A stretch of DNA of 64,000 nucleotides from Schaalia vaccimaxillae DSM 15804 (lineage in GTDB: Bacteria; Actinomycetota; Actinomycetes; Actinomycetales; Actinomycetaceae). Location of the stretch: assembly GCF_000420425.1 (NCBI RefSeq), contig NZ_ATUX01000008.1, forward strand, positions 62,001 to 126,000. The letters are read 5' to 3'. Shown piece by piece: positions 1-64,000 of the stretch (positions within the stretch are counted from its first letter, which is position 1; each line of letters opens with the position of its first letter). Position numbers and translations under genes: made by a program. Below the pieces are notes generated by a model, which saw nothing but the letters and a program-made list of their open reading frames with translations, made no database searches and was not told the DNA's origin.

Positions 1-1272
1 GAGGATCTGGCCCGACAACTCAGCCTTCGGATCAATCAAGCCCATGATCGACAGGGCTGTAATCGACTTGCCACAGCCGGACTCGCCCACCAGACCCATG
101 GTTTCGCCGCGACGAACGCTAAAGGACACATGGTCGACAACATCGACCTCGCCGTGGCGTTCGAACCGGATCGAGAAGTCTTTGACTTCCAGCAGCGGCG
201 CTTCCGTGGACTGCGATACGAAACGATCCGTGCGCTTGCTCTCGACCTCATTCAACGCATTCAGGCTTGCCTGAAGCGGAGCGGCCTGCTCACGGTAGGC
301 CTGACGCGGGTCGAGCAGGAGGCGATCGGCCTCGCGCGTCGCATTGGCCGAAACCTGAGCGACGGACACACCCTTGGGGGCTGCGACCATGGCGTCGGTT
401 ATGCCCTCAGACAAGATGTTCAAGCACAACACCGTCAGCATGATAAACATGCCGGGGAAGAAAGCCGTCCACCACTTGCCCAGCATGACCGAAAGGTTCG
501 ACGACGCATCCGACAACACGTTGCCCCACGTAGGCACGGCCGTGGACTGGAGGCCAGAACCAATGAAGGTCAAAGAGGCTTCCAAAATAATGGCGTCGGC
601 CACAAGCACCGTGGCAAAGACTAAGACAGGTGCCGCAGTGTTACGCATGACGTGAGTAACGAGGATCCACGGCGCCCGTGCACCCGACACAATGACGGCA
701 CGCACATAGTCTTCGCCGTATGCACTCATCACATTTGCGCGCACGATGCGCGACAGCTGAGGCGTATACACGAAAGCAATCGAACAAACGATAACGAAGA
801 CCAGGGCCAGGGTGTTGCCCTTTTCTTGCAGTGCGCGGCCAAAGACCAGCACGGACACGGCAGCCATAGCAATGCCGGGCACTGCCATCACAATGTCCAT
901 GATGCGCATGATCACTTCGGACAAGGACTTGCGCACCACTGCAGCGACCGAGCCAATGATGGCGCCGACAAATAGAGCAATCAGAGTGGCAAAAAGGCCG
1001 ATCAGCAGGGAGAAACGCCCGCCGTAGAGGACGCGGCTCATCACGTCGCGACCAATGTGGTCAGTGCCAAAGGGGTGCGAGGCGCTAGGTGAGTCCCACT
1101 TTGTGAAGATCTCATCGGGCCCGTGCGGAGCCAAGAATGGCGATAGAACGCAGATCAGAGCAACCAGGGCAAGGAGGACGAGGGCGACGCGCGACCCCAC
1201 CGACATGGAGGAAATACGGCTAAAACGAGCTCCGGGTTGGGTCACCCGTTCGAGTTTTTTCTTGTGGTTCAT
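1..1272 (-). CDS. Peptide ABC transporter permease fused to ATPase (DppC-DppD), 3' end beyond window
   Basis: Inner-membrane permease joined in frame to a nucleotide-binding domain of the dipeptide/oligopeptide/nickel importer family. Reading leftwards from ATG 1272, the first ~300 residues have the DppC layout: an N-terminal membrane anchor, a region containing FGTDHIGRDV, and the coupling loop near residues 190-215. After a ~60-residue linker (AAPKGVSVAQVSANATREA onward) comes an ABC ATPase start with Walker A GESGCGKS at residues 396-403. I followed the frame from 1272 to base 1 and found no stop, so this is a true fusion and not two genes. The rest of the ATPase (signature, Walker B) lies off the left edge. 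It starts 3 bases after the dppB stop, so the two are one operon. Substrate is unknown; peptides are the usual cargo. Confidence 0.9.
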   Translation of the reverse strand, partial: MNHKKKLERVTQPGARFSRISSMSVGSRVALVLLALVALICVLSPFLAPHGPDEIFTKWDSPSASHPFGTDHIGRDVMSRVLYGGRFSLLIGLFATLIALFVGAIIGSVAAVVRKSLSEVIMRIMDIVMAVPGIAMAAVSVLVFGRALQEKGNTLALVFVIVCSIAFVYTPQLSRIVRANVMSAYGEDYVRAVIVSGARAPWILVTHVMRNTAAPVLVFATVLVADAIILEASLTFIGSGLQSTAVPTWGNVLSDASSNLSVMLGKWWTAFFPGMFIMLTVLCLNILSEGITDAMVAAPKGVSVAQVSANATREADRLLLDPRQAYREQAAPLQASLNALNEVESKRTDRFVSQSTEAPLLEVKDFSIRFERHGEVDVVDHVSFSVRRGETMGLVGESGCGKSITALSIMGLIDPKAELSGQIL

Positions 1273-1275
1273 CTG

Positions 1276-2229
1276 TCAGACCGACCTAATCCGCGGGTTG
1301 ATGAGCAGGTAGAGCATGTCGACGACGATGTTGACGACGATGAATGCGATAGCGACGACCAAGGCGCCGCCCTGTACCAAGGTCACCCAGTTCTCCTGGA
1401 TTCCCTTGAGAAGGACTAGCTTGCCCATGCCGTCGATGGAGAAGATGATCTCGATGACAACGGCGCCTCCCATGAGGTAACCGATTCGCAGGCCAAGCAC
1501 CGTGATCGGTGTAATGAGCGCGTTACGCAGCACGTTGCGGGCCACGACGATCGGCTTGGGGATGCCTGCGCCGAGCGCGGTACGGACATAGTCACGGTCG
1601 AGTTCTTCAACCATCGATGTACGCACAACGCGTGTCATCTGGCCGATTACTGGGACTGCCAGTGCTGTGGCGGGCAGGATCATACGGAGGAACCAGCCTG
1701 CTGGATCTTGGCTCAATGCTGGGAGGGCTCCCGAAACGGGCAGGCGTCCAACGAAAGTCATGACAAGCAGGGCAGCCAGCCAGAAGGAAGGAGTGCCAAT
1801 CGAGACAACGGAGAAGACTCGGATGACCTGATCTGGCCAGCGGTCACGATAGATAGCTGCCAGAACTCCCAGGGGGAAAGCGATAACGACAGCGATGAGG
1901 AGCCCCAGGAAGGTCAGCTGGAGAGTGACGGGAAGGGCCTTGGCGACCAGGTCGATCACTTTATTAGAGGTGCCAACACCATAAATGCCCAGGTCACCTT
2001 GGAGAATCCCCCACAGGTACGAGCCGTACCTGACAAAGAATGGGTCGTTGAGGCCCTGCTCTTGGCGGTAAGCCTCTAGTGCCTGAGGGCTGGCTGTCTC
2101 GCCCAGCGCCGAATATGCGGGGTCGATCGGTGACAGCGACATAATGAAGAAGACGAGGAACGAGACGCCCACGATCATGATGGGCAGGGCAAGCAGACGC
2201 CGCCCGACGAGTCTCAGAAGATTATTCAT
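1276..2229 (-). CDS. Peptide ABC transporter permease, DppB-like
   Basis: 317-residue inner-membrane permease that pairs with the adjacent DppC-type domain to form the channel of a peptide-type importer. It begins MNNLLRLVGRRLLALPIMIV, the usual DppB start with one N-terminal helix followed by a large external loop with FGSYLWGILQGDLG-like text. The coupling motif lies around RTALGAGIPKPIVVARNVLR. I chose ATG 2229 because AGGAG lies about 10 bases upstream. A longer frame opening with TTG 2325 would translate through the upstream hairpin and add a non-conserved tail. The gene is the second in an operon after the binding protein. Confidence 0.9.
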   Translation of the reverse strand: MNNLLRLVGRRLLALPIMIVGVSFLVFFIMSLSPIDPAYSALGETASPQALEAYRQEQGLNDPFFVRYGSYLWGILQGDLGIYGVGTSNKVIDLVAKALPVTLQLTFLGLLIAVVIAFPLGVLAAIYRDRWPDQVIRVFSVVSIGTPSFWLAALLVMTFVGRLPVSGALPALSQDPAGWFLRMILPATALAVPVIGQMTRVVRTSMVEELDRDYVRTALGAGIPKPIVVARNVLRNALITPITVLGLRIGYLMGGAVVIEIIFSIDGMGKLVLLKGIQENWVTLVQGGALVVAIAFIVVNIVVDMLYLLINPRIRSV

Positions 2230-2263
2230 GGGGCATTTACTCCTGACTGTCCGACTACGCAGA

Positions 2264-2306
2264 CACGAAGCAGGGGCGGGCCGGATTGACCCGCCCCTGC
2301 TTCGTG
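2264..2306 (-). promoter_or_regulatory. Perfect 17-bp intercistronic hairpin
   Basis: Arms 2264-2280 and 2290-2306 are perfect inverted copies (CACGAAGCAGGGGCGGG and its complement) around a 9-base loop. It sits between the binding-protein stop (2342) and the dppB start (2229). No U-run follows on either strand. A strong stem in this place commonly protects or partly terminates the binding-protein message so that it outnumbers the permease message. The structure is seen; its role is inferred. Confidence 0.75.
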
Positions 2307-2341
2307 GCGTGCCGTCAACGGTCAACGTAACGGCAGTCGGT

Positions 2342-3922
2342 TCACTTGAGGCCGACGCCCACCAGTTCGAGGCCAGTTGCGGCGATCGGCTTCACGCCGT
2401 CGAGCTTGTCACCGTTGTAAGCAGTGATCATGTTGCGGTGGAAGAGCGGGTAGACAACTGCTTGCTCAGCGAGCAAGTCCTGAGCTTCGGCCCACTTCGC
2501 TTTGGCTTCATCGCCCTCGATCTGGACTGCTTCGGAAACAAGTTTCTGGAACTTATCGAAGTTTTCCGGATCGGTGGTCTTCCACATGGTGCGCTTTTGA
2601 GTCCACACGTTGTCACCGTTCCACCACGACAAGATGATGCCGGGGTCTGTGCCGAAGACCGAGGGGTCGCCGGGGGCCAGGACAACGTCGTAGGTCGGGT
2701 TGTCCACGTCGGTCACGTTGCCGTACAGGTCGGAAGACGCCATTGCGGTGTGATTGACAGTGATGCCGATGGCTTCGAGATCGGACTTGATCTGGGGAAC
2801 CAGGTTGGCAACCCACGGATGATCGGTAGTCACCAGGTTGATGGCCAAGCCAGAGACTCCGGCCTCGTCGAGGAGGGCTTTTGCCTTGTCTTTGTCGTAG
2901 GCGAACTGGGTAGCTGCCTTGTTGTACGAGGGGTTCGACTCGGGCAGGAATGAGGTCGCCTCGATAGCCTGCCCCTCCATCGCAGTGTCAATGAGCTTCT
3001 GCGTGTCGATGGCAGTGTGGAATGCCTGGCGCACCTTGTTGTTATTGAAGGGCTCCTTGGCGGTGTTGAACATGAGGAAGGGGTTGCCGTAGCCGGGGAC
3101 AGCTTCGACGGTCCAGCCGACGGCTTCGAGTTCACTCATGGTTGTGGCAGGCACGGCTTCCATGATGTCGGTGGTTCCGTCGAGGGCGGCAGCCAGGCGG
3201 GCTGAATCATCCTTAAGGACGTGCCAGCGCATACGCTCAACCTTGGCAGGCTGATCACCGTTGTAGTGCTCGTTCGGAACGGCGGTCACCTCGGTGGGGG
3301 TGATGGACTCGTATTTGAAGGGGCCGGTGCCGATGGGCTGAGCCTTGAGGGCGTCAGCATCCATAGAGGCTGGGACGATCTTAACGTTCGCGAAGCGCTC
3401 TTTGAGGCTGGCGAAGGGGAAGTTGAGTTCAACGGTGACAGTCTTAGTGTCCTTCGCGGTCACAGACTTCACGAAGTCGAAGAACATCTTATAAATGGAA
3501 GCGTCGTCTGTGGTGCGCCCATAGGAAGCAACAACGTCATCAGCGGTTACATCGGTACCGTCGGAGAACTTGGCTCCATCACGCAGGGTAATTTCGTAAA
3601 CCAGGTCGGAAACCTGCTCAGGTTCGCCTGCAGCAAGAGCCGGGTAGACGGAGTAATCCGCCATATCGAACTGGTAGAGGCCTTCAAGGACGTGCCAGTT
3701 GGTGCCCATTGCCAGGGCAGAAGTAGTGATCGAACCGTAGTCGGTGGTCTCGTAGGCAACGCCGAGATTGATCTCGCCGGTGGGGGCGGAGGATTCGGCG
3801 GCACCGGAGCCGCTCGCTGATTCAGTGGTTTCAGCAGTGTTCGAACCGCCGCAGCCTGCCAGCAGCAAGGCTGCTGAGGTCATGAGCGCGGCAGCCGCCG
3901 TCATGTGCTTGGGTAGACGCAT
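2342..3922 (-). CDS. Peptide-type ABC transporter substrate-binding lipoprotein (family 5)
   Basis: 526-residue extracytoplasmic solute-binding protein of SBP family 5 (DppA/OppA). The lipobox LLAGC places the lipid-anchored cysteine at residue 24 of a start at ATG 3922, which has AGGAG 7 bases upstream; the frame is open further upstream but that would bury the signal peptide. Family text includes LRDGAKFSDGTDVTADDVV near residue 110-130 and PIGTGPFKYES. First gene of the importer operon, with its own promoter facing a FadR-type regulator. Ligand cannot be read from sequence; peptides are the family norm, but other oligomers are possible. Confidence 0.92.
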   Translation of the reverse strand: MRLPKHMTAAAALMTSAALLLAGCGGSNTAETTESASGSGAAESSAPTGEINLGVAYETTDYGSITTSALAMGTNWHVLEGLYQFDMADYSVYPALAAGEPEQVSDLVYEITLRDGAKFSDGTDVTADDVVASYGRTTDDASIYKMFFDFVKSVTAKDTKTVTVELNFPFASLKERFANVKIVPASMDADALKAQPIGTGPFKYESITPTEVTAVPNEHYNGDQPAKVERMRWHVLKDDSARLAAALDGTTDIMEAVPATTMSELEAVGWTVEAVPGYGNPFLMFNTAKEPFNNNKVRQAFHTAIDTQKLIDTAMEGQAIEATSFLPESNPSYNKAATQFAYDKDKAKALLDEAGVSGLAINLVTTDHPWVANLVPQIKSDLEAIGITVNHTAMASSDLYGNVTDVDNPTYDVVLAPGDPSVFGTDPGIILSWWNGDNVWTQKRTMWKTTDPENFDKFQKLVSEAVQIEGDEAKAKWAEAQDLLAEQAVVYPLFHRNMITAYNGDKLDGVKPIAATGLELVGVGLK

Positions 3923-3977
3923 AATGGACTCCTCATCATTGAGTGACTGAACGAGTTTTTTCACATCCAGTAGGGTG

Positions 3978-4006
3978 AACATATGTTGTCTGACAAATTT
4001 TTGCAA
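3978..4006 (-). promoter_or_regulatory. Sigma-A-type promoter of the importer operon
   Basis: On the minus strand TTGCAA (4006-4001) is followed by exactly 17 bases and then TATGTT (3983-3978), a good -35/-10 pair. Transcription would begin near 3970, giving a leader of about 48 bases before ATG 3922 that carries the AGGAG ribosome site. The spacer contains the palindrome annotated separately. Confidence 0.7.
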
Positions 4007-4747
4007 GCAGTTTCGACATCTGCACTAAAAAAAACTTCATTGCAAAGTGATAACGGCAAAGATTCTTCCAACCGTTCATCGACCACCATGGACGCCATTA
4101 AGCGGTACATGCTCACCCATGGACTTAAGCCCGGCGATCCCCTACCCACCGAAGCGATACTCTGCTCTGACCTGGGCGTTTCTCGATCATCCGTGCGCGA
4201 AGCTCTACGCAAACTCGAAGCCCTTGACATCATCACCGTCCGCCAGGGGCGCGGCTCTTTCGTGGGGCAGATGACCATGCAGCCTCTGGTTGAAACCCTG
4301 GTTCTTCGCTCCGCCCTCGAACAGATCAACGGACTGAAATCCCTCTCAGATGTGGTCGCCATCCGCCGCGCCCTCGACCTGGGCATTGCCGAAGAACTGG
4401 TCAACGCCATGAAGGGGACGACGAACGCTCCACTATGGGACGCCGTCGAAGCGATGAAAACTAAGGCCGCCGCAGGGCAGACCTACTACGACGAAGACAT
4501 TGCCTTCCACTCCGGATTGCTTGACTACCTGTCCAACTCGCTCATGCAGCAGCTCACCTCAGCCATGTGGATGATTCACCAAACGGTCTCCCCCAAGCTC
4601 AAAGCCGCAGACAACGAGCAGATGATGTCAGCCGCCCTCGCACACGCTGATATTCTCCGAGCCTGCGAAGCTGGCAACATCGACGCATACAAGGCAGCCG
4701 TCGACTGCCACTACAACCCGCTCAACGCTCTTATTGACAACGAATGA
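3983..4747 (+). CDS. GntR-family regulator, FadR/FCD type
   Basis: 254-residue transcription factor. The winged helix spans about residues 37-95 (LKPGDPLPTEAILCSDLGVS then SRSSVREALRKLEALDIITV and the wing QGRGSFVG). The C-terminal all-helical FCD effector domain follows, with RRALDLGIAEEL and the D-x-x-FH pattern (DEDIAFHSGLL) that usually binds a metal or acid ligand. It is divergent from the peptide importer and most likely its local repressor. The start is uncertain: ATG 3983 has a weak AGGGTG site but overlaps the importer -10 and the operator, and ATG 4088 is an alternative that would leave a short N-terminus before the helix-turn-helix. Confidence 0.88.
   Translation: MLSDKFLQAVSTSALKKTSLQSDNGKDSSNRSSTTMDAIKRYMLTHGLKPGDPLPTEAILCSDLGVSRSSVREALRKLEALDIITVRQGRGSFVGQMTMQPLVETLVLRSALEQINGLKSLSDVVAIRRALDLGIAEELVNAMKGTTNAPLWDAVEAMKTKAAAGQTYYDEDIAFHSGLLDYLSNSLMQQLTSAMWMIHQTVSPKLKAADNEQMMSAALAHADILRACEAGNIDAYKAAVDCHYNPLNALIDNE
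3986..3996. promoter_or_regulatory. Probable FadR-type operator (TTGTCTGACAA)
   Basis: Perfect 11-bp palindrome TTGTC-T-GACAA, of the kind bound by FadR-subfamily GntR regulators (core GTnnGAC or GTCnGAC). It lies between the -35 and -10 of the importer promoter, so a bound repressor would block polymerase, and within the first codons of the annotated divergent regulator. Seen: palindrome and position. Inferred: binding by the neighbouring regulator. Confidence 0.65.
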
Positions 4748-4748
4748 C

Positions 4749-4782
4749 AGGAGGGAGGGAACTGAAGAATCCCCTCCCTCCT
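4749..4782. terminator. Hairpin between convergent genes
   Basis: Arms 4749-4759 and 4772-4782 (AGGAGGGAGGG and CCCTCCCTCCT) form a perfect 11-bp stem around a 12-base loop just after the regulator stop and before the convergent transporter stop. No U-run, so a terminator role rests on position and stem strength. Confidence 0.6.
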
Positions 4783-4833
4783 CCAACCTGGACAACCCAC
4801 GTCGTCAGCAGCCCAGAAATCGCCCAAGCAGTC

Positions 4834-6243
4834 CTACTGTCTGCCGGTAGTGCTATACGACATCTCTTCGAGTTCGACACCCTTCGTTTCAGGGATGTAA
4901 CGGACGACAAGGAAGATCAGCATCGCGCCGACCACCGCATAGACGAAGTAAGTTCCCGACAAGCCGAAGTACTCTTTAAGCACAGGGAACAGCAACGTTA
5001 CCAGGGTGCCCCCAATCCAGTTACCGGCCGTGGCAAGTCCCAATCCTGCGGTGCGAATTTGATTGGGGAATACCTCGCCAAGGAACACCCACAAGACAAC
5101 TCCCCAGGTGCCACAGAAGACGATATACACCATGTGGACGCTGATCAGAGAAATCACGGCCCACACTCCTGACAGATTTAGCACCCCCTCAGGCGACAGC
5201 GTCCCCTGAGCAAAAGTAACCGCTGAGACCACCATCGCCACGAACATGCCAATAGCGCCCCACAAGAGCAGCGGGCGGCGTCCCACCCGGTCAATCACCA
5301 TCATTCCCAGAAGAGTCATGACGATGCCAATGATCGATGTTAGAACCGGGATAAATACCGACAGATCACCCACGAAGCCGACGGTGGTCCACAAATCTGT
5401 CGCATACAGCAGCACGTTGTTAATGCCAGCCATTTGAATGAGGAAAGCAAAAGCCAGAGCTACCCATACCACTGGACGCAGACCGTATTTGCGGTCAACA
5501 AGATCGCTCAGTCGAGGACGATCCCCGGTCAACGAGGCACGGATCTGCGCAACGCGCCCACCAGCATCGGTCTCCTCAACTACGGAGATCAAGATCTTTT
5601 CGGCCTCATCCTCATGCCCGATGGCTACCAGATAACGCGGGGACTCTGGCAAGAAGACAACGAATGCACCGTAGAGGACAGCTGGCAGAAGTTCAGAGAT
5701 AAACATCCACCGCCATGTATGCAGGCCGAACCAAGCGACAGCATCGGCAGAACCCGTCACCTTAACCAGGAGGAAATTGGTAATGAACGCACCGAAGATG
5801 CCGAAGGCAATGGCAAGCTGCTGGAGAGTCCCAAATCTACCTCGCTTGTCAGCCGGAGTAATCTCCGCGATATACGCCGGAGCGATAACCGCAGAAATAC
5901 CCACTCCCAGGCCTCCAATTAGACGCCAAAATACGATCGCTGCGAGGCTGAAGGACAGACCACTCATTAAAGCGGAGATCGCAAAGAGGAACGCCGCCAG
6001 AATCATCACTTTGACCCGCCCCAGACGATTCGCTACCGCTCCCGCAGCAGCAGCACCCACTGCGGCACCCAGACTGACGATCGAAACAACCAAACCGGTT
6101 GCCCACGCGTCGAGACTAAATCCTGTAGCCGACCCTGACACAGATCCGATGGCACCATTGATGACAGCGACATCGAAGCCGAAGAGAAAGCCGCCCAAAG
6201 CCGCAGATCCTGCGACCTGAAGCAATCTATTGTTCGCACTCAT
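4834..6243 (-). CDS. MFS transporter, sugar porter family
   Basis: 469-residue major facilitator with 12 predicted helices. Sugar-porter signatures are present in order: LFGFDVAVINGAIG in helix 1, NRLGRVK in loop 2-3, PESPRYLV before the central loop, DRVGRRPLLLWG in loop 8-9 and PETKGVELEEM at the C-terminus. It imports or exports a sugar, polyol or related small molecule across the membrane; the substrate is not readable. AAGGA lies 9 bases before ATG 6243. It follows the fused esterase by 14 bases, so uptake and ester hydrolysis are probably used together. Confidence 0.9.
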   Translation of the reverse strand: MSANNRLLQVAGSAALGGFLFGFDVAVINGAIGSVSGSATGFSLDAWATGLVVSIVSLGAAVGAAAAGAVANRLGRVKVMILAAFLFAISALMSGLSFSLAAIVFWRLIGGLGVGISAVIAPAYIAEITPADKRGRFGTLQQLAIAFGIFGAFITNFLLVKVTGSADAVAWFGLHTWRWMFISELLPAVLYGAFVVFLPESPRYLVAIGHEDEAEKILISVVEETDAGGRVAQIRASLTGDRPRLSDLVDRKYGLRPVVWVALAFAFLIQMAGINNVLLYATDLWTTVGFVGDLSVFIPVLTSIIGIVMTLLGMMVIDRVGRRPLLLWGAIGMFVAMVVSAVTFAQGTLSPEGVLNLSGVWAVISLISVHMVYIVFCGTWGVVLWVFLGEVFPNQIRTAGLGLATAGNWIGGTLVTLLFPVLKEYFGLSGTYFVYAVVGAMLIFLVVRYIPETKGVELEEMSYSTTGRQ

Positions 6244-6257
6244 TGTTCATATCCTTT

Positions 6258-7988
6258 TCAGATGGATGGAGTTAACGAGGTCTCTGATACCTCGATGAAG
6301 TCTTGGATAATCTGTTTAACTCGACTCCATGTTGTCGTTCCTGGAACGGAAAGAGCACCGTGAATCGTGCCCGCGAGCATGTGCATCTCAGTCGTAACCC
6401 CTGCATCGACCAGCTCCGTAGCCAGACGAATCCCCTCATCACGCAGGGGATCAACCGGATTAACAATGATCAACGAAGGTGGCATCTTCATCGCAACATT
6501 GCGTGACGGGACATAGGGCAGACGCGTGGTTGCCCGATTGAGATAGTGTCCCCAGGCTCCCTCGGACGCGCTTCGAGTCCATATCGGGCCATCGGCATGA
6601 ACATCAAATGACTGGGTCGACATCTGAGGTTCGAGGCAGGGCTCCAGTAGTATCAACGCGCTGATCGGCACTTTCGATCCCCGCTCAATATTCAGCTCTG
6701 CGACCTGCCGGGCAAGCCCAGCCCCTGCCGAATCACCGTAAATGTACACCGGTAGTCCGTTGAATCGGTCGGCCAGATAGAGCAAGGACGCATAGCAGTC
6801 CTCCGCTCCGGCTGGGAATGGGAATTCAGGGGCCAAACGGTATTCGGGGGACCCGACCACGGCTTCTGAGAAGATGTCGATAAGCTCAGCGTTACGTTCA
6901 TCATCATATCGAGCACGTCCCGCGACATATCCGCCGCCGTGAATAGACAGGACAAGAGCCTTTTCTTTCCGATCCATATTGCGTCGAAGGACTCGCAGAT
7001 CGATAGGTTGTTTATCCGATCCAACTCGGACTTCTTCAACAAATACATCAGCAGGCGCAGCGACACCGGCTAAGAGTTCCTCGCCCTTGGCTCGTAGAGC
7101 CTGCACATCATGAGTGTCTTGCGGAGGCGTCGCGTCGATAACGGGCAATAGCTCCGGTGCGATCCACGGATGGGGAGCCTCAGCTTCGTCAGCGATCCGA
7201 CGATGCAGAAATGCATCGGCCAGGCTGTAGAATTCCTCAGGACGATCCCGACGCACAACGTGGCTAGCACCTGCGATCATCGCAACTTCAATGTTGGGAT
7301 TGTTCAGGTTCTTCACCTCGCGCAGACCTTCAGCTCCGAAGAGTACATCCTGCCCATCACCTGTAACCAACAGGGTGGGGACGCGCAGGCTCGCAAGGAT
7401 TTCCCGCCCTGGTTGACCAACGATGCCCGTAGCGACAAATGCCCGATCCACCTGGGTCTTACCTTGCGCCCAAGCGCCGTACTCAGATGCGGGCCACGCG
7501 GGATAGATGCGCATGAGCTCAACCATGGCTTCACCGACGTGGGAAGTTACCAGCTCCTGTTTATCAACCAGCGATTGAGCTTCGGTCCGGTACAGTTCCA
7601 CCTGCTCCTCGGTCAGCAAGGCAGGATCTTCGAGAATCAGACTTGAGATCAAATCGGGATACTCGCAAGCGATTCTCGTCGCAATCGCACCACCCAAGGA
7701 ATGTCCGATGAGGACGACCCTGCCTTTCGTCGCAGTTCGGGCTGCTTCCACGACAAGTTTCACACTGGCGCGCACACATGAGTCGAAGGGGTCGATTAGC
7801 TCTTCTTCGGTGAGATGCCTAGACAGCCCATGTCCAAGCGTATCGGCAAGATACACCTGCCACCGAGGATTCCAGTATCGGGCGATATCTGAAAGAGATG
7901 CGCCATTATCGGTCACCCCATGCAAGGCAACGATTGTGCCAAGTCCCTCATTACCGCTGACGGAAAAAGCAATGTCATGTCGAGTCAT
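6258..7988 (-). CDS. Two-domain fused alpha/beta-hydrolase (esterase)
   Basis: 576 residues holding two complete alpha/beta-hydrolase domains. The N-terminal half (about 1-265) resembles general alpha/beta hydrolases: nucleophile elbow GHSLGG with Ser97, probable acid Asp211 (VTGDGQD) and His243 (GASHVV). The C-terminal half (about 305-576) is of the hormone-sensitive-lipase type: oxyanion motif HGGG at 350-353, GDSAG with Ser420, Asp513 in DPLRDEG and His543 in TIHGA. Both triads look intact. No signal peptide, so it should act in the cytosol. ATG 7988 is preferred over an upstream GAG-rich extension because AAGGA lies 6 bases before it. It forms an operon with the sugar-porter gene, under a HutC-type regulator gene. 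Confidence 0.87.
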   Translation of the reverse strand: MTRHDIAFSVSGNEGLGTIVALHGVTDNGASLSDIARYWNPRWQVYLADTLGHGLSRHLTEEELIDPFDSCVRASVKLVVEAARTATKGRVVLIGHSLGGAIATRIACEYPDLISSLILEDPALLTEEQVELYRTEAQSLVDKQELVTSHVGEAMVELMRIYPAWPASEYGAWAQGKTQVDRAFVATGIVGQPGREILASLRVPTLLVTGDGQDVLFGAEGLREVKNLNNPNIEVAMIAGASHVVRRDRPEEFYSLADAFLHRRIADEAEAPHPWIAPELLPVIDATPPQDTHDVQALRAKGEELLAGVAAPADVFVEEVRVGSDKQPIDLRVLRRNMDRKEKALVLSIHGGGYVAGRARYDDERNAELIDIFSEAVVGSPEYRLAPEFPFPAGAEDCYASLLYLADRFNGLPVYIYGDSAGAGLARQVAELNIERGSKVPISALILLEPCLEPQMSTQSFDVHADGPIWTRSASEGAWGHYLNRATTRLPYVPSRNVAMKMPPSLIIVNPVDPLRDEGIRLATELVDAGVTTEMHMLAGTIHGALSVPGTTTWSRVKQIIQDFIEVSETSLTPSI

Positions 7989-8020
7989 TTCGCGTCCTTG
8001 CTCCACGTTAGAAAATCACC

Positions 8021-8044
8021 CTAGGGCGATATAGATCACGCTAG
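8021..8044. promoter_or_regulatory. Imperfect 24-bp palindrome upstream of the hydrolase
   Basis: Half-sites CTAGGGCGATAT (8021-8032) and the inverted copy at 8033-8044 match at 9 of 12 positions. It lies 33-56 bases before the hydrolase start, in the 125-base gap after the HutC-type regulator. This is the expected place for that regulator's operator. The symmetry is seen; the binding protein is inferred. Confidence 0.5.
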
Positions 8045-8113
8045 GTTGTTATCCGTCGCATGTCAATACCGGAACCGCTCCGCCCCTCGGACAGAGGACT
8101 ACTACGCCAGCTC

Positions 8114-8887
8114 TCAGAACTCCAAACGGACCCGACAACCGTCCAAGAACAACTCCACCTCAGCAACGATATTCGAACGAGCATCGCGAGCAATCGTCAA
8201 TATCCTCAAACAGGGATCCTTCTGCCCAACCCCCAGAACCTCGCACAATTCATCATCAGGGAGCACAGTCTGCACACTGCCTTCAAAAACCAAACCCCCA
8301 CCATCCCCGTCTAGTCGATACGACTCGGACAGAAGAACATCTGGTCCCTCACACAACAACCGACTATCAAAACTCTTGAACCGAGAAGCATCCCCACGCA
8401 GCACCTCAATACCGATGGGCCTCACCTCGCCTCGATCCCCATCTCCAGATCCGTCAATACCACGATCCCAATAAGTTCTAATGACACGCAAAACAAAGAC
8501 TTCTGGACCCAGATTAAAAAACTGCGCCTCCTGCGATTCAGCAGCCGTCACCGTCACCGACACAAGTCGCGAATGGAGATCGGGACTGACTCGCAGTCCC
8601 CCAACCCTCATCCCAGTATCCAGGGCTGATGAGGAATCAGACGCAACCTTCCTCGCACTAGCCTTCGGATCAACGACAAAAGTACCGCTGCCCGGCCGAG
8701 CCACCGTCAGCCCTTCATCCTTAAGCAACATCAACGCTCGCCGGACCGTCATCGGCGCCACATTAAAAGAAGAAGCCAGCTGCGCCTCGCTCTCCAAACG
8801 ATCACCCGGATTCATCTGAGAGATCCTGCGCACAAGCGCCTCGTAAACCTCTGAATACTTCGCCTTCATATGACAGACATTATGCAT
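8114..8887 (-). CDS. GntR-family regulator, HutC/UTRA type
   Basis: 257-residue transcription factor: winged helix at about residues 10-75 (ISQMNPGDRLESEAQLASSF then VAPMTVRRALMLLKDEGL and GSGTFVV), followed by a UTRA-like ligand-binding domain of ~160 residues. HutC-subfamily proteins usually sense a sugar derivative or amino acid metabolite and repress the genes next to them, here the hydrolase and sugar porter on the same strand. Two ATGs are possible (8887 and 8869); AGGG just before 8887 is a weak ribosome site. Confidence 0.85.
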   Translation of the reverse strand: MHNVCHMKAKYSEVYEALVRRISQMNPGDRLESEAQLASSFNVAPMTVRRALMLLKDEGLTVARPGSGTFVVDPKASARKVASDSSSALDTGMRVGGLRVSPDLHSRLVSVTVTAAESQEAQFFNLGPEVFVLRVIRTYWDRGIDGSGDGDRGEVRPIGIEVLRGDASRFKSFDSRLLCEGPDVLLSESYRLDGDGGGLVFEGSVQTVLPDDELCEVLGVGQKDPCLRILTIARDARSNIVAEVELFLDGCRVRLEF

Positions 8888-8982
8888 TGGCCCTGAAGAA
8901 CTAGCATCACAAAACCATCGCGGCAGACAAAATACTCCCCTTCAACACGACACAGAACCTGCAACAGAGTTCATACAACATG

Positions 8983-9012
8983 AAAAACCCCGGGGAGCTA
9001 GGCTCCTCGGGG
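8983..9012 (-). terminator. Rho-independent terminator of rpmG
   Basis: On the minus strand an 11-bp stem (arms 9012-9002 and 8998-8988, one G-U pair) with a 3-base loop is followed by TTTTT (8987-8983). It lies 20 bases past the rpmG stop. Confidence 0.9.
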
Positions 9013-9032
9013 AATTCGAGCGAAGTGCTGAA

Positions 9033-9203
9033 TCAGCGGGTCTCGCGGTGCGCAGTGGACTTGCGACAACGCGGGCAGAACTTCGCGAGCTCAAGACGAT
9101 CCGGCGTGTTACGACGGTTCTTCTTGGTGATGTAGTTGCGCTCCTTGCACTCCGAGCAGGCCAGAGTGATCTTGGGGCGAACGTCTGCAGACTTGCTAGC
9201 CAC
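9033..9203 (-). CDS. rpmG: 50S ribosomal protein L33
   Basis: 56-residue large-subunit protein bL33. The full family sequence is visible ([19 protein letters not shown] and [18 protein letters not shown]). It has both zinc-ribbon pairs, CSEC and CPRC, so this is the zinc-dependent C+ form. The start is GTG 9203, with GAGGG about 8 bases upstream; an open frame upstream runs into the tRNA-Met gene and is not coding. It lies directly downstream of tRNA-Met, an arrangement common for rpmG. Confidence 0.97.
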
Positions 9204-9257
9204 GGTGTTTTCCCTCTTTTGCTGTTTGAGTAGTCGACTCTCGACCTGTCGTTTCGG

Positions 9258-9331
9258 TAGCGGGGGCGGGGCTCGAACCCGCGACCTCACGATTATGAGT
9301 CGTGCGCTCTGACCAGCTGAGCTACCCCGCC
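9258..9331 (-). tRNA. tRNA-Met (CAT), elongator type
   Basis: Cloverleaf readable on the minus strand: acceptor GGCGGGG with CCCCGCT (G1-U72 wobble), D arm GCTC AGCTGGTCA GAGC, anticodon loop CTCATAA giving CAT, T arm GCGGG TTCGAGC CCCGC, discriminator A at 9258. The 3' CCA is not encoded. First pair G-U and the D-loop sequence point to the elongator rather than initiator tRNA. Confidence 0.93.
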
Positions 9332-9360
9332 GCAGCGATTGCGGCCTGAGCCGCCACCGG

Positions 9361-9433
9361 AGCCCCGAAAGGGAATCGAACCCTTGACCTTCTCCTTACC
9401 ATGGAGACGCTCTGCCTACTGAGCTATCGGGGC
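9361..9433 (-). tRNA. tRNA-Thr (GGT)
   Basis: Acceptor GCCCCGA (9433-9427) pairs fully with TCGGGGC (9368-9362). Anticodon stem TCTCC/GGAGA with loop ATGGTAA gives GGT. T arm AAGGG TTCGATT CCCTT. CCA is not encoded. Confidence 0.94.
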
Positions 9434-9523
9434 AACGCCGGAAAGCCTAACCCAGTGAGCAATGCCGAAGCAATTTGCACAGCTGAGAAGAGACTCACAG
9501 CATTTCTCAACCAAGGTTGAGCG

Positions 9524-9605
9524 TGGCGGGAGAGGGATTCGAACCCCCGAAGCATTCCGCGTCTGATTTACAGTCAGATCCCTTTGGCCACTCGGGAATC
9601 CCGCC
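9524..9605 (-). tRNA. tRNA-Tyr (GTA), class II
   Basis: Acceptor GGCGGGA (9605-9599) pairs with TCCCGCC (9531-9525). Anticodon stem TCTGA/TCAGA with loop CTGTAAA gives GTA. The long variable arm (GCGGAATGCTTC region) is expected for bacterial tRNA-Tyr. T arm GGGGG TTCGAAT CCCTC. About 90 bases of non-coding spacer separate it from tRNA-Thr. Confidence 0.94.
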
Positions 9606-9804
9606 ATGCGCCGCTTTCACGGTGCCGTGGAAGAATAACAGAGCCGAAGCCCTCAATGCCAATTCGGCTGCCGCCTTAGAGGCCAAGACCACATTCACAG
9701 CCCCGGCTTCGACCTCGTCTGCAACAATGGCGACACCACCGCTTGCACGGGTGCCGCAACGGGAGCAAGGCCCTCGAGGCACCACCAGTACCGAAAGGAA
9801 AGCC

Positions 9805-10308
9805 ATGGCTGACTCCTCATTCGACATCGTTTCCAAGCTCGACCGCCAAGAGGTCGACAACGCCGTCAACCAGACCTCCAAAGAGATTGGCTCGCGCTAC
9901 GACTTCAAGGGCGTGGGCGCCTCAATCAAACTGTCCGGCGATGCCATCGAGATGGAAGCCAATTCTGAATCGCGCGTCATGGCGATCCTCGACGTGCTCC
10001 AGTCCAAGCTGATTCGCCGAGGCCTCTCCCTCAAGTGCCTGGACTACAAGGACCGCGAACCAAAGGCCTTCGGCAAGGTGTACCGCCTGGTGACGCCGCT
10101 GCGTGAAGGCATCGCCCAAGACGTTGCCAAGAAGATCGCCAAGCTCATTCGCGACGAAGGCCCCAAGGGCGTCAAAGCTCAGATCCAAGGCGACGAGCTG
10201 CGCGTGTCTTCCAAGAGCCGCGACGATCTGCAGGCCGTCATCGCCCTACTCAAGGGCCCCGAGGGCGACAAACTGGACGTGGCCCTACAGTTCGTCAACT
10301 ACCGCTGA
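9805..10308 (+). CDS. YajQ-family nucleotide-binding protein
   Basis: 167-residue cytosolic protein of the UPF0234/YajQ family, known for binding nucleotides or cyclic di-GMP in some bacteria. It opens with the family hallmark [18 protein letters not shown], then SRYDFKG and [19 protein letters not shown], and ends [11 protein letters not shown]. Length is normal. AAAGGA lies 5 bases before ATG 9805; the open frame upstream passes through tRNA-Tyr and is not used. No partner gene is nearby, and its cellular role here is unknown. Confidence 0.93.
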
Positions 10309-10324
10309 CCCGGCGTTTCTCTCC

Positions 10325-10404
10325 CCTCGCCGAGAGCAGACTTTATGGTCAAAAATCAATGATTTTCGGTCCGAAAACGACCATAAGGTCTGCTCTCGGC
10401 GAGG
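10325..10404. repeat. 80-bp inverted-repeat element with two inner palindromes
   Basis: Outer arms 10325-10350 and 10379-10404 are 26 bases each and match at 25. The 28-base centre contains two smaller overlapping palindromes: AAAATCA-A-TGATTTT and TTTTCGG-T-CCGAAAA. It lies between the convergent YajQ-family and htpX genes. It may serve as a bidirectional terminator or be a small dispersed repeat; there is no second copy in this window. Confidence 0.8.
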
Positions 10405-10454
10405 CCGCGGGGCCACGGGCGGCAAGTGGGCCGAGTGCAGCGAAAAAGCCCCCG

Positions 10455-11330
10455 TCAGTAGCCTGCCATCTGCTCGAGGCGGGCGATGCGCTCCTCCATA
10501 GGCGGGTGAGTTGAGAAGAGCTTTCGCATCCCCTTGCCCCTAAACGGGTTCGCAATCATCAACGCCGCAACATTCTCCGTCTCAGGAGTCTGCTGCAAAG
10601 GCACATGATCCGTCGTCTTCTCCAGTTTGCGCAACGCGGACGCCAACGCGAGCGGATCCTGGGTCAACGTGGCGCCGTCCTCGTCAGCATCGAATTCGCG
10701 AGTGCGCGACAAAGAGAACTGGATGAGCGTCGTCACAATCGGCGCCAGCAGCGAAATAGCGATCGTCGCAAAAATCCCGACCCCACCATTTTCCCTGCGC
10801 GACCCGCCACCAAAGAACATCAGGAACTGGGCCACCGACGTGATGACGCCGGCCATGGCGGCCGCAATCGACGAGGTCAAAATGTCACGGTTATAAACGT
10901 GCATCAGTTCATGGCCGAGGACGGCCCGAAGTTCCCGCTCTCCCAGGATCGCCAGAATGCCTTCCGTAAAGCACACGGCGGCGTTTTGCGGATTGCGGCC
11001 GGTGGCGAAAGCATTAGGCGTCTGAGTCGGAGAAATCCAGATAGTTGGCATCGGCTGGTTCGCGCGTTCCGCTAACTCACGAACCATCGCATACAGATCA
11101 GGCCGTTCCTGCTCAGTCACCTGGTAGGCGTTCATCGAACGCAACGCAATCTTCGTTGAATTCCAATAGGAATAGGCGGTTTGAATCAGGCCAATCCCAG
11201 CGAAAATCCAGATCCAATAAGACCTACCGGTCCCGCCAGCAATCAAAGCGCCGATGGCCAGCAAAAGCACCCACATTCCGCCGAGCAACACGGCCGTCTT
11301 TAAGCCGTTGTGGTAATTGCGATGCGTCAT
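10455..11330 (-). CDS. htpX: HtpX-type membrane zinc metalloprotease (M48)
   Basis: 291-residue integral membrane protease that removes damaged membrane proteins. The start matches the family (NGLKTAVLLGGMWVLLLAIG). Two N-terminal helices precede the active site HELMH at about residues 140-144 (VLGHELMHVYNRD), followed by two more helices and the third zinc ligand Glu in REFDADEDGA. No Shine-Dalgarno is visible before ATG 11330; instead a -10-like TAGAAT (11342-11337) ends 6 bases upstream, which suggests a leaderless message. Confidence 0.93.
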   Translation of the reverse strand: MTHRNYHNGLKTAVLLGGMWVLLLAIGALIAGGTGRSYWIWIFAGIGLIQTAYSYWNSTKIALRSMNAYQVTEQERPDLYAMVRELAERANQPMPTIWISPTQTPNAFATGRNPQNAAVCFTEGILAILGERELRAVLGHELMHVYNRDILTSSIAAAMAGVITSVAQFLMFFGGGSRRENGGVGIFATIAISLLAPIVTTLIQFSLSRTREFDADEDGATLTQDPLALASALRKLEKTTDHVPLQQTPETENVAALMIANPFRGKGMRKLFSTHPPMEERIARLEQMAGY

Positions 11331-11402
11331 GAGGCGATTCTATGGACAAACACTGGATGCTTCCTGATAGCAACCACTGCCTCCACAAATCCCCTGAAAA
11401 CC

Positions 11403-12521
11403 TCACGAGCCCAGCAACTCAGACAAGTCAGCGACAGGAATCTCCAAAGCCTCACCAACACCCGCTGTGTACAAATGCCCCGCATGAGTCGACAGACCAC
11501 GGCCCAAGTCTCGGCGAGACGAACACGCCGGCTGCCAGCCCTCGTTCGCCAGGGCCAACGCGTAAGGCAAGGTTGCATTCGTCAACGCATAGGTCGAGGT
11601 GTGCGGCACAGCGCCAGGCATATTGCCCACGCAATAAAAGACCTTCCCGTCGACCTCGTACGTCGGCTCAGAATGAGTCGTCACCTTCGAATCCTCAAAA
11701 CACCCGCCCTGATCGATCGCAATATCAACCAGCACCGAGCCAGGCCTCATTGTCCTGACCATCTCATGAGTCACGAGGCGCGGCGTCCTCGCCCCAGGCA
11801 CCAGAACCGCACCGATCACCAGGTCCGCGTCCTCGCATGCCTGAGCGATATCAAGTTCGGTAGAAAAACGAGTCTTGATCGTCGCACCAAAACCCTCGTC
11901 GAGCTGGCGCAGACGCTGCGGATTGATATCCATGATCGTCACGTCCGCGCCCATTCCTGCGGCGACGCGCGCTGCATTCAGGCCCGCCACGCCGCCACCC
12001 AAGACGAGCACATTTGCGCGGCGTACACCGGCAGCTCCACCAAGCAGAACCCCCGACCCGCCGTGAGGCTTGAGCAAACAATCAGCACCCACCTGCGTCG
12101 ATAGGCGACCAGCGATCTCAGACATCGGCGCAAGAAGAGGAAGCGCGCCCGAGTCAGAAGCCACAGTTTCGTAGGCAATTGACGTCGTTCCCGCAGCTAG
12201 CAGAGCCTCCGTCAGCTCGCGGTCAGCAGCCAAATGCAAGTAGGTGAAAAGCAGCAGGTCCTCACGCAGAAAACCGTATTCGCTGGGAATGGGTTCCTTG
12301 ACTTTGACGACCATCTGTGCACCGGCCCAAACCTCGGCCGCGTCGTCGCACAAGTGCGCGCCCGCATCCGCATACGCGTCATTAGGGATGCCCGCACCCA
12401 GTCCCGCGCCTGTCTGAACAGTGACCTCGTGGCCAGCACCCACGAGGGCGTGCACGCCTGCGGGCGTCATGCCGACTCGGAATTCATTGTCCTTAACCTC
12501 TGTGGGGATTCCAACGCGCAT
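11403..12521 (-). CDS. ald: Alanine dehydrogenase
   Basis: 372-residue NAD-dependent enzyme interconverting L-alanine and pyruvate plus ammonia in the cytosol. N-terminal substrate domain: [20 protein letters not shown], then [20 protein letters not shown] with the catalytic lysine, and THLHLA-like [13 protein letters not shown]. The central NAD fold has the glycine-rich [20 protein letters not shown], and the catalytic Asp/Asn region is [23 protein letters not shown] 12521 is chosen because GGAG lies 6 bases before it; ATG 12533 has no usable ribosome site. Confidence 0.95.
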
Positions 12522-12713
12522 GGGCAACTCCATTCCTCGGCTTCGTCGGCGTTTAGGCTTGGTCGGTGTTTCTGTCAGTAACTTGCGTTCACCGTAGCGT
12601 GATCGGCGGGTTCGCGTCGGCTATTCACGCTCCCAGTTAGAGCGGGTCTGCGGGTCGCGCCCGTTGTCTCACGGGTGCGGGCGTGTGTCTAGGACCGAGG
12701 CCGGCCCGTGATG

Positions 12714-14303
12714 TCATGCCCTTCGGCCAGGCCCTGTGAAGTCATCGAAACGTTCCGGGGCACTGGGCACTCCCATCTCGCCCATGTCGCCAATGAGGTC
12801 TCGGCTATGCGCAGACCTAGTGTCGGCACCGGCGCCGGCCTCGACTTTGCCCTCATCTCCGAGCGCGCCCGCACCCTCGCCCACACCTGCTGCGATGTTG
12901 CCGCGCGAAATGTCGGTCATTGCTCGGCGCGACACCACTTTGACGCGCTCGCGGGCTCGCTTCTCGCCGCCGGTGACCTCGACCTCGCCGAAAGCCTCGC
13001 CCAAAGCCTTCTCGTACTCGTCGAGCAGCTCCCAACCTTCCCAGGTGGTGTATTCGACTCCGCGTTCGTCCAGCAAAGCAACCATGGCCTCGTGGCCAAC
13101 CTGGTCGGTGGCTGCATGCAGGCGCCCAGCCTGCGCGTCCTCGACCAGGTGAGCGATGGTTTGCTGCGCATCGGACTTTGTCGAACCAATGAGCCCAACC
13201 GGCCCGCGTTTAATCCAGCCGGTGGCGTACACGCCCGGGAGCGCCTGGGACTCATCCACGCCAGCTTCAGGCACAACGCGGCCCTCAACGTTGGGGACAA
13301 CCCCGCGCACAGGGTCGAAAGGCAGGCCCGGGATCGGCGAGGAATAGTAGCCAACTGCCCGGTAAACGGCCTGCACCGGCCATGTCGTCATCACGCCCGT
13401 GCCGCGTACGGAACCGTCGCCAGTTAATTCGGTACGTTCTGTGCGCAGAGCTTTGACGTGCCCGTCCTCGTCGGCCACGATTTCGACAGGCGACTGGAAC
13501 AGGTGGATGTGGATGCGGCGTGACGCCTTGTGGTCTTCGGCGTCCCGCATCGCGTAATTCGTCAGCGTTTTGACAACCTGGCGCTGCTGGTTGGATGCAC
13601 GCAGGGCTTCTTCGGAGCCTTCGTCGAAGTCAAAGTCTTCTTCGGACACGATGATGTCCACGTCCGGCACATGCCCAAGTTCTCGCAGCTCAAGGGGGGT
13701 GAACTTGACCTGGGCGGGGCCTCGGCGGCCAAAAACGTGGACGTCGGTGACGCGGTTGGCGGCTAGGCCTTCGGCAACGTTGGCGGGGATTTCGGTGACC
13801 ATCATGTCTTCGACGTGTTTGGCCAGGACGCGCGAAACGTCGAGGGCGACGTTTCCGACTCCGATCACTGCCACCTCTTGGGCGTTAAGTGGCCAGGTGC
13901 GCGGATAGTCGGGGTTACCGTCGTACCAGGAGACAAAGTCGGCAGCTCCGTAGGATTCGGGCAAGTCGATGCCCGGAATGTTGAGGGGGGCGTCTCGGTC
14001 GGCGCCGGTGGCGATGACGATGGCATCGTAGTGGTCGCGCAGGTCGTCGATGGTGATGTCGCGGCCAACTTCGACGTTTCCGAGCAATCGGATGTCGCCT
14101 CGTTGGAGGATTCGGTAGAGGGCAACGATGATCTGTTTGATGCGCGGGTGGTCGGGGGCGACGCCGTAGCGCACGAGCCCGTAGGGGGCGGGGAGGCGTT
14201 CATACAGGTCGATGGTCACATCGAGTCCGGACTTGGACAGAATGTCCGAAGCGTAGATGCCGGCGGGTCCGGCGCCGATGACTGCGACGTTGACGGGGGC
14301 CAA
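12714..14303 (-). CDS. fprA: Ferredoxin/flavodoxin--NADP+ reductase, FprA type
   Basis: 529-residue FAD enzyme of the adrenodoxin-reductase family that moves electrons between NADPH and ferredoxin. FAD motif GAGPAGIYASDIL near the N-terminus, then YERLPAPYGLVRYGVAPDHP. The NADP motif is VIGVGNVALDVSRVL, and the second FAD contact is in YATGWIKRGPVGLIGSTK. I chose TTG 14303 because AGGAG lies 7 bases upstream and it leaves the expected 8 residues before the FAD motif. After the usual family end (about residue 460) there is an extra ~65-residue Gly/Ala/Glu-rich tail with no recognisable fold. Likely a single-gene unit. Confidence 0.92.
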   Translation of the reverse strand: MAPVNVAVIGAGPAGIYASDILSKSGLDVTIDLYERLPAPYGLVRYGVAPDHPRIKQIIVALYRILQRGDIRLLGNVEVGRDITIDDLRDHYDAIVIATGADRDAPLNIPGIDLPESYGAADFVSWYDGNPDYPRTWPLNAQEVAVIGVGNVALDVSRVLAKHVEDMMVTEIPANVAEGLAANRVTDVHVFGRRGPAQVKFTPLELRELGHVPDVDIIVSEEDFDFDEGSEEALRASNQQRQVVKTLTNYAMRDAEDHKASRRIHIHLFQSPVEIVADEDGHVKALRTERTELTGDGSVRGTGVMTTWPVQAVYRAVGYYSSPIPGLPFDPVRGVVPNVEGRVVPEAGVDESQALPGVYATGWIKRGPVGLIGSTKSDAQQTIAHLVEDAQAGRLHAATDQVGHEAMVALLDERGVEYTTWEGWELLDEYEKALGEAFGEVEVTGGEKRARERVKVVSRRAMTDISRGNIAAGVGEGAGALGDEGKVEAGAGADTRSAHSRDLIGDMGEMGVPSAPERFDDFTGPGRRA

Positions 14304-14561
14304 CCTGGTTCTCCTCAATTTGTGGTGCCGGTTCGGTGCCGGCGAGCGTTCCTCGATGGTCGAGGGCGCAAGTAGTTGCGCGCGTTCCACAGTCTACCGA
14401 CCTGAAGCAAGGTCAGCCTCATTCGTTTTGTCGAGGGCGAGGCGGGCAGCTCGAGGATGCGGCAGCCCATGACAGCCATAGTGTGTGTCGGGACGGCCCA
14501 GTTGAGTTTTAAGGCGATTGACCCAGCAAATCGATGAGCGGGCGGGTTCTGCAACGGGCGA

Positions 14562-14654
14562 GGTGCTGGGCCGGTGGGGGCAGGGCATGGTCAGGCTTCG
14601 AACCGATTCGCAAAGCGAATCGATGAGCGGGCGGGCCGCTACCGGTCCAACACC
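14562..14654. repeat. Hairpin repeat element, copy 1 (93 bp)
   Basis: Ends are inverted (GGTGCTGGGCCGGT and ACCGGTCCAACACC). The core has the palindrome CGATTCGC-AAA-GCGAATCG. Copy 2 at 20190-20282 differs at 9 of 93 positions. In this copy the outer stem keeps two G-U wobbles and has two mismatches. A 22-bp repeat array starts 9 bases to the right, as at copy 2. Confidence 0.85.
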
Positions 14655-14662
14655 AGCAACTT

Positions 14663-14700
14663 GGGCGTCCCTCGCGGAAGTTTTGGGCGTCCTTCGCGGG
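14663..14700 (-). repeat. 22-bp intergenic repeat array A (two units)
   Basis: Units begin at 14663 and 14685, each starting GGGCGTCC(C/T)TCGCGG and the first ending AAGTTTT, exactly 22 bases apart. A purine tract of GGGGAAG repeats (14698-14724) reaches to the aztA stop. Read on the minus strand, this is the 3' flank of aztA: stop, pyrimidine tract, then CGCGAAGGACGCCC-type units. Confidence 0.85.
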
Positions 14701-14729
14701 GAAGGGGAAGGGGAAGGAAGGAGACTGAG

Positions 14730-15374
14730 TCAGACGGTGGGGACCACGTGGCCGGAGTGCAGGGTAATGATCCTATCGGCGAACTCACGGGCCACAGGGT
14801 CGTGCGAGGCGATGATGACAATGGCCCCAGCCTCAGCCTGTTCCCGAGCAACCCTGTGAATAATCTCCGTCGATTCTATGTCGGCGGCCGCAGTTGGCTC
14901 ATCCATCAAGAGCAGCGGAGCTTTGCGAGTCAACGCTTGCGCGACGAGGACCCTCTGACACTGGCCACCAGAAGTTTCAGAGAGCTGGCGGTCAGCCAGA
15001 TCAGATACCCCAACAGACTCCATGGCCCAGTCCACGGCAGCACGGTCTTCAGCGGTGAGCCTGCCCAGGATGCCTCGCTTGGGCCAGCGCCCCATTTCAA
15101 CAGTGGCCCGCACCGTCAATGGCAGTCGATCTGCGCTCGGCGGCCTTTGTGGAACCAGCGCAACATCGGCGGGCAGGCCGATGATTTCTCCACCGTCACG
15201 GTCTAAGACACCCGCCAAGGCCAGCAACAACGTCGACTTTCCCGAGCCATTACCTCCGCACACCAGTGTGACCTCACCCGCATTAAACGCGAGGTCAACG
15301 CCGTCGAGGGCTTTGACTTCTCCTCGAATTACGGTGAAATCTCGGACCTCAACAGTGCCGTGCGTTTCATTCAT
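14730..15374 (-). CDS. aztA: Zinc/manganese-type ABC transporter ATPase (AztA-like)
   Basis: 214-residue cytosolic ATPase of a metal importer. Walker A GGNGSGKST, signature SETSGGQCQRV (TSGGQ instead of the common LSGGQ), Walker B LLLMDEP and the switch histidine in IIASHD are all present. It is divergent from the matching permease gene. Two starts are possible; ATG 15374 is preferred because a -10-like TATGGT (15387-15382) ends 7 bases before it, as for other leaderless genes here, and the next ATG (15386) lies inside that box. Short for an ABC ATPase but normal for this family. Confidence 0.88.
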   Translation of the reverse strand: MNETHGTVEVRDFTVIRGEVKALDGVDLAFNAGEVTLVCGGNGSGKSTLLLALAGVLDRDGGEIIGLPADVALVPQRPPSADRLPLTVRATVEMGRWPKRGILGRLTAEDRAAVDWAMESVGVSDLADRQLSETSGGQCQRVLVAQALTRKAPLLLMDEPTAAADIESTEIIHRVAREQAEAGAIVIIASHDPVAREFADRIITLHSGHVVPTV

Positions 15375-15381
15375 GGGAGAA

Positions 15382-15422
15382 ACCATACATTAATTGGTAA
15401 TGCGAACGGTTTTCGTTATGCT
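15382..15422. promoter_or_regulatory. Divergent promoter region of aztA and aztB with a palindrome
   Basis: Rightwards, TTGGTA (15394-15399), 17 bases, TATGCT (15417-15422), then GTG 15429 six bases on. Leftwards, TATGGT (15387-15382) and ATG 15374 seven bases on. Both messages would be leaderless. Between the boxes an imperfect inverted repeat centred near 15408 (CGAAC-GG-TTTTCG inside TAATGCG...CGTTATG) could bind a metal-responsive repressor such as Zur. The boxes are clear; the repressor identity is inferred from the zinc-uptake genes. Confidence 0.6.
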
Positions 15423-15428
15423 CGAAAT

Positions 15429-16274
15429 GTGTCCTTCATATTCGACCCTCTCCAGGCCGGCTTCTTTACGAACGCGCTAATAGGTGGCATACTCGCCACC
15501 TGGATCTGCGCTATCGCCGGCACCTGGGTCGTCGTCAGGGGCATGGCCTTCCTCGGCGAAGCCATCTCCCACGGGATGCTCCCCGGCGTTGCCCTGGCAA
15601 CCCTGGCCGGCTGGTCACCACTTTTAGGCGCAGGCGTCTCCGCCCTCGTCATGGCTGCTGGAATCGGATGGCTCGGCAAACGCACCCGCCTGTCACAAGA
15701 CACCACCATTGGCATCGCATTCGTCATCATGCTCTCCCTGGGCGTCATCATCGTCTCCCGATCAAAGTCATTCGCCACCGACCTGACAGCCATTCTTTTC
15801 GGTGACATCCTGGCCGTCACCACCCCCGAACTGCTCGTCCTCGTCGCCGCCCTAGTGATCACGATCATTCTGGGCACCACCCTGGCCCGCCCCCTCAAAG
15901 CCCTCGCGCTCGACGAAAACCTTGCTCAAACACTCGGCATGAAACCGCGACTGGCCACATTCGCATTAACCATCATGGTGACGCTGGCTGTCGTAGCTTC
16001 CTACCGGGCCGTCGGCTCTCTGCTGGTCGTTGCCCTGCTCATTGCTCCCCCAGCAACCGCATCCCTTTGGGCTAAATCAGTTCTCTCAGCAACGCTGTGG
16101 GCGGCGGTCATCGGCACGGGCAGCGTCATCATCGGCATGTATATCTCGTGGTACGGATCCACTGCTGCTGGAGCCACCATTGCCACCGTTGCTGGCTCTG
16201 TGTTCCTTGTTGCCGCAGCCACTGCGCCAGCAATGCGTCGCCTCCGCCATCACCGCAAACCTGCAACTGTCTGA
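15429..16274 (+). CDS. aztB: Zinc/manganese-type ABC transporter permease (AztB-like)
   Basis: 281-residue integral membrane protein of the ABC-3 family with about 8-9 helices. It contains the family text WVVVRGMAFLGEAISHGMLP near residues 35-55 and AVGSLLVVALLIAPPATA. It forms the channel for a metal ion delivered by the binding lipoprotein encoded two genes downstream. GTG 15429 is chosen because a good promoter ends 6 bases before it; the frame is open further left but lies in the promoter. First of a four-gene plus-strand run. Confidence 0.9.
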   Translation: MSFIFDPLQAGFFTNALIGGILATWICAIAGTWVVVRGMAFLGEAISHGMLPGVALATLAGWSPLLGAGVSALVMAAGIGWLGKRTRLSQDTTIGIAFVIMLSLGVIIVSRSKSFATDLTAILFGDILAVTTPELLVLVAALVITIILGTTLARPLKALALDENLAQTLGMKPRLATFALTIMVTLAVVASYRAVGSLLVVALLIAPPATASLWAKSVLSATLWAAVIGTGSVIIGMYISWYGSTAAGATIATVAGSVFLVAAATAPAMRRLRHHRKPATV

Positions 16275-16294
16275 TACACAATCGAAAGGCAACC

Positions 16295-17647
16295 ATGACT
16301 TCGTTGTGCCCCAACAATTTTCAGGCTCTCAAACCGACGCGCCACTCAATTCTGCGCCCGGCCACGACGATAGCGCTGGCAGGCCTCCTCATCCTGTCCA
16401 CAGCCGCTTGCGCTCCCGCTCAGGACGCTCAGTCCGAGGCAGCCGCTTCAGCTGGGCAATCCGAAGAAGAAGCTCGGCCCCACGGTTGGGTCGAGGGCGC
16501 CACCGAGCTGTCTGAACCCAAGGTTTCTCTGGCTGCACTCGACAACGAGGGCGTGCTCACCCTGACCGACGCAGCGACCTTGGAAGCCGAGCAGATCGGC
16601 TCCATTGAAGGCGCGCTGACCACCGTGTCGGATGGCCGATTTGTCATTGCGTTGACTCAGGATGCTCTCCATATCGTCGACACGGGCGTATGGACGGTTG
16701 AACACGGCGACCACCAGCACTACTACTCGGTGCCCAGCCGCGACCTCGGCGCCATCGACCTGACCGAAGCCGGCATTGACGCATCCGTCATCGCGCAGGC
16801 TACGGCACAGATTAACGAGGCCGGAGCAACACCCCTTGCCGTTGATTCGTCCGAGTCCTCCACCGTGATCCGTGTTGGCGATCGCGCCGTGCTGCTAGAC
16901 CGTGAGGCTCTGGGCCAAGGCGAAGTGAAGATCCTTGCTTCAGCTGACGCCGATGCGAACTCCTGGGTTGCTCCCATGGGCGGAGGCTGGGCCACCATCA
17001 ACCAGGGTGCCCTGACAATCCTTGACCAAACTGGCACAATCATTGACGGTGCCCCCACCGGCACCTGCACTGACGCCCACGGCGGCATCAGCACCCGAGC
17101 TGGCGCAGTCTTTGGATGCGCCGAAGGCGCCCTCATCGTTAATGCGACGATCTCGTCCACCGACGAGAACGCGCAGGCCGACTGGACCGTCACCCCCGCT
17201 CCCCTACCTGAAGGCTCCGATCCGGCCTCGCGCCCCCTGGATTTGAGTGGACGCGCGGGACGCCCCGACGTTGCCGGCCTCGACCCGACCGGTGGCATCT
17301 GGGTTCTTGCAGTGCGCGACGCACAGTGGACGCACATTGATTCAGACGCGGACCTGGTTGCTACCAGCTGCTTGGATGATTCCGACGACCGTGTTGTTGC
17401 CCTCGACTCCCAGGGAGTCGTCCACGTGTGGGCTGAAAACGACGATACCTACGCCCTCGAAGCCTCCTCCGAGCCGGTTGCCAACCCGCAGATCGCAGCC
17501 ATGGGCCTGTATGTCACCCAGAACCGCCTCTACGTTGCGGCCGCAGACGCAGCCTCGGTCCTGGAAATCAACCCCGCTGACGCAGCTTCGACCACTCGAA
17601 CCATTGACGCCGCAGGCCTCGCATTCTTACAGGAGGTTGGACTGTGA
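16295..17647 (+). CDS. AztD-like zinc metallochaperone lipoprotein, copy 1
   Basis: 450-residue secreted lipoprotein (LSTAACAPA, Cys39) expected to fold as a beta-propeller. In Azt systems AztD passes zinc to the binding protein outside the membrane. Supporting text: a histidine-rich HGDHQH at residues 137-142, and the paired-cysteine motif C-x-x-x-HG then GC-x-x-G (TCTDAHGG ... FGCAEGALI), which recurs in copy 2. AAAGG precedes ATG 16295 by 5 bases. Its stop overlaps the aztC start (GTGA), so the two are translationally coupled. Assignment rests on motif memory and operon context; sequence similarity to characterised AztD looks modest. Confidence 0.75.
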   Translation: MTSLCPNNFQALKPTRHSILRPATTIALAGLLILSTAACAPAQDAQSEAAASAGQSEEEARPHGWVEGATELSEPKVSLAALDNEGVLTLTDAATLEAEQIGSIEGALTTVSDGRFVIALTQDALHIVDTGVWTVEHGDHQHYYSVPSRDLGAIDLTEAGIDASVIAQATAQINEAGATPLAVDSSESSTVIRVGDRAVLLDREALGQGEVKILASADADANSWVAPMGGGWATINQGALTILDQTGTIIDGAPTGTCTDAHGGISTRAGAVFGCAEGALIVNATISSTDENAQADWTVTPAPLPEGSDPASRPLDLSGRAGRPDVAGLDPTGGIWVLAVRDAQWTHIDSDADLVATSCLDDSDDRVVALDSQGVVHVWAENDDTYALEASSEPVANPQIAAMGLYVTQNRLYVAAADAASVLEINPADAASTTRTIDAAGLAFLQEVGL

Positions 17648-18630
17648 CCACCCATCATCCCTCTTCTGTCCGCATAGATAAGTCGCTGGGCTCGCGCACC
17701 ATCCGCCCGCTGGGCGTCCTCGTCGCAGCCGCGGCATTGTCGCTGAGCGCATGCAGCGCAGGCGCAGACTCGGCCTCGTCGGCCAGTGGGAACGAGGACG
17801 GGCCCAGCATCGTCGTGACGACGAACATCCTGGGCGACGTCACTGAGAACATTGTGGGCGACCAGGTTGAGGTTATTACGCTTATGCCCGCCAACGCCGA
17901 TCCGCACTCCTTTGCGGTATCAGCTCAAGACGCCTTGACCATGCAGGAAGCTGACCTGCTGGTGTCCAATGGGCTCGGGCTTGAAGAGGGCCTGACCGAC
18001 AACATCAAAGCGGCCCAAAAGCACGGCACTCCACTGTTTGAGGCCGGCGACCACATTGAGGTCCTTGAATACTCCAGCGAGGACGCCTTTGGTGAAGATC
18101 CGCATTTTTGGACCGATCCCGCGCGCGTCCACGACGTTGTCGAAGCCCTGTCAGCCGAAATTGCGGCCACCGTCTCCGGTGTGGATCAGGCAGCTCTGGA
18201 AGCGTCAACCGCCGAATACTTGGCGAAAATCGATGAGATTGACGCCTACATGACTGAGAAATTCGCGGCTATTCCCAAAGACAAGCGTGCTCTGGTCACC
18301 AACCACCACGTATTCGGGTACCTGGCGAATCGCTACGACTTCGAGGTCATCGGAGCCGTCATCCCCGGCGGCGCCACCCTGGCGGCTCCCAGCGCCTCAG
18401 ATCTGAAAGACTTGGCTGACGCCATCACAGAGGCGGGCGTGCCCGCAATTTTCGCGGAATCCTCATCGCCCGACAAACTTGTGCAGGCCCTCGCCCAGCA
18501 GGCCGGCATCGATGTGGCCGTCGTGCCGCTCTACACCGAATCTTTAACCGACGAATCAGGGGAGGCGCCTACCTACCTGGACATGATGCGGGTCAACACT
18601 GACCTCATCGCAGATTCTTTGGCCTCTTGA
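17644..18630 (+). CDS. aztC: Zinc ABC transporter substrate-binding lipoprotein (AztC-like)
   Basis: 328-residue metal-binding lipoprotein of the ZnuA/TroA fold; lipobox LSAC with Cys37. The three metal-binding histidines lie in NADPHSF (His88), EDPHFWTDP (His154) and VTNHHVFGY (His221 or 222). The fourth ligand, normally Asp in YTDSL, is Glu299 here (LYTESL). The family end YLDMMRVNTDLIADSL is intact. GTG 17644 overlaps the stop of the upstream AztD-like gene by 4 bases. It delivers zinc, or possibly manganese, to the AztAB transporter. Confidence 0.9.
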   Translation: MTTHHPSSVRIDKSLGSRTIRPLGVLVAAAALSLSACSAGADSASSASGNEDGPSIVVTTNILGDVTENIVGDQVEVITLMPANADPHSFAVSAQDALTMQEADLLVSNGLGLEEGLTDNIKAAQKHGTPLFEAGDHIEVLEYSSEDAFGEDPHFWTDPARVHDVVEALSAEIAATVSGVDQAALEASTAEYLAKIDEIDAYMTEKFAAIPKDKRALVTNHHVFGYLANRYDFEVIGAVIPGGATLAAPSASDLKDLADAITEAGVPAIFAESSSPDKLVQALAQQAGIDVAVVPLYTESLTDESGEAPTYLDMMRVNTDLIADSLAS

Positions 18631-18637
18631 CCGCTGG

Positions 18638-18668
18638 CTGGGCACGCCCCTATTGAGGTTGTGCCCAG
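18638..18668 (+). terminator. Hairpin after aztC
   Basis: Arms CTGGGCAC (18638-18645) and GTGCCCAG (18661-18668) with a 15-base loop, 7 bases after the aztC stop. No U-run, so it may only reduce read-through into the second AztD-like gene, which lies 205 bases downstream with its own ribosome site. Confidence 0.45.
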
Positions 18669-18835
18669 TGATTCGGTCGGGTGTTGCGACAAGTGTGGCA
18701 GTGCCCGACTGACCTGGCGGCCAGTTAGCCTGCGGGATTCCAGCTCGAAGTTCCGCGAAGAACCACCCCATCCCATATATCGGCTCCACGGAGCAGACCC
18801 CTTGCCCACTCAGGCGAGGATAGAAAGGAAAACAC

Positions 18836-20068
18836 ATGAAGATGCGTTCCATGACCTCGCGCCGCGCCGCGGCTGCGAGCATCCTGGCCATCACCGCGGG
18901 CCTCGCCCTGTCGGCATGCACCCCGTCCACCTCAACTGACTCGGCCGCGCCCTCGTCCGCCGACCAGTCGGCGGCAACCTCGTCGCAGGCAGCGGGCGCG
19001 CGCTTCGTGTTCGCCTACGACGGCGGCATCAAGATCCTGGATGCGACCACTCTTGAAGAGGTCGCTGACCTGCCGCTCGAAGGCTTCAACCGACTCAATG
19101 CTGCTGGCGACGGCGAACACCTGATGGTGTCCACCGAGGGCGGCTTCCAGGTGCTGTCCACCGGCGCCAAGAGCGGCGAGGCCGAGCTCAACGATTTGAT
19201 TTTCCCGGCCACCACCCCCGGTCACGTCGTAGTTCACGCTGACACCACCGCGCTCTTTGATGACGGCACCGGTCTCATCCAGATCTTCGACTCCGAAGCT
19301 CTGTCCGAGGACGATTCGAAGCTCCCCGAGCTTACTGAGATTAAGTCCGAGGCTGCTCACCACGGCGTTGCCGTGCGTTTGGCAGACGGTTCGGTGGTCC
19401 GTACCATCGGCACCTCCGAGGCTCGCACCGGCGCCCTCGTTGAGGATGCTTCCGGCAAGGAACTGGGCCGCAGCGAGGAGTGCCCCGGTGTTCACGGTGA
19501 AGGTGTTGCCAAGGGTGAGATTGTCACCATTGGTTGCGAGAACGGCGTCCTTGTGTGGGACGGCAAGGAGTTCACAAAGTTGACCAGCCCGGATGCCGAC
19601 TACGGCCGTATCGGCAACGAGTACGCTTCCGAGGTTTCGTCGATCATGGTGACAGATTACAAGAACGATCCCGATGCCGAGGGCGTGACCCTGTCCCACA
19701 TTGGTTTCGTTGACACCGTTGCTAAGACTTTCGAGGTCATTGATATGCCCGAGGGCGTCCAGTACACGTGGCGCGGTGTGCGTCGCGATGGCGAAGGTAA
19801 CGCGTGGGTTCTGGGCACCGACGGCAAGCTCTACCCCGTTGATGTTGAGGCTCGCAAGATTGGTGAGCCCATTGACGTGATCGGTGCTTGGGAGGGTCCG
19901 GAACCGTGGCAGCAGGCTCACCCGGCTCTAACCGTTGAGGACTCGGTGGCGTGGGTGACTGAGCCCGCTGCGAAGAAGGTTCACCGCGTGGAGCTGTCTA
20001 CCGGCAAGATCACCTCTGCTGAGGTCGGCGTGGAGCCCAACGAGGTTGGTTTGGCTACCGCGAAGTGA
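18836..20068 (+). CDS. aztD: AztD-like zinc metallochaperone lipoprotein, copy 2
   Basis: 410-residue lipoprotein (LALSACTPS, Cys24) with a predicted beta-propeller. It looks closer to AztD as I know it than copy 1: TPGHVVVH, AAHHGVAVRLADGS, ECPGVHGEGV with GCENGVLVWDG, and QQAHPALTVEDSVAWVTEP near the end. It lacks the HGDHQH stretch of copy 1. AAAGGA precedes ATG 18836, and a strong terminator follows. It is separated from aztC by 205 bases, so it may have its own promoter as well as read-through. Role: zinc storage or hand-over outside the membrane. Confidence 0.82.
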   Translation: MKMRSMTSRRAAAASILAITAGLALSACTPSTSTDSAAPSSADQSAATSSQAAGARFVFAYDGGIKILDATTLEEVADLPLEGFNRLNAAGDGEHLMVSTEGGFQVLSTGAKSGEAELNDLIFPATTPGHVVVHADTTALFDDGTGLIQIFDSEALSEDDSKLPELTEIKSEAAHHGVAVRLADGSVVRTIGTSEARTGALVEDASGKELGRSEECPGVHGEGVAKGEIVTIGCENGVLVWDGKEFTKLTSPDADYGRIGNEYASEVSSIMVTDYKNDPDAEGVTLSHIGFVDTVAKTFEVIDMPEGVQYTWRGVRRDGEGNAWVLGTDGKLYPVDVEARKIGEPIDVIGAWEGPEPWQQAHPALTVEDSVAWVTEPAAKKVHRVELSTGKITSAEVGVEPNEVGLATAK

Positions 20069-20088
20069 TCTGACTGCGGTTTCATAAC

Positions 20089-20127
20089 AAAAGGTCCCGC
20101 TCTCCCCTGGGGAGGGCGGGACCTTTT
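20089..20127 (+). terminator. Rho-independent terminator of the azt operon
   Basis: AAAAGGTCCCGC (20089-20100) pairs perfectly with GCGGGACCTTTT (20116-20127). The loop contains a further CTCCCC/GGGGAG stem. A T-run ends it. Confidence 0.92.
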
Positions 20128-20189
20128 CATTCTGGTGTTGCTGGAGCGCGACAGCTGGCGTGCCCTTGAGCGCAATGGAGGGTGCTCTA

Positions 20190-20282
20190 GGTGTTGGGCC
20201 GGTGGCGGCAGGGTCTGGTCGGGCTTCGAACCGATTCGCAAAGCGAATCGGTGAGCGGGCGGGCCGCCACCGGCCCAACAAC
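20190..20282. repeat. Hairpin repeat element, copy 2 (93 bp)
   Basis: Outer arms 20192-20209 and 20263-20280 are perfect 18-base inverted copies. Inside, ACCGATTCGC-AAA-GCGAATCGGT (20230-20252) is a second perfect palindrome. The element is 84/93 identical to copy 1. It is followed after 6 bases by the 22-bp repeat array B. The 309-base interval 20069-20377 holds only the azt terminator, this element, the array and a purine tract. Confidence 0.88.
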
Positions 20283-20288
20283 AAACTT

Positions 20289-20346
20289 GTGCGTCCCTCG
20301 CGAAAGTTTTGTGCGTCCCTCGCGAAAGTTTTGTGCGTCCCTCGCG
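20289..20346 (-). repeat. 22-bp intergenic repeat array B (three units)
   Basis: Units start at 20289, 20311 and 20333, each GTGCGTCCCTCGCG and, for the first two, AAAGTTTT, with exact 22-base spacing. A purine-rich tract (20346-20375) links it to the stop of the polyprenyl synthase gene. On the minus strand it forms that gene's 3' flank. Confidence 0.9.
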
Positions 20347-20377
20347 GGGAGAGAAGGGAACCGGAAGGGAGGGCGGG

Positions 20378-21391
20378 TTAGGCCAGGCGGTCGACCATAA
20401 GGTGCGCGAAAGCAACTAACGCGGTCTTCGCTTCACCCTCAGGCAACGGCTCAAGCACCGCGATTGCGGCATCGGACCACTGACTGGCCAAGGCGCGAGT
20501 TTCCTCCAGCACATCGTGGCCGCGCAGGCGCGCCACCACATCAGCCAAAGCCTCATCAGATGACAGGTCCCCGTCAAGGAGCTCAAGGATCTGTGTACCA
20601 GCCTCGTCAATGGTGCCGGCGTCTTGGCGTCGGCGCAGCAATAGCACCGGCAAGGTGTCGACACCTTCGCGCAGGTCAGTTCCGGGGGTCTTACCGCTGG
20701 TCTCCCCTGCCGAAGCCAGGTCGATGACGTCGTCAGCGATCTGGAAAGCAACGCCAATACGTTCGCCGAACTCGGACACAATGGCGGCGACCTCGTCGCC
20801 TGCGTTGGACAGATAGGCGCCGAATGACGCGGCCGTGGATACCAGGGATCCGGTCTTGTCGGCGAGGACTTGGATGTAGAAGTCTACGCGGTCTTCGCCC
20901 TTCTCCGGACCGAAAGTTTCATTGAGCTGGCCGATGCACAGGCGTTCGAAAGTGCGCGCATGGTGTGCCACCATCTTTGGTCCCAGCGCGGCAATGAGCA
21001 CTGATGCGCGGGCAAAGAGGACGTCTCCAGCCAGGATCGCACGGTTATTGCCCCACAGGTGTTGGGCGGCGGGAGAGCCGCGCCTGGTGGGCGCAGAGTC
21101 CATCACGTCGTCGTGATAAAGCGATGCCAGGTGAGTGAGCTCAACGGCGGTGGCACCGGTGATGACCTTTTCCCCCAAAGCTAACTCCGGGTCCCCCAGT
21201 TGGGCACACACCAGGGTTAGGACCGGTCGGAGCCGTTTGCCGCCAGCCAGGGCCAGGTGGCTGGTGAGTTCATCGACGAGGTCGGAGGACCCAGCCACGG
21301 CTTCGTGGAGACGATGCTCGACGACCTCGAGCCCCGGGGTAATCCGAGACTCGAGGTCGGGAACTTGAAGATCAGGTGCAGAAACGCTCAC
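20378..21391 (-). CDS. Polyprenyl diphosphate synthase (menaquinone side chain)
   Basis: 337-residue cytosolic trans-prenyltransferase that extends farnesyl or geranylgeranyl diphosphate with isopentenyl diphosphate. Both aspartate-rich motifs are intact: DDVMD at 94-98 (LYHDDVMDSAPTRRG) and QIADDVIDLAS. GGKRLRP at 50-56 is also typical. Product length cannot be read safely; the place in a menaquinone and nuo context points to the quinone tail. Its ATG overlaps the nuoN stop (ATGA), so it is translated as the last gene of the nuo operon. Confidence 0.93.
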   Translation of the reverse strand: MSVSAPDLQVPDLESRITPGLEVVEHRLHEAVAGSSDLVDELTSHLALAGGKRLRPVLTLVCAQLGDPELALGEKVITGATAVELTHLASLYHDDVMDSAPTRRGSPAAQHLWGNNRAILAGDVLFARASVLIAALGPKMVAHHARTFERLCIGQLNETFGPEKGEDRVDFYIQVLADKTGSLVSTAASFGAYLSNAGDEVAAIVSEFGERIGVAFQIADDVIDLASAGETSGKTPGTDLREGVDTLPVLLLRRRQDAGTIDEAGTQILELLDGDLSSDEALADVVARLRGHDVLEETRALASQWSDAAIAVLEPLPEGEAKTALVAFAHLMVDRLA

Positions 21392-22956
21392 GGAAGAAGT
21401 ATTGCAACCTGATCGAGAACAGACAACACGGGTCCAGGGAATACGCCTAGAACAACCGTGGCCACAGCGGTGATGGCGATGGCGATAATACCGAAGCCTT
21501 CAGAATTGACTGCGACAACACCTTCGGCTGGCTCAGCGAAGAACATCTGACGCACAAGGCGGAAGTAGAAGAACGCGGTGACAGCCGAGCACAGCAGTGC
21601 CAGGGCAACCAGCCATCCCATTCCGCCAGCGAAGCCATCGGAGAACACCACGAACTTGCCGACGAAACCGGCTGTGAGCGGGATACCCGCAAAGGACAGC
21701 AGGAAGATCAGCATCGAGGTGGCCAACAGTGGGCTGGTCTTACCCAAACCTGCCCACTGGTCGAGGTGTGTGGCCTCGCCCATAATGTTGTTACGCGAAT
21801 CCTTGCGGCGCACCAGGGAGATCACTCCGAAGGCTCCGATGGTGGCCAGGCCGTAGGTCAGGACGTAGAGCAGGACGTGTCCCGTGGAGCCCTGAACCAG
21901 CGAGAACACTCCGATGAGGATGAAGCCTGCGTGGGCAATCGACGAGAAGGCCAGCATGCGCTTGACGTCCTTTTGCACCACGCCAACGAAGGTACCGACC
22001 ACCATGGTCATGACGGCGACGGCAACGAGGACGGGCACCAGATCCCACTGCAACGCGGCAGCGACAACCTGGTAGAAGCGGATCATTGCTCCAAAAGCTG
22101 CGACCTTGACGGCTGCGGCCATGAAGCCGGTGATCGGCGTTGGCGCGCCCGTGTAGACGTCGGGAGTCCATGCGTGGAAGGGGGCTGCGCCCACTTTGAA
22201 TAGCAAGCCCACCATGACCAGCAAGACACCGGCGACGGCCAGCATGTCCATACCGCCCTGTGTCACGACTGCGGCGTGCATGTCCGAAATGATCAGCGAT
22301 CCGGAGAAGCCGTACAACAGGGCCGAGCCCATGAGCATGAATCCGGAAGCAAAAGCACCCAGGATGAAGTACTTGATGCCGGCTTCTTGGGACAGCTGCC
22401 TGCGGTAGCGTGCGGTCGCGGCCATGATGTACAGCGGCAACGACATGACCTCGAGGGCCACGAAGAGCACGATGTAGGAGTCGGCTGCGGGGAAGAGCAT
22501 CATGCCCACAAGGCTGAAGAGCATGAGCGTGAAAACTTCGGAACGCTGGTAGTTCTTCGAATCGGTGAGTTCTTCGTCCGAGGATCCGGGCCGATCAGCG
22601 GGCTGGCCGACAAAAGCACCGTCACCGACCTGGGTGCGATCAGCGACCACGAGGATGGCCAGGAAACCGATGATCACCAGGATCAGTTGGGCTGCGATGG
22701 TCAGGTGATCTTCGATGTATTCACCGATGGATGAGGCCTGGTCAGCCATGAGGAACCAGCGCGACACCAGAACCACTGCTGAGGCGAGGGTGGCAACGAG
22801 GGCGACGATGATCGACCCCATGCGCCGAGCTTTCGCCGGGGCGAAGGTTTCGATGAGCAGAGCGATGACGGCTCCGGCCAGGATGATACCGACGGGCACC
22901 AGCGTGGCGTATTGAACCGTGGGCTCAACGAATTCAACTGCAGGAAGGAGGTTCAC
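21388..22956 (-). CDS. nuoN: NADH-quinone oxidoreductase subunit N
   Basis: 522-residue proton-channel subunit of complex I, with about 14 helices. It has SRWFLMADQASSIGEY near the N-terminus and the antiporter-like core HAWTPDVYTGAPTPITGFMA with the conserved lysines. ATG 22956 overlaps the nuoM stop by 4 bases, and its own stop overlaps the polyprenyl synthase start. Length is normal. Confidence 0.97.
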   Translation of the reverse strand: MNLLPAVEFVEPTVQYATLVPVGIILAGAVIALLIETFAPAKARRMGSIIVALVATLASAVVLVSRWFLMADQASSIGEYIEDHLTIAAQLILVIIGFLAILVVADRTQVGDGAFVGQPADRPGSSDEELTDSKNYQRSEVFTLMLFSLVGMMLFPAADSYIVLFVALEVMSLPLYIMAATARYRRQLSQEAGIKYFILGAFASGFMLMGSALLYGFSGSLIISDMHAAVVTQGGMDMLAVAGVLLVMVGLLFKVGAAPFHAWTPDVYTGAPTPITGFMAAAVKVAAFGAMIRFYQVVAAALQWDLVPVLVAVAVMTMVVGTFVGVVQKDVKRMLAFSSIAHAGFILIGVFSLVQGSTGHVLLYVLTYGLATIGAFGVISLVRRKDSRNNIMGEATHLDQWAGLGKTSPLLATSMLIFLLSFAGIPLTAGFVGKFVVFSDGFAGGMGWLVALALLCSAVTAFFYFRLVRQMFFAEPAEGVVAVNSEGFGIIAIAITAVATVVLGVFPGPVLSVLDQVAILLP

Positions 22957-24512
22957 TTCGTGCTCCCTTCGATGGTCTGCGACTGGGCGCCAGCCGCGGG
23001 ATCCAGGTTGACGTCAGCTGCGATGGGGGTCAGGGCACCAACCAGCGGCGCCGACCAAATACCCAGGACGAGCATCCCGGCAACCAGAGGAACCATGACC
23101 GTCTTCTCACGTCCGTTCAGGTCTGCGATGTCATCGGCGGCAGCTTTGGGGGCACCGGTGAAGACTCGCTGATAAGGCATGAGCACGTAGAGGGCGGCAA
23201 TGATGACGCCGAGGACGGCGCAAGCTGCGATCAGCGGATTAACCGACCATGTACCCATGAGGACGAGGTATTCGGGAACGAATCCGGACAGGCCGGGCAG
23301 GGCGATGGAGGCTAGGCCTGAGACCAACCACAGGCCCGCGAGCACCGGGGTCACGCGCTGCATGCCACGGTAGGCATTCATGTCCTGAGTGCCGCCGTGC
23401 CGCGCCAACCATCCGGACAGGATGAACATGGCGGCGATGGATACACCGTGGGCGACCATGTAGAACATGGCACCGACCAAAGCGATTTCAGATCCGATGA
23501 AGATGCCGAGCACCATGAAGCCGAAGTGCGACACGGAGGTGTAGGACACGAGGCGCATGATGTCGTTTTGCCCGTTGGCAGCCAATCCACCCCACAGGAT
23601 GGAGATGACGGCCAGGACGATAATCGGCCAACGCAGGGAGGCAGCGGCTTCGGGGAAGAGCTGCAGGCACAGCGTAATCATGCCGAAGGTGCCGATCTTG
23701 TCGAGCACGCCGACCAGCAACACTGAGGTGCCGGGGCGGGCTACTGCCGCGGTGTCGGGCAACCAGGTGTGGACCGGAACCATCGGGGCTTTGATGGCGA
23801 AGGCCACCATGAAGGACACGAACACTCCAGTTTGGATTGCCGCACCCATAGCGGGGGCAACATCCCAGAGAGTGTCGAAGCGGAAGAAGGTTTCGCTGTG
23901 GGTGGGGGCCGCTGCCCACAGGGCTACGAGGCCGCCGAGCATAACCAGTCCGCCGGCCAGCGAGTAAAGCAGGAACTTCATGGCTGCGGCGCGGCGCTCA
24001 AGGGCTTCGCCGATGCCGAAGCGTCCGATCATCAGGTACAGCGGGATGAGCATTGCTTCAAAGGCAATGTAGAAGACGACGACGTCGAAGGCCGCGAAGA
24101 TCATCACCATGAAGGCTTCGAGGACGAGGACGAGGGCGCCGTAGGTCCTAGCGTCGGCCGAGTCGCTGTCTTCATGCCATCCGGCGATGAAGACGATCGG
24201 CACGAGGACGACGGCCAGCAGGATCATCACCAGGGACAGGGCGTTGACGCCCAGGGCCCACGAGACACCCATTTGGGGGATCCACGAGTAGGACTCGACG
24301 ATCTGGTGGGTGGCCGGGTTTGACCAGTCGAAAGCGACCACGGCTGCGGCCACGGCGACAACCATTTCGATGACGGCAACCGTCAGGGCGAAAGCCTTGC
24401 CGGAACTGCGACGCAGACCGGGGACGGCTCCCAGGATGACGGCTCCGAGCACCGGGATAGCGACGAGCAGGGTCAGCCACGGAAATTCGGCTGTAACCAT
24501 TGCATTCTCCAT
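22953..24512 (-). CDS. nuoM: NADH-quinone oxidoreductase subunit M
   Basis: 519-residue antiporter-like membrane subunit of complex I. The core KAPMVPVHTWLPDTAAVARP carries the conserved Lys and the VHTWLPD signature; EAMLIPLYLMIGRFG holds the conserved helix-5 glutamate. Start ATG 24512 has GGGGAG 8 bases upstream. ATG 24500 (GGAG 6 bases upstream) is equally plausible and would shorten the protein by four residues. Confidence 0.97.
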   Translation of the reverse strand: MENAMVTAEFPWLTLLVAIPVLGAVILGAVPGLRRSSGKAFALTVAVIEMVVAVAAAVVAFDWSNPATHQIVESYSWIPQMGVSWALGVNALSLVMILLAVVLVPIVFIAGWHEDSDSADARTYGALVLVLEAFMVMIFAAFDVVVFYIAFEAMLIPLYLMIGRFGIGEALERRAAAMKFLLYSLAGGLVMLGGLVALWAAAPTHSETFFRFDTLWDVAPAMGAAIQTGVFVSFMVAFAIKAPMVPVHTWLPDTAAVARPGTSVLLVGVLDKIGTFGMITLCLQLFPEAAASLRWPIIVLAVISILWGGLAANGQNDIMRLVSYTSVSHFGFMVLGIFIGSEIALVGAMFYMVAHGVSIAAMFILSGWLARHGGTQDMNAYRGMQRVTPVLAGLWLVSGLASIALPGLSGFVPEYLVLMGTWSVNPLIAACAVLGVIIAALYVLMPYQRVFTGAPKAAADDIADLNGREKTVMVPLVAGMLVLGIWSAPLVGALTPIAADVNLDPAAGAQSQTIEGSTK

Positions 24513-24526
24513 AATGTTGTCTCCCC

Positions 24527-26518
24527 TCAGATCCTGAATCCGAGGACGATGGCCAAGGCGATGACGACTCCGCCGAGGATGTATCCGGCGTAGCTACGCA
24601 CGAAGCCGGTTTGGGTGGAGCCAAGGAACTTGCCGATTCGGGCCGAACCAGCGCCCACCCCCTTGGCGATCCCGTCAATGACGAGGCGGTCGCCTGCGGT
24701 TGCAGCGGCAGTCAGTGCCAGGCCAGGAGCCATGAACAGGGTTTCGTTGACGGTGTCTTGGTGCAGGTCAGCGCGGGCAGCCTCGGTCAGGGCGTTGCCG
24801 GCGGGCACGGCCTTGGATACCTCGGCGGCACCGTACATGCGCCAAGCGATGAAGGCTCCGACGAGGACGACCACCAGGGTTGCCACCTGAATAACGACGA
24901 CGGGCAGCACTGGTTCTTCGTGGACGGCTCCGCCAATAGCCGGGCTCAGCCAGCTGGTGAAGAAGTCACCGATGGACATCAGACCACCGATAAGGACTGC
25001 GCCGACGGCCAGGATGATCATCGGGATGGTCATGAGGGGGCCGGATTCGTGCGGATGAACGCCAGCGCCTTCAGCTTCAGTGGTCCAGCGGGCCTTGCCA
25101 TGGAAGGTCATGAAGAACAGGCGCGACATGTAGAAAGCGGTCAGGCCTGCACCGAAGAGGGCGATCAGACCGTAGACCCAGCCGATCCATGATGCTTCAC
25201 TGTCGGCGAAGGTGTGAGCGGCGAACGCGGCCTCGATGATCTTGTCCTTGGACCAAAAGCCCGAGAACGGGGGCACACCGAGGATGGCAAGCCAACCCAT
25301 CATGAAGGTAATCCAAGTGACTTTCATGGCGGTGCGCAAGCCGCCAAAGCGACGCATATTGACCTGGTCGGCCATGCCGTGCATGACGGAACCTGCGCCC
25401 AGGAACATGAGGGCTTTGAAGAAGCCGTGAGTGAAGAGGTGGAAGATGGCAAAGGCCCAACCAATGGGACCCAGGCCAGCACCAAGCATCATGTAGCCGA
25501 TCTGCGACATGGTTGAGGCGGCCAGTACCTTCTTCATGTCGTCCTTGGCTGAACCAACGATCGCTCCGAACAGCAAGGTGATAGCGCCAATGATGGCCAC
25601 TGCTGTGGCCGCAACAGGAGCTGCCTCGTAGACGGCACCCGAACGCACCACCAGGTAGACACCTGCGGTGACCATGGTGGCAGCGTGGATGAGGGCCGAC
25701 ACGGGGGTCGGACCCGCCATGGCGTCACCCAGCCAGGCTTGGAGCGGGAACTGAGCGGACTTACCGCAAGCAGCGACCAGAAGGAAGATGCCGATCAGGG
25801 TGGCTTGGGCAACGGGGATCCCTGCCACGCCCTCGTTGACGTCAACGAAGCGGACGGAACCGAAGTTGGTAACCATGACCATCATTGCCAGCAGCATGCC
25901 CATGTCGCCGACACGATTCATGACGAAGGCTTTCTTAGCAGCCACGGCATTGGCAGGAACGTGGTTCCAGAAGCCAATGAGCAGGTAGGACGCCAGGCCT
26001 ACGCCTTCCCAGCCGACGAAAAGCACGGCGTAGGAGTCGGCGAGCACCAGGGTCAGCATCGCTGCAATGAAGATGTTGAGGTAGGCGAAGAAGCGCCTGC
26101 GATCCGCATCGTGCTCCATGTAGGCGATGGCGTACACGTGGATGAGTGAACCAACGAAGGTCACGAGGATCACGAAGGTCATCGACAGTGGATCAACCAT
26201 GAGGCCGAAGTCAACGCTGAAGTCTCCGGCGGGAATCCAAGTGAACAGCGTCTGAGTCATACGGCGGGCAGCCTCATCCACTCCCAACAACTGGGCGACG
26301 ATGACGGCTCCGACAATGAAAGAGCACCAGGAAGCGCAGGTAGCCAGCAGGTGGCCCCACTTATCGGATGAGCGTCCAGCCAGCAGCAGGATTGCGGCGC
26401 TGACCAGCGGGATGAGGATCATCAGCCACGCGTACGAGGCCGCGCCCGTGGCAGCCACGGGAGTTACTGCCTGCGAATGCTCGGTGGCGAGCAGTGCGAG
26501 GGTCGGTGTCATATTCAT
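24527..26518 (-). CDS. nuoL: NADH-quinone oxidoreductase subunit L
   Basis: 663-residue membrane subunit, the largest proton pump of complex I. Signature text: FFAYLNIFIAAMLTLVLADS, LFVGWEGVGLASYLLIGFW, SAQFPLQAWLGDAMAGPTPVSALIHAATMVTAGVY region and the long C-terminal lateral helix with final membrane anchor. It lies 7 bases after nuoK and 14 before nuoM, one of the few spots in the operon without stop/start overlap. Confidence 0.97.
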   Translation of the reverse strand: MNMTPTLALLATEHSQAVTPVAATGAASYAWLMILIPLVSAAILLLAGRSSDKWGHLLATCASWCSFIVGAVIVAQLLGVDEAARRMTQTLFTWIPAGDFSVDFGLMVDPLSMTFVILVTFVGSLIHVYAIAYMEHDADRRRFFAYLNIFIAAMLTLVLADSYAVLFVGWEGVGLASYLLIGFWNHVPANAVAAKKAFVMNRVGDMGMLLAMMVMVTNFGSVRFVDVNEGVAGIPVAQATLIGIFLLVAACGKSAQFPLQAWLGDAMAGPTPVSALIHAATMVTAGVYLVVRSGAVYEAAPVAATAVAIIGAITLLFGAIVGSAKDDMKKVLAASTMSQIGYMMLGAGLGPIGWAFAIFHLFTHGFFKALMFLGAGSVMHGMADQVNMRRFGGLRTAMKVTWITFMMGWLAILGVPPFSGFWSKDKIIEAAFAAHTFADSEASWIGWVYGLIALFGAGLTAFYMSRLFFMTFHGKARWTTEAEGAGVHPHESGPLMTIPMIILAVGAVLIGGLMSIGDFFTSWLSPAIGGAVHEEPVLPVVVIQVATLVVVLVGAFIAWRMYGAAEVSKAVPAGNALTEAARADLHQDTVNETLFMAPGLALTAAATAGDRLVIDGIAKGVGAGSARIGKFLGSTQTGFVRSYAGYILGGVVIALAIVLGFRI

Positions 26519-26525
26519 TCCTCCC

Positions 26526-26825
26526 TCAGTTCTTCAGCAGGTTGACGTCGTCCACGTTCGTGGTGGAACGAGAACGGAAGATGGACACGATGATGGCGAG
26601 GCCGACCACGACCTCGGCTGCGGCGACGATCATCACGAAGAACGCCATGATTTCACCGCTGACGTCACCCAGGACGCGCCCAAAGGTCGCGAAGGCGAGG
26701 TTGGCAGCGTTGAGCATGAGCTCGACACCCATCAGCGAGATGATCGCGGAGCGGCGCACCACGACGATGGTGGCGCCAATTGAGAAGATGATCCCCGCAA
26801 GGATCAGGTACCAGGCCAGTGTCAC
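26526..26825 (-). CDS. nuoK: NADH-quinone oxidoreductase subunit K
   Basis: 99-residue three-helix membrane subunit. Conserved membrane glutamates are in [13 protein letters not shown] and [12 protein letters not shown]. The start is GTG 26825, overlapping the nuoJ stop as GTGA; a longer open frame upstream is only the shadow of nuoJ. Length fits the family exactly. Confidence 0.96.
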
Positions 26826-27799
26826 TTCTCTTCCTCCTGGTTCGAGGCGGCCTCGACCTCGGCAACGTCTGTGACGTCGAAGGAGGGGGCCATGGGCTGA
26901 TCGAGGCCGGTAGGAGCACCGGGTCCGGGCATACCCCACGCTCCCGACAGCGGCACAGCCGCCGAAGCTTCGTGGGAGAAGGGCGAATCGATGGTTTCTT
27001 CGGCGCGGGCCAGCATGAGGGACTGAGCGACCTCGGGGTCAACCTGTCCCAGGGTGCGTTCCAGGCCGCGCACGCGAATCACGCGAGGCACCGATTCTTC
27101 GAGGGGTTCAAGGGTTTCACCCGAGATTGCCGGCACGTCAGCAGCGTTGGACTTGGCGTACACGCCAGGCGAAGGCAGCTGGCCGATGCGGCCACCGGAT
27201 TCGGCGAAGGCACGCATCTTGGCCTTGGCGACGCCGAGCTGACTGAGCTTGGGGGCCAGGCGATCCGTGTGAGTAAGGTACATGGCGCCAACGGCTGCAG
27301 TAATGAGCAGAGCGTCAGCAATTTCAATGGCCAGCCAGTGCTTGGAGAACAGTGTGGCTGCCAGTCCGGTGATCGGCTCATTCGAGTAGGGGTCGACAGC
27401 GATTTCTCCGGGGCCATTCATGGTGGTGTGGCTGATGACAATGAAGATCAGCAGAGTAAAACCGAGACCACCCAGGACGGCTGCAACAATGTTGCCGCGA
27501 CGCTGAATGGAATAGTCGTCGGACGCTCCCAGGCCGATCATCATAATGACGAAGAGGAAGAGCATCATGATCGCGCCGGTGTAGACGACCACCTGAACGA
27601 TGCCCAGGAAAGGGGCCTGCAGCGCGAAGTAAAGCATGGCAAGGCCGATCATGACGACCACCATTGAGATGGCCGCGTAAGCAGCTTTCTTGAAGAAGAG
27701 CACTCCGAGCGCCCCGCAGACCATGACGACTGCGACACAGCAGAAGAAGATCATCTCCCCCACTGAGCCCATGGTGGGCCAGGAACCAAGGCCGTTCAT
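26822..27799 (-). CDS. nuoJ: NADH-quinone oxidoreductase subunit J
   Basis: 325-residue membrane subunit with five N-terminal helices ([20 protein letters not shown], then [19 protein letters not shown]). After about residue 185 comes a ~140-residue hydrophilic C-terminal extension rich in Pro, Glu and Ala, ending ASNQEEEK, absent from the ~170-residue enterobacterial form. Extended NuoJ is common in actinobacteria. Overlaps nuoI (stop) and nuoK (start). Confidence 0.96.
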
Positions 27800-28452
27800 C
27801 GACTGACCTCCTCAGTGACAGGTTTAGCGGTGGCCAGCGACGGATCGTCGGGACGGTGTTCCTTAACCCAGTCAACCTGGGCTTGGGTCGGTCCAGTAAC
27901 CTCGCCGCGGTAGTAGTCGCCGTCATTCAGTCCAGCAACCATGGGGTGCGGGGCTGCCAGCATGCCGTCGGCCAGAGGAGCCAGGATGTCCTGCTTCTCG
28001 TAGATGTCGTCAGCTCGCGTGTACTTGGCGATCTCGAAGTCGTTGATCATGGTCAGGGCGCGCGTGGGGCACGCCTCAATGCACATTCCACAGAAGACGC
28101 AGCGCAGGTAGTTGACCTGGTAGACACGGCCGTAGCGTTCGCCCGGCGAATACTGTTCTTCCGGAGTGTTGGAAGCGGCTTCAACAAAAATCGCATCTGC
28201 TGGGCAAGCCCAGGCGCACAATTCGCATCCAATGCACTTTTCGAGGCCGTCCGCGTAGCGGTTGAGCTGGTGGCGTCCGTGGAAGCGAGGCATGACGCGC
28301 GCGGGTTCGCTCGGATACTGCTCGGTGACCGTCTTCATGAAGAAGTGTTTGAGGGTCACGCCGTAGCCAGCGAAGGGGGCGAAGAATTCCCCGATCGGGC
28401 CCTTGGGGTCTTGCGAGTAGCGCATGTGTTCGGACTCGTTGGTCTTACTCAT
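27796..28452 (-). CDS. nuoI: NADH-quinone oxidoreductase subunit I
   Basis: 218-residue peripheral subunit carrying two 4Fe-4S clusters, seen as [12 protein letters not shown] and [12 protein letters not shown]. It passes electrons towards the quinone site. ATG 28452 has GAGGAGGG 5 bases upstream and overlaps the nuoH stop by 8 bases. Confidence 0.97.
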
Positions 28453-29752
28453 CGTTTCCCTCCTCGATGGCGGTGGCCATGATCGGTTCACGACCGGCGC
28501 GCGGGGATTTCACCGGCTGTTGGCCGGGCAGTGGCGGTACTGGGAAGCCATCGGCAAAGCCGGTGTACTCCTCATCCGCTGGGCTTGTAGGTTCTTCTTC
28601 GCCCTTGTCAGTCACCCACAAGATGATCATGAGGATCACGAAGATCGCGGCGATGACGCCGCCCATGACGGGCAGGGAGACGTCAACCCAGTTGGTGACA
28701 CCTCGGACAATGGCGACGGCCACCAGCCACACGAGGGCAATGGGCATGAGCCACTTCCATCCGAAGTTCATGAGCTGGTCGTAGCGGATGCGCAGCAGGG
28801 ATGCTCGAGTCCAGATCATCAGGAACATGAAGAACCAGATCTTGATGGTCAGCCACAGGATGCCCCACCATCCGTCGTTGAGGAAGTCGATGTGGGACAG
28901 CGGCCACGGAGCGTGCCAGCCGCCCATGAACATGGTGGCGGCAACCGCGGACACGTTGAGCATATTGATGTATTCGGACAGGTAGTACCAGCCGAACTTC
29001 ATCGACGAATACTCAACCATGTGTCCGGCGACGATCTCACCCTCACCCTCGGGAAGGTCGAAGGGCAGGCGGTTGACTTCAGCGATTGCCGAAATGCAGT
29101 AGACGACAAACGCGGGGATCAGCGCGAACGCCCACCACACCTGGCCTTGGGCGGCCACGATCTGCGAGGTCGACATGGTGCCGGACATAAGGAACACGGA
29201 CACCAGGGCCATGCCCATGGACAGTTCGTAGGAGATCACCTGGGCAGAAGAACGAACCGAACCGTACAGCGGCAGGGTCGATTTGGTGGACCAACCGCCC
29301 AGAACGATGCCGTACAGGCCAACGGCTGTCACAGCCAGAATGTACAGGGCTGCGATGGGGCTGTCGGCAACTTGGAGCGGTGTGGAGTGGCCAAACACTG
29401 GCACATTCGGGCCGAAGGGGATGACCGCGTAGATCGAGAAAGCGGAGAACACGGCGATACAGGGTGCCAAGAAGTAGAGGAACTTATCGGCCTTGTTCGT
29501 CCAGATCTCTTCTTTCATGAAGATCTTGAGGGCGTCGGCAAAAGCCTGCAGCAGGCCCAGGGGGCCAGCCACGTTGGGGCCGGGGCGCGACTGCATGCGG
29601 CCCAGGCCTCGACGCTCAACCCACAGCGCCATGAGGACGCTGAGGATCAGGTAGACAACAACGAAGATCACCTTGATGAGCGACAGCCACCAGGTTTCTT
29701 CGGAGAAATCTGCGGGCGCGTAGTCAGGGACCGCCAGGGTCGTCAGATTCAT
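28445..29752 (-). CDS. nuoH: NADH-quinone oxidoreductase subunit H
   Basis: 435-residue membrane subunit that forms part of the quinone cavity. It contains [39 protein letters not shown] and the loop [17 protein letters not shown], all family hallmarks. A ~45-residue hydrophilic tail follows the last helix. Starts in the nuoG stop (ATGA). Confidence 0.97.
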
Positions 29753-32316
29753 CGGGCCACCTCCTCAGTGGAGCGCAGTGCCACGACGGCGCCGGTTGCG
29801 CCGAGGGACTGGTGGACGAGGGAGCCTGCAGAACATTCGGGAACCCACACGACATTATCGGGAAGGTCCGCCGTAGCAGCAGGCAGGACGATTGAGCCAC
29901 GATCCGTGGTCAGCGCAATCTGCGCGCCCTCGGCTACACCTGCGGCGGCCAAGGTAGCGGCCGAGGCGAGGGCGACCGGGCGGCGGGCAGAACCGGCCAG
30001 CCAGGGGGCGCCGTCTTGGAGGCGCCCCGCATCAATCATCGGCTTGTGCGTAGCCAGAACTGCTTGACCAGCAGCAACCGGTGTCAGCGCGGCAGCGGCG
30101 TTGGCGGCGAAGTCGGCGCGCCGACCCGTCCAACTCATCAGCGGGTTCACTTCGTCGTACAGGTCCGTTAGGGTTTCGATGCCCAGGTCTTGGCCGAACT
30201 CAGCGGCCAAGCGAACCAGTACGTCGCGGTCGGTCAGGGAACGGGCAGAAACAGCCTGGCCGAAGGGACGCAGACGGCCTTCCCAGTTAATGAACGTGCC
30301 GTTCTTTTCCAGCGGCGGTGCGACAGGCAGAACCACGTCGGCAAGCTCGGTGATCTCGGAGACGCGCACTTCCAGGGAGACGAGGAAGGGAACTTTTTCA
30401 AAGGCTTGGCGGGCAGCTGCGGGATCATCAAAGTCGCGCAGGTCAACGCCACCAACGACGAGGGCGCCGACGGTGCCATCAACGGCGCCGGCAAGCATGC
30501 CAGCAGCGTCCAAGCCTCGAGCTGTCGGAGCGGTACCCCAGCCAAGGGATTCGTGGGCAGAACCATCCGAACCCATGCGCCCGAAGGGCAGCAGGCCGGG
30601 AAGCAGGCCGGCCTCGACGGCTGCGCGCTCGCCGGATCGACGCGGTACCCACTGGAGACGAGCACCCGTGCGTTCGGCCAACTCGACAGCGGCAGACAGC
30701 AGGCCGGGCGTGCGAGCGGCGCGCTCACCCACCAAGATGATGCCGCCCGAGAGGTCGGCAGCAAGCTCGGAGTTTTCACCGTCTAGGTGAATCGAGGAAA
30801 GCACTTCAACTTCAGTACCCGGGGCCGCACGCAAAACCTCAGCCTTGAGCTTGCGTGAACCATTGGAAGTGAAAGGAGCAACCGTTGCGATCTTCTGCAG
30901 GCCCTTACGCATGGACTTGCGCAGACGCAAGAAGATCGCACCGCATTCATCCTCGGGTTCCAAAGCGACCAGCAGCACGCGGTTCGCATTCTCAAGGTCG
31001 GCGTAGGTCACGCCCAGGCCAGAGCCTGCAATCTTGGAGGCGAGGAAGGACCGTTCCTCTTCAGAGTGCGAACGTGAACGCGCATCAATTGAATCAGAGT
31101 GAATGATGCTGCGAGCAAACTTTGACCAAGCCCACGCATCTTCAAAGGTCAAGCGACCACCAGGCAGGAATCCTGCCTCGCCGACGCGTGACTCCAAGCC
31201 CTGGCGAACGCGGTCAAGCGCGTCAGACCAGGAGGTGGGGACCAATTCGCCGTTCTCGCGCACCAGCGGGGTACGCAGGCGCTGCTCGTTGATCCATTCG
31301 AAAGCGAAACGATCCTTGTCGGTGATCCACTCTTCGTTGACCTCCGGTTCGTTGCCGGCCATGCGGCGCACGACCTCTCCTCGACGAATGTCAACGCGGA
31401 TGGCTGAACCTGAAGCGTCCTGTTCGGTCACCGAAGCGGTAGACACCAGGTCGAAGGGGCGTGCACGGAATCGGTACGAGGACGCGGTCAGCGCACCCAC
31501 CGGGCAGATCTGAATGATGTTGCCCGAGAAGTAAGAGGCAAAAGCGCGGCCAGACACGTCACGGTCGGCGTCAGTCAGCTCGCCCTCGTTAACGGAACCA
31601 ATAATGCCGGCATCACCGTAAGGACCGGAGATTCCCGCATCGCCCAGTCCCTTGCCCTTGGGATCGTGGAAATCCAGGGTCGAGGCGTCAAAGCCGCCGA
31701 TCTGCTCAGCCATGAAGTAGTGGTCATCGGTGGGAGCCGAACCGCCGCCGCGGCCCTGCAGATCGATGAACACGTCGCCAGAAATTTCCTTGCCAAAACG
31801 CACGCAACGCTGACACAGAATGCAGCGGTCGCGGTCCAGCAGGATCTGGCTGGTCAGGCGCAACGGCTTACGGTAGGTGCGCTTGGCGTCGGCAAAGCGC
31901 GACTCTCCACGTCCGTCGGTCATGGCCTGGTTCTGCAGGGGGCATTCGCCGCCCTTGTCGCAGATCGGGCAGTCCAACGGGTGGTTAATCAGGAGGAACT
32001 CCATGACACCACGCTGAGCCTTTTCAGCAACCTCGGAGGTGTGCTGAGTCTTGACCACCATGCCGGGGGTGACAATCTGAGCACATGAGGGCTGCGGCTT
32101 AGGCATGAAGCGCAACTCGCCGGTGTTGCGGTCGGGCATACCAACCTCGACGAGGCACTGGCGGCAAGCGGCAACCGGTGCGAGCAGCGGGTGGTCACAG
32201 AAACGCGGAATGCGAATTCCAGCCTGTTCTGCGGCCCGAATAACGAGGGTTCCCTGGGGAACACTGACCTGGACGTCATCGATGATTACGTCCACCAACT
32301 GGGCAGCGTCGCTCAT
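29749..32316 (-). CDS. nuoG: NADH-quinone oxidoreductase subunit G
   Basis: 855-residue peripheral subunit with the N-terminal iron-sulfur relay. The 2Fe-2S ligands are in RFCDHPLL, CRQC and PSCAQ, the His-containing cluster region is HPLDCPICDKGGECPLQ, and the next 4Fe-4S has DRCILCQRCVRF with ICPVGAL. The C-terminal molybdopterin-like domain carries no visible cofactor-binding set, as usual for NuoG. Starts in the nuoF stop and ends in the nuoH start. Confidence 0.97.
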   Translation of the reverse strand: MSDAAQLVDVIIDDVQVSVPQGTLVIRAAEQAGIRIPRFCDHPLLAPVAACRQCLVEVGMPDRNTGELRFMPKPQPSCAQIVTPGMVVKTQHTSEVAEKAQRGVMEFLLINHPLDCPICDKGGECPLQNQAMTDGRGESRFADAKRTYRKPLRLTSQILLDRDRCILCQRCVRFGKEISGDVFIDLQGRGGGSAPTDDHYFMAEQIGGFDASTLDFHDPKGKGLGDAGISGPYGDAGIIGSVNEGELTDADRDVSGRAFASYFSGNIIQICPVGALTASSYRFRARPFDLVSTASVTEQDASGSAIRVDIRRGEVVRRMAGNEPEVNEEWITDKDRFAFEWINEQRLRTPLVRENGELVPTSWSDALDRVRQGLESRVGEAGFLPGGRLTFEDAWAWSKFARSIIHSDSIDARSRSHSEEERSFLASKIAGSGLGVTYADLENANRVLLVALEPEDECGAIFLRLRKSMRKGLQKIATVAPFTSNGSRKLKAEVLRAAPGTEVEVLSSIHLDGENSELAADLSGGIILVGERAARTPGLLSAAVELAERTGARLQWVPRRSGERAAVEAGLLPGLLPFGRMGSDGSAHESLGWGTAPTARGLDAAGMLAGAVDGTVGALVVGGVDLRDFDDPAAARQAFEKVPFLVSLEVRVSEITELADVVLPVAPPLEKNGTFINWEGRLRPFGQAVSARSLTDRDVLVRLAAEFGQDLGIETLTDLYDEVNPLMSWTGRRADFAANAAAALTPVAAGQAVLATHKPMIDAGRLQDGAPWLAGSARRPVALASAATLAAAGVAEGAQIALTTDRGSIVLPAATADLPDNVVWVPECSAGSLVHQSLGATGAVVALRSTEEVAR

Positions 32317-33614
32317 CGGACACCTCCTCGCGCGTAAACGGTGGATGCCTCATAGGGGAAAAGTTCACGGGCGGGCGTGGTCAGCCCCGCCTCGAACTCT
32401 TCACGGAAGCGGTGAATACCGGAGATGATGGGCGTGGCAGCAGCATCACCCAGGGGGCAGAAGCTGCGGCCAGCAATGTTTCCGGCGATCTCGTCAAGCA
32501 GGTCGACGTCTCCGGGAAGGCCTTGGCCCTTCTCCAAACGGAACATGATCTGCTTGATCCAGTAGGTGCCCTCACGACACGGCGTGCACTTACCGCAGGA
32601 TTCGTGCTGGTAGAACTCCGACCAACGGGTGATGACACGCACCACCGACGTTGTTTCGTCGAAGACCTGCAGGGCGCGCGTGGCCAGCATGGAGCCGGCC
32701 CCGACGACGGCCTCGTAGTCGAGAGGAATATCGATTTCGTCCTCGGTGAACAGAGGGGTTGAAGAACCGCCCGGCGTCCAGAACTTGAGCTTGTGACCGT
32801 CGCGGATGCCGCCGGCCATCTCGATGAGTTCACGCATGGTGATGCCGAAAGGAGCCTCAAACTGGCCGGGGTTGTTGACGTGGCCGGACACGGAGAAGAT
32901 GCCGTGTCCGCGCGAACGCTCGGTACCCATTGACATGAACCACTCGGGCGAGTTGCGGAAAATGCCGGCAACCTGGCAGATGGACTCAACGTTGTTGACC
33001 ACCGTGGGGCGTGCGTACAGACCCGCAACCGCCGGGAACGGAGGCTTAATGCGCGGGTGTCCGCGACGTCCCTCCAGGGAGTCAAGCAGGGCCGACTCTT
33101 CACCACAGATGTAAGCGCCCGCACCTGCGTGAGCGGTGATCTTCAGATCGCCGAGAACGCCGGCCTCGGTGGCTTCTTTAATAGCACTGAGTAGGCGGCG
33201 GTAGACATGCACGACCTCGCCACGCAAGTAAATAAATGCGTGCTTGCAGTTGATCGCGCGGCTGGTGATCGCCACACCCTCAATGAGGACGTGCGGGTCA
33301 GCCATAATCGTAGGGATGTCTTTGCAGGTGCCCGGTTCGGACTCGTCGGCGTTGACCACGAGGTAGCGGGGCAGGCCATCGTCTGGCGGAAGGAAAGACC
33401 ACTTGAGGCCCGTGGGGAAGCCAGCGCCTCCTCGGCCTCGTAGACCGGAAGTCTTCACGGCCTCGACGATGTCGGCGGCCTCCATAGTGTTGGCTTTCTT
33501 GAGGCCCTCGTAGCCTCCGCGCGACAGGTAGGACTCGAGGGTCCAGGAGCGTTCTTCTCCCCATCCGCGGGTGACGATCGGGGTGAGTTTGCCCGCAGCG
33601 GCGTAGGTGGTCAT
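32313..33614 (-). CDS. nuoF: NADH-quinone oxidoreductase subunit F
   Basis: 433-residue subunit that binds NADH and FMN and one 4Fe-4S cluster. Motifs: SGLRGRGGAGFPTGLKWSF for NADH, AYICGEESALLDSLEG for FMN, and the cluster ligands ESCGKCTPCREG with the fourth Cys in GRSFCPLGD. Overlaps nuoE and nuoG by 4 bases each. Confidence 0.97.
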   Translation of the reverse strand: MTTYAAAGKLTPIVTRGWGEERSWTLESYLSRGGYEGLKKANTMEAADIVEAVKTSGLRGRGGAGFPTGLKWSFLPPDDGLPRYLVVNADESEPGTCKDIPTIMADPHVLIEGVAITSRAINCKHAFIYLRGEVVHVYRRLLSAIKEATEAGVLGDLKITAHAGAGAYICGEESALLDSLEGRRGHPRIKPPFPAVAGLYARPTVVNNVESICQVAGIFRNSPEWFMSMGTERSRGHGIFSVSGHVNNPGQFEAPFGITMRELIEMAGGIRDGHKLKFWTPGGSSTPLFTEDEIDIPLDYEAVVGAGSMLATRALQVFDETTSVVRVITRWSEFYQHESCGKCTPCREGTYWIKQIMFRLEKGQGLPGDVDLLDEIAGNIAGRSFCPLGDAAATPIISGIHRFREEFEAGLTTPARELFPYEASTVYARGGVR

Positions 33615-34318
33615 GCCTGTGCGCCTCCATCCTTCGTCTCATTGTCGGAGCCGGGAACCGCGACGGGTTCGGTCCAGCCGTTCGCGTCGGCAATGCGCTT
33701 GCCCAAAAGGGTCGGTTCGCCAGCCGAGGGGCCTTCGTGCTCGTGTCCGTCGAGGAAGCCAGCGAGTGTGTGCTCCACTTCCTTAAAGGTCGGCACTACG
33801 TTTGCGCCGCGAGTGGGGTGTGCGGGTCGGCCATTCTCCAGATCATCGACGAGGGCGATCGCAGATTCAGGGGTCTGGTTGTCGAAGAACTCCCAGTTAA
33901 CCATGACAACCGGCGCATAATCGCAGGCCGCATTACATTCGATGCGTTCCAGAGTGATCTTGCCGGACTCGTTGGTTTCATCGGAGCCGACACCCACATG
34001 CTTGGACACGGCCTCCCAAATGTCGTCGCCGCCCATGACCGCGCATAAGGCGTTGGTGCACACACCCACCAGATAGTCGCCATTGGGGTGGCGCTTGTAC
34101 TGGGTGTAGAAAGTAGCCACGGCGCTGACTTCGGCGCGGGTCACGTCAAGAATGTCTGAGATCAGGGCGATGCCGTCGGGGGACACGTAGCCATCCTCGG
34201 ACTGAACCAGGTGGAGCATCGGCAACATGGCCGAACGGGAGTGGCCCGTCGGGTAGCGGCCGATGATCTCGGCGGACTCGGCCCGCAGGCGGGCCTCAAC
34301 TTCAGGTGTGTAGCTCAT
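33611..34318 (-). CDS. nuoE: NADH-quinone oxidoreductase subunit E
   Basis: 235-residue thioredoxin-like subunit with one 2Fe-2S cluster: ligands in GVCTNALC and [12 protein letters not shown]. It has a ~60-residue C-terminal extension (from about residue 170) beyond the usual core. ATG 34318 overlaps the nuoD stop. Confidence 0.96.
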
Positions 34319-35664
34319 CGGTCGACGCCTCCCAGCACCGGGTCGATAGCGGCGAGTGCCACGATGACGTCGGCCAGCTGGCCGCCCTCGGACATCATCG
34401 CCATGGACTGCAGATTCGCGAAGGAAGGATCGCGGAAGTGAGCGCGGAACGGCCGCGTACCACCGTCAGATACCAGGTGGACACCCAAGATGCCCTTCGC
34501 ATGCTCAACGGTCTGGTAGACCTGGCCAGCGGGAACATGGAAGCCTTCAGTCACCAGCTTGAAGTGGTGGATCAGCGACTCCATGGACTTGCCCATGATC
34601 TTGGAAATGTGCTCAAGGGAGTTGCCCTGGCCGTCGGTGGCCACGGACAGCTGCGCCGGCCACGCAATCGTCGGGTCAGCCACCATGACAGGCTCGCCCT
34701 CGCACGCATCCAAACGATCCAGGCACTGGTCGACAATACGCATCGACTGGTAGCACTCCTCGAAACGCACCATCGTACGGTTGTAAACGTCGGACTTGTC
34801 GCGTACAGGAACGTCGAACTCGTAGGTTTCGTAACCGCAGTACGGGTCCGTCTTGCGCAGATCCAGCGGCAAGCCCGCGGCGCGTACGCCGGGCCCCGTG
34901 TGGCCCAGTGCCATCAAAGCTGACAGCGGCATCACAGCAACGTCGCACAGGCGCTTCTTGAAGATCGGGTTCTGCTTACCCAGGTCCTCAAGTTCACCAA
35001 TGTCGTCGCGAGTCATGCGCAGGCGTTCGCGAATGTAGTCGGTAGTGCCTTCGCCGATATCCTGGGCGACACCGCCGGGGCGAATGTACGCGTGGTTCAT
35101 GCGCAGGCCCGTGACGCGTTCGAAGATCCGTAGGATGTGCTCGCGTCCTCGGAAGGCCGTCGTCATGAAGGTGGTGGCGCCCATTTCGTTACCGGTCGAA
35201 CCGATAGCCACCAGGTGAGAAGCAATGCGGCACAGTTCCATCATGAGCACGCGGATGATAGTGGCGCGCTCGGGAACCAGATCGGTGATCCCCAGGAGCT
35301 TTTCGACACCGAGGCAGTAGGCGACCTCTTGGAAGAAGGGAGCCACGTAGTCCATGCGGGTGCACAGTGTGGTGCCCTGGGTCCAGGTCCGGTACTCCAT
35401 GGTCTTTTCGATGCCGGTGTGCAGGTAGCCGGTGTCGACGCGCACCTCGTGAACAGTTTCGCCTTCGAGTTCGACGATCAGACGAAGCACACCGTGGGTA
35501 GCCGGGTGGGTAGGACCCAGGTTGACGACGATGCGCTCAGTGGAGATCTTCTTGACCTCGTTGAGAATGTCGTCCCAGTCGCCGCCCGCGGCCATGACCT
35601 CGGGGATTTCATCGATGTTAATGCCTGCGCCAGAGATGGGCGCATGGAAGGTTTGAGTGCTCAT
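34315..35664 (-). CDS. nuoD: NADH-quinone oxidoreductase subunit D
   Basis: 449-residue 49-kDa-type subunit next to the quinone site. Visible hallmarks: [56 protein letters not shown] and the C-terminal ending DPVLGGVDR. Its start shares one base with the nuoC stop (TGATG). Confidence 0.97.
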
Positions 35665-36398
35665 CAGTACGACCTCCGCGTGTCGGCGGGCGCGGTCGTG
35701 GCGCCCTTGAACTCGACGGGGATGCCGCCGAGCGGGTAGTCCTTGCGTTGCGGGTGTCCAACCCAGTCGTCGGGCATCGCGGTGCGGGTCAGTGACGGGT
35801 GTCCGTCGAAGACAATTCCAATGAGGTCCCAGGTTTCACGTTCCTGCCAGTCGTTGGCCGGATAGATCCCCACGATAGAGGGGATGTGCGGATCGGCGTC
35901 GGGGCAGACAACCTCGAGACGCAGGGTGCGCGAATAAGTGATGGACATCAGCGGGTAGATGGCATGCAGTTCGCGCCCCTTGTCGGCCGGGTAGTGCACA
36001 CCGTTAGTGCCCAGGCACATTTCGAAACGCAGGTCCGGGTCGTCACGCAGGTACTTGGCGACGCGGGCAATGTGGTCGCGAACAATGAAAATTGTCAGTT
36101 CGCCGCGATCAACAACGACCTTCTCAATGACGTCGGCAACGGCCAAGCCGTCGGCTGCAATGAGTTCTTCGAGGACGTCGACAACAGTGTCGAACCAGCC
36201 GCCGTAGGGGCGCATGGCTTCTCCGGGCAGGAAGGATTCGGAGACTAGACCGTCAAAGCCTGTCGTATCCGTGCCAAATCCTGTGCCAAAGAGGCCAGAG
36301 CGGGTGCCGACGAGTTCGGGTTCAGGCTTTGCGCGATCCGGCGGGACAATGTCAGCGCTGAATCTCTGATCTTCGGGAGTCTGGAGGTCGTCGCTCAT
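35664..36398 (-). CDS. nuoC: NADH-quinone oxidoreductase subunit C
   Basis: 244-residue 30-kDa-type subunit. Signature [20 protein letters not shown] and the ending [16 protein letters not shown] are present. The N-terminal ~70 residues are variable and hydrophilic. Overlaps the nuoB stop by 4 bases. Confidence 0.96.
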
Positions 36399-36949
36399 GC
36401 GAGGAGTCCCTTCATCTGGTGGGTCGGTGTTGCAGCCAGCGCAGCCTGCTCAGCCTTGCGGGCGATCTCGCGTCGGTGTGCACCCAGCGGCTCCTTGCCG
36501 ATTTGTTCACGCAGCACGAGGACGGCGTGGATCAGAGCTTCGGGGCGAGGCGGACAGCCGGGCAGGTAGACGTCAACGGGGACAATGTGGTCACAACCCT
36601 GGACGACGGCGTAGTTGTTGAACATGCCGCCCGAGGAGGCGCAGGCCCCCATCGAGATGACCCACTTAGGTTCGGGCATCGAGTCGTAAACGCGACGCAC
36701 CACGGGAGCCATCTTGTGGGAGACACGGCCCGAGACGATCATCATGTCGGAGTGACGCGGCGAAGCACGGAACACCTCAAGGCCAAAGCGTGCCATGTCG
36801 AAGCGCGGGGTACCGGCGGCCATCATTTCGATGGCGCAGCAGGCCAGACCCATGGTGACGGGCCACTGGCTATATTTACGTCCGAGGCCGAGGATCTTCT
36901 CGACGCTGGTCAGCGCGATACCTGCGGGAATCTTTTCTTCAAGACCCAT
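36395..36949 (-). CDS. nuoB: NADH-quinone oxidoreductase subunit B
   Basis: 184-residue subunit holding cluster N2, the last before quinone. Ligands: tandem cysteines in [10 protein letters not shown], then [20 protein letters not shown] and LPGCPPRPE. Start [20 protein letters not shown] is typical. It lies 18 bases after nuoA. Confidence 0.97.
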
Positions 36950-36967
36950 TGCTACTTCTCCTTAACC

Positions 36968-37327
36968 TCAGTAATCCAGGCCGCCACGGCGCCACACGTA
37001 GGCGTAGGGAACGGTGATGAGGGTGATAAAGGTCAACATGGTGACCAAACCGAACAGGCCGAGCTGGTTGAAGGCCACAGCCCACGGGTACATGAAGACG
37101 ACTTCGATGTCGAAGATGATGAATAGCATTGCCACCAGGTAGTACTTGATGGGGAATCGACCCTCGTGCAGGTGGGTGCTGGTGGGCTCAACGCCGCACT
37201 CGTAGTTCTGGGACTTGACCTTCGACTTCTTCGAAGGACCCAAGAGGTGGGAGAGCCCCAATCCGGCGAGGGCCACCACTGCGGAGGCTGCTAGCGCAAT
37301 GAGCAGCGGGAAATAGGGATTCGTCAT
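36968..37327 (-). CDS. nuoA: NADH-quinone oxidoreductase subunit A
   Basis: 119-residue three-helix subunit. Family text: YECGVEPTSTHLHEGRFPIK and FIIFDIEVVFMYPWAVAF with the membrane Asp/Glu pair. GGGAGG lies 4 bases before ATG 37327. First nuo gene; the menJ-like reductase ends 37 bases upstream on the same strand, so both probably share one promoter. Confidence 0.97.
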   Translation of the reverse strand: MTNPYFPLLIALAASAVVALAGLGLSHLLGPSKKSKVKSQNYECGVEPTSTHLHEGRFPIKYYLVAMLFIIFDIEVVFMYPWAVAFNQLGLFGLVTMLTFITLITVPYAYVWRRGGLDY

Positions 37328-37364
37328 CGTTCCTCCCAGAATCGATCGGTGCGGGTGCTGACGT

Positions 37365-38645
37365 TCATGCGGCAGACACCATCTTGGAGAGCATGGTGAT
37401 CAGACGGTCATCGAAGTCTCCGCCTGAACGCTCATAGCCGTCGGACAAGAGCTTGTGAACAAGTTTCATCAGACGCGGGATGGGCAGACCGTAGTAGGTG
37501 CACATCCGCATAATCTTCGGGTTCTCAATGAGAGCCACAAAGATGCGTCCAAGCTGGTAGTAGCCGCCGTATTCATCGCGCAACATCTCGGGATACTGGC
37601 TCATTGCTCGGTCGAATCCGGCGCGCGAGGTACGGACAAGGGCCTGGCTGATGCAGTCGGCGGCGTAGCGTCCGGCCTTCATGGCCGGTGCGATACCTTC
37701 GCCGTTATAGGGCGACACCATGCCGCCGGCATCCCCAACTAGGACCAGGCCGCAGCTGTAGTGGGGTTTGCGGTTAAAACTCATAGGCAAAGCGGCTGAG
37801 CGCAGCGTGCCGATCTGGTTTTCGGGGGTAAATCCCCATTCTTGCGGGAGGTTAGCTGTCCACTGTTCGAAGACTTGCTTGTACGGCAGGGTAGTTGCGT
37901 TAGCATTCGAAGCCACCGATCCCAGACCGACGTTGACGATGCCGTCTCCCATGGGGAAGATCCAGCCGTATCCGGGAAGAAGGTCAGATTCGTGTGGCTT
38001 GCCGCTCCACAGTTCCAGGTGCGATTCCATGAATTCTTCGTCGCCACGAGGAGACTTGAAGTAAGCGCGCGCGGCCACACCCATCGGCCGGTTCGTCTTC
38101 TTTTCGATTCCGAGGCGGGTTGACAGGCGGGCAGCCACTCCCCCACAGTCGGCAACAAGTTTGGCGTGGATCGTCAGTTGTTTAGCGGATGCGCCGCGTC
38201 CCGTTTTAGCTTCAACGCCAATGACTCGACCCGATGCGTCGGTCAGAGCGCCGGTTACGGTCACTCCCTCGTAAAGGCGAGCGCCGGCCTCAACAGCCCG
38301 TTGAGCCAAAGCATGGTCGAGGTCCATGCGGGCGCGAGTCATTCCGTATCCGGGCAGGGACTTCGAATCGGGCCAACCCATGGTGACGGTGTGTCCACCA
38401 CCAATGACGGTCAGGCCTTTGTTTCTCATCCATCCGATGGTGTTGACTCCCATGAGGATGAGTTCGTGAACTGCTGCCGGCGTCAGGCCATCTCCGCAGA
38501 TCTTGTCGCGAGGGAATGCGTTCTTTTCCAGGAGAATGACGTCGATTCCAAGGGCGGCCAGGTGATATGCGGTGGAGGATCCAGCGGGGCCAGCTCCGAC
38601 GACAACGACGTCAGCGGACATGTCTCCTGCCAGGTCGGGGACCAA
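37365..38645 (-). CDS. Geranylgeranyl reductase-family flavoprotein (MenJ-like)
   Basis: 426-residue FAD-dependent reductase that in this family saturates isoprenoid double bonds. The FAD motif is VVVGAGPAGSSTAYHLA near residue 12, then KICGDGLTP, GYGWIFPMGDGIVNVGLG and LVGDAGGMVSPYNGEGI. Its place beside nuoA and menG fits a reductase of the menaquinone side chain, as MenJ is in mycobacteria. I chose TTG 38645 because GGGAGG lies 5 bases before it; ATG 38621 has a ribosome site too close, and the longer frame to 38714 has no support. Alternative: a lipid geranylgeranyl reductase. Confidence 0.85.
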   Translation of the reverse strand: MVPDLAGDMSADVVVVGAGPAGSSTAYHLAALGIDVILLEKNAFPRDKICGDGLTPAAVHELILMGVNTIGWMRNKGLTVIGGGHTVTMGWPDSKSLPGYGMTRARMDLDHALAQRAVEAGARLYEGVTVTGALTDASGRVIGVEAKTGRGASAKQLTIHAKLVADCGGVAARLSTRLGIEKKTNRPMGVAARAYFKSPRGDEEFMESHLELWSGKPHESDLLPGYGWIFPMGDGIVNVGLGSVASNANATTLPYKQVFEQWTANLPQEWGFTPENQIGTLRSAALPMSFNRKPHYSCGLVLVGDAGGMVSPYNGEGIAPAMKAGRYAADCISQALVRTSRAGFDRAMSQYPEMLRDEYGGYYQLGRIFVALIENPKIMRMCTYYGLPIPRLMKLVHKLLSDGYERSGGDFDDRLITMLSKMVSAA

Positions 38646-38717
38646 GGCTTCCTCCCGGTTCAGACGCAGCCAGAAGCTGCGCAAATGTGCATGGTGGCGC
38701 GGTGTGCACTTCACCGC

Positions 38718-38860
38718 GGTCCAATTAGGAACCCTAACCTCACTTAGCCGCCATCTAGGAACCGAGCCCGCCCTCGTTGATTTACCGCGGAAAAAACGGC
38801 ATGAGAGACGTGATTGAGGGACCTAATTCCGAAAGATTAAGGTTCCCTAATTTGCGACCA
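38718..38860. promoter_or_regulatory. Cluster of four AATTAGG/AACC motifs upstream of the menJ-nuo operon
   Basis: In the 224-base gap after menG, related sites occur four times: AATTAGGAACCCTAA at 38723-38737, ATCTAGGAACCG at 38753-38764, and on the other strand GGAATTAGGTCCC (38829-38817) and AATTAGGGAACCTTAA (38852-38837). Two point each way. This is the expected promoter region of the nuo operon. Repeated sites suggest a shared DNA-binding protein; none is identified. Confidence 0.55.
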
Positions 38861-38869
38861 TGACGCTGG

Positions 38870-39589
38870 TCACGGCAAAGGCTTGCGGGCTCGATGCAAA
38901 GCGGCAATACCACCCGTGAGATTGCGGTATTCGACCTCGGCCCAACCGTTGTCGCGAATCATCTGCCCCACGGCCACCTGATCGGGCCAATCCCGAATGG
39001 ACTCAACAAGGTAGTCATAAGCAACGTCGTCAGAGGAGGCAACCTTGGCCAACACTGGCATCACCGTCGACTGATAAGCGGTGTACAGCGAACGGAAATA
39101 CTTGTTCGGCGGAGTGGAAAACTCGCACACCACCAGACGTCCCCGCGGACGCACAACCCTGACCATCTCACGCAAAGCCTTGGCAGGATCAGGAATGTTG
39201 CGCAGACCCCAAGAAATTGTCACCGCATCAAAGGAGGCTTCCTCGAAGTCCAAGTCCATTGCATTGCCCTGGACGAATTCGATTTCCGGGTGACGCTGGC
39301 GCCCGACCTCGATCATGCCTTCAGAAATATCGCAGGCCACGACTTCAGCCCCTCCGGCTGCAAGAGCTGCTGAAGAAATACCCGTGCCAGCAGCCACATC
39401 GAGGATGCGTTCACCTGGCCTGGGTGCCACCGCTTTGCGCAAAGCAGTCATCCACACGCGATCCATGCCACCCGTCATCAAGGTGTCCATGAGGTCATAA
39501 CGCTGCGCGACGTGGTCAAACATCGAAGCAATGTCAGTCGTGGACTTGTTGAGATCTGCGCGCAAAGCGCCCTTGGCTCCATCAGTCAT
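38870..39589 (-). CDS. menG: Demethylmenaquinone methyltransferase
   Basis: 239-residue S-adenosylmethionine-dependent methyltransferase of the UbiE/MenG family, last step of menaquinone synthesis. Motifs: FDHVAQRYDLMDTLMTGGMD, LDVAAGTGISSAAL for the cofactor, FDAVTISWGLRNIPDPAKAL and NLTGGIAALHRARKP. ATG 39589 (MTDGAKGALRADL) is chosen by fit to the family; the frame is open further into the divergent menF start. No strong ribosome site is visible. Divergent from menF by 57 bases. Confidence 0.95.
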   Translation of the reverse strand: MTDGAKGALRADLNKSTTDIASMFDHVAQRYDLMDTLMTGGMDRVWMTALRKAVAPRPGERILDVAAGTGISSAALAAGGAEVVACDISEGMIEVGRQRHPEIEFVQGNAMDLDFEEASFDAVTISWGLRNIPDPAKALREMVRVVRPRGRLVVCEFSTPPNKYFRSLYTAYQSTVMPVLAKVASSDDVAYDYLVESIRDWPDQVAVGQMIRDNGWAEVEYRNLTGGIAALHRARKPLP

Positions 39590-39646
39590 AACGCCATCAT
39601 CCCACGCCGAGCCGGATTGGTGCGCACCTGCGACTACGATGGACGC

Positions 39647-40900
39647 ATGCTTGAAGCGTCCGATCCTGCTACGCCCCTGCACATCAGGGCCTTCCGTGTA
39701 CCTTCGGACCTGCCTTTTGCTGATGTTCCCCTCCTGAGCCTTCTGCCCGAATCTGCCGCCCCCCTCGTCTGGTTATCCAAAGAACGTTCGATGGTCGGTT
39801 TTGGACGCGCAGCCCACCTCACATTTGGCGGAGATCATGCCATTGGGGATGCAGGACGGGCTTTCAACCAGCTCGCAGAGGCCTCGACAGTGGAGGCTCC
39901 AGATTCAGCTCCAGCCGTACCTGTAGCGTTTGCCTCCTTCGGCTTTTCGCCCTCCACGCCCTCGGTGCTGGCCGTCCCAGAAATCCTCATCATTGACGAC
40001 GAGGACGGCCGATGGGCCGTGAGTGCTTCCTCGACGGGGCCCGCGCCTGATCCGCTCTCGATCTTAGGCAATATCTGGGGACATATCCGCCCTGCAGCAG
40101 CTCCGACGGGATTGCGCACAGATGTGGGAAAGATGACGCAGGACGAATGGACGGCCTCGGTTCAGACCATGAGCGAACGGCTGCGTGCGGGAGAAGCGTC
40201 GAAAGCTGTGATGACTCGCGACCTGCCAGTTTTGGCGGATACACGAATTGACGAGCGTTTCTTGCTGTCGCGGCTATCGGATCTTTATCCCGACACATGG
40301 CGATTTTGTGTCGACGGATTAGTGGGGGCAACTCCAGAGATGCTGGGCGCTGCCCACGCTGGTCGTTTGGAATCACGGGTCTTGGCCGGTACGGCTGCGC
40401 CGGGTGCAGGGGATTCCCTTATGGAGTCAGCCAAGGATCGCAGCGAGCATGAGCTAGCTGTGTCTTCAGTGGTCGATGCGCTGGCCCCCCTTGTCTCCGA
40501 CCTGTGTTTCGCCGACACACCTTTCGTTTTAGATCTGCCGAACGTGTCACACCTAGCCACAGATATTTCTGCTTCGCTCAATGGGATTGGGTTGTTAGAT
40601 ACGGTCGAGGCGGTGCATCCCACTGCTGCGGTGTGTGGGACTCCTCGGATAGATGCTTTACGTCTTTTAGGTGAGCTTGAGCGGACAGAAAGGGGCCGCT
40701 ACTCGGGTCCTGTTGGGTGGATCGACGCTGGCGGCGAGGGCGAGTTCGCCTTGGCTTTGCGCTGCGGCCAGCTTGAGGATGATGGGCGGACTTTGCGCCT
40801 CTTTGCAGGCGGCGGCATCATGCCTGATTCTGATCCTGAAGCCGAGTTGGCGGAAACCCGAGCCAAAATGAAGCCCCTCCTGGACGCCCTGGGCCTCTAA
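39647..40900 (+). CDS. menF: Isochorismate synthase
   Basis: 417-residue chorismate-utilising enzyme converting chorismate to isochorismate, first committed step to menaquinone. C-terminal catalytic domain: GLVGATPEMLGAAHAGRLES, SAKDRSEHELAVSSVVDAL with the metal-binding glutamate region, VHPTAAVCGTPR and RGRYSGPVGWIDAGGEGEFA. The N-terminal ~130 residues are variable. A salicylate or anthranilate relative is unlikely given the men neighbours. A -10-like TACGAT (39635-39640) ends 6 bases before ATG 39647, suggesting a leaderless message; the longer frame to 39512 runs into menG. Confidence 0.92.
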   Translation: MLEASDPATPLHIRAFRVPSDLPFADVPLLSLLPESAAPLVWLSKERSMVGFGRAAHLTFGGDHAIGDAGRAFNQLAEASTVEAPDSAPAVPVAFASFGFSPSTPSVLAVPEILIIDDEDGRWAVSASSTGPAPDPLSILGNIWGHIRPAAAPTGLRTDVGKMTQDEWTASVQTMSERLRAGEASKAVMTRDLPVLADTRIDERFLLSRLSDLYPDTWRFCVDGLVGATPEMLGAAHAGRLESRVLAGTAAPGAGDSLMESAKDRSEHELAVSSVVDALAPLVSDLCFADTPFVLDLPNVSHLATDISASLNGIGLLDTVEAVHPTAAVCGTPRIDALRLLGELERTERGRYSGPVGWIDAGGEGEFALALRCGQLEDDGRTLRLFAGGGIMPDSDPEAELAETRAKMKPLLDALGL

Positions 40901-40915
40901 GCCTGCGTCCCCCTC

Positions 40916-41025
40916 GTCCCTCCCGCGAAGGACGCCCATAACTTCGCCGAGGGACGCCCAAAACTCTCCCGAAGGACGCCCATCCTTCCCACGAGGGACG
41001 CCCATCCTTCCCACGAGGGACGCCC
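40916..41025 (+). repeat. 22-bp intergenic repeat array C (five units)
   Basis: Reading the minus strand from 41025, units of exactly 22 bases begin GGGCGTCC(C/T)TCG at 41025, 41003, 40981, 40959 and 40937. The first two units are identical; the others vary in the second half (GAGAGTTTT, CGAAGTTAT). It fills the gap between convergent menF and htrA. In sense orientation it follows the menF stop after a short C-rich tract, the same polarity as arrays A, B, E and F. Confidence 0.92.
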
Positions 41026-41036
41026 CTCGGGAACTT

Positions 41037-42788
41037 CTAGCTCTGAGATTGCAGTACCGCGGCCACTTCCTGCTGCTCGCCCTCACGAACGAAGGTGATC
41101 GTCACTTCGTCGCCTGCGACATAGCGACGAATGTAGCCTGTGAGTTGCTTAGACGACGAGACCGCCGATCCGTTCACCGCAATGATCGTGTCTCCGACCT
41201 TAAGGCCAGCCTCCTGCGCCGAACCACCAGAGACCAGTTCCGCAATTTCAGCACCGGCCTTGGTCGCGCCGTTAACCTGCACTCCAGCAGTCCTAACAGA
41301 AACACCCAAAACCGCATGATCGACCGAACCGGTGGCAATGAGCTGATCGGCCACAGAGCGCACCAGGTCAACGGGAATAGCAAAACCCAAACCAATTGAT
41401 CCAGCAGAAGTCGACGAATCCGACGAAGACGACATCGATGCAATCGACGAATTAATGCCGATCACCGCCCCCGTTGCGTCGAACAAAGGCCCGCCGGAAT
41501 TACCCGGGTTAATCGACGCATCAACCTGGATCGCATTGGTAATCACCGAATCCGAAGTTGTCGTGGCCTGTTGGCTTTGCAAACCCGGCAGCTGGCCGAA
41601 AGGATCCTGCGGGTTGGTCTGCTCGGACTTGTCTTGCGTTGACACCTCAACGGGGCGATCCAGCGCCGAAATAATGCCCGTCGTCACCGTGTTCGATAGA
41701 CCTAACGGTGCGCCGATCGCCATAACTTCTTCGCCAACAGCCAGACCGGAAGAGGACCCAAAGTTGGCGACCGTCAGATCCGATGGCGCGTCCATTAATT
41801 TAATAACGGCAAGGTCGGTCGTCTGGTCATGGCCAATAACCTGAGCGTCGTAAATGCGCCCATCAGCCAGTGTCACTTGGACGGCTCCATCGCCGGTCAG
41901 CGCCGAGGAAATCACGTGGTAGTTGGTGACGATGTGCCCCTCGGCGTTATAAATGACGCCTGAACCGGTACCCGATGATGATGACGAGGACGCGGCAATC
42001 GTCACGACTGCTGGCGAGACAGCCGCCGACACTGCTTGCCAGTCTGCGCTTTGACCCGTCTGTTCCACGGGCTGGACCGTTTGAGCTTGGGTTGCAGACG
42101 AAACCGTCGTTGTTGTTGACGAGGCCGAACCCGCGGTGCTGGCTCGGTTGTTGAAGACAGCCCACGATCCACCAACAGAAACGAGGGCGGTGACGACCAT
42201 GGCGGAAGTTAAGGCGAGCCAGCCGGGGCTCGACTTCTTCTTGGATTTTCGGGTTCCAACGGCGACGGGGGCAGATAGTCCCGCGGGCGGAGCGGGAGGC
42301 GTTTGAGTCGAGCGCTCCGCGGCGGGCTGCCACTGTCCGAGGGGCTGGTGCCATTGGGCGGTGGGCTCGCTCTGCGCCGCGGTCGGCTGAGGCTGCGAAC
42401 TGACAGCCTGGTTCTGGGGGCTAGCCTGTTGCAACTGCGCCGCCGACTGATCAGCTGTGGAGCCCGGTTGGACCTTTGAGCTCTCAGCTACACCTGCAGG
42501 CTGATCTAACGAGGCGCTTGGCTGACTCCAACGAGCCAGCGCTTGTTCAGCGTGAGCGCCACCGGTTGACTGTTCGCATTGTCCAGCAGAAGGCGCTGGC
42601 TGCGGTTCATGCTGCGATGCATGAGGCTCAAACGCGCGGGGTTCGGTCACGCGAGGTTCGAACGCATGGGGTTCGACTGGCTCGGTCATAGCCGAGTTTC
42701 CTTCGCCTTGCGGATTCCACACCTGGTCGGGCGAGGGCGCCGGCCACTGCGGTTGCCCAGTTTGTCCGATTGGATTCTCTTCAGTCAT
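41037..42788 (-). CDS. HtrA/DegP-type membrane-anchored serine protease with PDZ domain
   Basis: 583 residues. Residues 1-180 are a cytosolic, low-complexity Pro/Gln/Glu-rich region, 189-211 one membrane helix, and the rest is extracytoplasmic. The trypsin-like triad is His291 (VTNYHV), Asp325 (TTDLAVIKL) and Ser431 (GNSGGPL), and a PDZ domain covers about 490-575. Such proteases degrade or refold damaged exported proteins. GAGG lies 5 bases before ATG 42788. Same strand as, and 63 bases after, menD, so it may be co-transcribed with the men genes. Confidence 0.93.
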   Translation of the reverse strand: MTEENPIGQTGQPQWPAPSPDQVWNPQGEGNSAMTEPVEPHAFEPRVTEPRAFEPHASQHEPQPAPSAGQCEQSTGGAHAEQALARWSQPSASLDQPAGVAESSKVQPGSTADQSAAQLQQASPQNQAVSSQPQPTAAQSEPTAQWHQPLGQWQPAAERSTQTPPAPPAGLSAPVAVGTRKSKKKSSPGWLALTSAMVVTALVSVGGSWAVFNNRASTAGSASSTTTTVSSATQAQTVQPVEQTGQSADWQAVSAAVSPAVVTIAASSSSSSGTGSGVIYNAEGHIVTNYHVISSALTGDGAVQVTLADGRIYDAQVIGHDQTTDLAVIKLMDAPSDLTVANFGSSSGLAVGEEVMAIGAPLGLSNTVTTGIISALDRPVEVSTQDKSEQTNPQDPFGQLPGLQSQQATTTSDSVITNAIQVDASINPGNSGGPLFDATGAVIGINSSIASMSSSSDSSTSAGSIGLGFAIPVDLVRSVADQLIATGSVDHAVLGVSVRTAGVQVNGATKAGAEIAELVSGGSAQEAGLKVGDTIIAVNGSAVSSSKQLTGYIRRYVAGDEVTITFVREGEQQEVAAVLQSQS

Positions 42789-42851
42789 CACTGCCTCTTT
42801 CAGGACGCACATTCATGCTTGATGAAACAAGTGTGTACCCGTTCCATAAGC

Positions 42852-44687
42852 TCACGCTGGAGGTTTTCTGAGAGTCTGCTGTGACGATGGCCGCGGGTGT
42901 GCGACCTGCCTCACTGCACGGAAAAGATCAGGTTGGCGAGGTGTCACCACGTGAATCACCCGAATGCCACGACCACCGTTATCCCCACCACTGAACACTC
43001 TTGAAGCACGCGCGGTTAAGACTTCCCTTAAAGCTTCATTCGACGTTACCGACACATATTCGCAGTGATAGGCCCGCGCCAGCCCCTCAATCGACGTCGA
43101 TTGAGGTGTGGCAAACCACCTTTCAAAAACATCGCGATATTGCTCTTGACCATGTTCAAGTCCGGCGAAGATTCCCCCGCCGTGATCATCCACAACCACC
43201 ACATCAAGGTTGGGGGCGGCCTCGTCCTCGGGAATCGACAACGCACCCACATCATGGAAGAAGGTCAGATCCCCCATAACTGCTGTTGTCGGCCTGCCAG
43301 TAGCCACAGCAACCCCCACGGCCGTCGCAATTGTGCCGTCGATCCCCGCCAGCCCACGGTTGGACACCACCGGACGAAGCGCCCACTCCTCAACACCCAG
43401 GTCAAAAGCACGCACCGAGTTAGACGCCCCCAAAACCAGCGGACCGTCGGTGTACGAAGCAACAATGCGAGCAATCGACACAACCGAAGGAGCATCATCT
43501 TCCGCCAACTCAGGCAACCCGACCAGCGCCTCGGACACACGCGAAGCCTCCTGCTGCCACTTCTCGAACCATTCCTGCGCTCCCTCCGGCACTGACCACG
43601 ACGAGCTAGGCGCAGCAAGGCCAGCCACCACCACATCAGCGCGACCAGCAACATCGGCCCACTCAGGCGCTCCATCGACCACGACAATGCGAATATCCGG
43701 CCTAGCCAAAAGCGCCGAAACTGGACGAGACAAAGTCGGACGCCCCGTCACAATCACCTGGCGAATTTGGGGAACTAACTGCGAGGACGACAGCAGCGCC
43801 TGCTGGAAAGCAACGGCTTCGGGAACACCAGTGAGCCCACTTGTCGGCTCTGCAAGGATCGGGATACGGGCCCGGCGCGCCCACTCACGAGCCTCAAGAT
43901 CAGCGCCATCACCAGCAACAATGACCGTCTCAGACTGGGCATCAACCGCCCTCTCCCACGGACAAGGCTGCGGCTGACTACGCCAAATGAGGGGGATTCG
44001 AGGCTCATCGGCCACCCGGGCGGCCCCCTCGGCAGGAGTCAGCGGATCACGCAAACCCACATTGATCTGGACCGGCCCCGCAGTCCCAGACGGCGCTCCC
44101 ACGGCCGCAGCCACAGCCCTCGAAACGATTGCAGCCAACCGATGATCGGCCTCGACGCCAGCAGGAACATCCCACACGCCACGCACATGTGACCCAAACA
44201 TTCCCGGCTGATCAGTGGTCTGCGAAGCCCCAACTCCACGCATCTCGAAAGGCCGATCGGCCGTGACAGTGATGATTGGCAGACGCGCATGGTAGGCCTC
44301 AGCAATGCCCGCATGCAATTCGGCTACAGCTCCACCACTGGTGGTCACCACCGCCACAGGCGAGGCCGCACGCACGCCCTCGAGAATCCCAGATTCGCTG
44401 CAGGCGCGCGCCTCTACGAAAGCCGAACCACGTGACAGCCCCACGGCAAGAAAAGCCGCCGAACGCTCATCAAGACGCACATGCGCGCGCAAGATCCCCC
44501 GGCCCAAGAGGGCATCCAACGCGTAAGCGAAGGGAGCGCTACGAGATCCAGGGCAGTACACAACGTCGCGCACTCCGGCCGCTGCAAGGGCCTGCAAGAT
44601 CATCGAAGCCGCCAGAATCGAGGGGTTCTCACCAGCTGCCGCCTCGTCCGACCGGTTGCCCGCCCCAAGGCTGTCCTGCCTCATCAT
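42852..44687 (-). CDS. menD: 2-succinyl-5-enolpyruvyl-6-hydroxy-3-cyclohexene-1-carboxylate synthase
   Basis: 611-residue thiamine-diphosphate enzyme joining isochorismate and 2-oxoglutarate. It has VVYCPGSRSAPFAYAL near the N-terminus, LDERSAAFLAVGLSRGS with the conserved glutamate, SNRGLAGIDGTIATAVGVA and GDLTFFHDVGAL for the cofactor, and DDHGGGIFAGLEHGQ. GGGAGG lies 4 bases before ATG 44687, which overlaps the menC stop (ATGA). Confidence 0.96.
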   Translation of the reverse strand: MMRQDSLGAGNRSDEAAAGENPSILAASMILQALAAAGVRDVVYCPGSRSAPFAYALDALLGRGILRAHVRLDERSAAFLAVGLSRGSAFVEARACSESGILEGVRAASPVAVVTTSGGAVAELHAGIAEAYHARLPIITVTADRPFEMRGVGASQTTDQPGMFGSHVRGVWDVPAGVEADHRLAAIVSRAVAAAVGAPSGTAGPVQINVGLRDPLTPAEGAARVADEPRIPLIWRSQPQPCPWERAVDAQSETVIVAGDGADLEAREWARRARIPILAEPTSGLTGVPEAVAFQQALLSSSQLVPQIRQVIVTGRPTLSRPVSALLARPDIRIVVVDGAPEWADVAGRADVVVAGLAAPSSSWSVPEGAQEWFEKWQQEASRVSEALVGLPELAEDDAPSVVSIARIVASYTDGPLVLGASNSVRAFDLGVEEWALRPVVSNRGLAGIDGTIATAVGVAVATGRPTTAVMGDLTFFHDVGALSIPEDEAAPNLDVVVVDDHGGGIFAGLEHGQEQYRDVFERWFATPQSTSIEGLARAYHCEYVSVTSNEALREVLTARASRVFSGGDNGGRGIRVIHVVTPRQPDLFRAVRQVAHPRPSSQQTLRKPPA

Positions 44688-45739
44688 TTTGCCTCCCGCG
44701 CCAATAGGTGCATGCTCATCGCATCCAGACGGCCGATCCAACGGCCCACAATATCGAGTTCGCACGGCGTTGAGTCGACCAGAGCCAGGTCGGGTTCAAG
44801 CAGGTCCACGCCAATCTGACCATCCTTGGGGATCAGCGGACTGGTCACCACGTCGGCAGCCAAGAGTTGAGCCGTGGCCAATCCGCAGGCCCGCAGTTCT
44901 CCTGGTAGCGCGGCGGCAGTGCGAGCGGCAATAGATAGGCCGACGCTGGTTTCCAACGCTGAAGAGATCACCACATCCAACCCGGTGTCTGCAGCAATCT
45001 GCAATGCTCGCGATGGGCCAGCCAAGGGCGCAACTTTAATGACCGCAATATCGGCGGCCTCGGCCCTGGCCACGGCGATGGGATCTTCCGCGCGTCGGAT
45101 TGACTCGTCGGCGGCAATAGGCACGTCAACTCGGCGCCGCACAGCTGCAAGGTCTTCAACCGTTGGGCAGGGCTGTTCGACGTATTCCAATCCCCCGACC
45201 TGGGCGGCAGCCGCATTGAGTTCGTTGATCGATGCAACGGCCTCATCTTTATCCCACGCGGCGTTGGCATCGACGCGGAGCCTCGCTGTACTGCCGACGG
45301 TTGAATACAGGGCGTCGGCCACTGCTTCAATGCGCTCCACGTCTTGGGCGAGGCTGGATCCGGGGTCTGCAACCTTGACTTTGGCGGTAGCGCACTCGCC
45401 CGAGGCTACAACCCTTTCGTAAGCAGCTTCAGGGCTTTGCACGGGGATCGTCACGTTGACGGGCACACGGTCGCGGATCGGCGCGGGCACGCCCTCGCGT
45501 GCTTCTTCGAGGGCGGCGCGCAGCCACAGTGCGGACTCGGCGGCCTCGTAATCCCAAAATGGCGCGGCCTCTCCCCAGCCGGCTGAGCCGCGCAGTAACA
45601 GTCCGTCGCGGCTAGTGACGCGGCGGAAGCGCGTGGTCATGGGGATTGAATAGACGAGCAGGGCCTCAATTCCGTCGAGGGCTCGGCGCACGTGCGTCGG
45701 CAGGGAGTCGAGGTTGATGCGAGTGAGTTGAGCGGTCAT
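44684..45739 (-). CDS. menC: o-Succinylbenzoate synthase
   Basis: 351-residue enolase-superfamily dehydratase that makes o-succinylbenzoate. Barrel motifs in order: TAKVKV with the catalytic lysine, RLRVDANAAWD, EYVEQPC, PIAADES and the second lysine in AVIKVAPLAG. AGGAC precedes ATG 45739, which overlaps the stop of the GH42-like gene. Coupled to menD downstream. Confidence 0.95.
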   Translation of the reverse strand: MTAQLTRINLDSLPTHVRRALDGIEALLVYSIPMTTRFRRVTSRDGLLLRGSAGWGEAAPFWDYEAAESALWLRAALEEAREGVPAPIRDRVPVNVTIPVQSPEAAYERVVASGECATAKVKVADPGSSLAQDVERIEAVADALYSTVGSTARLRVDANAAWDKDEAVASINELNAAAAQVGGLEYVEQPCPTVEDLAAVRRRVDVPIAADESIRRAEDPIAVARAEAADIAVIKVAPLAGPSRALQIAADTGLDVVISSALETSVGLSIAARTAAALPGELRACGLATAQLLAADVVTSPLIPKDGQIGVDLLEPDLALVDSTPCELDIVGRWIGRLDAMSMHLLAREAK

Positions 45740-47286
45740 TGGACCGTCCTCGTCTGGGCGACGACGAGCGCCGACCTGGGAGCCAGCAGGACGTGTCCAG
45801 TGCACTCTGCTCCAGACATTAAGTCAGTGCCGCTAATTCCGGACAGTTCGCGGGCTTTGTCGCCGTGATTGAGCAGGAAGAGGATGTTTCCTCGACGTTG
45901 GGCTTCAACTCCATCGGGCAACTCGGCGAGGACGGGTTGGAGTCGGGCGTGGGCGGCTAACACCCGCACGAGGGCAGCACGCGAAACAGCGTTCAAGTCA
46001 CAGGCTGCATACCACGCTGCGCCACCTCCTGTATCGGATCGGCGTCGTGTAACTGCAGGTCGGCCGGCGAGGTCAGCGCCCGCGCCTCGCCCATCGTAGG
46101 TGGCCACTATGTCGATGTTCGCTGGCCACAAGGGGTTGGGGTCGTCCGGGTCAATACCGTGGCCAACGGGCAAGATGTCCTCAACCCACGTTCCGGCGCG
46201 CAAGTCTGGCATGGGGGTCGCGATTGCATCAAGGGCACGCAGGAGTGGCGAAGAGTCCGAGGTCAGGCCGATCCATGTTTGCGCTGCGGGGGTTCCCACT
46301 GCTCGAGTCAGCCGATTGACGAGGACGGCCGACGCATCATCTGCCCAGGCACTTCGTGCTGGGTGATCGGCGCTCGCTGTGCAACCGACGACACGCACGC
46401 CCAATAGCGTCTTGAGCGAACCAAGGTAGCCGCCCCTGACGGTTTTTCCTTCCGGGCTGACCGTTCCGGTTGGGCCTTCCACGAGTATCTGGGACCCTGC
46501 CTCCACGGCGCGAGCCAAATTTCGGGCGAAGACTGGGTCGTCTACCGCGACTGCTGGAACGATCACCAGCTTGTAGCCGTCTAAACCAGCATCACGGGCC
46601 ACAATATCTGTGGCGAAGCCCGCTTCCCACAAGGTCCGGTGCCACGCTTGGGCCCTCTCCTGGTGGCGAGCAGAATCGGAGTCGACAACAATGGCGACGT
46701 CGGCCTCGTATGTCTGGCCTTCAACCGAGCCCAGCCGTGCCAACGCACGAACTAGGTCCACGGTTTCTCGCCAAGAGCGCGAGACTCGGCCGACCTCGGA
46801 CACCGAATCTGGGGGGATCATCCCTAGGACCCGTCGGCTTGCTGTCCTCGCGGATTCTGAGGCAACGCTCTTTGCGACTGTTCCAGCTGCTGCGCTGAGG
46901 TTCGCGGAGTCGGCATGAGCTTCGGCCCCACCCAAGATGACCGCACCGTCATTCTGCGCAACTTGAGGGATGAGCACTCCGTCGGTACCACGAGCGATCA
47001 GCGCCATAGTCCACAGCAGCCGTTGCCCCGGTCGGGCGGGGGGCGAAGGGAACTTGACGAGCCAACGCAGTCCGCCTCGCTGGCCGCGGGTTCGGTCGCC
47101 AATCCATGCCAGGCTGTGAGCTGTCGCAGGATCAGCCGGATCGACCTGCGCCTCGACGATCAGACTCGAATCGAGGTCGAGTGAGGTCGGTTCGAGGACA
47201 ATATCGTCTTCGAACCTTAGCTCGTCATTGCCTTGGCATGAGTGGATTGTCAGAGGCCAGAAAGCCTGCGGTGCTGTGTGCGCCAT
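45736..47286 (-). CDS. GH42-like protein lacking a functional catalytic barrel
   Basis: 516 residues. Residues ~180-500 resemble the trimerisation and C-terminal domains of GH42 beta-galactosidases (YEADVAIVVDSDS, GYKLVIVPAVAV, RGGYLGSLKTLLGVRV, GNILFLLNHGD). Residues ~72-145 match only the end of the barrel (ARPGQRLLWTMALIARGTDG). The first ~70 residues replace the rest of the barrel, so the acid/base motif is missing and the nucleophile region reads WLVKFPSP, with Lys-Phe where GH42 has Glu. Probably no glycosidase activity. It is the first gene before menC and menD, coupled to menC by ATGA. TAGGCT ends 7 bases before ATG 47286, suggesting a leaderless start. Function unknown. Confidence 0.7.
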   Translation of the reverse strand: MAHTAPQAFWPLTIHSCQGNDELRFEDDIVLEPTSLDLDSSLIVEAQVDPADPATAHSLAWIGDRTRGQRGGLRWLVKFPSPPARPGQRLLWTMALIARGTDGVLIPQVAQNDGAVILGGAEAHADSANLSAAAGTVAKSVASESARTASRRVLGMIPPDSVSEVGRVSRSWRETVDLVRALARLGSVEGQTYEADVAIVVDSDSARHQERAQAWHRTLWEAGFATDIVARDAGLDGYKLVIVPAVAVDDPVFARNLARAVEAGSQILVEGPTGTVSPEGKTVRGGYLGSLKTLLGVRVVGCTASADHPARSAWADDASAVLVNRLTRAVGTPAAQTWIGLTSDSSPLLRALDAIATPMPDLRAGTWVEDILPVGHGIDPDDPNPLWPANIDIVATYDGRGAGADLAGRPAVTRRRSDTGGGAAWYAACDLNAVSRAALVRVLAAHARLQPVLAELPDGVEAQRRGNILFLLNHGDKARELSGISGTDLMSGAECTGHVLLAPRSALVVAQTRTVQ

Positions 47287-47361
47287 GGCCTCTAGCCTAG
47301 TCGGGGTCGCTTCAAAGCTGGGCTTGGCAAGGTGTTGCTTTGGTGCTCAAGTCCTCGGAGA

Positions 47362-47409
47362 GTTGTGAGTTGGGCCGAGGCCGGGGTTGTGAGTTGGGTC
47401 GAGGACGGC
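47362..47409 (+). repeat. Two tandem 24-bp direct repeats
   Basis: GTTGTGAGTTGGG(C/T)CGAGG(C/A)CGG occurs at 47362 and again at 47386, 24 bases apart with two differences. It lies in the 277-base divergent gap between the GH42-like gene and menB. Role unknown. Confidence 0.7.
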
Positions 47410-47464
47410 CCGGCTCGTCTGCAAATCGCCCCCTGGGAATGTATGGGCTCTGTAAAGCACGCTT

Positions 47465-47530
47465 GGGCGTCCCTCGCGGAAGTTTTGGGCGTCCCTCGCC
47501 AAACTTATGGGCGTCCCTCGCGGATGAGGG
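47465..47530. repeat. 22-bp intergenic repeat array D (three units)
   Basis: Units begin at 47465, 47487 and 47509, each GGGCGTCCCTCGC, with exact 22-base spacing; the first ends GGAAGTTTT as in array A. Unlike the other arrays it sits in a divergent promoter gap, about 35 bases before menB, and follows no gene's 3' end. Confidence 0.9.
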
Positions 47531-47563
47531 CTGCACCGCAACCGGGAAAGTAGGCTAGCTCCC

Positions 47564-48544
47564 ATGAGTGCACTGCCTTTCGTATCCGACACCTTCGATC
47601 CAACCCGCTGGCGTGAAGTCGGGGGCTTCGACTTAACAGACCTGACCTATCACCGCGGAATCAGCCGCGGCCTCGCCCTCGACGGACGCCCAGAAGGAGC
47701 CGACATGCCGGTGGTCCGCATCGCATTCGACCGGCCCGACATCCGCAACGCCTTCCGGCCTCACACGGTCGACGAACTGTACCGATGCCTCGACCACGCG
47801 CGCATGACCAGCAACGTTGCCGCGATTATCCTGACGGGAAACGGCCCCTCCCCCAAAGACGGCGGCTATTCCTTCTGCTCAGGGGGAGACCAGCGTGTGC
47901 GCGGTAACGACGGATACAGGTACGAGGTCGAGGGCGCAGACGAGTCAGCCGAAACCGCGCAACGCCGCGAACAAGTGGATCCAGCGCGCGCGGGGCGCCT
48001 GCACATCCTCGAAGTGCAGCGGCTCATCCGCACCATGGGCAAGGTTGTCATTGCTGCTATTCCAGGCTGGGCCGCAGGAGGCGGCCATTCTCTGAACGTT
48101 GTTGCTGATCTGTCCGTTGCCTCCCTGGAACACGCGGTCTTTATGCAAACTGACGCCAACGTTGGGTCCTTTGATGCCGGTTACGGGTCAGCGCTGTTGG
48201 CCAGGCAGGCTGGGGATAAGCGAGCGCGCGAGATCTTCTTCCTCGCGGAGCGTTACGACGCAGAAACTGCCGAGCGCTGGGGCGTGGTTAATCGGGCAGT
48301 TCCCCACGCTGATCTGGAAAAGACTGCCTTGGAATGGGCGGCGACGGTTGCGACGAAGTCACCCCAGGCAATCCGGATGCTCAAGTTTGCTTTCAACTTG
48401 GCCGATGACGGTATGGCAGGTCAGCAGGTGTTCGCCGGTGAGGCCACTCGCATGGCCTACATGACGGCCGAGGCGCAGGAAGGCCGCGATGCTTTCTTGG
48501 AACACCGCGCACCCAAGTGGGATGCATACCCGTACTACTACTGA
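47564..48544 (+). CDS. menB: 1,4-Dihydroxy-2-naphthoyl-CoA synthase
   Basis: 326-residue crotonase-fold enzyme that closes the second ring of menaquinone. Hallmarks: FDRPDIRNAFRPHTVDEL, GGYSFCSGGDQRVRG, PGWAAGGGHSLNVVADL, ANVGSFDAGYGSALLARQ and the C-terminal EGRDAFLEHRAPKW. No ribosome site is visible; TAGGCT (47551-47556) ends 7 bases before ATG 47564, indicating a leaderless message. Confidence 0.97.
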   Translation: MSALPFVSDTFDPTRWREVGGFDLTDLTYHRGISRGLALDGRPEGADMPVVRIAFDRPDIRNAFRPHTVDELYRCLDHARMTSNVAAIILTGNGPSPKDGGYSFCSGGDQRVRGNDGYRYEVEGADESAETAQRREQVDPARAGRLHILEVQRLIRTMGKVVIAAIPGWAAGGGHSLNVVADLSVASLEHAVFMQTDANVGSFDAGYGSALLARQAGDKRAREIFFLAERYDAETAERWGVVNRAVPHADLEKTALEWAATVATKSPQAIRMLKFAFNLADDGMAGQQVFAGEATRMAYMTAEAQEGRDAFLEHRAPKWDAYPYYY

Positions 48545-48706
48545 GCAGTACCCGTACTCCTACTGAGTAGGCCAGGGGTTCGGTCGGCTAGCATCACGGG
48601 CTCCATCTGGGCCTGACACGAAGTGGTGCGTAAGAGGAGTGTGCCGGGAAGGAAACGTCGTCTGGCGTAGTACTTCGTGCGCAAAGACGAGGGCGCGCCG
48701 CAGCTT

Positions 48707-48728
48707 CGGCGTCCCTCGCGGAGAACGG
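48707..48728 (-). repeat. Single 22-bp repeat unit (locus E) with purine tract
   Basis: GGCGTCCCTCGCGGAGAAC is one degenerate unit, followed by a GGGGAAG-rich tract (48730-48752) up to the stop of the convergent L,D-transpeptidase gene. Same polarity relative to that gene as arrays A and B. Nothing else is seen in the 211-base gap 48545-48755 apart from a duplicated AGTACCCGTACTCCTACTGAG-like stretch at the menB stop. Confidence 0.7.
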
Positions 48729-48755
48729 AGAGGGGAAGGGGAAGGGAGGAAGCGG

Positions 48756-50354
48756 TTAGTGGTGGGTGACGACGGCGGTGCCCAACTCGTTCCAGTCGTA
48801 CATCCACTTCGCCTCACCTACAGGCAAGTTGATACAACCGTGCGATGTCCGGTCTGAACCAATACCAAACTGAGACACCCAGGGTGCGCCGTGCATCGCG
48901 TAAGACCCCGTGAAGTAGGAAACCCACGGCACATCCTTTGCGCAATATGGCCACTCCGGGGTGCACCCCATATCCTGTTTCTGGTACTTCAAGTACACGT
49001 GGTAAGTGCCAGTCACAGTCTCGTATCCCGGTCCACCGTGATTCATCGCCACCGGTCCATGTACCACAGTCTGACCCTCGTAGGCGGTCAGAGTTGAAGC
49101 TGACAGATTGATATCCACCCACTTCTCACCCTCGTGCATGGGATAGACATATCCCTCATGCCCAGCCATCACCGGCTTGTCCTCAAACTCCGGTTCGACA
49201 TCCTCGTAGTCGAAGTCTCCTTCATAAGGCTTGCCTGCCGACACCGCGGCCACGATCTCATCGCGAACCTCCTCAGCGTTTATCACCCGCAGGCCTTTGG
49301 TTCCCGGGATGGACTCGACCAAAACTTCACCCGCGGCATTGACATTGCGAACACCGGGTTTGGCGGGCACATTCGTTGACTCGGCCGTTGCCTCAACCCA
49401 CTCGCTCACCTTCTGAGGATCAACCGCGACCGACGCCACTGTAGAAGCGTTGCCAGAGACTACGGTCTGGACAGCAACAGGCTGGGCCTGTGCAGAACCC
49501 GCACCTGCTTTGTCTACATCCCCAGACTGTGCCTTGTCCGCTGACTGATCCTCACCACCGGACTGATTCGCATCAGAGGACTGCCTACTTTCCTGACCAG
49601 CTGGATCATCGATCACCGGCTTGGGGAACACGATCCAGCCGGCTTTCGTCGCCGCATCGGCCTCGAAGGTATCAATGCCATCCGTAACAGTCACAGCGGA
49701 AGCAACCAATTTGTTCGCTTCAGCAGCCAAAGCCTTTGCTTGCTCATCAGTGACAGTTGGCTGCACATCCTGCGCATCAAGCTCATGGGTTGACGCCACC
49801 AACTGTGCGCCAGCATCCACCGCGATCTTCTTCAATTCGCCAGCATCAATACCCTTGCCAGGAACCCCTGGCGACACTGTGAAAGACACTCCATCAGAGG
49901 AAAGAACAGGCTGAGCCTGAACTACTGCAGGCCCCGCGTGGCGCGCCAATTCCTCGGCCCGCTCAGCGATGGTCGCGTCATCAACTGACACAACAACGGG
50001 AGTCTGCGTGGCCGAAACCAGCGCAGTAAAACGCTTCAAAACCGACGAGTTTGCGGCAAAGACTGCGTCAGCCGTTTGGACTTCATCAACTTTGACACCC
50101 AAGTCGGTCAGAGAAAACTGCGTGTCAACCCCGGCCACATCAACGGTGACTAGGGTGTCTTTGGCACGTTGAGCAATCTGGGCTTCAACCTCGGCGCGCG
50201 TCAGGCCTGACACGGATTCGCCTGCAACGCTCGTGCGAGGCAAGGCCACGTCGTCGTAGTGCAGTGCGTAGGCCGTTCCGCCTCCGACGAGGCCGAGGGT
50301 GACGACGGCTGCTGCGCCGCCGATCCACAGTTTCAAAGATCCATCAATGGGCAT
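48756..50354 (-). CDS. L,D-transpeptidase, copy 1
   Basis: 532-residue cell-wall enzyme anchored by one N-terminal helix (residues ~8-30). A YkuD catalytic domain at the C-terminus has GSYAMHGAPW and SHGCINLP with the catalytic Cys. Two repeated wall-binding (YoeB/VanW-like) domains precede it, each beginning near YDDVALPRTSVAGESVSGLT-type text, separated by a Ser/Gln/Asp-rich linker around residues 260-300. It makes 3-3 peptidoglycan cross-links or attaches proteins. AGGA lies 7 bases before ATG 50354. Paralogue of the next gene upstream; 80 bases separate them. Confidence 0.92.
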   Translation of the reverse strand: MPIDGSLKLWIGGAAAVVTLGLVGGGTAYALHYDDVALPRTSVAGESVSGLTRAEVEAQIAQRAKDTLVTVDVAGVDTQFSLTDLGVKVDEVQTADAVFAANSSVLKRFTALVSATQTPVVVSVDDATIAERAEELARHAGPAVVQAQPVLSSDGVSFTVSPGVPGKGIDAGELKKIAVDAGAQLVASTHELDAQDVQPTVTDEQAKALAAEANKLVASAVTVTDGIDTFEADAATKAGWIVFPKPVIDDPAGQESRQSSDANQSGGEDQSADKAQSGDVDKAGAGSAQAQPVAVQTVVSGNASTVASVAVDPQKVSEWVEATAESTNVPAKPGVRNVNAAGEVLVESIPGTKGLRVINAEEVRDEIVAAVSAGKPYEGDFDYEDVEPEFEDKPVMAGHEGYVYPMHEGEKWVDINLSASTLTAYEGQTVVHGPVAMNHGGPGYETVTGTYHVYLKYQKQDMGCTPEWPYCAKDVPWVSYFTGSYAMHGAPWVSQFGIGSDRTSHGCINLPVGEAKWMYDWNELGTAVVTHH

Positions 50355-50364
50355 AGTTAGATCC

Positions 50365-50403
50365 TAAATAAACAGGGCTCCCTCGGGAACCCGAGGGAGC
50401 CCT
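50365..50403 (-). terminator. Strong terminator between the two L,D-transpeptidase genes
   Basis: Arms 50374-50387 and 50390-50403 are a perfect 14-bp inverted repeat (AGGGCTCCCTCGGG). On the minus strand it is followed by TGTTTATTT. It ends the upstream copy 2 message, so copy 1 needs read-through or its own promoter. Confidence 0.88.
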
Positions 50404-50434
50404 ATTGACGTGAGATGCGCCGCTTATTCCCCTC

Positions 50435-51877
50435 TTAGTAGTGAGAAACGACGACTGTGCCCATCTCCGACCAGTCATAAATGAACTTGGCGGCATCCAC
50501 CTGCATATTGACACAGCCGTGAGATCCACCTGGCCCCGACCAACCGAAGGACGACCTCCACGGGGCACCGTGGAAAGCATAGGAGCCGGTGAAGTAGGAA
50601 ACCCACGGCACATCCGGCGTCACATACTTGGAGCCGTCTACGTTCAGTCCGCGCATCGTCTGCTTCTGGTACTTCAGGTAGACGTGGTAGGTGCCCGTCA
50701 CGGTAGGAGTCTCGGGCGCTCCCGGGACCATATAGAAGGGGCCACCCACTGCCTTGCCGCCCTCGTATGCGGTCACAGTGTTGCTAGAAAGGTTGAGGTC
50801 GATCCATTTTTCGCCTTCGCCCGCCTGGTAAACCAGGTTCTCCGAACCTTCGGCCACACGGCGTTCCTCATACTCGGGTTTGACCTCGTCGTAGTCGAAA
50901 TCCCCAGTGAAGGATTGGCCTGAAGTCAAAGCTGCCACAACTGCCTCGGCAACCTTGTCCGCGTTATTCACGCTCCAACCCGACACGCCTTCCTTGGCAA
51001 CAGACAAAACTTTGCCTTCGGAATTGACGTTGTTAATGCCCTTAGTGGCCTCAACATTGCTGGCTGCGGCAGTCTTTTTCACCCATTCAGTGATCTTTGT
51101 CGAATCGAATGAGGGGTCAGCCAGCGTTCCATCATCGGCTTGCGAGATAGACACCCACGATGCTTTATCTGCAGCGCTTGCTGTGAACTCTTCAATGCCG
51201 TCAGAAATGACCACATCTAAAGCAACCAAAGCATTTGCGCGGTCGGCAACCGCTTTCGCATTCTCGGTTGTGACGGTAGGTGAAATCTCTTCAGCCTCGA
51301 TGGTGACAGCCGCCGAAGCCAGAGACTGGGCAGCACCCTGCAAGACCTTGGCCACAGCCTCTCGGGATGCACCTGAGCCTGTCACAGCCTGCGTTGCTAC
51401 GAAAGATGCGCCATCTTCAGACGGAGACACTGCAGCATCTTTGACGTCTGAACCTGCGGCCTCGTTGACCTTGTCTGTGAACGCCTCGAGCGCTTCGTTG
51501 TCGTGAAGGAGCACGGGCTCAACCGAGTTCTTAGAAAAGATCGCAGAAATCTGAGAACCGAAGGACTTATTTGCTTTGAAAACCTCATCCGCAGTGGCAT
51601 CCGCATCCACGGAAACGCCGCCCTCGGCCAGAGTTGTTTCAACCGACTGTTCGTTCAAAGACACGGTGACTACGGTTTGGGCGACACGGTCGTTGATATG
51701 CGCCTCGACCTGGTCACGCGTCATCCCCTGAACCGATGTGCCGGCAACGGACACGCCAGGCAGAGCTTTGTCCTTGTAGTTCACGGCGTAGGCCGCCATA
51801 GAACCGACGACGAGCAGGACCAGTGCCACAGCGGCACCGATCGCCCATTTCACCTTGGATGACAGTGTTTTCAACAT
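50435..51877 (-). CDS. L,D-transpeptidase, copy 2
   Basis: 480-residue paralogue of the adjacent transpeptidase. Same plan: one N-terminal helix (AIGAAVALVLLVVGSMAAYA), two wall-binding repeats and a YkuD domain with GSYAFHGAPW and SHGCVNMQ. It lacks the long Ser/Gln linker of copy 1. ATG 51877 is chosen because the protein then begins MLKTLSSKVKW directly before the helix. A -10-like TAGCAT (51891-51886) ends 8 bases upstream, so a leaderless start is likely. Divergent from menE by 200 bases. Confidence 0.92.
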   Translation of the reverse strand: MLKTLSSKVKWAIGAAVALVLLVVGSMAAYAVNYKDKALPGVSVAGTSVQGMTRDQVEAHINDRVAQTVVTVSLNEQSVETTLAEGGVSVDADATADEVFKANKSFGSQISAIFSKNSVEPVLLHDNEALEAFTDKVNEAAGSDVKDAAVSPSEDGASFVATQAVTGSGASREAVAKVLQGAAQSLASAAVTIEAEEISPTVTTENAKAVADRANALVALDVVISDGIEEFTASAADKASWVSISQADDGTLADPSFDSTKITEWVKKTAAASNVEATKGINNVNSEGKVLSVAKEGVSGWSVNNADKVAEAVVAALTSGQSFTGDFDYDEVKPEYEERRVAEGSENLVYQAGEGEKWIDLNLSSNTVTAYEGGKAVGGPFYMVPGAPETPTVTGTYHVYLKYQKQTMRGLNVDGSKYVTPDVPWVSYFTGSYAFHGAPWRSSFGWSGPGGSHGCVNMQVDAAKFIYDWSEMGTVVVSHY

Positions 51878-52077
51878 CAGTGGACATGCTACTGGGGGCC
51901 TCGGGTGCTTTCTAGGCAAGCACGTGTCCTGGGGGTGCGCAATCAGACACATCCACCGGCCCAGGGCGTTAAAAATCTTTACCCCGATGTCACTTTCGAC
52001 GCCAAGCCGCCGTACCCTATGCCTTGTTACTGCTGTTCGAGGGCGTTTGACGCGCCCGAAACCCCAGGAGGTCGGTC

Positions 52078-53397
52078 ATGTCCACGCCCCGAATGTTGGT
52101 TGTTCCCGGAGGAACTTCCATCGGAGCCGTCGCCCTGGCCAACGCCTCCATCCACAAAATCGTGGAGCTGTGGGAAGAACGACAAGAAGAACCCGATCAT
52201 CCGGCGCCCCACACCATCACAGTCCTACGCGACCCCAATGAAGCGGCCGTCAATACTCTGCGCAATTCCCAGGCCACGCCCCAGGAGGCTTTCCCCGCCG
52301 ACAAATACCCTGAACTCCAAGAGAGACTCGCGGACCCGCATTTCTTCGACGGGATCGATCTCATCGTCCCCACGTCGGGCTCTTCGGCAGGAGTCCCCCG
52401 CCTCGTCGGCCTCTCGATCGACGCTCTCATCGCCTCAGCCAGAGCGAGCGAGGCCGCCCTCGACGGTCCTGGCCGCTGGATCTTGGCGCTACCGACCCAT
52501 CACATTGCGGGCGTCATGGTGCTGTTGCGCGCAGCTGTGGCGGGAACCAACCCCCAATTCGTTGACACCTCCAACGGCTTCAACCCAGCGGACATGCTTC
52601 CTGCCATCAACGGCGCAACCCAGGACGTGGACACGCCCTCGTACACATCTTTGGTGCCGACCCAGCTCGCTGCCTGTTTGGATGCTGGCGACGAGGTCGT
52701 GGCGGCATTGACGAGGCTGTCCGCAGTCCTCGTTGGCGGATCAGCAATCGACGCTGACCTGCTGACTTCGGCCCGCGAGCGCGGTATCAACGTGGTGACC
52801 ACCTATGGGATGACGGAAACCTGCGGCGGCTGCGTCTATGACGGTTTCGCTCTGCCCGGTGTGACTGTGCGCGCGGTGGATCGTGATGGCCGCTCACGTA
52901 TCGCAATCTCTGGGCCGACACTCATGACCCGCTACTTGGAAGGCGAATCTCCCACTTTTGACGAGGACGGGCGGCGCTGGCTCCTCACCGGCGACGTCGG
53001 TTCCATCCGCGCTTCCGGCCAGCTGGTTGTTGAAGGGCGGGCAGACGATGTCATCGTTTCTGGAGGTTTATCGATCTCTCCGCAGCAAGTTCGCGCCCCC
53101 ATCGTTGCTTCTGGCGAGGTAACCGATGCCTGGGTCATTGGGACGCCGGACGAGAAGTGGGGCCAGGTTGTCACTGCCGTCGTTGTCACCACGCCTCCGA
53201 CCAACGCCGACGAAATGGACGCTTTGGGAACACGCGTTCGCGAGGCCGCAGCTAGCGTTGTTGGCCGCGTGCAGGCTCCACGGCGAGTTGTCGTTGTTGA
53301 CGCCTTGCCTATGACTGACCTTGGCAAGGTTGAGCGCGCAGCTACCATGGAGCTCGCCGAGGCCGCGCGCGGGACAATTCGAGACTGGTGGCGCTAA
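52078..53397 (+). CDS. menE: o-Succinylbenzoate--CoA ligase
   Basis: 439-residue AMP-forming ligase activating o-succinylbenzoate. ANL-family motifs: VPTSGSSAGVPR (P-loop; the usual Thr-Lys end is altered to Val-Pro-Arg), TYGMTETCGGCVYDG, WLLTGDVGSI and the hinge EGRADDVIVSGGLSISP, with the C-terminal lysine in LPMTDLGKVER. AGGAGG lies 7 bases before ATG 52078. Followed by menA after 95 bases. Confidence 0.93.
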   Translation: MSTPRMLVVPGGTSIGAVALANASIHKIVELWEERQEEPDHPAPHTITVLRDPNEAAVNTLRNSQATPQEAFPADKYPELQERLADPHFFDGIDLIVPTSGSSAGVPRLVGLSIDALIASARASEAALDGPGRWILALPTHHIAGVMVLLRAAVAGTNPQFVDTSNGFNPADMLPAINGATQDVDTPSYTSLVPTQLAACLDAGDEVVAALTRLSAVLVGGSAIDADLLTSARERGINVVTTYGMTETCGGCVYDGFALPGVTVRAVDRDGRSRIAISGPTLMTRYLEGESPTFDEDGRRWLLTGDVGSIRASGQLVVEGRADDVIVSGGLSISPQQVRAPIVASGEVTDAWVIGTPDEKWGQVVTAVVVTTPPTNADEMDALGTRVREAAASVVGRVQAPRRVVVVDALPMTDLGKVERAATMELAEAARGTIRDWWR

Positions 53398-53492
53398 GAG
53401 GTTAGCTCTGAGTCGCAACCATGCCTGGTGGTTCGCGCGAGCCTGCTCAAGTTTGAGTAAGGCGCAGCAGGCTAGAGATGCAGGAGGGGACA

Positions 53493-54383
53493 ATGGCCAG
53501 CTTTTCCGACTGGGTCGAGGGCGCGCGCCTGCGAACTCTTCCGGCAGCCTGCGCGCCGGTCATCGTCGGTTCGGCGGCTGCCTATGAGCTCGATAGTTTT
53601 AACTGGGCGCGGGCTGGGCTGGCGTTGGTTGTGGCCCTCGCCCTGCAGATCGGAGTCAACTACTCCAACGATTACTCCGACGGGATTCGCGGCACAGATG
53701 CGAATAGGCAGGGGCCCGCACGTTTGACGGGCGGCGGTTTGGCTTCACCGCGTAGCGTCTTGGCAGCCGCTCTGAGTTGTTTCACGCTGGCTGGGATTGC
53801 CGGCTTGGCTTTACTGTGGGTGTCTGGCCAATGGGTGTTGGCCGTTGCTGGAGTCGCCGCTGTTATTGCCGCGTGGTTTTACACGGGCGGGAAGAACCCT
53901 TACGGATACATGGGCATTGGGCTTTCTGAGCTGCTGGTGTTCGTGTTCTTCGGATTGTTGGCCTGCGTGGGAACGACGTGGACGCAAGTACAGTCGGCTC
54001 CTTGGTGGTTGTGGTTGAGTGCTTCGGCTTTGGGTTTGATGTCTGTGGCGCTGTTGATGGCCAATAACATTCGCGACATTCCCACCGACACGGTGGCCGG
54101 CAAACGCACGGTCGCAGTGCGGTTGGGGGAAAAGGCTTCGCGTGCAGTATTCGCGGCGTGTTTGCTGGTATCTGTCCCCGCTCTCATGGTGTTGGCTTGG
54201 GTAGCTGGGGCGACCTGGACAGCGTGGGGATACGGGGTTGTCTGCCTGGTGCTGGTTATGCGTCCGCTCTATCCGGTGTTGTCCGGTGCTACTGGCAAAT
54301 CGTTGATTCCAGCGCTGCGCGACACGGGGCTTTACACGTTGGTGTGGTCGGCGCTGGCGGCACTCGCCCTCGTCGCGTCCTGA
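53493..54383 (+). CDS. menA: 1,4-Dihydroxy-2-naphthoate polyprenyltransferase
   Basis: 296-residue UbiA-family membrane enzyme with about 8-9 helices that attaches the prenyl tail. It has the aspartate-rich NYSNDYSDGIRGTD near residue 50 and the second one NNIRDIPTDTVAGKRTVAVRLG. AGGAGGGG precedes ATG 53493 by 4 bases; an ATG 15 bases upstream would overlap that site. Confidence 0.96.
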   Translation: MASFSDWVEGARLRTLPAACAPVIVGSAAAYELDSFNWARAGLALVVALALQIGVNYSNDYSDGIRGTDANRQGPARLTGGGLASPRSVLAAALSCFTLAGIAGLALLWVSGQWVLAVAGVAAVIAAWFYTGGKNPYGYMGIGLSELLVFVFFGLLACVGTTWTQVQSAPWWLWLSASALGLMSVALLMANNIRDIPTDTVAGKRTVAVRLGEKASRAVFAACLLVSVPALMVLAWVAGATWTAWGYGVVCLVLVMRPLYPVLSGATGKSLIPALRDTGLYTLVWSALAALALVAS

Positions 54384-54412
54384 GCTATTCCCTTCACAGC
54401 GCCCATCCCTCT

Positions 54413-54456
54413 CCCCACCCCGCGAGGGACGCACATCTTTCCCGCGAAGGACGCAC
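54413..54456 (+). repeat. 22-bp intergenic repeat array F (two units)
   Basis: On the minus strand GTGCGTCC(C/T)TCGCGGG units start at 54456 and 54434. On the plus strand the array follows the menA stop after a pyrimidine-rich stretch (CCCATCCCTCTCCCCACCCC), giving the same order as at arrays A, B and C. Confidence 0.85.
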
Positions 54457-54526
54457 ATATTGCACAGCGTCAGCAGACTCCGGCTCTGCCCGCGACTTTC
54501 ACAGCTAAAAGCCATAGACTCCGTGC

Positions 54527-55090
54527 GTGCTTCGAATCCTCCTCGCCCTCGTCTGGATAGCGGTTACCGTGTACGCAATTGCCGACTGGCTGCGCACCTC
54601 CGAGGAAGACACCCCTGCGCGCCTCAACCGGCAGATGTGGATGCTCATGATCATCCTGACAATCCCTATGTATTCCCTGGGCTCGATTGCATGGATCGTT
54701 CTGAAGATCATCGCGCGAGCAGAAGAAAACGGCTCTGCAGCAACGGGAGGCGGACTCTTTCGTCGGCCAAATCGCCCAGCCTCACAAACACCAGTAGCTC
54801 CCGACGACGACCCAGATTTCTTGTTCAAGCTCGAACGCGACCTTCAACGAAAAAGGCGCGAAGAAGAAGCGCGCAAAGACTCCCAGACAGTAGAAGCGTC
54901 ATCAGTTCAAGAGTTCTTTGGCGAGGACGAGCAGAACCTAGAGGACGACACTCAGGATCCTGAATTCGAAGACTGCCTGCCCGATGGCTCGGGCGCAGCT
55001 AGAGCAGATGACACCAACGAAACAGATGTATTTGACGATTCAGGCGACGATGCCTCCGAAAACGGTTCTAACAGCAACACGCCAAACTGA
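54527..55090 (+). CDS. Small membrane protein with PLDc_N-like domain
   Basis: 187 residues with two N-terminal helices (ILLALVWIAVTVYAIADWL and MWMLMIILTIPMYSLGSIAW) resembling the phospholipase D N-terminal-type domain, then a long acidic cytosolic tail rich in Asp, Glu and Ser. No nuclease motif. Similar two-helix proteins are often next to menA in actinobacteria, but a function is unknown. GTG 54527 has TAGACT (54515-54520) ending 6 bases upstream and no ribosome site, so a leaderless start. Confidence 0.75.
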   Translation: MLRILLALVWIAVTVYAIADWLRTSEEDTPARLNRQMWMLMIILTIPMYSLGSIAWIVLKIIARAEENGSAATGGGLFRRPNRPASQTPVAPDDDPDFLFKLERDLQRKRREEEARKDSQTVEASSVQEFFGEDEQNLEDDTQDPEFEDCLPDGSGAARADDTNETDVFDDSGDDASENGSNSNTPN

Positions 55091-55244
55091 GACGGCCTCG
55101 GCTGGTGGCGAGAATGCCCCAGAAAACGGTCCCAACCGCGACCGTTCTTGCCTCGCCTCTCATGCGTGCACACCATGGTACGGACGATTTTCTTCACCGA
55201 GACAACCACACAGCATGCCAGCCACTCAAAGCGCTGGGCGCACC

Positions 55245-55913
55245 TCACCGTTTGAGTGCGGCCTGGGAGTCTCCCGGAGTCATGTCAGCTGCCTGGGCAA
55301 CAAGATCAGCAGCAGGCTCTTCGTAGGTAATCTCTACGAGTGTGTTTCCAGTGAAGGTGAACGAGGTAATTGACCCCAGTGAGCAATGCCGCGACCAGGG
55401 AGCGTGCGCCAATCCTTGCCTGCGGGCGAAGCGCGTCAAAGTGGTGATCGGGTTTTGGTGTGAGACAACCAGGGCTTCCCGACCGCGCACCTGCCGAAGG
55501 ACACCCGATACCGCGGCACGCATCCTTGAGGCAATATCGACATAGGGCTCCCCCCAGGACGGTTTAACCGGATCGATGTAGTACTTCCAAACGCTAGGCT
55601 TGAGCAACAGCGAACGGTCAGAGTTCACAGGCTGGCCTTCAAAAACGTTGCCGGCCTCGATCAGTCTGGGATCGCATTCCACATCAAGACCGTATGCTCT
55701 CGCGGTCGGAGCAGCGGTCTGGCGGGCACGCTTGAGCGGTGAGGCAACGACTCGCGCAATGTCGGCTTGGCTGGATACCAGGTGATCAGCTGCTCGCTGC
55801 GCCATGGCATGTCCGAGGTCAGTCAATCCAAATCCGGGGAGCCTGCCGTAGAGAATGCCATCAGGATTATCGACTTCTCCGTGACGCATGACGTGGATGG
55901 TGGTCGTTTCCAT
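55245..55913 (-). CDS. Histidine phosphatase family protein
   Basis: 222-residue cytosolic phosphatase of the phosphoglycerate mutase superfamily. Phospho-histidine motif MRHGEVDNPDG at residues 9-19, ASPLKRARQTAAP with the conserved arginine, and the second histidine in LVVSHQNPI. Substrate is not readable. Convergent with the PLDc_N-like gene; the 154 bases between show nothing notable. Confidence 0.88.
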   Translation of the reverse strand: METTTIHVMRHGEVDNPDGILYGRLPGFGLTDLGHAMAQRAADHLVSSQADIARVVASPLKRARQTAAPTARAYGLDVECDPRLIEAGNVFEGQPVNSDRSLLLKPSVWKYYIDPVKPSWGEPYVDIASRMRAAVSGVLRQVRGREALVVSHQNPITTLTRFARRQGLAHAPWSRHCSLGSITSFTFTGNTLVEITYEEPAADLVAQAADMTPGDSQAALKR

Positions 55914-56082
55914 AGATCAAGTGTGGCATGAAGACCATGTCCACCCGCAAAACAGACACAGTCCCTGATCGGCTACTCACAGCTGGTTAGGGAAATCGTT
56001 GGAATATCAACAATTGACAATTTGTCCTTGGCGCTGCAGCAGCACGACTGTGTCTAATTCTGCGGGTTAACCGCGACAGCTT

Positions 56083-56117
56083 AAAAATTCGGGGCCCGAC
56101 GTTCTCGCCGGGCCCCG
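56083..56117 (-). terminator. Rho-independent terminator after the ribosomal peptide gene
   Basis: Minus-strand stem of 9 bp (CGGGGCCCG at 56098-56090 with 56117-56109) followed by AATTTTTAA. It starts 7 bases after the stop of the 32-residue gene. Confidence 0.88.
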
Positions 56118-56123
56118 TGAAGG

Positions 56124-56222
56124 TCACTTCTTGTTACGACGCTGGTGACGCGTCTTGCGCAGCAGTTTGCGGTGCTTCTTCTTCGCCATACGCTTGCGGC
56201 GCTTCTTGATAACGGAGCCCAT
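56124..56222 (-). CDS. AURKAIP1/COX24-type ribosomal peptide (bTHXc-like)
   Basis: 32 residues, nearly all basic: MGSVIKKRRKRMAKKKHRK then LLRKTRHQRRNKK. This matches the tiny AURKAIP1/COX24-domain proteins of actinobacteria, known as an extra small-subunit ribosomal protein in mycobacteria (bS22). GGGAGG lies 6 bases before ATG 56222. The BldC-like gene ends 89 bases upstream on the same strand, the usual actinobacterial pairing. Confidence 0.93.
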   Translation of the reverse strand: MGSVIKKRRKRMAKKKHRKLLRKTRHQRRNKK

Positions 56223-56311
56223 GGGGTTCCTCCCTCGCTGTTGAATCCGTGGCGGCAGAGGTACTACCGCTATTGAAGTCTCATGCCCCGACGGGCATAA
56301 CGCCGATCATC

Positions 56312-56530
56312 CTACCCGTTAGAACCGGCAGCCTTAACATCGGTGTGATCAGCAATACCCATTCCGAGCATCTGCGACACTGCCGCCTCTGGAACTCGGA
56401 AGCTCTTACCGACACGAATCGCAGGCATTTCACCACTGTGAATAAGGCGGTAGACCGTCATTTTGGAGACGCGCATGATGTCCGCCACTTCAGCAACCGT
56501 CATAAAACGGGGTGTTGCCTGTTGGTTCAT
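56312..56530 (-). CDS. BldC-like helix-turn-helix DNA-binding protein
   Basis: 72-residue MerR/excisionase-type winged helix: PRFMTVAEVADIMRVSKMT then VYRLIHSGEMPAIRVGKSFR. It closely resembles the BldC family of developmental or global regulators, normally 60-75 residues. GGGAG lies 6 bases before ATG 56530; a longer open frame to 56602 has no ribosome site. It is divergent from trkH; the 292-base gap 56531-56822 shows no gene or clear element. Confidence 0.9.
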   Translation of the reverse strand: MNQQATPRFMTVAEVADIMRVSKMTVYRLIHSGEMPAIRVGKSFRVPEAAVSQMLGMGIADHTDVKAAGSNG

Positions 56531-56822
56531 CGACGACTCCCAGAAAAACTCGTGGTGAGGCGTTCGGAACCCTGCGTCCAATGCTTTGATGGCCTCACAC
56601 ACATACTACTGCCAGGACACCATTAAACTGCAAGTTCGCTGAATGATCTCAATAGTGTCGAATTGGCCGCTCCTCCCCTACCATGAACGAGCACAATCAA
56701 TACTAGAAACACCGCAAACGCGGCAACGTTGCACATATCGTAAAAGGCCGCAGCGCCACGTACACCGCGGCACGATCAACACCCGCCATCAAAAAAGAGG
56801 ACTGCGCGAAAGGATGCGGTAC

Positions 56823-58427
56823 ATGGACTTCAGGCCAAAGCGCCGCTCCGGGGCCTCCGACCATTTACCGTTCTCTGCCCGATCCGGCTCCTCACCGCGC
56901 TCTAGCTCCTCGCGCCATTCGCGCCCCAACGCCCGCGAACTGATCGCCTCGGGCAAGACCGCGAGCCAGCCGGTCAATCCCGACGAGTTCGTTGCCAATC
57001 CGACCCCGAGCCCAGTGGTCCGTCCCGTCGCAACGTCTAACGAGGACGCGCAGGTGGTGCTGGGTAGTTCGCGTCTTGATCGGATGCGCGGTTGGATTGT
57101 GCGCCAGGCCCGCTATTCGCCGGCGCGCCTCGCGCTGGGGGTATTTGCTGCAATCATCGTGCTCATCACTGCGCTTTTGAGCCTGCCAATAGCAACGAAT
57201 ATGAAGAGTGAAAGCCCCTTCGTGGATACGCTCTTCACCGCTGTTTCGGCGGTGTGCGTCACTGGCCTAACCACGGTGGACACCGCAACCTATTGGACTC
57301 CTTTTGGTCAGGCAGTCATTGCTTTAGGCATCATGATCGGCGGCCTGGGTGTCATGACTTTGGCGTCGATCCTGGGGTTCGCTGTCTCACGCCACTTGGG
57401 CCTGACCCAGCGAATGCTGGCAGTCCAGGAAACTGGTTCTGATTCGATGGGCCAGATCACCAACCTCATTAAGGCGGTCATCGCAACGTCGCTGACGGCC
57501 GAGTTTGTTTTGTTCCTGGTGTTTTTGCCGCGTTTCCTGACGATGGGCGAGCCGTTGGGGAAGGCAATTTGGGAGTCGATTTTCATGTCGATCTCGGTGT
57601 TTAATAACGCCGGGTTTGTCATTGTTGTCGGCGGGTTGGCGCCGCATGTCAATGACTGGTGGATGTTGATGCCGATCATCCTGGGAACGATGGTGGGCGC
57701 CCTGGGTTTCCCCGTTATTCAGGATTTGGCGGCCCGTTGGCGTACGCCGGCTCGCTGGGCATTGCACACGAAGCTGACCTTGTCGGTTTACATCATTTTG
57801 ATGTTCGTCGGCTCGATCATGTTGGCGTTGACTGAGTGGACGAATCCGGAGACTTTAGGTGAGCTGGACACGCCATCGAAGATTTTGAACGCTTTGCTTG
57901 CTGGCGTGAATTCGCGTTCGTCGGGCTTGTCGGCGGTGGATGTGGGTGTCATGCGCCCGCAGACGCATTTTGTGCAGGACATTTTGATGATGATCGGCGG
58001 AGGTTCGGCGTCAACGGCTGGCGGCGTGAAGGTGACGACTTTCGCGGTGTTGGTGTTGGCCGTGGTTGCTGAGGCGCGCGGAGACCAGGATATTGAGACT
58101 TTCGGGCGGCGTATCCCCCCGTCGGTGGTACGCCTGGCTGTTGCCGTATCGTTGCTGGGTTTGGCAATGGTCGCGGTGTCGGTTGTGGTGTTGCTGTCGT
58201 TGACGAATTATTCGTTGGACGTCATTTTGTTCGAGACAATTTCGGCCTTCGCAACGGTTGGTTTGTCAACTGGAATTACTCCGACTTTGCCTGATGCTGC
58301 GAAGTATATTTTGGCGTTGTTGATGTTCTTTGGTCGCACGGGCACGATGACCATTGCGGCTGCGTTGGCCTTGCGAGAGCGTTCTCGCGTGATTCGTATG
58401 CCGGAGGAACGTCCGATCATCGGCTGA
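56823..58427 (+). CDS. Potassium uptake channel subunit, TrkH/KtrB family
   Basis: 534-residue membrane protein. After a ~125-residue disordered basic/Ser/Pro N-terminus come the four pore-loop repeats: SAVCVTGLTTVDTATYW, SVFNNAGF, GVNSRSSGLSAVDVG and SAFATVGLSTGIT, each with the filter glycine. It carries potassium inward with its TrkA partner encoded 147 bases downstream. ATG 56823 has AAAGGA 8 bases upstream; ATG 56814 lies inside that site. Confidence 0.92.
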   Translation: MDFRPKRRSGASDHLPFSARSGSSPRSSSSRHSRPNARELIASGKTASQPVNPDEFVANPTPSPVVRPVATSNEDAQVVLGSSRLDRMRGWIVRQARYSPARLALGVFAAIIVLITALLSLPIATNMKSESPFVDTLFTAVSAVCVTGLTTVDTATYWTPFGQAVIALGIMIGGLGVMTLASILGFAVSRHLGLTQRMLAVQETGSDSMGQITNLIKAVIATSLTAEFVLFLVFLPRFLTMGEPLGKAIWESIFMSISVFNNAGFVIVVGGLAPHVNDWWMLMPIILGTMVGALGFPVIQDLAARWRTPARWALHTKLTLSVYIILMFVGSIMLALTEWTNPETLGELDTPSKILNALLAGVNSRSSGLSAVDVGVMRPQTHFVQDILMMIGGGSASTAGGVKVTTFAVLVLAVVAEARGDQDIETFGRRIPPSVVRLAVAVSLLGLAMVAVSVVVLLSLTNYSLDVILFETISAFATVGLSTGITPTLPDAAKYILALLMFFGRTGTMTIAAALALRERSRVIRMPEERPIIG

Positions 58428-58574
58428 CCGTCCTCGCATGATTGCCGAGGGCGGCCCCACTTGCGTTTACCGGTCCAAGGGCGGGGCATCTGGTAAGCGT
58501 GTAACGAACGAGGGCGCGCGTTCACTTCTGACGACCGGCCCGGGTATGAGCGTGGATCGTGGAACAATAGGCGT

Positions 58575-59246
58575 ATGGCAGCTGAAGAGAAGGATCTCGC
58601 GTCGGGAACCCTGGTCATTGGTTTGGGGCGTTTTGGCGCCGCGGTGGCGGTGACTTTGGACAAGCTTGGGTATGAGATCTTGGCCGTTGAGAAGAATCCT
58701 GCGCGCGTCCAGTCTTTTGCGGGTCGTTTCCCTCTGGTTGAGGCAGATACAACCTCAATTGAGGCTTTGGAACAGTTGGGGGCTCGCGAGTTCCGGGCGG
58801 CTGTTGTTGGTGTCGGTTCGTCTTTGGAGGCGTCGGTTCTCATCACCGCAAACCTGGTGGATTTGGGGATCAAGTCAATTTGGGCGAAGGCAACGTCGCG
58901 TGAGCATGGCAGGATTTTGCGGCGTATCGGCGCCCACCACGTGATTTATCCGGAATTTGATGCGGGTCAGCGGACCGCCCACTTGGTCGGTGGCCGCATG
59001 GTTGACTACATCGAGATGGAGAAAGATGGCTTTGCCATTATGAAGCTGCGCCCGCCCAAAGAGGTCAGTGGTTTTACCCTTGCAGAGTTGGATTTGCGTG
59101 GGCGTTATGGCGTGAATGTTTTGGCTGTTCAACGTCCTCAGAAGCGTTTCGAATACGCAGATTCGACGACTCGTATTCACCCCGAGGACGTGATCATTGT
59201 GTCGGGTGATGCAAAGTTGCTTGAGTATTTCGCGAATCGCCCTTAA
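58575..59246 (+). CDS. Potassium channel gating subunit, TrkA/KtrA family
   Basis: 223-residue cytosolic RCK protein controlling the TrkH/KtrB channel. The nucleotide-binding Rossmann motif is LVIGLGRFGAAVAVTLDKLG, followed by EADTTSIEALEQLGA, with a TrkA_C domain in the last ~70 residues (FTLAELDLRGRYGVNVLAVQ, IHPEDVIIVSGD). Single RCK copy, as in Ktr systems. Confidence 0.93.
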   Translation: MAAEEKDLASGTLVIGLGRFGAAVAVTLDKLGYEILAVEKNPARVQSFAGRFPLVEADTTSIEALEQLGAREFRAAVVGVGSSLEASVLITANLVDLGIKSIWAKATSREHGRILRRIGAHHVIYPEFDAGQRTAHLVGGRMVDYIEMEKDGFAIMKLRPPKEVSGFTLAELDLRGRYGVNVLAVQRPQKRFEYADSTTRIHPEDVIIVSGDAKLLEYFANRP

Positions 59247-59264
59247 ATCTGACGGGATTCATCA

Positions 59265-60522
59265 ATGGGATTTTGGGACTTTTTCAAGAGCCACGGCACG
59301 GTTTTGAGGGCTCCTGTTCCTCGGATTTTTGATCAGGCAACTTTTGTTCCGGGTTCTTTGTGGGTCCGTGTTTCTCATGACGGTTCGTGTGTTGTTGAGC
59401 CTTGGCCAACACCGTCACGCAACGACGCCACCTTCCAGGGGTGCCTGGAGACCGCTATGTGGCGTTGACGGCGGCTGTCAGGGTTGGTCAGACGTGGCTT
59501 AAGGCTTCTCCCGGCCCGGCTGATTTGCGAGGACGGGTAGCAAGTTGGAGGGTGTGGCCGCTTGAAGATTGGGTTGGTCCTGCGCAGGCACTGGCCAGTC
59601 AAGCGTGGCAGGAGTTGGGTTTTGATGTGCCATCTCCTGGCGAATCGCAGCCTTTCTTCGCATCCCTCGACATCGCCCGGCCTGCTGCTTGTGACGGTTT
59701 GACTATTGACTGAGCTCGCATTCGGCTGGTTGTCGGAGAGCCTTGGGCGGCCTCACATCCTTGGGTCGAGGTCGACGCTTCGCGTCCGTGGGCAGATTTT
59801 TTGAACGCTGGCATGAGGTTTTGCCTCTTCTTGGTTTTACGCCCAACCAGGCGTTGCAAGCGCCCTCGCCCTCGGTGGATGTGAACCATCTTTATGTCCG
59901 CGGCGAGTGGACGAAGACGATTCCTCCGCGCGATTTCCAGCCTGATCCTTCCAAGCACATTCCAGATTGGGGTTTGTCTGGCGAATGGCATCCTATGAGC
60001 AAAATTCAACCTTTTGCAGACAGTGACGTGAGGATCCCTTGTGTGTGGGTGTTGAATTGCGACGGCTCGTATCAGCCGTTGTCGAAAGGCGCAGCCGGGT
60101 ATATCACGGACGAGGATGTCGCCTTTTCTTCGGAGGTGGTCTGTGCAGTGAAAGTGCATCTGGCGGTCACTCGACCGGACAGTAAAACTCTTGTGTGTGA
60201 AGCTGCTTCGAAGCGTTTCTACAATGTGTACCCGCAGTTGGACCCGGCCTCGATTGATGCGCATGCAGCGGATTCGTTCGCTGCGCTATCTAACGAGGAG
60301 GCACGCAGTTGGGGTATTGCGTCGTGGGGACGCGATGGCGCTCGGGATGCGTTAGTTGAGCGTGACAGCGGGTTAACTGTTCACGCGTCTTTCATTGGGG
60401 TTGGCCCATGGCAGGGTCATGCCTGCATTGTTCCGTTGCCGCTAGGGGCGGATTTGTCGGAGCTTTTTGCTCACCCAGATTTAGTGAGATCAGCTTTGCG
60501 ACAGGTGGCAGCCCAGGCGTGA
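59265..60522 (+). pseudogene. Decayed paralogue of the gene at 61160 (two frameshifts, one stop)
   Basis: Three overlapping frames together match the intact 424-residue neighbour end to end. Frame 1 (59265-~59465) has IFDQATFVPGSLWVRV like IFNQASFPPGSCFVAV. Frame 2 (from ~59455) has VWPLEDWVGPAQAL like IWPLEDWAGAARTL, reaches TGA 59711-59713, and continues in the same frame as ARIRLVVGEPWA like ARIRVTTGNPWA. Frame 3 starts at a run of six T near 59797 (FFERWHEVLPLLGF) and runs to stop 60522, ending PLGADLSELF like PAGSDISRIM. One extra T would rejoin frames 2 and 3. Total length would be ~419 residues. It follows trkA by 18 bases. Confidence 0.82.
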
Positions 60523-60697
60523 TCCCGTATTTCAGCGACCACGCTGAGGTAGTTTCGCCCAGAGCTCACTCATTGCCGAGCCCCGATGTCTATCGAGCTC
60601 AGCAACGCTGATCCCATCTTCCAACACAGCGCTATTGAAGGGGAGATAATGGCGCTAAGCCCTTCGCTTCCGTCTGCTTGGGAAAGCACCCGCACAT

Positions 60698-60982
60698 ATG
60701 CCTGAATCATCCGACCCCAGCAAGCCCGCTAAGACATCGAATTTCTTTCGTTGGACGCTCGTACTCACGGCGCTAGCGTTCATTATTGGCATCGTTTTGG
60801 CTGTGCGCTTCGCGATGAATCTGCCGCCCGATGCCCACCGTCGGATACAACATCGCACGCCTTTTGTGATCGCACTAGCACCACCGGCATTGGTGTTTGT
60901 TACTGGAGCTGTTTTGTATTCTCACAGGCCTGTCCCATACGATCCAGAACTTGATGACGAGGACGAGGACGAACTGGCCTAG
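60698..60982 (+). CDS. Small two-helix membrane protein
   Basis: 94 residues: two hydrophobic helices at about 19-40 and 57-76, a basic stretch between them (AHRRIQHRTP) and an acidic end DPELDDEDEDELA. Not recognised. No strong ribosome site before ATG 60698. Lies between the decayed and intact paralogues; the 175 bases before and 177 after hold no other gene. Confidence 0.6.
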   Translation: MPESSDPSKPAKTSNFFRWTLVLTALAFIIGIVLAVRFAMNLPPDAHRRIQHRTPFVIALAPPALVFVTGAVLYSHRPVPYDPELDDEDEDELA

Positions 60983-61159
60983 CCGCACGAAGACAGTAAG
61001 GGAATAACGGTTCCACGATTGGCGCACTCGAGCGCCTTTCAGTCGTGAGCCCTTTCCAGAGTCCAGTGCTGTTACCTGACCGGCACAGATAGACTCGTTG
61101 AAGCATTGAGCTCACCTGGATCTGGTGAGGACGGGTTAACAGAAGATTGTAGGTGATTC

Positions 61160-62434
61160 ATGAGATCTATATTCCACCGTCTGCGCTGGGGCAGGCCTCG
61201 GCACGCCTCAGCTTTGGCTTTCCCCATCCCGTCCATCTTCAACCAAGCCTCCTTTCCTCCAGGTTCTTGCTTCGTAGCAGTATTGGATGACCATTCCGTT
61301 GCCGCCCTCCCGTGGCCAAAAACTCATGCGGGCGATCGGGTGCTGAGCGACGAGGTCTTCATGCCAATGCAAGCGATCCAAGCCGCAGTGTTGACCACGG
61401 CTGTCCTCATCGACAAAACATGGTTAGTGGCCTCTTTCCACAAGGGAGCTTCACCAGAATCAAGCACCTGGACGATCTGGCCTTTAGAGGATTGGGCTGG
61501 AGCTGCGCGTACATTATCAACTTCGGAATGTGCATCGTTAGGATTACCGATTCAACAGACTTCAGTCCCCACGCCCCTTGTTATCAAAGCGTCTCGGCAG
61601 GGAATTTTCCCCAGGATTTCAGCTGCTCGCATTCGTGTAACGACTGGCAACCCTTGGGCCATGTGTAGACCCACAATCAGTGTTGAGCCTGACAATCCGT
61701 GGAGTAACCTGGATTCGAATTGGACCTGGCTCCTACGCGCCTTGGGGATCGATAACTCTCCCCAGATGGAGGTGGAAGCCGGACTACAGGCCAATGCTTT
61801 GATCTTTCGACGGTCATGGGAGCCTCTGCTCGCGTCAGCGCGCGCCGCCCAGGCAACTCGGCACGGTACGCTGCCCGGTTGGGGGCCGGACTCGTCCTCG
61901 TGGATCGAATCAGTGGTGGGGTCACCGCGCATACCTCACACCGTCGCCTCAAGCTTGCCCTGGGGTCTGTGCCAGGATGGAACGCTTCGCCCTCTTTCTG
62001 CCAGAATCATCCACCCGGACGCCCGTCCAGCTCCCGTAGGTCCGCATCCTGATTTGGCGGCAGCATGCTGGGTTCACTTAATCGTACGAAAAGGGAAACG
62101 CGCCTTCTGCGCAGAATCTTTCAATCCGGATCAATACTGCGTACTCCCGCAAACTTTCCAAGTTCAAATGCCAGATGGTTCAATGACGAAAGCCGACGAA
62201 CCTTGCTCAGCAGAGATGGATGCCTGGGGTTTTTCGTATCACAGGACTCGAGACACCTGCCAAGCCAATATGCCTCGTTCACAAGTTGATGAGGTCTATG
62301 CACGCGTCGTGGGAATCGGCCCAAGCGAAGGCCGAACTCGGATCACGCAGCTACCCGCAGGTAGTGACATCTCAAGAATCATGAGTGATTCTTCGAAGCT
62401 CCGCGCAGCCCTGGTGGACCTACTCGAACCCTAG
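61160..62434 (+). CDS. Unrecognised 424-residue protein, intact paralogue
   Basis: No signal peptide or membrane helix and no family I recognise. Repeated tryptophan-containing motifs are notable: ALPWPKTH, WTIWPLEDWAGAARTL, GNPWAMCRP, NPWSNLDSNWTWLLRAL. It looks like a soluble globular protein. AGGTG lies 4 bases before ATG 61160. A broken copy lies 0.6 kb upstream, and a type VII-type toxin-like gene ends 24 bases away on the opposite strand. An immunity or accessory role is possible but unsupported, since immunity genes normally follow the toxin on the same strand. Confidence 0.75.
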   Translation: MRSIFHRLRWGRPRHASALAFPIPSIFNQASFPPGSCFVAVLDDHSVAALPWPKTHAGDRVLSDEVFMPMQAIQAAVLTTAVLIDKTWLVASFHKGASPESSTWTIWPLEDWAGAARTLSTSECASLGLPIQQTSVPTPLVIKASRQGIFPRISAARIRVTTGNPWAMCRPTISVEPDNPWSNLDSNWTWLLRALGIDNSPQMEVEAGLQANALIFRRSWEPLLASARAAQATRHGTLPGWGPDSSSWIESVVGSPRIPHTVASSLPWGLCQDGTLRPLSARIIHPDARPAPVGPHPDLAAACWVHLIVRKGKRAFCAESFNPDQYCVLPQTFQVQMPDGSMTKADEPCSAEMDAWGFSYHRTRDTCQANMPRSQVDEVYARVVGIGPSEGRTRITQLPAGSDISRIMSDSSKLRAALVDLLEP

Positions 62435-62458
62435 AGTCCTAGACGGTCACTTTACTCA

Positions 62459-64000
62459 TCAAAATAGGAAAGGAATCATCCTGCCAGACACTGGATCGAA
62501 GACAGAGTGAACCTTCCATTTTCCATTCGGCATATGCTCGGTAATAAATCCCCTGGTTCCTGGAACGGTATTAGGATATTGCGCTCCTGGTTGTCTTACG
62601 CCTTCCCATTCCGAGTGGATCTTATCGACACCCCCCGTGACGCCTGTGCCAGTGTAAGGATCGCGGTATCCGCTAACACCGGGAGCACTTCCTGGCGCGC
62701 GAGGATGAGAATTTGGTGCCTGAACATCAGAAATAGCGCCAGCATCGGGATGGATTGGAGGTCCATAAGTCAAACTAGAGGATGTGTTTGCTCCTCCATC
62801 AATCTCTACGTGGAGTGAGTACGCTCTTTCGTGAGCATTCGGGAAGGGGTTGTAACCTGTCCCAGATTGATCTGCGTAGCGCAATCCCATATTTGTGTAT
62901 ATGTCGGTAGGCGTTCCTGGCGTTGGATCCCAATGATGTCCAGGGGCAGTTGAGAAACCGCGCAGACTTACCGTCCCAGTTTCCGCCGAATAGAAACTGG
63001 ACATATCGAAGTCGCGTCCCAGGACGGCCTTGACGCGCCAGTCTCCTTCTCCCTGAAGATGCGGGTTTAAAGCTAGAACAGCGCGTTGGTGTTGTGGAGA
63101 TAGGTCTTCAAAGTGACTATGGAGTAACGCTTTGGCCTGTTCAACTGAGAGGTCTTCAAGACCGCAAGCTTGTAGAATCTTCTCTTTATTCGACCCAGAT
63201 AAGGCTTCTGAGAGTTGGTCGAGTCCCGACTTCTGGTCCTGGAATATGCGTACTTGTTCGAGTGCTTGAGCTCGAAGATCCTGATACCTGATGTTGTTCC
63301 ATAAGAGGCCAGCATCATGAGAGACACTTTGATAGACCCTAGAGCCCAGATCTTTTGCATCCGCGTAGAAGTTACCAGCGGCTTCCTTCGCATCGAGATA
63401 CTTGGTACCAGCCTTATGACCAGCTGCTGCACCGACATTCTCGAGAATTTCATCAAAACGCTTCTTGCCGGCTTGGACAAAGTCGACACCTCTTGAAATC
63501 CTGGGGAATTTCTGGCGCAACGCCGACTTGAACCCCGCCAGAATCTCATCGAGTTTGTTGAGCAGTTTCTTGAGAGCTTCGAAGGATGAGATCAGGTCGT
63601 CAATTTTCTTGCCCATGGTGGCACCCCATGTGGCCACCCTGCGGGAAACATCGCAGATGACCTTAGGGACGAGCACGCCGAGCGAAGCGACGGCCTCAAT
63701 GATCGCCGATCCAAGAGTTCCTATAATCTCTCCAAGCGCATCGCGGACTAGGTCGTGAACGATCTGGACTAGTTCGGCTGCAACAGACACCGCCGATCCG
63801 AATCCTGATGCAGCACCACCGAGTGCGACGAGGCCGTCGGTGAGTAGTTTCTGAGCAGCCCGGTATTGTTCAACAGTCATACCACTCATCTTCGCGGTAG
63901 CGGCTACAACTTTGTCAGCAATCTGAGTGGCGCATTGGTCGAGGTAATTTCCGATATTACCCCAGGTCGCGCCAATTCCACGGACTTCAGCTGCGTCTCC
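62459..64000 (-). CDS. Type VII-secreted polymorphic-toxin-like protein, 5' end beyond window
   Basis: 513 residues visible; the frame is open to the right edge, so ATG 63889 is internal. The visible N-terminus has a WXG100-like helix region (GATWGNIGNYLDQCATQIAD), followed by a long helical segment (GGAASGFGSAVSVAAELVQI, coiled-coil-like SSFEALKKLLNKLDEIL). The C-terminal ~190 residues are Gly/Pro/Tyr-rich with GRDFDMSSFYSAETG, GPPIHPDAG and GKWKVHSVFDPVSG, and resemble no toxin fold I can name. Base composition and codons (more A/T-ending) differ from the core genes to the left, suggesting transfer. A secreted effector is the best reading; activity is unknown. Confidence 0.65.
   Translation of the reverse strand, partial: GDAAEVRGIGATWGNIGNYLDQCATQIADKVVAATAKMSGMTVEQYRAAQKLLTDGLVALGGAASGFGSAVSVAAELVQIVHDLVRDALGEIIGTLGSAIIEAVASLGVLVPKVICDVSRRVATWGATMGKKIDDLISSFEALKKLLNKLDEILAGFKSALRQKFPRISRGVDFVQAGKKRFDEILENVGAAAGHKAGTKYLDAKEAAGNFYADAKDLGSRVYQSVSHDAGLLWNNIRYQDLRAQALEQVRIFQDQKSGLDQLSEALSGSNKEKILQACGLEDLSVEQAKALLHSHFEDLSPQHQRAVLALNPHLQGEGDWRVKAVLGRDFDMSSFYSAETGTVSLRGFSTAPGHHWDPTPGTPTDIYTNMGLRYADQSGTGYNPFPNAHERAYSLHVEIDGGANTSSSLTYGPPIHPDAGAISDVQAPNSHPRAPGSAPGVSGYRDPYTGTGVTGGVDKIHSEWEGVRQPGAQYPNTVPGTRGFITEHMPNGKWKVHSVFDPVSGRMIPFLF

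Follow-up and report, generated by a model that had tools for sequence, protein, structure and literature searches.

The window analyzed here, 64,000 nucleotides of the Schaalia vaccimaxillae DSM 15804 genome, contains short tandem arrays of a 22-bp unit between its genes. The five-unit array at 40916-41025 lies on the minus strand between the convergent genes for an isochorismate synthase (menF) and an HtrA-like protein, with a pyrimidine tract ahead of it from about 40902; strands are given here for the sense that reads GKGCGTCC. On the plus strand, two units at 14663-14706 are followed by a purine run that reaches about 14723 (pyrimidines when read the other way), three units at 20289-20354 by a purine-rich run to about 20374, and a single weak unit of 15.1 bits at 48707-48728, 3′ of the first L,D-transpeptidase gene, by another purine run. 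Three more plus-strand units (47465-47530) occupy the divergent gap before menB, where a clear pyrimidine tract is absent, and two minus-strand units (54413-54456) lie 3′ of menA. Genes were called with our own hexamer-based procedure; the names menA and menB were supported by matches above the NCBIfam cut-offs, aztA and menF by matches slightly under them, and both L,D-transpeptidase genes by matches to Pfam YkuD. These two neighboring genes (48756-50354 and 50435-51952) share a 63-nt stretch that is 81% alike.

The six places agree in position and unit number with those reported in an earlier note on this DNA. When one mismatch at most was allowed, GGCGTCCYTCGC matched the window 18 times, versus a mean of 1.57 and a maximum of 5 in 100 shuffled sequences. 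The order of stop codon, pyrimidine tract, and units that the earlier note had described was found at five places and fails at 47465, where the units stand in front of menB with no tract. Its statement that the units never occur inside a gene is correct for the window by our gene calls and incorrect for the whole genome, in which 8 of 97 arrays lie inside called genes. A scan of the window with Rfam at the gathering thresholds returned three tRNAs only and no family match at any array, and literature searches found no described family with such a consensus, as had been supposed.

Copy number and anatomy of the 22-bp unit

The genome (G000) comprises 2,338,426 bases in 13 contigs. In a search of genome contigs with its MenA, Schaalia and Actinomyces species ranked first. 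Exact matches to the 12-mer GCGTCCYTCGCG number 63 and 85 on the two strands, 148 in all, versus 1 in the reversed control, and doublets of period 22 number 70 and 75, that is 145 versus 0. The window and 48 further stretches, together 690 kb and containing 139 of the 145 doublets, were read closely. Within them, 139 of the 142 core-to-core distances below 200 nt are exactly 22, the remainder being 23, 44, and 171. A weight matrix detected 255 units above 10 bits in 103 arrays and a single unit in the reversed sequence, and only 1 match above 8 bits was found in 340 kb of G000 picked away from known hits. As the working set we took the 97 arrays with at least one unit of at least 20 bits, a cut under which the window unit at 48707 falls. 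This set holds 249 units in arrays of one (n = 4), two (n = 50), three (n = 30), four (n = 10), and five (n = 3), and with only the eight arrays mentioned above in called genes, at a coding fraction of 0.86, its dispersal is mostly extragenic. An identical three-unit array with 26 identical flanking bases was seen at the end of locus L096 (contig C13) and the start of L097 (contig C11), possibly an assembly break at the repeat.

Read in the sense opposite to that of the earlier note, each unit consists of a 12-nt core, CGARGGACGCMC, and a 10-nt linker, AWAASTYYSS, and the consensus of 145 internal units carries 32 bits of information. Pairwise identity is 0.96 to 1.00 at the core sites, except R14 and M21, and averages 0.63 in the linkers; the conservation of the core is flattered by the core-based search through which the units had been found. 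The earlier note had described a well-kept start and a variable end, and the second part is only half right, since most linker positions alternate between two letters. Linker sites 2, 7, 8, and 9 hold nearly only A/T, C/T, or C/G, with other letters in 0 to 6 of the 145 units; site 5, where 20 units carry another letter (mostly T), and site 10, where 13 do, are looser. The linkers fall into the classes AAC, AAG, and CTT with few intermediates, and the correlations within a unit run among linker sites according to these classes rather than between base pairs. A CRISPR-type arrangement of identical repeats and unique spacers was not seen, in that the 10-nt linkers follow one degenerate consensus. 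Of the 90 multi-unit arrays, 60 are stop free in all six frames; the same holds for 24 of their shuffles and for 12 of 90 stretches taken at random from intergenic DNA.

Tandem units in arrays of one to five could be ordinary minisatellites that grow by replication slippage, and core site 21 is indeed homogeneous within arrays, a degree of likeness reached in 0 of 500 permutations. In the same analysis of 94 of the 97 arrays (three, either at an edge or not in phase, were left out), however, adjacent linkers were no more alike than random linkers at any linker site. Recent growth by slippage is therefore unlikely, and with one unit type at about 100 unlinked places and a fixed period, we regard the minisatellite explanation as highly improbable.

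Placement, arrays inside genes, and flanking elements

Among the gaps between genes, convergent ones hold 31 arrays where 15.0 were expected, a number reached in 0 of 2,000 simulations; divergent gaps hold 20 (23.7 expected), plus-plus gaps 18 (19.7), and minus-minus gaps 17 (27.6), and 11 arrays fall outside these classes. Among 34 cases in codirectional gaps, the arrays average a relative position of 0.33, closer to the 3′ end. The family is thus dispersed and enriched at gene 3′ ends, as the earlier note had proposed. Two outcomes had been set there against this proposal, a lack of enrichment in 3′ flanks and copies scattered equally within genes; the flanks proved to be enriched, yet some copies do lie within genes.

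This distribution could point to an RNA element at the 3′ ends of mRNAs, acting in Rho loading at the pyrimidine tract, in processing, or in stability. The 33 nt that end 2 nt ahead of the first core contain 71% C+T, versus 51% in 304 array-free 3′ flanks, which fits such an element, as do the preferred gaps. The orientation of the arrays does not: in codirectional gaps 16 arrays run with the genes and 19 against them, which is random and leaves the fixed order in gene sense without genome-wide support, and a further 20 of the 86 classed intergenic arrays sit in divergent gaps. Folding of 93 arrays of at least two units was close to that of shuffled sequences, with a mean z of −0.07 in the sense of the earlier note and a slightly negative −0.64, again in the direction of an RNA element, in the opposite sense; z values this near 0 speak against an RNA hairpin or terminator. 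Since orientation is random, no strong fold is formed, and arrays occur inside genes either way round, an RNA 3′-end element, which the earlier note had considered, is unlikely, and we give it little credence.

We then considered operators of a transcription factor regulon. A near-invariant core in phased sites would suit an operator, and so would the arrays in divergent gaps. Against this stand the bias of the arrays toward convergent gaps and 3′ ends, their occurrence in coding linkers, and the presence of about a hundred sites here with none in 34 other genomes of the genus, so that a regulon of this kind appears quite improbable.

Six arrays lie in frame within four conserved genes, in either orientation. 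The S-adenosylhomocysteine (SAH) hydrolase has 607 amino acids here and matches its query in two parts, residues 10-459 and 537-607; an insert of a three-unit array and a hairpin of about 95 nt, translated in frame, is found in this gene, and Actinomyces sp. B33 (G007) has 18 nt between the two parts. Three arrays are carried by a P-type ATPase gene (928 amino acids), one by an ABC-CbiQ fusion gene, and one by a kinase-like gene. In the SAH hydrolase, P-type ATPase, and ABC-CbiQ genes, the array positions are ones at which the aligned relatives (11, 13, and 11, respectively) vary in length. Two more in-gene calls, at a transporter 3′ end (L092) and in a 49-codon frame (L072), are unsure. The arrays within genes are our main evidence that the arrays are probably inserted DNA, which would act, if at all, as DNA. 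The earlier note had offered a nonautonomous repeat as one option, and insertion inside genes fits that option well.

If arrays are inserted, they might be remnants of the ends of a transposon like Tn7 or Mu, in which tandem 22-bp sites are bound by the transposase. Tn7 ends, as described in the excerpted part of PMC8649781, have several 22-bp TnsB sites within a short stretch, a likeness to the sites predicted here. In line with this idea, 8 of 10 array pairs less than 1 kb apart show the same mutual facing (inverted), for which an expectation of one-quarter gives an exact binomial probability of about 4e-4 (hand calculation). At 1 to 20 kb, however, the count is 8 of 42, near random; most of the roughly 100 arrays are single, without a second end, and no terminal motif was seen. 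Moreover, the rve domain (PF00665), the sole transposase family searched, had 0 matches in G000, while a control search detected it in 6 of 14 genomes. These observations make transposon relics an unlikely source of the arrays.

Repeats in the flanks sit on the downstream (D) side of the arrays; the exceptions are overlaps with neighboring arrays, one 72% match, and one match at a contig end. Ten strong copies of the hairpin of about 95 nt were counted genome-wide; six of these adjoin five arrays, always on this same side, and copies at arrays differ by 11 to 26%. In the window it occurs at 14561-14655, on the inner (D) side of the 14663 array, and at 20189-20283, with 18-nt perfect outer arms, on the D side of the 20289 array. 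The hairpin is an associated element and not part of every array. A second family of dispersed palindromes was observed in the D flanks of six arrays (L076, L079, L086, L091, L092, and L101). Elsewhere in the window, at 10325-10404, there is an inverted repeat whose 26-nt arms are 96% complementary and 28 nt apart.

Arrays are unevenly distributed among the contigs, as counted in the sequence read, outside which contigs C1 to C4 and C11 past 40 kb fall. Nineteen arrays lie at 16-115 kb of C5, 14 in the 79 kb of C12, 12 in the 76 kb of C13, and 15 in the 234 kb of C8; the sparse regions are C6 (7 in 447 kb), C9 (4 in 206 kb), and the remainder of C5 (10 in about 517 kb), and C7 has 7 in 422 kb, none past 141 kb. 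The origin of G000 itself was not located; the reference was the relative G004, whose contig start we read as dnaA-dnaN-recF. Anchors placed C5:20-90k, C10:80-110k, C12, C13, and the window's part of C8 at 20 to 370 kb from the G004 start and the sparse contigs mostly at 0.9 to 2.0 Mb; four single anchors conflict or stand alone.

Arrays in relatives and a proposed reading as phased DNA-binding sites

The exact doublet had 0 matches outside G000, both in the genus (34 further genomes) and in a 396-genome sample of the order (395 further genomes). Pattern-free sampling of relatives revealed period-22 arrays in Actinomyces culturomici Marseille-P3561 (G012). A degenerate doublet was then counted in 213 genomes of the family, with 152 matches in G000 (control, 0), 79 in G012 (control, 5), and 22 in G006 (control, 4), and 0 to 2 in each of the other 210 genomes, a search that is blind to quite different cores. 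The arrays of G012 and G006, which are genus-mates, have another core, CGARAGCATYAC, so that two core types occur in three species of one genus. Core spacings below 100 nt equal 22 in 18 of 21 cases in G012 and in 16 of 16 in G006. Of 25 groups of units in G012, 10 run through CGAGAGCATYAC, CGAAAGCATCAC, and CGAGGGGAT in this order, and in 19 CGAGGGGAT comes last. Gene calls in G012 and G006 are uncertain. A tree of MenA places G012 and G006 together with G008 and G020 and leaves G000 elsewhere without resolution; the carriers, three in all, do not make up a single clade. G008 and G020, close relatives of G012, have only 1 and 0 degenerate doublets. A tree of the P-type ATPase is compatible with a single origin.

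One site is shared between species. In a linker of the P-type ATPase, G012 has CGAAAGCATCAC-10-CGAAAGCATCAC-10-CGAGGGGATCTC immediately ahead of ATCGACGAGG, and G000 has three CGAGGGACGCCC units immediately ahead of ATTGACGAGG; both thus carry three units, with a downstream boundary identical to the nucleotide. This case came from five in-gene sites examined in three genes, and it could reflect target preference rather than descent. Other sharing is weak: when 30 groups of G012 and G006 were compared with an array-enriched set of G000, three bordered a gene whose counterpart likewise adjoins an array in a similar gap, one of them inverted, and two further groups matched more loosely. Viral contigs contained five single doublets, about the estimated chance number, and 0 matches to the G012 core; a blastn search of plasmids and phages with the five-unit array returned none, and one strict 34-nt pattern had 0 matches in a collection of genome contigs from which G000 itself is perhaps absent.

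Our preferred reading, in which we place modest confidence, is that the 22-bp arrays are probably binding sites of a lineage-specific DNA-binding protein. Each unit would be a predicted site for this sequence-specific protein. With an exact spacing of 22 bp, or about two helical turns, the proteins bound to the two to five sites of an array would share one face of the double helix and could bind cooperatively. The arrays may have spread by insertion and been retained where harmless, and the letters of the site would turn over in concert with the cognate protein. That protein could be an enzyme that mobilizes the arrays, in the manner of REP-like elements, or an architectural protein of the chromosome; we lean toward the first option, in which the arrays are a REP-like element served by a DNA-binding enzyme of its own. 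In favor of the DNA-binding reading we count the excess of cores and doublets over their controls, the exact phase, the near-invariant core, the two-letter linkers, the orientation-free placement, the lack of a strong fold, the in-gene arrays, the second core in G012 and G006, and the shared ATPase site. Against it we count that the cognate protein, a mobilizing enzyme, and element ends were not found in this analysis, that neither target duplications nor empty sites were shown, that G008 and G020 are without arrays, that site sharing between species is weak, and that the ATPase site perhaps reflects target preference. It also leaves unexplained an asymmetry in convergent gaps, where the pyrimidine side is nearer a gene in 24 of 31 cases. 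A bolder and rather doubtful version would make the arrays chromosome-wide platforms for cooperative binding of a fast-evolving lineage-specific protein, with orthologous arrays able to stay in place while their sequence is rewritten in concert across the genome; given the concentration of arrays on one origin-proximal arm, the chromosome would then bear a species-specific address code.

To our knowledge, the well-studied dispersed repeats of bacteria with known enzymes or binders are largely palindromic. The 22-nt arrays are nonpalindromic and exactly phased, their letters differ between related species, and one in-gene site is identical in two of these. Through them one can test by what route a genome comes to alter a single recognition sequence at some hundred places, and by which protein that sequence is read. 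Should they be merely a REP-like parasite, their architecture would still be new and would include its own species marker. The MIRU-VNTR of mycobacteria are likewise intergenic tandem units in an actinobacterium; those units are much longer than 22 bp, and unlike them the arrays described here have independent linkers and an exact phase. At the ends of Mu, several 22-bp protein sites lie close together. Rickettsia palindromic elements are short repeats that have entered coding sequences without breaking the frame, but they are palindromic and of unrelated sequence, whereas the 22-nt arrays are tandem; the Rickettsia elements are named in the excerpts of PMC3733652. As far as the excerpts of PMC2817692, PMC3116915, and PMC3733652 describe them, REP, BIME, and REPIN sequences with RAYT transposases share with our arrays a short length, a mostly extragenic position, about 100 or more copies, and lineage specificity, together with some in-gene copies and close inverted pairs. 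Unlike the palindromic REPs and BIMEs of these excerpts, the arrays are direct repeats in a fixed phase without a REP tag. Like the REPs tagged with CGTC, the 22-bp unit contains CGTC in the sense of the earlier note. According to the same part of PMC3733652, such families are described without an associated transposase and have a CGTC start, an 8- to 9-bp stem, a short tail, and mostly inverted dimers; in the 22-bp unit CGTC is internal, and there is neither such a stem nor a strong fold.

Other repeats were noticed in the relatives. Genome G010 has clustered inverted arrays of 19-bp units of a different family (L161:15250-15660 and L163:14001-15854), which we rejected as a counterpart because they are inverted and occur at only a few places in the 200 kb sampled. 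G025, G010, and Actinomyces sp. HPA0247 (G023) contain stereotyped GACGAGGCCGKGGC repeats, partly hairpins at gene ends; these were rejected as well, being hairpins or coding hits without tandem arrays. In G012, at L173:1-92, CCGACGGCATTACCCGG-type units spaced at about 23 nt lie beside 22-nt arrays.
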